A stretch of 33,483 nucleotides of DNA from Geitlerinema sp. PCC 9228 (GCF_001870905.1 NZ_LNDC01000174.1:1-33483), one strand, 5' to 3'. Counted from the first letter of the stretch, positions 1-33,483 are shown. Program-made: numbers and translations. Notes: generated by a model from the letters alone, not told the origin.

Positions 1-4
1 ACGT

Positions 5-129
5 AGCCCCCAAAGGGCTTAGGCTGGTCAGCTACCTGAAGCTGGAGGCATGAAGCCCCCGTGCTTCAGCCGGGGGTGCTGACTGCTTAACAAACCAGTA
101 GATTGATTGTTCTGGCGGTGGAGGCCGCC
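5..129. repeat. GC-rich hairpin cluster, possible IS200/IS605-type element end
   Basis: Three hairpins are visible: agccc(5-9)/gggct(15-19); cccccg(56-61)/cggggg(71-76) with loop tgcttcagc; and ggcgg(114-118)/ccgcc(125-129), the last followed by cctgtttt. The middle hairpin, in the context 'gaagccccc...cggggg', looks like the subterminal imperfect hairpins of IS200/IS605 (TnpB) elements. No open tnpB frame is visible inside the window, so the element would lie mostly off the left edge or be a relic. The third hairpin could serve as a plus-strand terminator. The identification is by resemblance only. Confidence 0.35.
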
Positions 130-178
130 CCTGTTTTGACATAGCAATTGCAAAGTTTGCGACCAAAAGTATCTTCAT

Positions 179-979
179 TTAGCTAGCATCCAAACTTTTT
201 TCTCTTAAAGAAAAAAACTTGCGATCGCCCCGCAAAAACACTTCCATAAAATACGCCGCCGTTATGGGTGCGCTGAGCAAATATCCCTGCCAGGCATCGC
301 AGTGATGCTGGTGCAAAAACTCCAACTGTTCTTCCGTTTCCACGCCTTCTCCCACCACATCCAGATGCAACAAATGCCCCATTTCAATAATGGATTTGAC
401 AATAATTGCATTTTTGGAATTGGGATAGAGATTGTTCATAAAACTGCGGTCAATTTTCAAACTGTTAAACGGAAACTGTTTGAGATTGAAAAAAGAAGAA
501 TAGCCAGTCCCAAAATCATCCAGGGCAACTCGTACCCCCAACCGGCACAATCCTCGCATCGTAGCCAAAGCTTTTTGAAAATCTTCCAAAAGTATCGTCT
601 CCGTCAGCTCAATTTCCAAATAAACAGGATCGAGTTGCATTTGCTTCAAAATTTCTGCCACCCGATCGACCACATCGGGATTTTGAAAGTTTCTCGCCGA
701 CCAGTTAATAGACAGTTTGAGGGGATATCCCGCGGCATGCCAATCTGCCATTTGCTGGCAAGCAGTTTTCATCACCCACTTATCAATTGTCCAGATCCAA
801 TTTAATTTTTCGGCAATGGGAATAAAATCCGAAGGTGGTACATTTCCCCAATAGGGATGCTGCCAGCGAACCAAAGCTTCCACACCAACAATTTCTCCTG
901 TATCAGTACAGGCTTGGGGTTGGTAGTAAACCTGGAGTTCTTGATTTTTAAGGGCATGCTCGAAACTCAGTGCCAACAT
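179..979 (-). CDS. EAL-domain cyclic-di-GMP phosphodiesterase
   Basis: This is a 266-residue stand-alone EAL domain, predicted to hydrolyse cyclic di-GMP to pGpG in the cytoplasm. The signature EAL is at residues 34-36 (context VEALVRW). The metal- and substrate-binding motifs are present: N-W-S-A-R-N-F, ELTET, DDFGTGYSSF, LKIDRSF, GEGVET and QGYLLS. It therefore looks catalytically competent. No GGDEF, receiver or PAS domain is attached. The frame stays open upstream into the kinase gene (to 1060), but the domain begins at the ATG at 979. That ATG lies 2 bases after the kinase stop codon, with GGAGTGG about 15 bases upstream, so translational coupling with the kinase is likely. The pairing suggests that the kinase controls local c-di-GMP turnover (inference). 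Confidence 0.9.
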   Translation of the reverse strand: MLALSFEHALKNQELQVYYQPQACTDTGEIVGVEALVRWQHPYWGNVPPSDFIPIAEKLNWIWTIDKWVMKTACQQMADWHAAGYPLKLSINWSARNFQNPDVVDRVAEILKQMQLDPVYLEIELTETILLEDFQKALATMRGLCRLGVRVALDDFGTGYSSFFNLKQFPFNSLKIDRSFMNNLYPNSKNAIIVKSIIEMGHLLHLDVVGEGVETEEQLEFLHQHHCDAWQGYLLSAPITAAYFMEVFLRGDRKFFSLREKSLDAS

Positions 980-981
980 TC

Positions 982-2697
982 TTACTGTTTTCCACTCCTT
1001 TGGGTCTGCTTGGGAATTTCGATAACAAACTCCGTTCCCTCTCCTAATTGGGAGAGGCAATATAGTTTACCTCCGTGTTTTTCCGTAACGATGGAATAGG
1101 AAATCGATAGTCCCAATCCCGTTCCTTTTCCTGGAGATTTGGTAGTGAAAAATGGTTCAAACATGCGTTTCATGGTTGCTTCAGGAATTCCCGGTCCATT
1201 ATCGCGAATGCGAATCACCGTATTGGTTGGGGTTTGTTCGGTGGTGATAGAAACGGTGGGTAACGAGTGCGGGTCTTGCCAGTTTTCCACGGCATCGATC
1301 GCATTGGTAAGAATGTTGGCAAATACTTGATTGAGCAAGCCGGGGTGGCATTCCATTTTGGGCAACTGGCTGTAATTTTTCACCAGTTGAATAGGGGTTG
1401 CCAAATGCTCCCCTTGCAAGCGGTGGCGCAAAATAGCGAGGGTACTTTCTAAGCCTTCGTGAATATCTACAATTTTCTTTTCCGATTCGTCCAAACGGGC
1501 AAAATTGCGTAGCGATCGCACAATTTCGCCAATGCGTTCTACCCCACTTTTCATCCCCTCTAAAAGCTGGGGGAAATCCGTTTTGATAAAATCTAGTTCG
1601 ATTTCTTCGATGTAGTCTTGAATTTTCTCTGGCTTTTCCGGCACGTATTGTTCGTACAGCTGAATCAACTCAAACAGGCTATTGGCATATTCAATGGCGT
1701 ACTCCACATTGCCAGTTACAAAATTCACCGGATTGTTAATTTCGTGAGCAATGCCAGCCACCATAGAACCCAAAGCCGACATTTTTTCCGAATGCACCAG
1801 TTGCGCTTGGGTTTGCTGTAACTGTTCTAATGTTTCTTGTAACTGCTTGGCTTTTTGGCGTTCGGTGACTTGCGCCATGCGGAGTTTGGCTTCTATACGC
1901 TTGCGATCGCTAATATCGCGGACAATAGCCAAAACTTTGCCGCTACCGCTGGGTGTAAAACGCGCCTCGTACTGATGCCAGTTGCCGTTGACCGCAAGGT
2001 TGTACTCGCCGTTTTGAAGGTTGCCAGTTTCCAAAGCTTGCTGGCAGTGATAGGCAAACCAATCGGCTAAATCCTTAGGAAAAATATCCGTGAGGGATTG
2101 ACCGGCAATAGCCTCCGGCTGCCAAGCTTGGGGATCTCCCTCGGCAGGAAAATATTCCAGTAAGGTTCCCTGGCAGTCGATATAAAAAATGGCGTCGGGA
2201 ATGGTGTGTAACAGGCGATGTTTTTCTGCTTGTTCCTGGCTGAGGTGGCGCTGGCACTCACTGTTGCCTTGGTTGGGTGGAGGTAGATAATCGCTGTCGA
2301 TGGGAAGAACGTAGCCATCCAACCACAGCAAATTTCCTTGGACATCAAATTGGCCGCGCCCAATATCCCAAATCCACTGGTAGTTTCTCTCAGGAGTTTG
2401 GATGCGATAGATGAGCTGGTAGGAACTGCGCTGCTGCAGCTTGCTATGCAGTTTTTGGCAGATAATCTCTCGGTCTTCTGGATGGACGAGGTTTTGCCAG
2501 CCGGTACGTCCTGTTTGCAAAAAATGAGTGGCGGGGTAGCCGGTGAGTTCTGCAATTTTTTTGTCCAGCAAAAATTTGACTTGCTCCTGGGAAAAATAAC
2601 AGCGATAAACAGCTCCCGGCAAGTGCTCAAAAATTGACCCAACTGGGCAAGCACTGGGTTGGGGTGTGGTTCCAGCAACATACATATGAGAAGACAT
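982..2697 (-). CDS. PAS-domain sensor histidine kinase (soluble)
   Basis: This is a 571-residue two-component kinase without obvious transmembrane segments. Two PAS-like regions lie at about residues 20-135 (with 'VHPEDRE' and a PAC-like end) and 160-265 (ending 'VRDISDRKRIEAKL'). They are followed by a coiled-coil stretch rich in Gln. The phospho-acceptor box GIAHEINNP has its His at about residue 318. The HATPase domain shows an N box (ILTNAIDAVENW), G1 (DNGPGIPE), F box (FEPFFTTK) and G2 (GKGTGLGLSI). The His context matches the cyanobacterial kinases with an extended insert between H and N boxes. The ATG at 2697 is preferred over an in-frame TTG at 2703. It is co-transcribed with the EAL gene. 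The cognate receiver is not in the window, and the ligand of the PAS domains is unknown. Confidence 0.9.
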   Translation of the reverse strand: MSSHMYVAGTTPQPSACPVGSIFEHLPGAVYRCYFSQEQVKFLLDKKIAELTGYPATHFLQTGRTGWQNLVHPEDREIICQKLHSKLQQRSSYQLIYRIQTPERNYQWIWDIGRGQFDVQGNLLWLDGYVLPIDSDYLPPPNQGNSECQRHLSQEQAEKHRLLHTIPDAIFYIDCQGTLLEYFPAEGDPQAWQPEAIAGQSLTDIFPKDLADWFAYHCQQALETGNLQNGEYNLAVNGNWHQYEARFTPSGSGKVLAIVRDISDRKRIEAKLRMAQVTERQKAKQLQETLEQLQQTQAQLVHSEKMSALGSMVAGIAHEINNPVNFVTGNVEYAIEYANSLFELIQLYEQYVPEKPEKIQDYIEEIELDFIKTDFPQLLEGMKSGVERIGEIVRSLRNFARLDESEKKIVDIHEGLESTLAILRHRLQGEHLATPIQLVKNYSQLPKMECHPGLLNQVFANILTNAIDAVENWQDPHSLPTVSITTEQTPTNTVIRIRDNGPGIPEATMKRMFEPFFTTKSPGKGTGLGLSISYSIVTEKHGGKLYCLSQLGEGTEFVIEIPKQTQRSGKQ

Positions 2698-3305
2698 GGG
2701 CAAGTTATGGGTACTGGTTGCTTAAGCTTATGAGTTTTATAAGCTCCAATTTTAGGAACTCCTCAATACCATTTCCGCTCTCATAGTAAAGCAAGCTCAC
2801 CAGTAGGACCACTTAATATCTCAACTTAATATCGCAATTTAATGTAATTTTTACGGATTTTCTTAGCCAATAGGGGACGAAATACCGAACTAAAACGGTT
2901 GAAATTCATCGACAATCCCTCATAGATCGCGAAAAACTGTAGTCATGGACGCTAAGAATCCAGGGGAAATTACCAGCTACAAAACCTTCATTTTTCTCCC
3001 TGAACCCCCCTGAATTGGGGAATCTGACGAGTTTTAGGGGGATAGTTTTGCATCGTTTTTCAGGAAATGTTATAAATAAAATAATATAATAATATTGAGT
3101 GAGTATGAGCAATAGCTAATTTAACAAAACATAAATAGAAAATTTTCTATCTCTTTGGTTATGATGTCAAGCTCCCTTAAGAAAACTTCACTAGCCTGAA
3201 AGTAATCTCTAGAAAAACTTTTTGGCTATTCTATCGTATGTCTGTAGCAGCGTATACTCAACCACAGAGAAAATCCATCATTCCGAAGCAAGAAAACAAC
3301 TGTTT
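2698..3305. other. Intergenic region, divergent promoters expected
   Basis: About 600 AT-rich bases separate the divergently oriented kinase and ATPase genes, so both promoters should lie here. Visible items are repeated TTAATATC words at about 2813-2835, a short ccccc...gggg hairpin near 3006-3020, and an A/T-rich run at 3065-3160. A 68-codon minus-strand frame at 2906-3112 lacks coding character. I see no convincing gene. Confidence 0.5.
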
Positions 3306-4655
3306 ATGGCAAAACTATCGCAACCGCCAGAAAGACGCCGGGGCACCATTTTGAGTTCTCAAGGGTGGCAGCGCCTGCAAGCTGCGGAACGTTTGTCTTC
3401 TATTCGCTACAACCAAAGCAAACCCTACACCTTGGAACAGCTAAGCCAAATAACCAGCTTGAGTACCAACACCATTACTAAGCTTCGTCGCCGTCAAGAA
3501 CCTGTGGACTGGCAGACTTTAGAAACCTACTTTGCCGCCTTTGGTTTGAACCTCGAACTGGATGATGTGCTGACCCCGGAAGAAAGTTACACTAAAGAAG
3601 CCATTGACGAGTTACTATACCTACCTTTCCAAGGACCTTTAACTCTGGATAACCCTTTTTATATTTACCGCGGAGAAAACGAGCGGCTTTGTGTCGCGGA
3701 AATTTGTAGACCGGGTGCTTTGCTGAAAATCGAAGCTCCCTCCCAGTTTGGCAAAACCTCTCTCGCTCTGCATGCTGCCAATGCCGCTAGCGATCGCGGT
3801 TTTCGCACTTCCATGTTGAGCTTGCAAGGGTGTAACCAGCAAGTATTTCAAGATGTCGACCGATTTTACCAGTGGTTCTGTGCCATGGTCGCCACAGATT
3901 TGGGTTTACCGCATGAAATCTCCCAACGCTGGGATACTACCCTAGGCAGCAGCTACATCTGTTCGGCGTATTTTGAAACCTATTTGCTGCCTGCTGACCC
4001 ATCCCCTCTGGCGCTGGTTATTGACGAGCTTGACCAACTGTTTGCCTATCCCGAACTAGCCAGGGACTTTTTTGGGATGCTGCGTTCCTGGTACGAACGA
4101 GGGCACTCTCAGTTGCCACAGTATGCCATTTGGCAGCGCTTGCGCCTAATTTTAATTCGCTCCACTACTACTCAGCCACTGCCTTGGACTTTCTACCCAT
4201 CCCTTTATAATGTGGGACTGTGCTTGCAACTATCCGGGTTTACTTGGAAGCAGGTGGAAGATCTAACCCACCGTTACGACATCCAATCCTACCAGGAGAC
4301 AGCCAGAACGATTTTTTCCTTGGTGGGCGGCCATCCCTACTTGACCCAGTTGTCCCTATTTCATTTGAGCCAAGAAAATGTCAGTTTGTCACAGCTATCC
4401 GAAAATGCGATCGCCCTTGACAGTATTTTTAGCGACCACCTGCAGCAACTCCTAAAATATCTCGAACAGCAGCCTTCTCTGTTGGAAACCATGCGCACTG
4501 TAGCCCGCCATCCTTGCGGCATGGAAATTAGCGTTCAAAAAGCCTTGCAACTGCGACATATGGGATTGATTCAGTTTCGAGGGCAGTTGGCTACCCCCAG
4601 TTGCGAGCTGTACCGACGTTACTTCGGTAGCACAGGCGTACGGTTTGTGGAATGA
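3306..4655 (+). CDS. HTH-AAA-like ATPase (AAA_35-type cyanobacterial NTPase)
   Basis: This is a 449-residue protein of the AAA-like (AAA_35) group, which is expanded in cyanobacteria and usually has unassigned signalling roles. Residues about 35-90 form a helix-turn-helix-like segment (YTLEQLSQITSLSTNTITKL). The NTPase core follows: a P-loop APSQFGKTS at about residues 144-152 and a Walker B LALVIDELDQLF near residue 236. A conserved 'LRLILIRSTT' strand and a helical lid domain (SLVGGHPYLTQLSLF) come after. The Walker A lacks the first glycine of the canonical GxxxxGK[TS], which is common in this family. The frame is open from a TTG at 3222, but the ATG at 3306 fits the family start better. 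It is monocistronic: the kinase upstream is divergent and pepF downstream is convergent. It could bind DNA through the N-terminal domain. Its target is unknown. Confidence 0.8.
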   Translation: MAKLSQPPERRRGTILSSQGWQRLQAAERLSSIRYNQSKPYTLEQLSQITSLSTNTITKLRRRQEPVDWQTLETYFAAFGLNLELDDVLTPEESYTKEAIDELLYLPFQGPLTLDNPFYIYRGENERLCVAEICRPGALLKIEAPSQFGKTSLALHAANAASDRGFRTSMLSLQGCNQQVFQDVDRFYQWFCAMVATDLGLPHEISQRWDTTLGSSYICSAYFETYLLPADPSPLALVIDELDQLFAYPELARDFFGMLRSWYERGHSQLPQYAIWQRLRLILIRSTTTQPLPWTFYPSLYNVGLCLQLSGFTWKQVEDLTHRYDIQSYQETARTIFSLVGGHPYLTQLSLFHLSQENVSLSQLSENAIALDSIFSDHLQQLLKYLEQQPSLLETMRTVARHPCGMEISVQKALQLRHMGLIQFRGQLATPSCELYRRYFGSTGVRFVE

Positions 4656-4683
4656 AAGTTGCTTTCAAGTATCATTGCAAGTT

Positions 4684-4796
4684 ATAAGAAATCCGATGTA
4701 CATACACCCACAAAAATGTAGGGGTAGTATCCGCAAGACCATAAAATTCTAGAGGTCCCCAAATTCCGTGGTGGGGGCGCTTTGCGAAACGCCCCT
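4684..4796. repeat. Truncated palindromic repeat end plus GC-rich hairpin
   Basis: Positions 4691-4719 match the reverse complement of 19993-20021 with only 2 differences in 29 bases, so this is one end of the same dispersed MITE-like element found there. The first bases, ataagaaatcc (4684-4694), correspond to its ataccaaatcc terminus. At 4774-4795 a ggggcg/cgcccc hairpin with a near-palindromic core resembles the 28-base palindrome at 19761. Lying between convergent genes, the hairpin may also act as a bidirectional terminator. Confidence 0.6.
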
Positions 4797-4846
4797 GTCA
4801 AAATATCCCAATTATTTTTTGTAAACTTTGAAGGAAGCTGTCCACA

Positions 4847-6655
4847 TTACAGAATTGCTTTTAACTGTGCCAGCAACCCTTCCACGTACTCCAGTGCATT
4901 GCCAATGGTCGCTGGATCTTCCAAATCCACATCCACATAACGACGCAAAGCATCCACCTGATTCATGCTGCCGCCAGATGCCAATAATTCTAAATAACCG
5001 GGAATAAAATCTTTCCCCACCTGACGGTATTTTTGATAGCACGCCAAACTGACAATATTCGATGCCGTGTACTGGTAGCAGTAAAAAGGCTTGAAGAAAA
5101 TATGCCCGATGCGCGCCCAGTCGTATTGATGTTCCGGTAGCAACGCCACAGCATCACCAGTTAGCTCTTCATACAAGGACATCCACTGTTCGTTTACCCA
5201 CCGATGGTCAAAGCTGCCGACCTCTGCGGCGCGTTCGTGCAATTTGAGTTCCAAACGGCTGATGGTACTTTGGCGAAATAGCAGGTTGAGCTGGTCTTCT
5301 AGCTGCCGGGTGAGCAACGCTTTGCGCAAGGTCGGGTTGTCTTGGCTTTTTTCCAGCAAACGGTCTAGCAGCAGCAGTTCGTTAAACGTAGACGCCACCT
5401 CCGCCAAAACCATCGGCGGGTCGCTGTTGAAGTACGACTGGCGGTCTTCGATCCAGTCAAAATGCAAGCCATGACCCAGTTCGTGGGCGAGGGTAAACAA
5501 AGAATTGTAATCGTTGGTGTAGGAGAGCAGAATGTAGCTGTGTTTGCCGTGGATGTAGGAACAGAAGGCACCACCGCGCTTGCCAGGGCGGACTTTGGCG
5601 TCTACCCAATTTTTGAGGAAAAATTCTTCGGCGCGACGGGCATAGTTGATGTCAAACTGTTCTAGGGCTTCCAGCAGCGTGGCAATGCCTTCTTGGTAGC
5701 TGATGGTGGCAGCGCTTTCGGCGTTGTTATCCCAGGGGGCGTAAATATCACAAATGCGAATTTTTTGCCCTAAGGCTTCTCCCTTGAGGTGGTAGTATTG
5801 TTGGAATAAGTCAAAGCGTTCCCTGGTGCTGTCCATGATGGCACGGAACACCGATTCGGAAACTTCATCCAGCAGCAGTTGTTTTTGCAGGGTGGATTGG
5901 TAGCCCCGCATTTCATTTTCGATGCGATGGTCGCGGGCAACAGTGTTGAGAATATAGCCGTACAGGGAATTGTGTTCTTTGAGAACATTTCGTACCGACC
6001 GGTAAGCTTGGTAGCGGATGTCGGGGTTGGCTTGGAACAGGAGGGCACTAAGTTCTGCTTCGGTACTGGCGGTGTTGCCGTCATTGGTGGTGACGGGTTC
6101 GTATTCCTGTTCGCCGAGGTGGAGCGATCGCAGTTGGATAAAGGCTTCTCTACCAGTGAGATTGCTCTGATTGCGCGCCTGTTCCACCGCCTCCGAGAGT
6201 TTGTAGGGGCGCTTTTCCACCAGGCGATGTAGATAATGGCGGTAGTTGGTCAAACTGGCATGGTTTTGTAACTGTTGTAGGTGCGTAGCCTCCAGTTGTT
6301 GCAATTCCAACTCAAAAAACAGGAGCTGGTTTTCAATGCCAGCGATCGCTTCCATAACCCGGTCTAACAACTTTTTGGCTTCGCTGTTGCGGGTATCGGC
6401 GGCAAAGACGAGATAGGGATAGCTGTAAATGGCATCGGATTTCTGGGCGATCGCTTCTAAAGTTTGCAATGCCTTGGCAATTTCCTCGGGGGTCAGTTGG
6501 GCAACCCGAGAGCGGTAGGTATCGCGAAACTCTTGCGCTTGGGTTTGCAACGATTGCAAGTCGGCTTGCAGTTGCGGATCGTCAAATCCCCGATACAGAT
6601 CCGATAGATTCCATTCTTGGGGTTGTTCGATGGAGCGAAGTTGGGTTGCTGTCAT
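4847..6655 (-). CDS. pepF: Oligoendopeptidase F (M3B zinc metallopeptidase)
   Basis: This is a 602-residue M3-family zinc peptidase, the usual PepF length, predicted to cleave short peptides in the cytoplasm. The zinc motif HELGH is at residues 391-395. The third ligand, Glu, lies in AEVASTFNE at about residue 419, the expected spacing. Upstream of the active site, the long N-terminal helical region (YPYLVFAADTRN, then FIQLRS) and the segment 'GGAFCSYIHGKHSYILLSYTND' split around the catalytic cleft are typical of the family. The C-terminal part has YQYTASNIVSLACY. The ORF is open for 30 further codons upstream, but the ATG at 6655 (MTATQLRS) fits homologues. It converges on the AAA ATPase gene. 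No signal peptide is seen. Confidence 0.93.
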   Translation of the reverse strand: MTATQLRSIEQPQEWNLSDLYRGFDDPQLQADLQSLQTQAQEFRDTYRSRVAQLTPEEIAKALQTLEAIAQKSDAIYSYPYLVFAADTRNSEAKKLLDRVMEAIAGIENQLLFFELELQQLEATHLQQLQNHASLTNYRHYLHRLVEKRPYKLSEAVEQARNQSNLTGREAFIQLRSLHLGEQEYEPVTTNDGNTASTEAELSALLFQANPDIRYQAYRSVRNVLKEHNSLYGYILNTVARDHRIENEMRGYQSTLQKQLLLDEVSESVFRAIMDSTRERFDLFQQYYHLKGEALGQKIRICDIYAPWDNNAESAATISYQEGIATLLEALEQFDINYARRAEEFFLKNWVDAKVRPGKRGGAFCSYIHGKHSYILLSYTNDYNSLFTLAHELGHGLHFDWIEDRQSYFNSDPPMVLAEVASTFNELLLLDRLLEKSQDNPTLRKALLTRQLEDQLNLLFRQSTISRLELKLHERAAEVGSFDHRWVNEQWMSLYEELTGDAVALLPEHQYDWARIGHIFFKPFYCYQYTASNIVSLACYQKYRQVGKDFIPGYLELLASGGSMNQVDALRRYVDVDLEDPATIGNALEYVEGLLAQLKAIL

Positions 6656-6857
6656 GAGATGAAACGCTATCTGATAGAAGTTTTGCAGAATGTTCGTTGG
6701 TTCTACCACATTGTAGGCATATCCCGTAGGGGGCCAGCCAACCAATTTCGGAAATTCCCCGATCTAGACAACTTCCAATGGTTGCGATCGCCGTTAGAAT
6801 GATAGGCGGAATCCTTATCGATGCCCAAGTTCAGCATTTTCGACAGGAAGTATTCCT

Positions 6858-7010
6858 ATGGCAAGCACCGACGAACGCAAAGCACGCATCCAGCGCCATC
6901 TCAACATGACCAGCGATCTCAAATTGGGGGAAAACTCCAATCCTAGAGAGCGCGATGCCCGCAAGACCAAAATTATGGAACACATCCGCCGTAGCAAAGG
7001 CGAATTCTAA
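6858..7010 (+). CDS. Small basic conserved-type protein (50 aa)
   Basis: The frame starts MASTDERKARIQRHLNMTSD and ends RRSKGEF. It has 50 residues, is rich in Arg/Lys/Glu and is probably helical. An AGGA-type ribosome site (aggaag, 6845-6850) precedes the ATG by about 8 bases, and a strong hairpin follows the stop. This gene-like context, plus the strongly amphipathic sequence, argues that it is real although it is shorter than common cut-offs. I do not recognise a named family. It is divergent from pepF, about 200 bases away. The function is unknown. Confidence 0.65.
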   Translation: MASTDERKARIQRHLNMTSDLKLGENSNPRERDARKTKIMEHIRRSKGEF

Positions 7011-7015
7011 TCCTG

Positions 7016-7038
7016 TAGGGTGGGCCACGCCCACCCTA
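7016..7038 (+). terminator. Perfect 10-bp stem hairpin
   Basis: TAGGGTGGGC (7016-7025) and GCCCACCCTA (7029-7038) form a perfect stem with a 3-base loop, 5 bases after the small-protein stop codon. There is no long T run, so it may be a repeat-type hairpin as well as a terminator between this gene and the convergent ferritin gene. Confidence 0.55.
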
Positions 7039-7111
7039 TAAGCGCATCTAGACCCAAATAGTGGGCAACACTTAGGCATGTTCCATACAAAGGGAATAAG
7101 CTAAACAGAAA

Positions 7112-7549
7112 CTAAGAAGCAAAATCGCGCAGCATCTTCTTCAGTTCCACCGTATGCAACTCTTCCGTACCAATCATGTTGCGGGCAAACTCTTCCAAAT
7201 AAATGCTGGCCCCTTCCACCACCTCTAACAACTGCTTGTACATATCCAAAGCCTGTTGTTCGTGGTAGAGACTTTCCTGGAGAATATCTGCCACCGAATG
7301 CTGGTAACTTTCTTCAATAGGGGCCGTTTTCAAAACAGGATGCCCTTCCAACCCGGTAACAATTTCCCCCACTTGCTGGGCGTGGTTCAGCGATTCCGTC
7401 GCTTGCGCCTTGAAAAAATCCACAATGGGAATGCGATTGGGACCGGTTACCATCAGTGAATAGTGCGTGTAGCGTACCACCCCTGCCAGTTCGTACTCCA
7501 TAATATTGTTCAACAGCTCGATGGCTTTTTGGGTGTCTAATTCTTTCAT
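7112..7549 (-). CDS. Bacterioferritin-type ferritin-like protein
   Basis: This 145-residue four-helix di-iron protein is predicted to store or detoxify iron. Glu/His pairs typical of a ferroxidase site occur in order: MEYELAGVVRYTHYSLM (helix A), ATESLNHAQQVGEI (helix B, ExxH), ILQESLYHEQQALDMY (helix C) and IGTEELHTVELKKML (helix D, ExxH). It is slightly shorter than classical Bfr (about 155-160), and I do not see the Met that binds haem in classical Bfr at the expected place, so a haem-free form is possible. GGAG lies about 8 bases before the ATG. It sits 89 bases downstream of the radical SAM gene on the same strand. Confidence 0.8.
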   Translation of the reverse strand: MKELDTQKAIELLNNIMEYELAGVVRYTHYSLMVTGPNRIPIVDFFKAQATESLNHAQQVGEIVTGLEGHPVLKTAPIEESYQHSVADILQESLYHEQQALDMYKQLLEVVEGASIYLEEFARNMIGTEELHTVELKKMLRDFAS

Positions 7550-7638
7550 CAGTGAAACTCCAGTTTCTGCAATACAATCCTTTCAAATAAAGATGGGACC
7601 GGAGATTTTCCCCGACCCATCTTAACTAACGTATAATA

Positions 7639-9282
7639 TCAGAGCGATCGGTTGCTGGTACCCACGAACACTTTGCTCTCTTTTTCCGCAGGCAAAGGTG
7701 CCGATAGTGCCTCTTCCAAACTGCTGCGCCCCAGACGTTCCTCTAAAATTGCCATCACAGTACGTCCAAAATCATTGGGGTGGCGACGCCAGGCTTCCAA
7801 ACAAACTTCCCCAAAGAACGAACCCAACGGTTCCGGGTTCCACAGCAACTTCCGCGCCGTCCAAGGCATCATGCTCATGGGATTGTAATCTGGTTCCAGC
7901 ATATTGTGTTGGAAAGCATATGTTTCCAAATGGGTATGCGGTTGCAAACCAATGAAGAAAATTGCCGGTTCCACCTTATCCACGCCAAAAATTTCTTCCA
8001 ACGCCCGATGGTAGGCAATGGTTTGGCGAATCGTCTCGTAGGTTTCGTCAATGACATTAAACGAATAGTTCACCGATACCAAATCGTTATATCCGGCAGC
8101 CTTCAAATCGCGGCAGTTTTCTAAAACCACCCGCAGGTTGTACCCCATGCGCATTTTGCGCACCAACTCTTGGGAACCGCTGGTGATGCCAATTTCAAAA
8201 TAGTTCATGCCGGTTTTTACCATTAAATCGCACAGTTCGGGGGTGAGATTATCGGCACGAATGTAGGCTGCCCAGTGAATATCGTTCATGCCAGCATCCA
8301 GGATTTTTTGCAGCAGTTCCGTGGCATCTTGGATGTAGCGGCGCGCCGGGATAAACTGGGCATCGGTAAACCAGAAATTGCGAATACCGCGGTCGTACAG
8401 CTGCCGCATTTCTGCCACCACCTCGTCGGCAGGGTTGACCCGGACTTGTTTGCCTTCGATGACGGTATAGACGCAGTAGCAGCAGTTGTGGGGGCAACCG
8501 CGTTTGGTTTGTACGCCTACGTAAAAGTCGGAGTCTTGTAGGTAGTATTGAAACCCCGACCAGATGCTGGCAATGTAATCGTAATCGCAGGCGGTTTTTT
8601 CCACGTTGGTGGGTTTTTCGTGAATCATGCGATCGCGGGGTGAGGTTTCGCCGACAATGTAGCAGCGTTCGTCCGTAAAATCTTCACCGCGTAACAATTT
8701 CTCCAGCAAGGGTTCCCCTTCCCCGACGGAGATAATGGTTCCTTTGGGCATCATATACCCCAACTGTTCGTAAAATACGCTTACAGCCCCACCGCCAACA
8801 ATAGCGCGGGTTTGTGGGTGGTATCGTTGGGCGCGTTCCAACCCCCGTTTAATCAACCGCTGGTTGCGCCACAGTTCCCCGTAGTAAGCCAAGGTCATCT
8901 TCAACCCCCCCAATGCCCCGCGCAGTTTCACCAGGGGATTTTTGGCATAGTAAAATTCAAAGGCATTTTGCAGGGGATTGCCGCCGCGACCGCCTACTGG
9001 GGCATAAATTTGGATATCCCGCCAGGAAAAGACCAGCAGGGTGGGTTGAAAGTCGTCAATGGCTTCGTCCAATCCTCTGGCAAAATCCAAAGGGGGAACG
9101 GTTCCCATATCGAAAATTCGCTGGGTGACCTCGCCGAATTGTTTGCGAACATGGTCGGCAAGGTAGACAACGCCAATGGGAAAGATAGGATTGCAGGGCA
9201 AGCGGACGTATAAAATTCGCTCGGAAGCAGGATTGGTGGCAATTTTTGCGTTTTTTACAGTGGGTTCTTGCATGGGACTCAT
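7639..9282 (-). CDS. B12-binding-type radical SAM protein
   Basis: This is a 547-residue protein. The N-terminal half has a Rossmann-like cobalamin-binding-type layout (residues about 22-200: LYVRLPCNPIFPIGVVYLAD, then AIVGGGAVS and ISVGEGEPLLEKLL). The radical SAM core begins with C263-x3-C267-x2-C270 (context RGCPHNCCYC), which ligates a [4Fe-4S] cluster. The strands 'FWFTDAQF', 'WAAYIRADNL' and 'MNYFEIGITSGS' are typical of the core barrel. The classical cobalamin-ligand DxHxxG motif is not evident, so B12 binding is uncertain. The family occurs widely in cyanobacteria, but the substrate is unknown to me. The ATG at 9282 is used, with another at 9273. It is upstream of, and likely co-transcribed with, the ferritin gene. 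Confidence 0.8.
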   Translation of the reverse strand: MSPMQEPTVKNAKIATNPASERILYVRLPCNPIFPIGVVYLADHVRKQFGEVTQRIFDMGTVPPLDFARGLDEAIDDFQPTLLVFSWRDIQIYAPVGGRGGNPLQNAFEFYYAKNPLVKLRGALGGLKMTLAYYGELWRNQRLIKRGLERAQRYHPQTRAIVGGGAVSVFYEQLGYMMPKGTIISVGEGEPLLEKLLRGEDFTDERCYIVGETSPRDRMIHEKPTNVEKTACDYDYIASIWSGFQYYLQDSDFYVGVQTKRGCPHNCCYCVYTVIEGKQVRVNPADEVVAEMRQLYDRGIRNFWFTDAQFIPARRYIQDATELLQKILDAGMNDIHWAAYIRADNLTPELCDLMVKTGMNYFEIGITSGSQELVRKMRMGYNLRVVLENCRDLKAAGYNDLVSVNYSFNVIDETYETIRQTIAYHRALEEIFGVDKVEPAIFFIGLQPHTHLETYAFQHNMLEPDYNPMSMMPWTARKLLWNPEPLGSFFGEVCLEAWRRHPNDFGRTVMAILEERLGRSSLEEALSAPLPAEKESKVFVGTSNRSL

Positions 9283-10210
9283 ATACTCATATATCTATCG
9301 ATGGTGGTTTGGCTAGGATGTTGGGTACTTTTTTTAGCCTAGCTTGCGGTGCCGTCGTGCGCCAGAAAGATTGCTTTCCCAGTCGATAGCCGGGGTTTTG
9401 CAACCAAATTGTTTCTTTTGAGCAAGATAGCGCAAATTGCTTGGGTATGCTTGCTGGGGGGAGAGGTTTCTAGCAAGGGGGTTTTGGCCTGTTTCTCAAA
9501 AATAGCGATCGCTTTTGATTTTGCCAATCCCCTGGTAAGCAAGAAAGCAATTACGGGGAGTTTCCCCTACAGACAGAAAGATTGTGGTTTCCCTAGGTTG
9601 GATTTGGTGTCACCAGATACCCCTACCAATACAACCGAATGATGCCTTGCAGAGATTTGCTAAAATGGGACGAAGCTGCCCTGGTTTGACTACTCCCCGC
9701 GCTCAAGCGACGGGGATTCCCCGAAGGGATTTGGCGAACTTCCGACAAGTGGGACTCATAGGCGAAGTCAAAGATCCCTCTATAGGTGGTCCGAAGGCTG
9801 CCTTTTACTTATTTTCGGTGTTGGCAAAAAAGCGCACTAGGAGAGCAAACGCGACGGGACGGGGTCAAAACGCTAAAATGCCCTGTAAACATGAGGTTTG
9901 GCAGCATCTGGTGCGTACATTGGTGGAATTTTGGAAAATTTTCTTAAAATTATTTAATTTGGGAAAGATTCTTTGTAAATTGGGAAGTGCTGTTTGTTTT
10001 TCCAGCAGGGAGAACCCAATTTGGCGTTTTTGTCTGAATGTGGTATATTTTGCCCTTACAGCAACGAAAATACCCACTTTTCTGCTATCGATAGCTTGAG
10101 AATTGGTGGTTTTTTTCAAGTTGGTATTCCCTTTTACAACAGTTTGGGATCGCTCCTTGCTATGGTAGAAAATAGTTCTCGTACGAATTTTTGAATTGGA
10201 TTCGTTTGTT
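9283..10210. other. Gene-poor stretch with hairpin
   Basis: There are about 930 bases without a convincing gene. The longest frame (9584-10099, plus, 171 codons) has low-complexity, frame-incidental composition and no recognisable family. A feature worth noting is a strong hairpin, listed separately at 9695-9715. The promoter of the DUF1830 gene should lie near the right end. Confidence 0.5.
9695..9715. repeat. CCCCG-CGCT/AGCG-CGGGG hairpin, possible IS200/IS605 relic
   Basis: CCCCG (9695-9699) pairs with CGGGG (9711-9715), and the inner CGCT (9700-9703) pairs with AGCG (9706-9709), with one bulged A. This type of hairpin, followed by 'gattcc', resembles those flanking TnpB-type elements in cyanobacteria. 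No transposase remnant is readable next to it, so it may be an orphan end or a structured RNA. Confidence 0.35.
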
Positions 10211-10576
10211 ATGGCTCAGATTCTAGATCCCTTACCACCAGAAAGCAACCACCGAATTCTATGCTGTTATGTGAACGCCACCAGCGATATCCAGGTGGCT
10301 CGGATTTGTAACATTCCTAACTGGTATTTTGAGCGGGTGGTTTTCCCAGGTCAACGATTGTTTTTTGAAACTTTCTCACAAGCCCAACTGGAGATTCACA
10401 CAGGTATGATGGCAACAGCGATTTTAGCAGATAAAATTCCTTGCCATGAGTTGCAGGTACATGAAGGTGATATGTACTCCCCTGAAAGCGACTTAGAAAC
10501 TTCACAGTCTTCACAATCGGATGCTTCGGAAAGCTCGGCAACTGAATTTTCCCAAACGATGGCAGCATCGGTTTAG
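10211..10576 (+). CDS. DUF1830 domain protein
   Basis: The 121-residue protein has a DUF1830 core at residues about 10-80, recognisable from CCYVNATSDIQVARICNIP, NWYFERVVFPGQRLFFE and LEIHTG, then IPCHELQV. DUF1830 proteins are small soluble cyanobacterial proteins of unknown function. The tail (residues about 90-121) is Ser/Glu/Asp-rich and probably disordered. The ATG at 10211 is chosen over a TTG at 10196. It is followed by a 286-base gap before the DUF4079 gene, so it is probably its own transcription unit. Confidence 0.85.
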   Translation: MAQILDPLPPESNHRILCCYVNATSDIQVARICNIPNWYFERVVFPGQRLFFETFSQAQLEIHTGMMATAILADKIPCHELQVHEGDMYSPESDLETSQSSQSDASESSATEFSQTMAASV

Positions 10577-10824
10577 TAACTTTCAATGAACATTTAGAGC
10601 TTCGCAGAAGCAAGCAATTTTCTTAGCAAGAAAACCGTGAGAAACTAGCATAAAAAACAAGTTTGCAGGGCAATCGAGGTGTATGTACGATTGAGGGGAG
10701 CGGTTATTTGGCGATCGCTCTCCTATTGTTTTTGGAGAGAACATCAAAGCATCGCGGCATCGGAAGCAATCATCAATTCTACTTCCCCACACCACACGCC
10801 CCCACGCCCGAAAACTTCTACAGC

Positions 10825-10830
10825 TATAAT
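10825..10830 (+). promoter_or_regulatory. TATAAT -10 candidate for the DUF4079 gene
   Basis: A perfect TATAAT hexamer lies 32 bases before the ATG at 10863. No good -35 is seen at 17 bases. The match is by sequence only. Confidence 0.35.
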
Positions 10831-10862
10831 AAAAGGTTGCACAGAAAATTGTCCGCGCGCAC

Positions 10863-11300
10863 ATGGATTTACCTTCTTTTCTCTGGTTGTGGAAAATTGC
10901 AGCTTGGTCGATGGGATTGTCAGTGACAGCGTATGGTTTGCTGGCAGTTTCCGGCGGCTGGCTGTTTTACGGGCGTCGTAACCAAACCAAACGCCCCGCT
11001 TGGCTGCGATCGCTTCATATTACCATTGGTAGCATATTAGTTGGTTTGGTGCTGTTGCTTTTGGGGATTGGTTTGGTCGGGACAATCGGTCACTACGGCA
11101 GCTTGGGGCATTCCCCCCATTTGATAGCGGGATTGTTGGTGGTGGCTTTGGTGTTGGCGTCGGCTGCCAGTGCTACCCGCATCCATCCCCAAAGACCCTG
11201 GGCACGTCAGTTACACTTGAGTATCAATTTGGTACTTTTGGTGGGATTGGCTTGGGTTTCTTGGACGGGATGGAGCGTCGTGCAAAAATATTTGCCGTGA
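10863..11300 (+). CDS. DUF4079 family membrane protein
   Basis: This 145-residue integral membrane protein has four hydrophobic helices, at roughly residues 8-35, 52-75, 82-103 and 120-141. It resembles the DUF4079 family found in cyanobacteria and plastids. The segments RSLHITIGSILVGLVLLLLG and LGHSPHLIAGLLVVALVLAS, with their conserved His residues, suggest a cytochrome-b-like or haem-associated fold (inference only). No signal peptide is separable from the first helix. It starts at an ATG 33 bases after a TATAAT box. The next gene starts 142 bases later on the same strand. Confidence 0.75.
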   Translation: MDLPSFLWLWKIAAWSMGLSVTAYGLLAVSGGWLFYGRRNQTKRPAWLRSLHITIGSILVGLVLLLLGIGLVGTIGHYGSLGHSPHLIAGLLVVALVLASAASATRIHPQRPWARQLHLSINLVLLVGLAWVSWTGWSVVQKYLP

Positions 11301-11442
11301 TGCCATTGTTGGTGTCGCCGATTCCATCCCAAATCAAATCAGCTGGAGCGAAGGAATCGGATGGACTTTTCCGGTTTTTGCAGTACCCATTCCTTCTATC
11401 TATTTCGTATTACTTTGTTGCTATCGTTGTACCAAAAAAACC

Positions 11443-12000
11443 ATGAACCAGCCCAACCTTTGCGAACCCGTTGTTTTCCGAGTGTCGCCGCTGATTCGGA
11501 TTACTTTATTAAGCCTGTACGTAGCGTTAACGCTGCCGCTGCCTTTTTTAGCCGAGATTACCGCCGCCTCCATCCCTGCCTTTGCCATTGCTGCCGGATT
11601 GCCAGTGGGATTTGTCGCTTTGTACGGGGCATTAAGCGAACGAGTAGAAATCAGCGAAACCGAAATTCAACTTACTTACCCCCGCTGGGTTCCCAAATTT
11701 TTCCGCCGGGGTTGGTCCTTGCCCTGGGATGACATTCAAGCATTAAAACCCCGCACCACCGGCCAGGGAGGTTTGGTGTATTATTTTCTCAGTTCTTCTG
11801 GGGAAGCGTACCTGCTGCCCATGCGAGTAGCGGGATTTGCCCGTTTGGTACGTTTGGTACAGCAAAAAACGGGGTTAGATACCCGGGATGTGGTTCCTTT
11901 AGCCCAACCCTGGATGTACGGGATTTTACTGGTTTTGACCGGAATTTTATTAATTGTGGATATTGGGGCGATCGCTATGGCTTTGTCTTTGGCCCGTTAA
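11443..12000 (+). CDS. Conserved membrane protein, PH-like cytoplasmic domain
   Basis: The 185-residue protein has a hydrophobic hairpin at about residues 14-65, then a soluble beta-rich domain (ERVEISETEIQLTYPRWVP, then RRGWSLPWDDIQALKPR, then YLLPMRVAGFARLVRLVQQ) and a final transmembrane helix at about residues 158-182. The layout and the 'Pxxx(W)DDI' segment resemble bacterial PH/YdbT-like membrane proteins. I do not recognise a characterised family. It lies 48 bases upstream of argJ on the same strand, possibly co-transcribed. Confidence 0.7.
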   Translation: MNQPNLCEPVVFRVSPLIRITLLSLYVALTLPLPFLAEITAASIPAFAIAAGLPVGFVALYGALSERVEISETEIQLTYPRWVPKFFRRGWSLPWDDIQALKPRTTGQGGLVYYFLSSSGEAYLLPMRVAGFARLVRLVQQKTGLDTRDVVPLAQPWMYGILLVLTGILLIVDIGAIAMALSLAR

Positions 12001-12048
12001 CCGGTACACTTGGGAAAAAATCATTGGCATAGCGTACGGTGACAGCTT

Positions 12049-13290
12049 ATGGCAGACTGGCATCCAATTTCTGGTGGAATTACTGCCCCTAAGGGCTACA
12101 AAGCAGCAGGTATCGCGGCTGGCTTGAAACCATCTGGGGCATTGGATTTGGCTTTGATTTATTCCGAAATGGAAGCGATCGCGGCGGGGGTGTTTACCAC
12201 TTCCCAAGTGAGGGCAGCCTGTGTAGATTACTGTCGCCAACGTCTGGAATCCAAACTATCGGCAAGAGCAATTTTATGCAATTCCGGGCAAGCCAATGCC
12301 GCTACCGGTCGTCAAGGTACTGAAGATGCTTTGGAAAGTGCCCAACTGCTGGCACAGAACCTGGGAATTGCCCCGGAATCCGTATTGCTGGCTTCCACCG
12401 GGGTCATTGGTCAGCGAATTCCCATGGATGCTTTGCGAAATGCCATGCCTACTTTGGCTGGTTCGATTTCGGAGGCGGGAGGAGAAGAAGCTGCCCATGC
12501 CATCTTAACCACCGATTTGGTTCCCAAAACCATTGCTTTGGAAACCACCATTGGCGGTCGGTCGGTCAGAATTGGCGGCATGGCCAAAGGATCGGGAATG
12601 ATCCATCCCAATATGGCCACCATGTTGGCCTTTGTGACCTGCGATGCGGCGGTTTCCCCTCATTTATGGCAAGATATGGTGGCGCGTTCTGCTGACAAAA
12701 GTTTTAACCAAGTGACAGTAGATGGCGATACCAGTACCAACGACACGTTGCTGGCTTTTGCTAACGGTCAATCGCGGACCCCTGCCATTAAAGAAAATAG
12801 TCCCGAAGCAAGCAAACTAGAAGAAATGCTCACGGCAACTTGCCAACATCTTGCGAAAGCGATCGCCAGAGATGGAGAAGGAGCTACGTGTCTTTTAGAA
12901 ATCCAAGTACAAGGAGCCGCTGACGATGCTGCTGCCCGACAAATTGCCAGAACCATTGCCGGGTCTTCCTTGGTGAAATCAGCTGTTTTTGGCCGCGATC
13001 CCAACTGGGGCAGAATTGCCGCCGCCGCCGGTCGTGCAGGGATTGCGTTCGATGCTAACTATTTACAAATTCAGTTGGGTGAGTTTTTGTTAATGGATAA
13101 CGGCCAGCCCCTGGAGTTTGACCGGGAAGCTGCCAGTGAGTACATGCAGCAAGCAGCCCGCGGGGAATACTTACAAAACGATACCGTTTGCATTCAAGTT
13201 CGTGTGGGCAACGGTCCTGGGGAAGGCATGGCGTGGGGATGCGACCTCAGCTACGATTACGTGAAAATCAATGCCGAATATACAACATAG
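12049..13290 (+). CDS. argJ: Arginine biosynthesis bifunctional protein ArgJ
   Basis: This is a 413-residue glutamate N-acetyltransferase / ornithine acetyltransferase, which recycles the acetyl group in cyclic arginine synthesis in the cytoplasm. The autoproteolysis site is visible in KGSGMIHPNMATML. Thr191 would be the N-terminal nucleophile of the beta chain after cleavage of the A190-T191 bond. Other family signatures are NSGQANAATG (78-87), STGVIG (116-121), DGDTSTNDT and GRDPNWGRIAAAAGRAG. The length is normal. A terminator hairpin 43 bases after the stop ends the unit. Whether it is bifunctional or only the ornithine transferase cannot be read from motifs alone. Confidence 0.97.
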   Translation: MADWHPISGGITAPKGYKAAGIAAGLKPSGALDLALIYSEMEAIAAGVFTTSQVRAACVDYCRQRLESKLSARAILCNSGQANAATGRQGTEDALESAQLLAQNLGIAPESVLLASTGVIGQRIPMDALRNAMPTLAGSISEAGGEEAAHAILTTDLVPKTIALETTIGGRSVRIGGMAKGSGMIHPNMATMLAFVTCDAAVSPHLWQDMVARSADKSFNQVTVDGDTSTNDTLLAFANGQSRTPAIKENSPEASKLEEMLTATCQHLAKAIARDGEGATCLLEIQVQGAADDAAARQIARTIAGSSLVKSAVFGRDPNWGRIAAAAGRAGIAFDANYLQIQLGEFLLMDNGQPLEFDREAASEYMQQAARGEYLQNDTVCIQVRVGNGPGEGMAWGCDLSYDYVKINAEYTT

Positions 13291-13332
13291 TCAGAAATTG
13301 TAGAAATCCTTCTGAAAACTGCCTCCGGAGGC

Positions 13333-13366
13333 ATGGAAAAAGCAACGCGATCGTTGTTTTTTCCAT
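13333..13366 (+). terminator. Strong intrinsic-terminator-like hairpin after argJ
   Basis: ATGGAAAAAGCAACG (13333-13347) pairs with CGTTGTTTTTTCCAT (13352-13366), giving 15 pairs with one G-T wobble and a CGAT loop. A 12-base palindrome, gcctccggaggc, lies just upstream. The stem is A/T-rich at its base, so it could work in both directions. Confidence 0.65.
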
Positions 13367-13554
13367 GGCAACAGAACAACGTATAAAATTTTATTAAAGA
13401 TTTTCCTAAATGCTCACAATTTCCGTATTTCTATGCACTCGATCTTTTACAATAAGTCGCATTACTATATGTCTATGGGTGCGGTCTGGTAGATAAGTTG
13501 CTTCCCCTCGTACCTGGCTCTTGTTGTGCTGGATTTTACATTTTTGTGCGGTCC

Positions 13555-16500
13555 ATGAAAGTGCTACCTTCTCGAAAACTGTTTCGCGTTGCCCGGTTTC
13601 TGCTTATTGCTGCTTGCGTTTGTGGCATGGCACTTGGGTTGAATTTTTATTTCTTTCAAAACAACGACCCCCTGTACATTGCTATCTTGGCACCGGAGGA
13701 CAGTGCCAGCGGTGAAGAAATGATTCGGGGCGCTAAGATGTATATTCAGGAAGTCAATGATAGCAAGGAGGGTGGCATTGACGGCAGACAAATAAAACTG
13801 AAGGTCTTCGACGATGAAAGCGAAGTAGAAACTGGTAGGAACCAAGCCAAAGAAATTGCTGACGGTCAATTTTTACTTACATTGGGCTCTTATTCCAGTT
13901 CGGTGTCCATTGCAGCCGGAAAAGTTTTTCAAGAGCACGATCTGCCCGCCATCACGGCTATTTCTGAGGCTGGTGAGGTCACCAAAGGCAACGATGTCTA
14001 CTTTCGGGCAACCTTTACCACCAGCGACCAAGGTAGCTTCCTCGCCAGCTACCTTAACAAAATTCTCGGACGAGAAGCAGCGACCGTCATTTACAACCAG
14101 AGGGATGATTTTAGCGAATCTCTTGCTAGTAGCTTTTGGAATAACTTCCAAGGTCTTGGCGGGCAAATCAATCACACAATTGACATTAAAGACTATTATA
14201 CGGAAGAAGGTGAATTTCAGCCCTTGGCTTTGTTTAACCAAAAGTTGCTTACCATTGAACCCGATAATATAGGAACTGTCGTCTTGCTGACCCGAGCCAA
14301 AGAAGCGGCAGACATCGTCGCCAATCTAAAAAGAGCGGGCATCGATGCGCCCATTATTGGCGGTACCCCTTTGTTTGAAAAAACTTTTCGCGAGGAAATT
14401 GATAAGTATCCAGAAACGCAAGCAAAACCAGGATATTTTTTCGATGGGATTTACGCTACGTCACCACTGATTTACGATATTGCTGGTGAAGAAACGCAAG
14501 CCTTTAAAAAGAAATATAGGGAATTTGTTGATGATGGGAAAGAGCCTAGCTGGATTGGGGCTATGTCATACGAGAGTGCCAAAATTGCCGTGGAAGCCCT
14601 AAAAGAAGCCAAGGTAGCGCAAACCCCAGAAAAAGATATAAAAGATATTCAAGAAAAGCGGAAAGCGGTTCTCCAGGCTCTCTTGCAAATGCGGAGTGTC
14701 GATCGGGGTGTTCGGGGATTGGATAGAAATTTGTATTTCAATCGCGATCGCAATCTGCCCCGTGCGATCGCAATGGGTGTATATGAAAAACAAGAATTTA
14801 TCTCTGCCCCCATACAGTTGCAACCCATTCACAACGCCGAAGCCATCGATCGATTGAACGCAAAAGTTGAAGACGGTGAAATTCTGCGCTTTGACGGCAA
14901 GTATGCTCATGTCACGAAAGTCGTGTACACGGGAATTGATATTAACGAAATATCCAGACTGGATCTCAAAAGAAAACGATACATCGCTGACTTTTTCCTG
15001 TGGTTTCGTTACCGTGACGATGGCGATCAAAATTCCAATGACAATGAAAAACCGAATTTACAAGATATAGAATTTTTAAATTCTGAAAAAACCATCGAAC
15101 TGGACAATCCCATCGACGAGATTGACGAGGGGGACAGTCGCATCAAAGTCCGAACGTTTCGGGTTAAAACAAGATTTCAAGGGGACTTTGACTTCCGAGA
15201 CTACCCCTTTGACGTGCAGCAGCTCACAGTAAAATTCCGCCATGCAAACCTTACTCGCAAAAACATTATTTATGCGGCCGATAACGTGGGCATGAACAAT
15301 AGCGATCTTTCCGAAAAAATCGATCGCGGTGGTGTTCTGGAAACGCTAGATACGTGGGAATTTAAAGATGCCAAGTTCTTTGAAAGCGTCAGCAAAAATT
15401 ATTCTTCCCTAGGAAACGTAGACAAAGTGGGCTTGAATGATGGCATTCAATATTCCCAGTTCAACGCCATTATAGAAATCAAACGGAATTCTTCTACCTT
15501 TAGCATCAACAAACTGCTACCCCTCGGCTTTTTCATCTGGATTTTATACCTTTACCTGTTCTTTCCTTTGGGAAATTTCTCCGCCGAAACTGTCGGTGGC
15601 ATTCTGCTGGGTGTGGTCTTTTTCCATATCGGCTTAAAATCCGAACTAGCGGTGGCTTCCATTACCACCCTAGATAAAATTTTCTACATTATTTACGGTT
15701 TAATCGCCACCCAAGTGGTTTTGGTGACAACCGTGGTTAAATTTCGAGATCGGGAAAAATCTCAAAAGAGGCTCAAGTTGCTGGTGCACGGGTTCCGCTT
15801 TGCTTTCCCCCTCTATTTGTTTTTGGCCAACTTCATGGTACTACAAAACTACAATCTGTTACCCGTTGACAACGGCACGCAAACGTTTCAAGAAGAAACA
15901 GCACCAAAAGACTTGAATGAAGGGGTTTCCCCGGAGCAGCAAACTACCTTAACCCTTGCCAACTGGCATCCTATGGATAAAGGAAAGTTTCAAGAACTCT
16001 TCGAAGCTTACTATCAAAACCATCCCAATATCAAAATTGAAACCCTTTCTACCCCCTATAACCTGTACGGAGAATCTATAAAAGCTCAATTTCAACAGGG
16101 AACGGCACCGGATTTGGTGTTTTTACGTTCCTACGATCTCGATCGCGACTTATTTTATCAAGGATATCTAACTTCTTTTGACAAAAACAATTGGCCGGCA
16201 TTGGAAAAAACCTATCCCCAGAAATTTCTGTCGGCTTGGACTACGAAAAAAGGCGATATCTATGGCATTCCCCTTAGTGGCGTTGTTCATGGAATTTTTT
16301 ATAATGCCGATCTATTTCGCCAGTTGGGTTTGTCAGTGCCGCAAACTTGGGAGCAGTTGCTGAATGTTGCCCAAGTAATTCAAAATACGGGCACAACTCC
16401 CTTTGCCAACAGTATTGGCAATATCTCGCAAAGCTTTGACGAGACCCTATTTACCACATTGGTTCCAAACTTTACCGGCGGTTACACGGGTCGGTTGGCT

Positions 16501-17133
16501 TACCAAGGTGGCAGTCGCTGTTTTAACGACGAGGGAATTGTGGCTACATTTCGGGCTATTTCCCAGTTGCAACCTTATTTAGACGAGGAAAACTTGTCCA
16601 ATTTTCAAAGTATAAAACGTTTCTTAAACGGTCAAGCTGCTATGTGGATTGGTGGTTCCTGGAATTTGCCAAACTTCACTCAACAAGATATCGACTTCCA
16701 ATGGCAGACTTTTGCCGTACCACCGCCAGCTGGTCGAAAAGGTTACACCGTGTTTCACCCCAACTTTGCTGTGGGGTTGAACGCTCAGTCTCCCCACAAG
16801 CAGGAAGCCAAAGAATTTTTGCGGTGGTTGATGACACCAGAAGCCGCTAAGATACTAACCACGAAGTTAGAAGGCAATTTTGCCTTGCACAAGCAAATGC
16901 CCGACATTGAAAACACGAAAGCCCAGAGGTTTTACTCGTTTGTGCAAGATCGAGATACAGACGTGCGGTGGACCTACCCCGAACTGCATGAGAAAATTCC
17001 TGGCGGTCACACCCTCACCAAGGAAGCCTCCAAAAAGGTGCTCAGTGGAGATATGACCCCTCAAGAGGCAGCCAACCACTTGCAAGAGGGACTAGGGGAG
17101 TGGTATACCTCTGCTCAAACTTGCAAGGACTAA
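13555..17133 (+). CDS. Two-receptor ligand-gated ion channel: type I SBP + pLGIC + C-terminal sugar-type SBP
   Basis: The 1192-residue predicted inner-membrane receptor channel has these domains in order. (1) An uncleaved signal or anchor helix, residues about 15-34. (2) A type I periplasmic-binding (LivJ-like) domain, about 40-425 (LYIAILAPEDSASGEEMIRG opening, KAGIDAPIIGG-like core). (3) A pLGIC extracellular domain, about 450-640, with the cysteine-free Pro-loop YPFDVQQ at 550-556. (4) M1 653-671, M2 about 678-694, M3 703-728, and M4 745-763 (FRFAFPLYLFLANF, strikingly like GLIC M4 as I remember it). (5) An extracellular family-1 (MalE-like) solute-binding domain, about 798-1192, with YGIPLSG and FFIPxP-like cores. 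The N-in start and four pore helices place all three ligand-binding domains in the periplasm (inference). The ORF is open from a TTG at 13498, but the ATG at 13555 gives a normal N-terminus. The next gene, 45 bases on, is a paralogue, so the two probably form an operon. The ligand is unknown. Confidence 0.85.
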   Translation: MKVLPSRKLFRVARFLLIAACVCGMALGLNFYFFQNNDPLYIAILAPEDSASGEEMIRGAKMYIQEVNDSKEGGIDGRQIKLKVFDDESEVETGRNQAKEIADGQFLLTLGSYSSSVSIAAGKVFQEHDLPAITAISEAGEVTKGNDVYFRATFTTSDQGSFLASYLNKILGREAATVIYNQRDDFSESLASSFWNNFQGLGGQINHTIDIKDYYTEEGEFQPLALFNQKLLTIEPDNIGTVVLLTRAKEAADIVANLKRAGIDAPIIGGTPLFEKTFREEIDKYPETQAKPGYFFDGIYATSPLIYDIAGEETQAFKKKYREFVDDGKEPSWIGAMSYESAKIAVEALKEAKVAQTPEKDIKDIQEKRKAVLQALLQMRSVDRGVRGLDRNLYFNRDRNLPRAIAMGVYEKQEFISAPIQLQPIHNAEAIDRLNAKVEDGEILRFDGKYAHVTKVVYTGIDINEISRLDLKRKRYIADFFLWFRYRDDGDQNSNDNEKPNLQDIEFLNSEKTIELDNPIDEIDEGDSRIKVRTFRVKTRFQGDFDFRDYPFDVQQLTVKFRHANLTRKNIIYAADNVGMNNSDLSEKIDRGGVLETLDTWEFKDAKFFESVSKNYSSLGNVDKVGLNDGIQYSQFNAIIEIKRNSSTFSINKLLPLGFFIWILYLYLFFPLGNFSAETVGGILLGVVFFHIGLKSELAVASITTLDKIFYIIYGLIATQVVLVTTVVKFRDREKSQKRLKLLVHGFRFAFPLYLFLANFMVLQNYNLLPVDNGTQTFQEETAPKDLNEGVSPEQQTTLTLANWHPMDKGKFQELFEAYYQNHPNIKIETLSTPYNLYGESIKAQFQQGTAPDLVFLRSYDLDRDLFYQGYLTSFDKNNWPALEKTYPQKFLSAWTTKKGDIYGIPLSGVVHGIFYNADLFRQLGLSVPQTWEQLLNVAQVIQNTGTTPFANSIGNISQSFDETLFTTLVPNFTGGYTGRLAYQGGSRCFNDEGIVATFRAISQLQPYLDEENLSNFQSIKRFLNGQAAMWIGGSWNLPNFTQQDIDFQWQTFAVPPPAGRKGYTVFHPNFAVGLNAQSPHKQEAKEFLRWLMTPEAAKILTTKLEGNFALHKQMPDIENTKAQRFYSFVQDRDTDVRWTYPELHEKIPGGHTLTKEASKKVLSGDMTPQEAANHLQEGLGEWYTSAQTCKD

Positions 17134-17178
17134 TAACATGGCAAGCCAAGATCGCCTTTCTGCTGTCGTTTCCATCCT

Positions 17179-19569
17179 ATGAAAATTTCACTTTTAGGTA
17201 CGCTCTCCCATTACAAAAGATTTGTGGCGATCGCGATCGCGGTTTTTTTGACCATCTTAGCTGTCAAAGATGTTGACGTTTCTTGGTCCCCCACCAGCGA
17301 TCGCTTGTACGTGGCCATGCTGGCTCCCATGAGCGGCGATTACGAAAGTAGCGGTCGGGAAATGGAGCGGGGAGCTCGGATGTATCTCGATAAAATCAAC
17401 CAAAGTGGCGGCATCGGCGGCAAGCAGGTGGAATTGAAAATCTTTGATGACGAAGGCAGCCCAGAAAAGGGTCGGGAACAAGCCCAAAAAATTGCCAATG
17501 ACGAACGGATCGTGCTGGCAATGGGGTCTTATTTCAGTTCGGTTTCCGTTGCTGCCGGAGATGTCTATCAGAAAGCGGGGCTGCCTGCCATTACTGGCAT
17601 TTCCGTTGCCAATGAAGTCACCGAACAAAGCAACGTCTATTTTCGTACGACCGCCAACACCAGCGACCAGGGCGTTTTGTTAGCCAACTATATCAAAAAA
17701 ATTCTGAACCACGATACTGTCAGCGTTATTTTTGATAGTGGCGATACCTACAGCCAGTCTTTGAGTCGAAGTTTTCAAAATACTTTTCGGGGATTGAGCG
17801 GTCGGGTGAGCCATAAGTTAGACGCTAAAGAGTATTTAAACAATCCCAATCGAGAACTTGACATGGTTGCCTGGACGGATGAAAAACTGTTGGGGGAAAT
17901 GCAACCAGGCAACATCGGTGCGATCGTGCTCCTAACCCAAGCTTGGGAAGCCGGTAGAATTGTTGTTAGCATCAAACGTGCAGGCATTGACGCTCCCATT
18001 TTTGGGGGCAGTCCGGTATTCCAAAAAAACTTTCGCGAGGCGATCGCTGATTACCCGGAAACCCAAGCCCAACCCGGCTATTTTACCAACGGCATCTATG
18101 GGCTTTCCCCACTTATTTACGATATTTCCAGCCAAGCCGCCCAGTCATTTCAAGATCGCTTTTTTACAAAATACAGAGATAAACCCACTTGGATTGGGGC
18201 TTTGTCCTATGAAAGAACCATGGTGGCGGTTCAAGCTTTGAAAAATGCAGAACTATCCCAACCCAGCCTCCAAGAAAAACGTCGCTCTGTCTATCAGGCT
18301 TTGTTAGAGATGCGGAATGCCGAACAGGGGGTAGAAGGGTTGCAAGGGAAGATTTACTTCGATCGCGATCGCAACATGCCACGCATCCTGGCTATGGGCA
18401 GGTACGAACAAGAGTATTTCGTTTCTGCTCCCATTCAACTGCAACCCATACAAGATATAACAACGATTCCACGTGTAGAACAAGAATTGGAAAAAGAGAA
18501 CATTCTGCGATTTGGCGGTCAGTATGCTCGCATAACCCATATTGTATACACGGGAATTGATATCAACAAAATATTCCAACTCGATCTACGCAAGCAAAAA
18601 TACAATATAGACTTTTTTCTGTGGTTTCGCTATAAAGAAAGCGATCGCATGGATTTGCAACCAGAAACTATAGAATTTCTGAATTCGGTCAACCCCATCG
18701 ATTTAGGTCAACCCTTATATAAATCTAAAGAAGATGGTATTGTTCTGCGTACTTATCGAGTAAAAACCAAATTTGAGGCAGATTTTGATTTTCGCGAGTA
18801 CCCTTTTGATGTCCAGCAAATAAAAATCCAATTTCGCAACCCCAGGTATTCCCGCGAAAAAATGATTTACGTAGCCGATATTGCGGGGATGGGGGGCAAC
18901 AATCGCGAATCCAATTTAAAAAGAATCAAGCGCAGTCAAGTTCTAGATGCCTTAGACGGTTGGGGCGCGAACAATGTCCAATTTTTTGAAAGTATTAGCA
19001 CAACCCACTCTACCCTGGGAGATATTGAAAAAATCCAGATGGACAAGGAAATTACCTATTCCCAATTTAACGCGATCGCAGAATTGGAACGTTACTCCTT
19101 CCAATTTGGCATCAGCAAGCTTTTGCCCTTGGGATTTTTTATTTGGATCTTGTATCTGTTTCTGTGGTTTCCCTTCAAAAATTTCTCCACCGAATCCGTA
19201 AGCGGTATTTTATTGGGGGTATTGTTCTTTCACATGGGCTTAAAATCGGAACTACCTGAAAACAGCGGTTCCATTGTTGCCCTAGATATCATTTTCTACA
19301 TCATTTATGGATTAATTGCTGCTCAAATTTTAGTAGTATTAGCCATTGTCAAGCTCAGGGAAAATCCCCAACATCACCAACAATTAAAACGTTTAATCCG
19401 AAGTTTTCAGTTGATTTTTCTTCTCTATCTTGTCGGTGCTTTTCTGGTCATTTCTTTACAATACGACGTTTTCGATTTACCACAATTACCTGGGCAAAAT
19501 GGGTTCGTGCCGGCACAGGAAAATTCACCTTCTCCAACGATTGAGGTATCGACCAGATCGCAACAATAA
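17179..19569 (+). CDS. Type I SBP-pLGIC fusion channel, paralogue lacking C-terminal SBP
   Basis: The 796-residue paralogue of the upstream gene is homologous along its whole length. It has an anchor helix (about 13-27), a type I periplasmic-binding domain (about 42-415), a pLGIC extracellular domain with Pro-loop YPFDVQQ at 541-547, M1 ending at WFPF (663-666), M2 from E672 to L688, M3 about 698-725, and M4 about 738-760. The pore sequence is nearly the same as the first copy (ESVSGILLGVLFFHMGL versus ETVGGILLGVVFFHIGL). After M4 only about 36 linker residues remain before a TAA at 19567-19569. In the same frame beyond this stop, the sequence continues as a recognisable start of the solute-binding domain, so the protein is a truncated form. 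The channel part itself is intact and free of stops. It could co-assemble with the longer paralogue as a heteropentamer (inference). Confidence 0.85.
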   Translation: MKISLLGTLSHYKRFVAIAIAVFLTILAVKDVDVSWSPTSDRLYVAMLAPMSGDYESSGREMERGARMYLDKINQSGGIGGKQVELKIFDDEGSPEKGREQAQKIANDERIVLAMGSYFSSVSVAAGDVYQKAGLPAITGISVANEVTEQSNVYFRTTANTSDQGVLLANYIKKILNHDTVSVIFDSGDTYSQSLSRSFQNTFRGLSGRVSHKLDAKEYLNNPNRELDMVAWTDEKLLGEMQPGNIGAIVLLTQAWEAGRIVVSIKRAGIDAPIFGGSPVFQKNFREAIADYPETQAQPGYFTNGIYGLSPLIYDISSQAAQSFQDRFFTKYRDKPTWIGALSYERTMVAVQALKNAELSQPSLQEKRRSVYQALLEMRNAEQGVEGLQGKIYFDRDRNMPRILAMGRYEQEYFVSAPIQLQPIQDITTIPRVEQELEKENILRFGGQYARITHIVYTGIDINKIFQLDLRKQKYNIDFFLWFRYKESDRMDLQPETIEFLNSVNPIDLGQPLYKSKEDGIVLRTYRVKTKFEADFDFREYPFDVQQIKIQFRNPRYSREKMIYVADIAGMGGNNRESNLKRIKRSQVLDALDGWGANNVQFFESISTTHSTLGDIEKIQMDKEITYSQFNAIAELERYSFQFGISKLLPLGFFIWILYLFLWFPFKNFSTESVSGILLGVLFFHMGLKSELPENSGSIVALDIIFYIIYGLIAAQILVVLAIVKLRENPQHHQQLKRLIRSFQLIFLLYLVGAFLVISLQYDVFDLPQLPGQNGFVPAQENSPSPTIEVSTRSQQ

Positions 19570-19698
19570 GCAAAAGATACGACGGTTTTAAGTTTAGAAA
19601 CTTGGAAACTAGAATACCAAGGCGAGTTTCAGAAACTGTTGGCAGATTTTTATAAAAAACATCCAAACATCAGAATTAAAACCCTGGCAGGACCTTAT

Positions 19699-19837
19699 AC
19701 CATTTCCTTAATAATATGCAAGAGATAATAGAGGCATTTTGGTAGGGGCGCAACGCGTGAGTAGGGGCGCTTCGCGAAGCGCCCCTACCAGGGAAATTGA
19801 GAAATTCCAGACAATCGTTGTTTTTCAGAAATAGTAT
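19699..19837. mobile_element. MITE-like palindromic insertion A
   Basis: The element is about 139 bases with a perfect 28-base palindrome at its core (19761-19788, gtaggggcgcttcg and its complement) and a second g/c-rich word, taggggcgc, at 19743. The ends atACCATTTCC (19697-19707) and GAAATAGTat (19828-19837) are imperfect inverted repeats next to a repeated TAT/TA. The arm AGACAATCGTTGTTTT (19809-19824) is the exact complement of 22863-22878, so another copy exists there. It sits inside the relic solute-binding domain; removing it and one TAT rejoins the reading frame. Confidence 0.7.
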
Positions 19838-19897
19838 TACTATCAGTACGACCAAATCATAGCCAACCAATTTCAGAAACCATTAGCTCTCGATCTC

Positions 19898-20028
19898 ATA
19901 CCAAATCCGACATGGAAAACCACAATTTTTTCGTCGGGGCAACCCCCGCTGTGGGTCCATTTTATCGGGGTAGGCACGGGGGCGCTGCCCCGACATTTTT
20001 GTGGGTTTATGTACATTGGATTTGGTAT
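19898..20028. mobile_element. MITE-like palindromic insertion B
   Basis: The 131-base element begins ATACCAAATCC (19898-19908) and ends GGATTTGGTAT (20018-20028), exact 11-base inverted termini. Inner inverted words continue (cgtcggggca / tgccccgaca). TA lies at both outer ends, as in IS630/Tc1-type MITEs that duplicate TA. It carries no coding capacity. Its right end recurs at 4684-4719. It interrupts the relic solute-binding domain at the DL-V position. Confidence 0.75.
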
Positions 20029-20301
20029 CCTGTTTTTCGGACCATATCCCCTCGATCGCGATTTGTTTGAACGAGGTTATTTAGCATCTTGGAACCAACT
20101 GCCCGGTTTGCAAAAAGCCTATCCCAGCCAATCGCTATCTCCTTGGAGAACCAAAGATAACGAAATCTACGGCGTTCCCCTTAGTGGTGCCGTTTATGGT
20201 ATTTATTACAATGTCGATTTGTTTGACAAACTAGCCCTTGATATTCCACAAACCTGGCAAGAGTGGTATACACCTGCCCAAACTTGTGGGGAAAACGATG
20301 G

Positions 20302-20535
20302 TTAACCGCGATCGCTGCCACCAGAAAGCCAGCCGAGAATATTAATATCCCCTTGCATTTTTTCCCATTCCCGGCGGTGAAATTCGGCGGTTTCGTAATA
20401 CCACTGGCAGTATCGCTCGAATGCCTCCCGATGGACCAGTTCTTCGTGAAACTGCCGGGTTAGTTGGTTGATTTGGAAAATGTTCGCCGGTTCGTTGGGG
20501 TCGGGATCGGCGGGTGTGTAGAAGATTTCCGGCAT
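20302..20535 (-). CDS. Small conserved-type cyanobacterial protein (77 aa)
   Basis: The 77-residue soluble protein starts MPEIFYTPADPDPNEPANIF. It is acidic and aromatic-rich with a helical middle (QINQLTRQFHEELVHREAFE, then CQWYYETAEFHRREWEKMQG). I do not know a function, but the composition is that of a real protein. The ATG at 20535 is 22 bases after the stop of the PstS-like gene on the same strand, so co-transcription is likely. A TTG at 20574 would overlap that gene. Its stop overlaps the stop of the plus-strand channel relic. Confidence 0.65.
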   Translation of the reverse strand: MPEIFYTPADPDPNEPANIFQINQLTRQFHEELVHREAFERYCQWYYETAEFHRREWEKMQGDINILGWLSGGSDRG

Positions 20536-20557
20536 GGGCAATCGCGTATGCAACAAC

Positions 20558-21643
20558 TTAACGAATTCTAACAAATCCAGCCTTTTGGATGGCTTGTTGC
20601 CCTTGTTCGCTCAGCAACAGACGAACGTAGGCATCCCCAGCTCGTTCGTCTACTTGACCGTTGCGTTTGACGATAACAAACAAACGTCTGGTAATGGGAT
20701 AGGAACCATCTTGAAACGCCGCATCGTTGAGTTGGTTGCGTTCCTGCGGGCAATTGGCGGGAGAAACAGCCGGTTCCACATAGGGAGGTACAAACTCCTG
20801 CTGGGGTCTGGCGAGGGGCAAAGAACGTACGCTACACTGGGGAACCACCTCTGGGGCAGAAGCGAAGTAAATGCTACCTACGTTGTTGCTAACAGCTCGC
20901 AATGCTTCCGTGGTAGTGGAGATAAATTCTACGTTGCTGCCGAAAGACTCGCCCTGCAAAACGTTCTCCAGGAAGAATTTTACCGTACCGCTATCTTCCG
21001 GCGATCGCGAATAGGGTTGAATGGGTTGGTCGATGCCGCCTACTTCCTGCCAGTTGGTAATATCGCCAGTGAAAATATCCCGCACTTGAGCGACGGTCAA
21101 ACCAGGAATTTGCAAATCGTGGTTGACAGCAACGGCAATGCCATCAAGGGCAACGGGAATTTGTTCCAGTTGGAATCCCCGCTGTTCGGCTTGTTGGTAT
21201 TCCGCGTCTTGGATAGGGCGGGAAGATTGGGAAAACGCCAACTCCCCGTCAATTAACATACGAATTCCCGTACCGGAACCGGGTGGTTGGGTGGGATGCT
21301 GGGTATACCGCAAGCGAAACTCGGGATAGACAGTTTGAATTTGCGGATCGACCACATCGCGAATGGGTGCCCACGTCGTACTGCCACCATAGTTGAATAA
21401 GCCTTGCGGCACGCCATCCACTTGCGAAAAAGTGGCAACTTGGGGACCTGACTGAGAAGCTGCGTTAGAAGATGAAGGAGATGTTTGGTTGGTTGCCGTA
21501 TTGGAAGTTTGACTGGGAGATTGACTCGGGAGCAACCCAAATAAGTTGTTTTTGCGAGTCAACCACCATCCCAAACCACCGATAATTGCTAAGGAAATGG
21601 CGAGTGAAATAATTGTTACCGCGGTATCGTTTTTTTTAGACAT
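20558..21643 (-). CDS. Membrane-anchored PstS-like phosphate-binding protein
   Basis: The 361-residue substrate-binding protein has a single N-terminal hydrophobic helix (residues about 9-27) without a lipobox, then a Ser/Thr/Asn/Gln/Pro-rich linker to about residue 70, and a PstS-type fold. The motifs YGGSTTWAPI near the start and GSGTGIRMLIDGELAFSQSS are the usual ligand loops (GSGxG and the 'D(L)GASS'-like site). IPVALDGIAVAVNH and DIFTGDITNWQEVGG are hallmark PstS segments. SPEDSGTVKFFLENVL is the third phosphate loop. No pstC, pstA or pstB genes are in the window, so it may be an orphan sensor or binding protein. It is convergent with the channel genes. Confidence 0.88.
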   Translation of the reverse strand: MSKKNDTAVTIISLAISLAIIGGLGWWLTRKNNLFGLLPSQSPSQTSNTATNQTSPSSSNAASQSGPQVATFSQVDGVPQGLFNYGGSTTWAPIRDVVDPQIQTVYPEFRLRYTQHPTQPPGSGTGIRMLIDGELAFSQSSRPIQDAEYQQAEQRGFQLEQIPVALDGIAVAVNHDLQIPGLTVAQVRDIFTGDITNWQEVGGIDQPIQPYSRSPEDSGTVKFFLENVLQGESFGSNVEFISTTTEALRAVSNNVGSIYFASAPEVVPQCSVRSLPLARPQQEFVPPYVEPAVSPANCPQERNQLNDAAFQDGSYPITRRLFVIVKRNGQVDERAGDAYVRLLLSEQGQQAIQKAGFVRIR

Positions 21644-21727
21644 AGCGAAAATGGGTTTTATAGCTATCTGTTTTCAGTTGTTGTTTGAAATCCTGGGCGA
21701 TCGCCATAACCATTTCTTAACTCTATT

Positions 21728-22750
21728 TTAGAAATTTACAACATTGGTAATGCCGACCGTTTCTAACACCATCCAAACAATAAATACTACGTACAATCCT
21801 AGCAAAATCCAGCACTCCACTGGCGAGAGAAAAAACTTCGTCCGCAACATAGCAAATAAGATAATGGTCGCCAGGGTGAGAACCGCCATCATCGGGGCAG
21901 CCACCGCAAAATTCACCGTAGAAGCCCCAGCAATCAAAACCCCAACGGGAATGGCGACCAACAAATCGAAAATATTGCTGCCCAACACATTTGCCAAACC
22001 GATCGTGCTTCTGCCCTCCCGGGCAGCTTTGACACTCACAAACGTATCGGGTAAACTTGTAGCGATCGCGATGGTGGTTAATCCCCACAAAAAGCTAGGG
22101 GTTTTTAAAATTTCTCCCAAGCCAATAGCCGCTGTGACCAACCCTTCCACGCTCACCACAATCAACCCCAAACTAAACAGCAAACGCAACCATTCCCAAA
22201 TTACGCGAATTTCAACCTCCGGCGGCAACGATTCTTTTTTGGCTTCTTTGGTATCCTGTTGTTGCAAAAACAGGTACAATCCGTACAAAGTTATCGGTAT
22301 CAAAGCCAAGGGGCGATTGAGGTTTCCCTGCAACGGAACACCTTCTACAGGATTGTAAATGACGGCAAATGCAAAAGCCAGCAGCAAAACTGTTACGCTG
22401 GTGATGTAAAATTGGGCATCTTTATAAACCAAAAAGCGATCGACTTTTAAATCGCCGCTCACCAAACCAGCAATCCCCGGAATCACTAAGATATTAAAAA
22501 TCGCCGAACCAACAATGGCAGCAATTCCTAACTCAAACTTACCGTGCAAAAGCGTAGCGAGGACAGTACTGGATAGTTCCGGAAAACTAGACCCCACAGC
22601 AGCAATAATTGCACCTTGCACGATGGGCGGTAGCTGGTAAAAAGCCGACAAGCGATCGGCAGAGTCTTCCAAGATAAAGCTCCCCTTCCAGACTACCCCT
22701 GTGGAAATCGCTACTAGCAGAAGATATAAAAATAGCTGCCCAATATCCAT
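21728..22750 (-). CDS. Sodium/calcium-exchanger (CaCA) family antiporter
   Basis: The 340-residue polytopic protein has about ten transmembrane segments in two halves. The two alpha-repeats of the CaCA superfamily are clear: GAIIAAVGSSFPELSSTVLA followed by AAIVGSAIFNIL, and IAIATSLPDTFVSVKAAREG followed by ANVLGSNIFDLL. The acidic P-E and P-D residues in these repeats bind the cation in this family. A short charged loop (QQQDTKEAKKESLPPEVEIR) joins the halves. The predicted reaction is exchange of Ca2+ (or K+) for Na+ or H+ across the inner membrane. Its start is 485 bases from the divergent stpA gene. It lies 84 bases upstream of the PstS-like gene on the same strand. Confidence 0.9.
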   Translation of the reverse strand: MDIGQLFLYLLLVAISTGVVWKGSFILEDSADRLSAFYQLPPIVQGAIIAAVGSSFPELSSTVLATLLHGKFELGIAAIVGSAIFNILVIPGIAGLVSGDLKVDRFLVYKDAQFYITSVTVLLLAFAFAVIYNPVEGVPLQGNLNRPLALIPITLYGLYLFLQQQDTKEAKKESLPPEVEIRVIWEWLRLLFSLGLIVVSVEGLVTAAIGLGEILKTPSFLWGLTTIAIATSLPDTFVSVKAAREGRSTIGLANVLGSNIFDLLVAIPVGVLIAGASTVNFAVAAPMMAVLTLATIILFAMLRTKFFLSPVECWILLGLYVVFIVWMVLETVGITNVVNF

Positions 22751-22862
22751 TATGACAACCTCTCTAATGGGTACAAGTTCGCTAAGAACACTAGCCCAAC
22801 ATTGTATCTAAAAATGTAGCGATCGCGAGCCGGCAAGCCAAATTGTAAAATCCCATCGCGGC

Positions 22863-22945
22863 AAAACAACGATTGTCTGAGATTTGCCAATTGCCCTTGT
22901 AGAAAATAAGGACGCTTCGCGAAGTTCTCCTACCAGGAAAATTGG
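22863..22945. repeat. Second copy of palindromic element A (partial)
   Basis: AAAACAACGATTGTCT (22863-22878) is the exact complement of 19809-19824. The central cgcttcgcgaag (22913-22924) and ctaccagg (22930-22937) also match element A. The right arm breaks off in a C run (22949-22956). It lies in the 485-base gap between the antiporter and stpA. Confidence 0.65.
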
Positions 22946-23151
22946 GACCCCCCCCAAAAAATATTGTTTCTATAAAAATTCCCTACTTCTTTATCGAAAA
23001 AAAATCGATATAATCTGAAAGGAATCAACTGCTTCGCTTGCCATTTGATTTGTCTTAGAAAATCATGGTCTTAGTGTCTTTGTGGTTCTTAACTTACTGC
23101 GCGATCGCTACTATAAAACCTCCACAACTGCCCCAAAAATATACCAAAAAT

Positions 23152-23180
23152 TTGCATACCGCCAGCCAATGCTATACAAT
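23152..23180 (+). promoter_or_regulatory. Candidate sigma70-type promoter of stpA
   Basis: TTGCAT (23152-23157), a 17-base spacer and TACAAT (23175-23180) lie about 55 bases before the stpA ATG. Spacing and hexamers are good. There is no direct proof. Confidence 0.45.
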
Positions 23181-23235
23181 ATCGTTTTACCTGAAAAATT
23201 GAATTGCCAACCGCTTCCGCACCAAACCATTTCTT

Positions 23236-24525
23236 ATGACTGCCTCCCATTCCGTACCCCTACACCAAGATTCCCTTTCCCTCAGACATGCAGAATTTGT
23301 AAACCTCCTTGCCAATACAGAAAATTTGCTCCTCATTCAAGATTTGGATGGGGTTTGTATGGAGTTGGTTCGCGATCCCTTGCAAAGAACCATCGACTGC
23401 GACTACGTCAAAGCCACCACCGCCTTCGACAACCATTTTTTTGTACTCACCAACGGCGAACATGTGGGTAAGCGAGGCGTTAACGGCATCGTAGAAAAAG
23501 CCTTTGGCTATGCCAGCGAAGTGAAACAACAAGGGTGGTACCTACCGGGATTGGCAGCAGGCGGCATACAATGGCAGGATCGTTTTGGCCATCTTTCCCA
23601 TCCTGGGGTCAGCGATGCGGAATGGCAGTTTTTACAAACCATTCCCCAAACCATGGCGACCCGCTTGCGGCAGTTTTTGCAGAAACACCAGGAAATTTTA
23701 TCGGCAGCAGAAATCGAACAATGCGTGGATGCTTGCGTGTTGGATCATGTGGCTTCGCCAACAGCCAATCTCAATACCGCTTTCGATCGGTTGCATGCCC
23801 ATCCCGAAATTTACGCGGCATTGCAACAAGATATGCAACAATTGATGGTAGAGCTATTGCAAGAGGCCTCCCGCTGGGGTTTGGGGGATTCGTTTTTCGT
23901 ACATTATGCCCCCAATTTGGGGAAAGATGCCCAAGGTAATGAGATTTTGCAGCCAGCTACCGATAGCGATTCGGGAACCACGGATTTTCAGTTTATGCTG
24001 CGTGGTGCCATGAAAGAGGCGGGGGTGTTGGTGATTTTAAACTACTACTATTTTTTGCATACCGGTCACTATCCCCTAGGGAAAGATTTTAACGCCCGCA
24101 CGGCACCGAAAAGTCATGCAGAACTTTTGCAAGCGGTAACGGAACATTTCGATCCAAAACTTATGCCGGTGATGGTGGGAGTTGGCGATACGGTTACCAG
24201 CCAGCTTACTTGGGAAAACGACCGCTGGGTGGTGCGTCGCGGTGGCAGCGATCGCAATTTTTTGCAATTGGTGCAAGATATTGGCAAGCAAGGTCAAACT
24301 GGGAATGTTGTGGTTTATGTAGACAGCAGCGGCGGTGAAGTGAAAAATCGCAAACCTTTGCGGTTAGAACCAGATACCCAGCAAACTTGGTATGTGGTGG
24401 AAGGTCCGGGCGATCGCCGCGATACGAACGATCCTTTACAACTTAACATTGTTTTCCCTGGCGGTCACCAACAATACGCGCTATCTTTTCGGCAAGCAGC
24501 CCAAAAACGCCGGTTGAGTTTATGA
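23236..24525 (+). CDS. stpA: Glucosylglycerol 3-phosphatase
   Basis: The 429-residue enzyme removes phosphate from glucosylglycerol 3-phosphate to give the compatible solute glucosylglycerol, the last step after GgpS. The HAD-type active site LLIQDLDGVCMELVRDPLQR lies at residues about 32-51 (DxDG nucleophile pair). Further family-typical blocks are FFVLTNGEHVGKRGVNGIVE, LPGLAAGGIQWQD, and the C-terminal MPVMVGVGDTVTSQLTW, which supplies the late HAD aspartate. The length matches the known cyanobacterial StpA. The N-terminal extension is short, with no signal peptide. ggpS is not in the window. The gene is monocistronic, with its own promoter candidate and a downstream inverted repeat. It points to a salt-adapted cyanobacterium. 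Confidence 0.93.
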   Translation: MTASHSVPLHQDSLSLRHAEFVNLLANTENLLLIQDLDGVCMELVRDPLQRTIDCDYVKATTAFDNHFFVLTNGEHVGKRGVNGIVEKAFGYASEVKQQGWYLPGLAAGGIQWQDRFGHLSHPGVSDAEWQFLQTIPQTMATRLRQFLQKHQEILSAAEIEQCVDACVLDHVASPTANLNTAFDRLHAHPEIYAALQQDMQQLMVELLQEASRWGLGDSFFVHYAPNLGKDAQGNEILQPATDSDSGTTDFQFMLRGAMKEAGVLVILNYYYFLHTGHYPLGKDFNARTAPKSHAELLQAVTEHFDPKLMPVMVGVGDTVTSQLTWENDRWVVRRGGSDRNFLQLVQDIGKQGQTGNVVVYVDSSGGEVKNRKPLRLEPDTQQTWYVVEGPGDRRDTNDPLQLNIVFPGGHQQYALSFRQAAQKRRLSL

Positions 24526-24533
24526 AATTGGCG

Positions 24534-24589
24534 AATAGAAACTTCACAAACCTTAAATTCAATTGGCCATTATTTGCGAAGTTTCTATT
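24534..24589 (+). terminator. 12-bp inverted repeat after stpA
   Basis: AATAGAAACTTC (24534-24545) and GAAGTTTCTATT (24578-24589) are perfectly complementary with a 32-base loop, 9 bases after the stop codon. It is A/T-rich, so it is a weak terminator or an mRNA 3'-end structure. Confidence 0.45.
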
Positions 24590-24728
24590 ATACAATCGTA
24601 TAAAATTTTAAACAACGATCGAAATCGCTGACAAAAATGTCGGCGATCGCATTGGTAAGGTGCAGCGATCGCCAACGTTGGAGGGAATCCTTGTCACAAT
24701 AAATAATATCGGGTTCTAGAGAACCAAA

Positions 24729-24974
24729 ATGTCTAAGACTTTGCTCGCCTTCCTTCCCAACGCCATCAGCAGCGTCTACTCCCATGCCATCCACACAGGC
24801 AAACTGCCCCTACCGCTTTACTACCAACTGTTGCGGTCGGTTTCCTACTTAGCCCTCAGCGAAGAAGAAATCCGAGCTATCCAACGCATCAACTGGGGCA
24901 TCCGTCGGGGATGGATTCAACTGGAAGCCCCCAACGATAGATATTCCGTACCTTGGCGGCAAAACAGCCCATGA
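24729..24974 (+). CDS. Small conserved-type protein (81 aa)
   Basis: The 81-residue protein starts MSKTLLAFLPNAISSVYSHA. The middle reads GKLPLPLYYQLLRSVSYLAL, then SEEEIRAIQRINWGIRRGW, a compact, probably helical arrangement. It has no transmembrane segment. I do not recognise a named family, and a regulatory or toxin/antitoxin role cannot be excluded. It converges on the aldolase gene, their ends 13 bases apart. Confidence 0.6.
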   Translation: MSKTLLAFLPNAISSVYSHAIHTGKLPLPLYYQLLRSVSYLALSEEEIRAIQRINWGIRRGWIQLEAPNDRYSVPWRQNSP

Positions 24975-24987
24975 GCGTTTCCAGCAT

Positions 24988-25869
24988 TTAGGTAGCGGCA
25001 GCAGGGGTAGAAGCTTGTGCGTGCAGTTTCGCTTTGCCGTCGCTACCAAACAACCGCATTTTGGCAGCAATCACGGCTTCCATGGCGGCCATTGCCTCTT
25101 CCATGGTATCGGTTAAATCCGCTTCTGGTTGTTCGGAAAGCGATCGCAACACATCCATATATGCCTGCCGCACTTCCGTATTCACGTTAAACTTGCACAC
25201 GCCCAGTTCGATCGAACGAGCAATCATCTCTGCCGGCAAACCGCTGGCACCGTGCAATACCAAAGGTAAAGATACAGCATCGCGAATTTTTTGCAAGCGA
25301 TCGAAATCCAAATGGGGTTCGCTACGATATTTCCCATGTACGTTGCCAATGGTCACCGCCAAGCAATCCACTTGGGTTGCGCGAACGAACTCGCCGGCTT
25401 GTTGCGGATCGGTCATTTTGGCTTCTTTTTCCGATACCGTTAGCCCATCTTCCGTACCGCTAATGCGACCGATTTCCGCTTCTACCGCGGCACCGTAACT
25501 GTGTGCCAGCTGGGTCATTTCTCGGGTAAAAGTCAAATTTTCCTGGTAGGGGTGGTGGGAACCATCGGCAAGAACCGAGTTCATCCCCGCCTCCAACGCC
25601 ATGCGGATGTCATTGCGATCGCTACTGTGGTCTAAATGCACCGCAATGGGAACGCTAGCACTACGGGCAGCTTCTAAAAATAAAGCGACCAACGGTTGTT
25701 TGCCGTAAGACAAAACTTTCGGGTGCATTTGTAGCATGGCAGGGCTTTGCAACTGTTCTGCCGCTCGCACCACAGCTTCCACACCTTCAAAATTGTACAT
25801 GTTAAACGCACCAACGGCATACCCGTGGCGTTGGGCAGTTTCTAATAGGTCTTTGGTCGATACCAGCAT
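24988..25869 (-). CDS. Class II ketose-bisphosphate aldolase (GatY/KbaY-size)
   Basis: The 293-residue zinc aldolase is predicted to cleave fructose- or tagatose-1,6-bisphosphate to two triose phosphates. The catalytic Asp and first zinc His are in HLDH (D80, H81). The other zinc ligands are His178 in NVHGKY and His206 in LHGASG. KFNVNTEVR is the phosphate/carbonyl-binding segment. At 293 residues it is shorter than the Calvin-cycle class II FbaA of cyanobacteria (about 360), closer to GatY/KbaY/AgaY-type enzymes. The C-terminus is Ala-rich (HAQASTPAAAT). The substrate cannot be fixed from sequence. It is divergent from the cryptochrome gene, with 148 bases between them. Confidence 0.88.
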   Translation of the reverse strand: MLVSTKDLLETAQRHGYAVGAFNMYNFEGVEAVVRAAEQLQSPAMLQMHPKVLSYGKQPLVALFLEAARSASVPIAVHLDHSSDRNDIRMALEAGMNSVLADGSHHPYQENLTFTREMTQLAHSYGAAVEAEIGRISGTEDGLTVSEKEAKMTDPQQAGEFVRATQVDCLAVTIGNVHGKYRSEPHLDFDRLQKIRDAVSLPLVLHGASGLPAEMIARSIELGVCKFNVNTEVRQAYMDVLRSLSEQPEADLTDTMEEAMAAMEAVIAAKMRLFGSDGKAKLHAQASTPAAAT

Positions 25870-26017
25870 ATGGTTAATCCTAGCTTGCTATAGCATCCAT
25901 TGGTTTTTTTTTAAATTCTAATGGCTCTCAACCAGCCTTGCACAAATCCCTAGCAACGAGAAGCTTTATAAAAATTTACAATATGGACAGGGAAAGAACG
26001 ATTTGGAGAAAACATCT

Positions 26018-27490
26018 ATGGCAGCGGCACCGATTCTCTTGTGGTATCGTAATGACCTGCGATTGCACGACCATTCGGCTTTGCAGGCGGCTTTGCAAAC
26101 TCAATCTCCCGTGATTCCTGTTTATTGCTTCGATCCGCGTCAGTTTGGTACTACAGCTTTTGGCTTTCCCAAAACGGGGGCTTTTCGGGGGAAATTTTTG
26201 TTAGAAAGTATAGCCGATTTGCAGCGATCGCTACAACAACGCCGCAGCAATTTGCTGGTGTTTTACGATTATCCAGAAACCGCCATTGCCCAACTTGCCA
26301 AGCGAGTGCAAGCAAGTGCCGTTTATTTCCACCAGGAAGTTACCGCTGAAGAAGTGCAAGTGGAACAAGCCTTGCAAAAAACTTTAGCCCAAATTAACGT
26401 AACTTGTCGTTCTTTTTGGTGCCATACACTTCACGATCGGAATCAGTTCCCCTTTGCCGTAGCAGACTTACCAGAAACATTTACCCAGTTTCGCCAGCAA
26501 GTAGAAGCCAACGCCAGCATCGAATTGCCCCTACCTACCCCTACGACGCTACCACCTTTGCCAGCAAATATAGAATCTTCTCCCCTGCCAACCCTAGAAA
26601 ATTTAGGCTTGCAAGAACCAGAAACCGATAGTCGCGGCGTTTTAACATTCACTGGCGGGGAAACAGCTGCCCTGGCAAGAGTTACAGACTATATTTGGCA
26701 GCAGGATTGTTTGCGACGCTACAAGCAAACCCGCAATGGCATGCTGGGAGCAAATTATTCTTCTAAATTTTCTCCATGGCTGGCTTTGGGATGTCTTTCC
26801 GGTCGCTACGTTTGCCAGCAAGTCAGCGAATACGAAGCCAGTAGGGCAAAAAACGATTCTACCTATTGGTTGGTGTTTGAGTTGCTGTGGCGGGATTATT
26901 TTCGATTGATTGCCCTCAAACACGGAAATCGGATTTTTTATCCTTCTGGTTTGCGGGGATTGTCGCTGCCTTGGCAACAGGATTGGGAAAAATTTGCACT
27001 TTGGCAGCAAGGGAAGACGGGATTTCCCCTGGTGGATGCGAACATGCGGGAAATTGCTGCTACTGGGTATATGTCTAACCGCGGTCGTCAAAATGTTGCC
27101 AGTTTCTTAACCAAAAATTTGGGGATTGATTGGAGAATGGGAGCAGAATGGTTTGAATCGCTGCTGGTGGACTACGATGTTTGCAGCAATTGGGGAAATT
27201 GGAACTATACTGCTGGCGTGGGCAACGATGCCCGGGGATTTCGATTTTTCCACATTCTCAAGCAAGCATCGAAATACGACCCCCAAGGTCGCTACGTGAA
27301 ACACTGGTTGCCGGAGTTGGCGGCGGTGCCAGCAGCGAAAGTTCACCAACCCTGGCAGCTATCACCGACCGAACAAAAACATTTTGGCGTGGGTTTGGGG
27401 GTGGATTATCCCCATCCAGTGGTAGATTTAATGCAGTCGGCGAAGACCAATGAAAAGATTTATAACGCGGCTTGGGCTCGTTCGAGCTAA
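26018..27490 (+). CDS. cry: Cryptochrome DASH (photolyase/cryptochrome family)
   Basis: The 490-residue FAD blue-light flavoprotein belongs to a family that repairs cyclobutane dimers in single-stranded DNA and may signal light. The N-terminal photolyase domain opens LLWYRNDLRLHDHSAL; PVYCFDPRQFGTTAFGFPKT is a DASH signature. The FAD domain shows DSTYWLVFELLWRDYFR, FPLVDANMRE, YMSNRGRQNVASF, WRMGAEWFESLLVDYDVCSN, WGNWNYTAGVGNDARGFRFF and YDPQGRYVKHWLPEL, as in DASH proteins rather than class I CPD photolyases. Its length is like the Synechocystis DASH protein. A GGAG site lies 9 bases before the ATG at 26018 (an in-frame TTG at 26003 is rejected). It ends 73 bases before pgl on the same strand. 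Confidence 0.93.
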   Translation: MAAAPILLWYRNDLRLHDHSALQAALQTQSPVIPVYCFDPRQFGTTAFGFPKTGAFRGKFLLESIADLQRSLQQRRSNLLVFYDYPETAIAQLAKRVQASAVYFHQEVTAEEVQVEQALQKTLAQINVTCRSFWCHTLHDRNQFPFAVADLPETFTQFRQQVEANASIELPLPTPTTLPPLPANIESSPLPTLENLGLQEPETDSRGVLTFTGGETAALARVTDYIWQQDCLRRYKQTRNGMLGANYSSKFSPWLALGCLSGRYVCQQVSEYEASRAKNDSTYWLVFELLWRDYFRLIALKHGNRIFYPSGLRGLSLPWQQDWEKFALWQQGKTGFPLVDANMREIAATGYMSNRGRQNVASFLTKNLGIDWRMGAEWFESLLVDYDVCSNWGNWNYTAGVGNDARGFRFFHILKQASKYDPQGRYVKHWLPELAAVPAAKVHQPWQLSPTEQKHFGVGLGVDYPHPVVDLMQSAKTNEKIYNAAWARSS

Positions 27491-27563
27491 TTGCCCACAA
27501 TAAAGAATTGTTGGATAACATCTCCGATTTCATAGCATATTTTTTGTTATTTGTCAATCATCT

Positions 27564-28286
27564 ATGCAGCCAAAAGTGGAAATTCTCGCAGATCAAACCG
27601 CTCTGATTCAGCGATCGCTAGAGCTGATGGTGGAGAAAATCCAGCAGTCGGTTCGGGAAAGGGGGATTTGCACAATCGCCCTCTCCGGGGGCAGCACCCC
27701 CAGACCGCTTTACGAAGCGATCGCAGCACAAAACCTGCCGTGGGAGAAAATTCATGTATTTTGGGGCGACGAACGCTACGTTCCCAGCCACCATCCCGAC
27801 AGCAACGAAAAACTCGCTAGAGATGCTTGGCTGAACCGCGTAGCCATCCCGGCAGAAAATATCCATCCCACCCCCACTGACAGTGGCAATCCGCAACAAG
27901 ACGCCCAACGGTACGAACAGCAATTGCAGCAATTTTTTCAACTGTCACCGGGCACCATGCCGGTTTTAGATATTATGCTACAGGGGATGGGCGATGACGG
28001 GCATACCGCTTCTTTATTCCCCCATACCGAAGCCCTTCAGGTATGCGATCGCGCGATCGCAGTGGGCAACAAAGACGGATCGCCCCGGATTACCTTTACC
28101 ATTCCCGCTATTAACAATGCCCGTTGCGTTCTTTTTCTGGTTGCCGGTAGTGGCAAACAAAACGCCATCGAGCAAGTCTTTTCCCAAACCGCCGACCCCC
28201 AAACCTATCCTGCCAAATTCATCCAACCCCAAGGAGAACTGTGGTGGTTGCTCGACGTTGCCGCTGGTGCCCCCCTGCAATCTTAA
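27564..28286 (+). CDS. pgl: 6-phosphogluconolactonase
   Basis: The 240-residue enzyme hydrolyses 6-phosphogluconolactone to 6-phosphogluconate, the second step of the oxidative pentose phosphate pathway. The family motifs are CTIALSGGSTPRPLYEAI, VFWGDERYVPSHHPDSNE and MLQGMGDDGHTASLFPHT, then PAINNARCVLFLVAGSGK. It is a single domain of normal length with no signal peptide, belonging to the DevB/Pgl type rather than the YbhE beta-propeller type. It is followed 45 bases later by a zinc-ribbon-FHA gene on the same strand, so a joint transcript is likely. Confidence 0.95.
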   Translation: MQPKVEILADQTALIQRSLELMVEKIQQSVRERGICTIALSGGSTPRPLYEAIAAQNLPWEKIHVFWGDERYVPSHHPDSNEKLARDAWLNRVAIPAENIHPTPTDSGNPQQDAQRYEQQLQQFFQLSPGTMPVLDIMLQGMGDDGHTASLFPHTEALQVCDRAIAVGNKDGSPRITFTIPAINNARCVLFLVAGSGKQNAIEQVFSQTADPQTYPAKFIQPQGELWWLLDVAAGAPLQS

Positions 28287-28331
28287 TCCGTACCATTATT
28301 TTTATTGTGGAGTTGCAAAATCCCGAAGCTT

Positions 28332-29015
28332 ATGATTGTTTGTCCGAACTGTAACCATCAAAATCCCGACTGGGCGATACAATGCGAAGCCTGCCTGAGT
28401 GAGCTGCCACAAATGGTCAGCTGCCCTAGCTGCGGTGCCACCGTGCAAAGCGACGCCAGCTTTTGCGGTCAGTGCGGCTACGACCTCAGCGGCAACCAAA
28501 ACCAAAATACCGAGACCGAAGAATCCGAAGCAGCCGCCGAAGCATCCCCGCAAATCCCCACCCCCACCGTGGCACCGCCGGAAGTGGAAGAAACCTCGGA
28601 AGTAGGTGCCGAAACAGGTTCCCAAACGCCTACGCCAGCACCCACGCCTGCCCCTGCCGCTACCCCCCAAGCCACGCAGCTGCAAACCCAGCAAGCTTCC
28701 CTACTGCACGTGCAAACCGACACCACTATCGAACTGCCCGCCCACTTGCCGGTGATTCACGTGGGCAAACCCAACGACCGCATACCACCGGATATCGACC
28801 TGTCGGGATTTCCCAACGCCGAAGTGGTTTCCCGCAGCCATATTGATATCCGTCAGGAAGGGGATGCATTTTATGTAGAAGATGTGGGCAGTACCAATGG
28901 TACCTATATCAATAACTTACCCCTGCAGCCGGGGAACCGACATCGCTTGCGTAGCGGCGATCGCATTGCTTTGGGGAAGGGAGATTTGGTAACGTTCCTG
29001 TTTCAACTTGCTTAA
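28332..29015 (+). CDS. Double zinc-ribbon protein with C-terminal FHA domain
   Basis: The 227-residue protein has two CxxC-type zinc ribbons at its N-terminus (residues 4-22: CPNC...CEAC; and 31-48: CPSC...CGQC). A long Glu/Ala/Pro/Thr-rich linker (about 53-125) and an FHA domain (about 135-227) follow. The FHA domain shows VSRSHIDI and VGSTNGTYINN, key phosphothreonine-loop motifs, while the first GR is replaced by GK (HVGKPND). FHA domains bind phosphothreonine peptides. No Ser/Thr kinase gene is present here. The start is the ATG at 28332, not the TTG at 28305. Related double zinc-ribbon/FHA proteins are common in cyanobacteria and actinobacteria and have varied roles. Confidence 0.85.
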   Translation: MIVCPNCNHQNPDWAIQCEACLSELPQMVSCPSCGATVQSDASFCGQCGYDLSGNQNQNTETEESEAAAEASPQIPTPTVAPPEVEETSEVGAETGSQTPTPAPTPAPAATPQATQLQTQQASLLHVQTDTTIELPAHLPVIHVGKPNDRIPPDIDLSGFPNAEVVSRSHIDIRQEGDAFYVEDVGSTNGTYINNLPLQPGNRHRLRSGDRIALGKGDLVTFLFQLA

Positions 29016-29053
29016 ATTTCGTTACTCACTCATCAGCAAATGGAGAGGTTAAC

Positions 29054-29416
29054 TTGGAACCTTACGGAGGCAATGAAATTATCATTACCCTAGTCAATCC
29101 CATTTTGCAATCGGTGCCCATCAAAAGTTGGACGTTTCGTTCCCGCCAGCCAACCATCTCCATTGGCAGGGCAGCCGAAAACCACGTGGTGCTTTACAGT
29201 GCAGTGGTCTCGCGTCACCATTTAGAGGTACGACGCCAAGGGTTGCACTGGGAAATTGTGAATTTAAGTGCCAACGGTACCTTTGTCGATGAGAAACCCA
29301 TCGACAAAATGACTGTTCTCGATGGCCTCAAACTGCGTTTGGCGCGTAGTGGTCCCATTTTACAATTTCATTTGGGAAAACCATCGCCTCCCTCTCCCTC
29401 GCCCGAGGCTTCCTGA
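29054..29416 (+). CDS. Single FHA-domain protein
   Basis: The 120-residue protein is almost entirely one FHA domain. Motifs ISIGRAAENHVVL (GR), VSRHHLEV (SxxH) and LSANGTFVDEKPI (NG) are all kept, so phosphothreonine binding is expected. The C-terminal PSPPSPSPEAS is a short flexible tail. The first codon is TTG at 29054, supported by GGAGAGG 5 bases upstream and the lack of a better ATG. It lies 38 bases after the zinc-ribbon-FHA gene, and the two FHA proteins may form a pair. Confidence 0.8.
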   Translation: MEPYGGNEIIITLVNPILQSVPIKSWTFRSRQPTISIGRAAENHVVLYSAVVSRHHLEVRRQGLHWEIVNLSANGTFVDEKPIDKMTVLDGLKLRLARSGPILQFHLGKPSPPSPSPEAS

Positions 29417-29430
29417 AAACCCAAAAAATA

Positions 29431-29475
29431 GCGATCGCCCTTTGTATCCATCGAAAACATTGAGGGGGCGATCGC
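29431..29475. terminator. Inverted repeat of two GCGATCGCCC-type words
   Basis: GCGATCGCCC (29431-29440) is complementary to GGGCGATCGC (29466-29475), with a 25-base spacer. It lies between two convergent genes, so a bidirectional terminator is plausible. It is also a pair of HIP1 sites. Confidence 0.45.
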
Positions 29476-29507
29476 CTTCAACCTAGGAAATTGGGAAGCG
29501 ATCGGAT

Positions 29508-29699
29508 TTATCCTTTGAGAGCTTTGTTAAAGTTTTGGCGGTAAGACTTATTGGCCACCAGCAAAACCGGCCAAAAAGCCGACAATACAATCCGATTGGA
29601 TAGCGTTGTATTGAAGTTGGTCCGGCGAAATCCTTTCCAAAACTTCCAAATACCGCCAGCGTAAACCACAATTAGTACAAAAGTTATAAGTTGGGGCAT
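29508..29699 (-). CDS. Small conserved-type membrane protein (63 aa)
   Basis: The 63-residue protein has an N-terminal transmembrane segment (residues about 2-20, LITFVLIVVYAGGIWKF) and a second, weaker hydrophobic stretch (RIVLSAFWPVLLVANKSYRQ). The arrangement KFWKGFRRTNFN and NKSYRQNFNKALKG looks conserved in cyanobacteria. The function is unknown to me. The ATG is at 29699. It converges on the FHA gene. Confidence 0.7.
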   Translation of the reverse strand: MPQLITFVLIVVYAGGIWKFWKGFRRTNFNTTLSNRIVLSAFWPVLLVANKSYRQNFNKALKG

Positions 29700-29806
29700 G
29701 TTGGATCACCTCAAGAGCCACGAACGGAAAAAACGAAAGTAGCCTTGCCTACAATACAATCATAGCGAGATTTTCCCCCGAATAGGCGCGATATTACCGT
29801 GGGATT

Positions 29807-29815
29807 TGATATACT
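29807..29815 (+). promoter_or_regulatory. Extended -10 candidate for the uracil-DNA glycosylase gene
   Basis: TGATATACT is a TGn extension plus a TATACT hexamer (29810-29815), 27 bases before the ATG at 29843. No clear -35 is present. Confidence 0.35.
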
Positions 29816-29842
29816 AAACCCCTAAGAGCTTTGGCAAGACTC

Positions 29843-30562
29843 ATGTCTAGCGACGACCAGCTGAACTTATTTAACGCCCCTTCTTCTGAAGTTTCCGCCC
29901 ATACCGATAGCGTTTCCCGGGAATTGATTCCCACCGATGCCAACGTCCCCATTCCCGCCGGTACCTACGCCAATCTGGAAGCACTCACCGACCACTGCCG
30001 GCAGTGCCACCGCTGCGAGTTGGGCAGCCATCGCACCCAAGTGGTCATCGAACGGGGGAATCCCCAAGCTTCCTTGATGATTGTGGGAGAAGGTCCCGGA
30101 CAGCAGGAGGACGAACAGGGATTGCCTTTTGTGGGCAAATCCGGACAGCTGTTGGATAAAATTTTAGCTTCCGTACAGCTCGATTGCCATCGGGATGTTT
30201 ATATTTGCAACGTGGTGAAATGCCGACCGCCCAACAATCGAGTTCCCTCCACAACAGAAATGAATGCTTGCAAGCCTTACTTGCTGGAGCAAATTCGCTT
30301 GGTAGACCCAAAAGTTATCTTGCTGGCGGGTGCCACAGCGGTGAAAGGGGTCATCGGTGACAAGCGGGGGATTACCAAAATTCGCGGTCAGTGGATGCAG
30401 TGGGAAGGACGTTTGTGCATGCCTATTTTTCACCCGGCTTATTTGCTGCGCCATCCTTCCCGGGAAAAAGGTAAACCCAAATGGCTGATGTGGCAGGATA
30501 TTCAAGCGGTACGGGAAAAGCTAGACCACCTACAAGCAATTGGCGAAACCGCAGAAAGCTAG
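29843..30562 (+). CDS. Family 4 uracil-DNA glycosylase (iron-sulfur)
   Basis: The 239-residue base-excision repair enzyme removes uracil from DNA. The active-site motif VGEGPGQQEDEQGLPFVGKS and the uracil-binding IFHPAYLLRHPS are characteristic of family 4. Four cysteines expected for the [4Fe-4S] cluster are visible: CxxC in CRQCHRC at about residues 55-58, and two in KCRPPNNRVPSTTEMNAC. The N-terminal 40 residues are variable and probably disordered. The ATG at 29843 is preferred to a TTG at 29831. Its TAG overlaps the TAG of the convergent minus-strand gene in one CTAG. Confidence 0.92.
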   Translation: MSSDDQLNLFNAPSSEVSAHTDSVSRELIPTDANVPIPAGTYANLEALTDHCRQCHRCELGSHRTQVVIERGNPQASLMIVGEGPGQQEDEQGLPFVGKSGQLLDKILASVQLDCHRDVYICNVVKCRPPNNRVPSTTEMNACKPYLLEQIRLVDPKVILLAGATAVKGVIGDKRGITKIRGQWMQWEGRLCMPIFHPAYLLRHPSREKGKPKWLMWQDIQAVREKLDHLQAIGETAES

Positions 30563-31134
30563 TAGCGGCAACGATCGCGCAACCAAAGGCGAATCGCTTC
30601 GGCGATCGCACTGTGGCTGGTGTTGCGAACTGGTGTTAAATTGGAGGATTCCTGGGACAGGCCACCGGTACGGGAAAACATGACAATCAACCGCCAGCCG
30701 TTGGAGGTGGGCGCTAAAAATGCCCAGTGGTACTGCTGCAAGCGTCGCGATCGCCCGTTTCGATATTGACGTTCCAAGGTGGTAAAAAAAACTTGACGTA
30801 CCTCTTCAGTGCCCCTGGTGCGCGTATCTGCTAAATCGGACTGGGGAGAGGGGAGGGGCAAAGGGTCAAACTCCGGCTTGCCTGCGGTCAAAATGTAATG
30901 GGAACCCCCCTCGCGATCGCCCGAACGCGATCGATACAGCACTCGATTAGCATAATTTGGTAAATCTGTCAAGAATTTTGCCCACAAAGGTGCCAGCTCC
31001 TCGGGGCAGCCATTTGGGGACTCTGGCTGGGCAGCAACCGGTATCCCCCACCAGAGACCTAACACCACCCACCAAGGCAGCAATACAATTTTTACCGTAT
31101 TAAGGAATTTCCGCACAAATACGCTGCCAAGCAT
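30559..31134 (-). CDS. Secreted conserved-type protein, unknown function
   Basis: The 191-residue protein has a signal peptide ([10 protein letters not shown] positive region, hydrophobic [17 protein letters not shown], cut near AAQ-P). The exported domain has [20 protein letters not shown], a Tyr/Arg-rich middle and [20 protein letters not shown]. It looks like a single compact domain of unknown family with several Arg at the end ([13 protein letters not shown]). The start codon is uncertain: an ATG at 31134 overlaps pyrF by 35 bases, a GTG at 31116 by 17, and an ATG at 31170 by 71. It is likely the last gene of the tyrS-pyrF operon. Confidence 0.7.
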
Positions 31135-31846
31135 CTTCCGGGTTCTTTGCCTCCGTAATGGGACGCCCAATCACCAAATAATCCGCCCCCGCCGCAAAAG
31201 CCTCCGTAGGAGTCATCGCCCGTTGTTGGTCGCGACGTTCCGCCCATGCCGGACGAATGCCCGGACAAACCAAAATAAAATCGTTCCCGCAAACGCGACG
31301 CAGGTGAGCAGCTTCCTTCGCCGAGCAAACCACCCCAGCCAGTCCCGACTCCCAGCTCAAAACCGCCATTTGCAGCACGTATTCCGAAAGCTCTACCGGA
31401 ACCTTGAGATCGAACGCCAAATCCCGGGAATTAACGCTGGTTAGCAACGTCACTCCCAACAGCTTGGTGGCCGGCGTTTGGGAAGTTATCGCCGCACTTT
31501 CCACCGCCTCGGTAGCTGCTTGTAACGCTCGCCTTCCTGCCGTTGCATGTACGGTGAGCAAATCCACCCCATAGCGAGCAGCAGCACGGCAAGCCCCCGC
31601 CATGGTATTGGGGATATCATGGAATTTTAAATCCAGGAAAATCCGTTTTTCCCGCTTTTGCAATTCCCCAACAATATCGCCACCAGTGCTGACAAACAAT
31701 TCCAATCCCACCTTCCAAAACCTCACCTGGGGCAACCTATCCAACCAAGCCACCGCTTCGGTGAAGGTGGAAACATCCAAAGGCACAATAATCCGATGTT
31801 CTTTTTTTTCCAGCCAAGTGGGTTGGACCAAGCCATTGTTCGTCAT
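31100..31846 (-). CDS. pyrF: Orotidine 5'-phosphate decarboxylase
   Basis: The 248-residue enzyme decarboxylates OMP to UMP, the last step of pyrimidine synthesis, in the cytoplasm. The catalytic D-x-K-x-x-D is visible as [10 protein letters not shown] (D72, K74, D77). Other blocks are [38 protein letters not shown] and LVCPGIRPA, and the phosphate loop [14 protein letters not shown] is near the C-terminus. The length is typical of the short bacterial form. The ATG overlaps the tyrS stop in ATGA, the usual sign of translational coupling. Confidence 0.96.
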
Positions 31847-33123
31847 GTTTCGCCATCCACCAAACGCACAAATTTTTTCTTACCCACCTGCAAGACCTTA
31901 CCGCTCAGTTCTGCGGGCGTCTCGTAGGCTACATTCTCATCAGTAATTTTTTCGCCGTCCAGCTTTACTGCCCCACCTTTGATTTGGCGTCTGGCTTCCG
32001 AACTGCTGGCACACAGATCGCTGGTATTAAGAATGTAGAACAATTTTGCCGGAAAATTTACCTGGGCGAGGGAAAATTCCGGAATGGCCTCGGTTTGAGT
32101 ACCGCTGCCTTTAGTAAACGCGATCGCTGCTTTTTGTGCCTCCGTCGCCGCCCGTTGCCCGTGGTACTGGCGTACAATATCCCAAGCCAGCAATTTTTGG
32201 CGTTCCCGGGGATTGTCCGGCAAATCGTCCAGAGGCAACTCCGTGAGCAGCTCAAAATACTCCATTACCAAATTATCCGGGACCTTTTCCAACTTGGAAT
32301 ACATGCTCAGAGCATCTTCCGTCAACCCCACATAATTGTTCAACGACTTAGACATTTTCTGTACCCCATCGGTACCAATTAAAATGGGGGTAAGGACACC
32401 AAACTGGGGAGATAGGCCAAAATAGCGCTGTAAATCGCGTCCCACACCCAAATTAAACTTCTGGTCGGTCCCCCCCAGTTCCACATCAGCCTGCACCGCC
32501 ACCGAGTCGTATCCCTGCATGAGGGGGTAAAGAAACTCGTGCAGGTAAATCGGCGTTTCTTTCTCGTAGCGTTCGGCAAATCCTTCCTTAGCCAGCATTT
32601 GTCCCACCGTCATCCGCGCCAGCAACGCCAGAATTTTCGCCAAATCCAACTGGGAAAGCCACTCAGAGTTGTAGCGAATTTCCAAACGTCCTGGCGTGTC
32701 GAAATCCAAAATCGGACGTACCTGATCGAGGAACTTAGCAGCGTGGCGGTCAACCTCCTCCGCCGTTAGTTGGCGGCGGACCTCCGATTTGCCCGTGGGG
32801 TCGCCAATGCGGGCGGTAAAATCGCCAATAATCAACACGGCTATATGGCCGGCATCTTGGAAAGCCCGAAGCTTGCGAAAAGGAATGCTGTGTCCCAAAT
32901 GAATGTCCGAACCCGTGGGGTCGATTCCCAACTTGACACGCAAAGGGCGATCGCTTTGCTGCAAACGTTGGATAATATTTTCATTGGGATCGTCCGCATC
33001 GCGATTGTGGGGAAATACTTCCGTCACTCCGCGAAACAGACGTGCCAAGTCCGGATCGTCCACCAACGGGCGATCGGCAGTTGTTGAATTTTGCCAAAGG
33101 GGCGTCGGTTTCGATACACTCAC
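31843..33123 (-). CDS. tyrS: Tyrosyl-tRNA synthetase
   Basis: The 426-residue class I aminoacyl-tRNA synthetase charges tRNA-Tyr. The HIGH-type motif is HLGH at 75-78, and KMSKS is at 256-260. Family features are [41 protein letters not shown] and [19 protein letters not shown]. An S4-type RNA-binding domain forms the C-terminus (about 365-426; [18 protein letters not shown]). The start is GTG at 33123: no ATG is available before the conserved core, and AGGAAG lies about 15 bases upstream. The gene is 44 bases downstream of the IscB-type gene. Confidence 0.96.
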
Positions 33124-33167
33124 TGCTTGTACTGCTACTTCCTAATAGGTTGTTTACTGGACAATAA

Positions 33168-33483
33168 TTAACTTTTATTGACTTGATAGTCGTAGCCATC
33201 TTTCTTAAAGATTGGCTGGATGTGATTACGGGAGACACTGACTATCTTTCCATTACTCAGGCTAAAGCTGCCTTTAGACCTGACTGTTTTGATCCTTGCC
33301 GAACGAAGACCTTGGTGCTTGCCTTTGACCACACGGACAATAATATCTCCCGTTTTCCACTCTTTGGGAGGATTTTTGGGCTGATATCCAGCGCGGGGGA
33401 AACCATATTTGTCCATGACCATCATTTGACGACATCCATGTCCTCTTGCCGTAATGACCAGAATAGACTCAGCTTTGACTTTG
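33168..33483 (-). CDS. IscB-type RNA-guided HNH nuclease, C-terminal part (cut by window edge)
   Basis: This open frame has no stop up to the window end. It reads KVKAESILVITARGHGCRQM, then VMDKYGFPRAGYQ, KEWKTGDIIVRVVKGKHQGL and ISVSRNHIQPIF-like, ending near DGYDYQVNKS. These segments match the C-terminal domain of IscB/RRXRR HNH nucleases (obligate mobile element-guided activity family), which use an omega-RNA encoded beside the gene. The RuvC-like and HNH catalytic residues, and the RNA at the 5' side, lie off the window. An internal start at 33425 is only an ORF-finder artefact. The element end is probably within 33124-33167. Confidence 0.82.
   Translation of the reverse strand, partial: KVKAESILVITARGHGCRQMMVMDKYGFPRAGYQPKNPPKEWKTGDIIVRVVKGKHQGLRSARIKTVRSKGSFSLSNGKIVSVSRNHIQPIFKKDGYDYQVNKS

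Follow-up and report, generated by a model that had tools for sequence, protein, structure and literature searches.

To our knowledge, little has been established about what bacterial pLGICs bind or which roles they play in the cell. The closest described channels, GLIC and ELIC, share with the protein reported here an extracellular beta-sandwich, a Pro-loop motif and four helices. However, they have neither an N-terminal type I periplasmic-binding (PBP-I) domain nor any domain after the last helix, M4. PBP-I domains located N-terminal to bacterial channels were described by Tasneem et al. (PMC549065), with extra domains placed after the signal peptide and before the channel; PBP-II proteins were encoded by separate adjacent genes of predicted operons. 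The same authors proposed that the PBP domains concentrate ligand. An inventory of Pro-loop receptors (PMC4795631) discarded the N- and C-terminal regions flanking the signature domains. In DeCLIC, a pLGIC core is modulated by an extra periplasmic domain, although this domain is N-terminal and calcium-linked rather than a solute-binding protein, and nothing follows M4. Ionotropic glutamate receptors of the AMPA and NMDA types also combine PBP-I, PBP-II and a pore, but their pore is unrelated and is inserted in the PBP-II domain.

The window analysed here is the whole 33,483-nucleotide stretch of DNA from Geitlerinema sp. PCC 9228. It carries two adjacent genes, termed P1 and P2, whose parts are as follows.

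13555..17133, + strand: P1, three-domain fusion gene (PBP-I, pLGIC core and family-1 SBP), 1192 aa (ORF, Pfam, AlphaFold pLDDT 87)
13573..13659, + strand: N-terminal hydrophobic helix of P1, residues 7-35 (hydropathy; helix 7-35 in the predicted structure)
13666..14829, + strand: type I periplasmic-binding domain of P1, LivJ/LivK-like, residues 38-425 (PF13458; Z score to LivK/LivJ)
14881..15489, + strand: pLGIC extracellular beta-sandwich of P1 with YPFDxQ Pro-loop, residues 443-645 (GLIC/ELIC profile match; fold)
15490..15849, + strand: pore helices M1-M4 of P1 (profile alignment to GLIC; model)
15850..15939, + strand: disordered, acidic tether after M4 of P1, residues 766-795 (pLDDT <50 at 769-789; charges)
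15940..17130, + strand: family-1 SBP domain of P1, RafE-like, residues 796-1192 (PF01547, 1.2e-33; RafE, 3e-19; Z 37-41; Cys989, Cys1190)
17179..19569, + strand: P2, tandem sister subunit with PBP-I and pLGIC core and without SBP, 796 aa (ORF, Pfam, own-genome search, core tree)
19570..19704, + strand: SBP debris, in frame behind the P2 stop (translation; tblastn 2e-9)
20027..20293, + strand: second SBP debris, in a different reading frame and with an internal deletion, joined to the end motif EWYTPAQTC (translation; tblastn 1e-25)

The PBP-I-fused ART-LGICs (PMC549065) have exactly the layout of P2. In contrast to P1, they are described with extra domains only before the channel, and PBP-II is an operon partner rather than a fused domain after M4. 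The PBP-II unit of P1 also differs in placement from that of glutamate receptors, since it follows M4 on a tether. A solute-binding domain after M4 of a pLGIC was not found in the open-access literature; the N-terminal PBP-I fusion was already known (PMC549065).

Architecture of the P1 protein

The P1 reading frame (13498/13555-17133, + strand) has 1211 open codons, or 1192 when counted from the ATG at 13555; the TTG at 13498 is an alternative start. Residues 7-35 probably form either a signal peptide or a signal anchor. Matches far over the curated Pfam cut-offs were obtained for Peripla_BP_6 at residues 50-388 (1.7e-31) and for SBP_bac_1 at residues 811-1099. In the model the PBP-I fold covers residues 40-425. 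The complete pLGIC core occupies residues 443-765, with AlphaFold helix limits of 646-669 for M1, 677-695 for M2, 700-730 for M3 and 736-765 for M4. The SBP domain spans approximately residues 796-1190, and its modelled fold starts at about 796/797. The only cysteines of P1 are at positions 21, 23, 989 and 1190. All parts are supported by the AlphaFold models, which are monomers, with a mean pLDDT of 87 for the whole protein and 91 for the core alone. We consider this architecture virtually certain. The domain identities and their order, the four transmembrane helices and the beginning of the SBP near residue 796 are as proposed in an earlier sequence-only reading of this DNA, and structural modelling, which that reading had put forward for a pentamer, backs every domain when run on the monomer.

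The channel core of P1 is not reported by the Pfam models Neur_chan_LBD and Neur_chan_memb at their curated cut-offs, a result that the sequence-only reading had named as grounds for abandoning the channel assignment. We reject that use of the missing matches, since the profile and fold searches settle the question. P2 scores just below the Neur_chan_LBD cut-off (2.7e-5, 24.1 bits against a cut-off of 26), and several fused sisters of P1 pass that of Neur_chan_memb. A phmmer search against the PDB matched P1 residues 534-762 to an ELIC-GLIC chimera (7e-7). A profile of 14 relatives matched GLIC across the extracellular domain (ECD) and M1-M4 (2e-16), and one of 66 relatives matched ELIC (5e-28) and GLIC (1e-24) in a single continuous stretch. 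The model of the P1 core aligned with GluCl, GLIC and GABA-A receptor structures at a Z score of ~21 across 281-296 residues. The Pro-loop Y550-P551-F552-D553-x-Q555 is invariant among the fusions and aligns with YPFDSQ of GLIC. The disulfide of animal Cys-loop receptors is absent, as the ECD of P1 has no cysteine. Judged from these profiles and the predicted fold, the P1 core is unmistakably a homologue of GLIC and ELIC, comprising an ECD beta-sandwich and four transmembrane helices.

When M2 of P1 is numbered by its profile alignment to GLIC, Asn674 falls at position -2′, Glu678 at 2′ and Leu685 at 9′. The predicted ring of glutamates at 2′ is a hint that the pore permeates cations. Of 105 conserved columns, P1 retains 91, the same number as P2. 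Its M2-M3 loop is shortened by a two-residue deletion, Pro699 is replaced by Ala, and Tyr702 is lost. Given these changes, P1 may not gate normally alone.

The tandem sister gene and its lost domain

P2 lies 45 bp from P1 on the same strand and is approximately 50% identical to it. Its PBP-I domain and channel are intact. The C-terminal end is a tether that resembles those of the fused proteins, PSPTIEVSTRSQQ, which may be compared with PPIEVST and PTLEIST in Spirulina. The two pieces of SBP debris follow this end, separated by approximately 320 nt of unrelated sequence. P2 once had an SBP domain that is now lost, and the decay is seen directly in the window. A search downstream of other unfused sisters gave no SBP debris, and such decay is documented in the window only.

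In a rival explanation, P1 is an accessory subunit that functions solely in combination with P2, with P2 giving the gating-competent pore and P1 adding the SBP sensor to a heteropentamer. The short spacing and shared strand of the two genes are consistent with this explanation, as are the tandem pairs common in the family and the fact that the two-residue M2-M3 deletion and the Pro699Ala change occur in P1 alone. However, the two fused copies of Spirulina have intact M2-M3 loops, several genomes have a single fused gene, and P1 has kept as many conserved columns as its sister. We consider such an accessory role for P1 unlikely. A P1/P2 heteropentamer is nevertheless a serious possibility because tandem pairs are common and P1 carries the changes in and near the M2-M3 loop. 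The sequence-only reading had envisaged a pentamer displaying five of each binding domain. This stoichiometry is uncertain, since P2 lacks the SBP and tandem pairs are common, so that heteropentamers are possible.

Distribution and history of the fusion

At least 13 homologues with the domain order of P1 are present in Cyanobacteriota, Chloroflexota and beggiatoa-type Pseudomonadota, as established by the kind of phylogenetic search that the sequence-only reading had recommended. That reading was aware of no other pLGIC with a MalE-like domain after M4. P1 does not stand alone: the fusion is a conserved kind of putative receptor occurring in at least three phyla. Besides the P1 genome, a single one of 389 from the same order, that of Spirulina sp. 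CS-785/01, has two tandem full-length fusions of 1188 and 1185 aa that are ~50% identical. A fusion copy truncated at both ends was also observed among the 389 (L034:7850-9763, - strand, in genome G119, where the contig is 6.4 Mb long), which retains the end of the PBP-I domain, the channel core and half of an SBP domain.

A channel-core scan of 84,980 species yielded 78 loci, using patterns derived from P1 relatives, so that divergent fusions will be missed. Fusions with approximately 430 residues past M4 were recovered from Spirulina sp. CS-785/01 (two), a Pseudanabaenaceae MAG, Parabeggiatoa, Halobeggiatoa, Thioploca and five Chloroflexota MAGs, two of which have fusions that end at a contig end. 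Whole-genome searches revealed three fusions in Parabeggiatoa and two in Halobeggiatoa. The mean pairwise identity among the fusions is 41% for the SBP, 44% for the ECD, 38% for the TMD and 37% for PBP-I. By these values the SBP domain is as conserved as the channel. The SBP is attached at the same place in all three phyla by tethers of 27-44 residues.

These homologues bear on whether the P1 fusion might be an artefact of assembly or two genes joined by chance read-through. The window comes from a draft genome of 223 contigs, and few Cyanobacteriota have the fusion architecture (2 of the 386 genomes sampled). However, the junction recurs in further species across three phyla, and the SBP domains of fused proteins form one clade. 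The probability of an artefact is accordingly negligible, and the independent homologues in effect exclude the frameshift or assembly join near residue 790 that the sequence-only reading had raised.

When compared with 17 stand-alone solute-binding proteins, all from cyanobacterial genomes and seven of them partial rows, the SBP domains of the fusions form a single clade with support of 100/99. The fusion label requires eight changes on the tree of channel cores, at least five of which are forced by well-supported branches, and the SBP has been lost in other sisters besides P2. The simplest reading of the two trees is that one fusion arose, spread across phyla and suffered repeated loss of the SBP; transfer of the domain would be the alternative explanation of the core tree. 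Independent fusion in each lineage was also considered, but the SBP tree favours one origin.

Three Chloroflexota fusions (L078:5429-9346, L081:5672-9331 and L084:5702-9334) have the lipobox-like starts LLANC, LVSAC and IISSC, and their N-termini may be lipid-anchored. A Streptomyces protein (L099:5108-7969) has a TPR-like N-terminal part followed by PBP-I and the channel core. Two further architectures are related to that of P1.

L066:348-3092, L070:652-3393, L083:2893-5673, L103:2411-5416: PBP-I + SBP_bac_5 genes, ~910-1000 aa (Pfam-checked)
L064, L076, L085, L089, L090, L104: similar PBP-I + SBP_bac_5 ORFs
L035:663-3608 (-), L036:1928-4972 (+), L037:251-3310 (+), and a partial copy in L133: PBP-I/ECD/MscS proteins

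In Desulfobacteria, the PBP-I + SBP_bac_5 protein has no channel, and its gene immediately precedes tandem PBP-I-channel genes, an arrangement that we read as an in-trans version of the two-sensor partnership. The second architecture, in which PBP-I and a pLGIC-type ECD are carried on an MscS-type channel, occurs in 4 of the 389 genomes of the order (one partial); these cyanobacterial proteins are 980-1020 aa long. The core profile matches their ECD at domain E values of 1e-27 to 2e-39, with the Pro-loop replaced, and the remainder matches MS_channel_2nd and MscS structures (2e-18). By these matches, the chimera is a pentameric-receptor ectodomain on a mechanosensitive-family pore. Nothing relevant to such a chimera was found in the open-access literature.

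Two predicted sensors and their proposed coupling to the pore

The PBP-I fold of P1 is strongly similar to those of LivK and LivJ (Z 43), which is consistent with the amino-acid-like input suggested by the sequence-only reading. However, an acid follows the GG pair (GGD) in 40 of 54 relatives whereas P1 has Thr271 at this position, and Glu138 takes the place of the conserved first-lobe Thr. P1 thus has neither the conserved acid nor the Thr at two positions whose roles in amino-acid binding we take from LivJ-type structures. An amino-acid ligand is therefore not assured, and this part of the earlier proposal is weakly supported.

The C-terminal domain has the fold and sequence character of RafE/MsmE-type sugar-binding proteins, but unlike these it is tethered to a channel, belongs to its own clade and has no importer genes recognised nearby. 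It matches RafE in sequence at 3e-19, and its closest solved relatives, at Z scores of 37-41, are RafE and chito- and xylo-oligosaccharide-binding proteins, which include binders of raffinose-type and other oligosaccharides. Because these relatives bind oligosaccharides, our best guess at its ligand is a sugar or an osmolyte resembling one, and the sugar-like input of the sequence-only reading is plausible. A gene for glucosylglycerol-phosphate phosphatase (23236-24525; PF09506, 7e-177) lies approximately 6 kb downstream of P1. Glucosylglycerol may be one candidate ligand, although the proximity of this gene may be due to chance.

Two features bear on the side of the membrane occupied by the SBP domain. 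The M3-M4 loop carries seven positive and two negative charges, whereas the tether after M4 carries one positive and six negative. In addition, a Cys pair (Cys989 and Cys1190 in P1) is present in the SBP domain of every complete fusion and missing in most of the stand-alone proteins compared. This positive-inside pattern and a conserved Cys pair suited to the oxidising periplasm indicate that the domain most likely lies outside, beside the ECD ring, in agreement with the outward-facing C-terminus that had been assumed for P1.

We propose that P1 assembles as a pentamer, which may also include P2. A ligand bound by the N-terminal part would act through the beta-sandwich on the pore, a route that we assume by analogy because known pLGICs behave in this way. 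The C-terminal domain would capture a sugar-like solute and bias gating either via M4 or by docking on the extracellular ring. Modulation of pLGICs at the outer end of M4 is known, which makes a tethered SBP a plausible second input. We assign a probability of approximately 0.5 to this model as a whole, namely a ligand-gated, probably cation-selective channel with two outside sensors, the second of which would be coupled to gating; the location, pentameric state, cation preference, sugar-like ligand and coupling are all predicted. Points for it are the fold of each domain, the recurrence of the architecture in three phyla, an SBP as conserved as the channel with its Cys pair and single clade, the charge pattern, the M2 register, and the PBP-II partners that are encoded in trans in Desulfobacteria and as operon neighbours (PMC549065). 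Points against it are the loss of the SBP from P2 and other sisters, which suggests that the channel functions without need for this domain, the replaced residues of the PBP-I pocket and the altered M2-M3 loop of P1.

The disordered tether could provide loose attachment without mechanical coupling. The C-terminal domain might then be a local ligand trap, or might serve another protein by capturing ligand, and would not be mechanically coupled to M4. The length and disorder of the tether and the repeated loss of the SBP are compatible with such a role, as is the proposal that PBP domains concentrate ligand (PMC549065). This explanation is less readily reconciled with the strict attachment at one place in three phyla, the narrow range of tether lengths and the conservation of the SBP together with the channel. 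Moreover, no ABC permease or ATPase was recognised in the window, which argues against a version in which the solute is delivered to an importer. We judge a trap unlikely, and prefer the model in which the SBP is a second gating input.

Extended to the family, this model would define a conserved class of pLGICs in at least three phyla, in which gating is set jointly by a PBP-I domain above and a sugar-sensing PBP-II domain at the side, tethered to the outer end of M4. Such a class would be an independent counterpart of the glutamate-receptor layout, a proposal that we hold tentatively and with somewhat less confidence than the model for P1. The pairing of PBP-I and PBP-II parallels that of glutamate receptors on an unrelated pore. 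As these receptors carry their own binding modules, ligands could be found through simple binding assays of the soluble domains, and the attachment after M4 offers a direct test of whether M4 can be a gating input.
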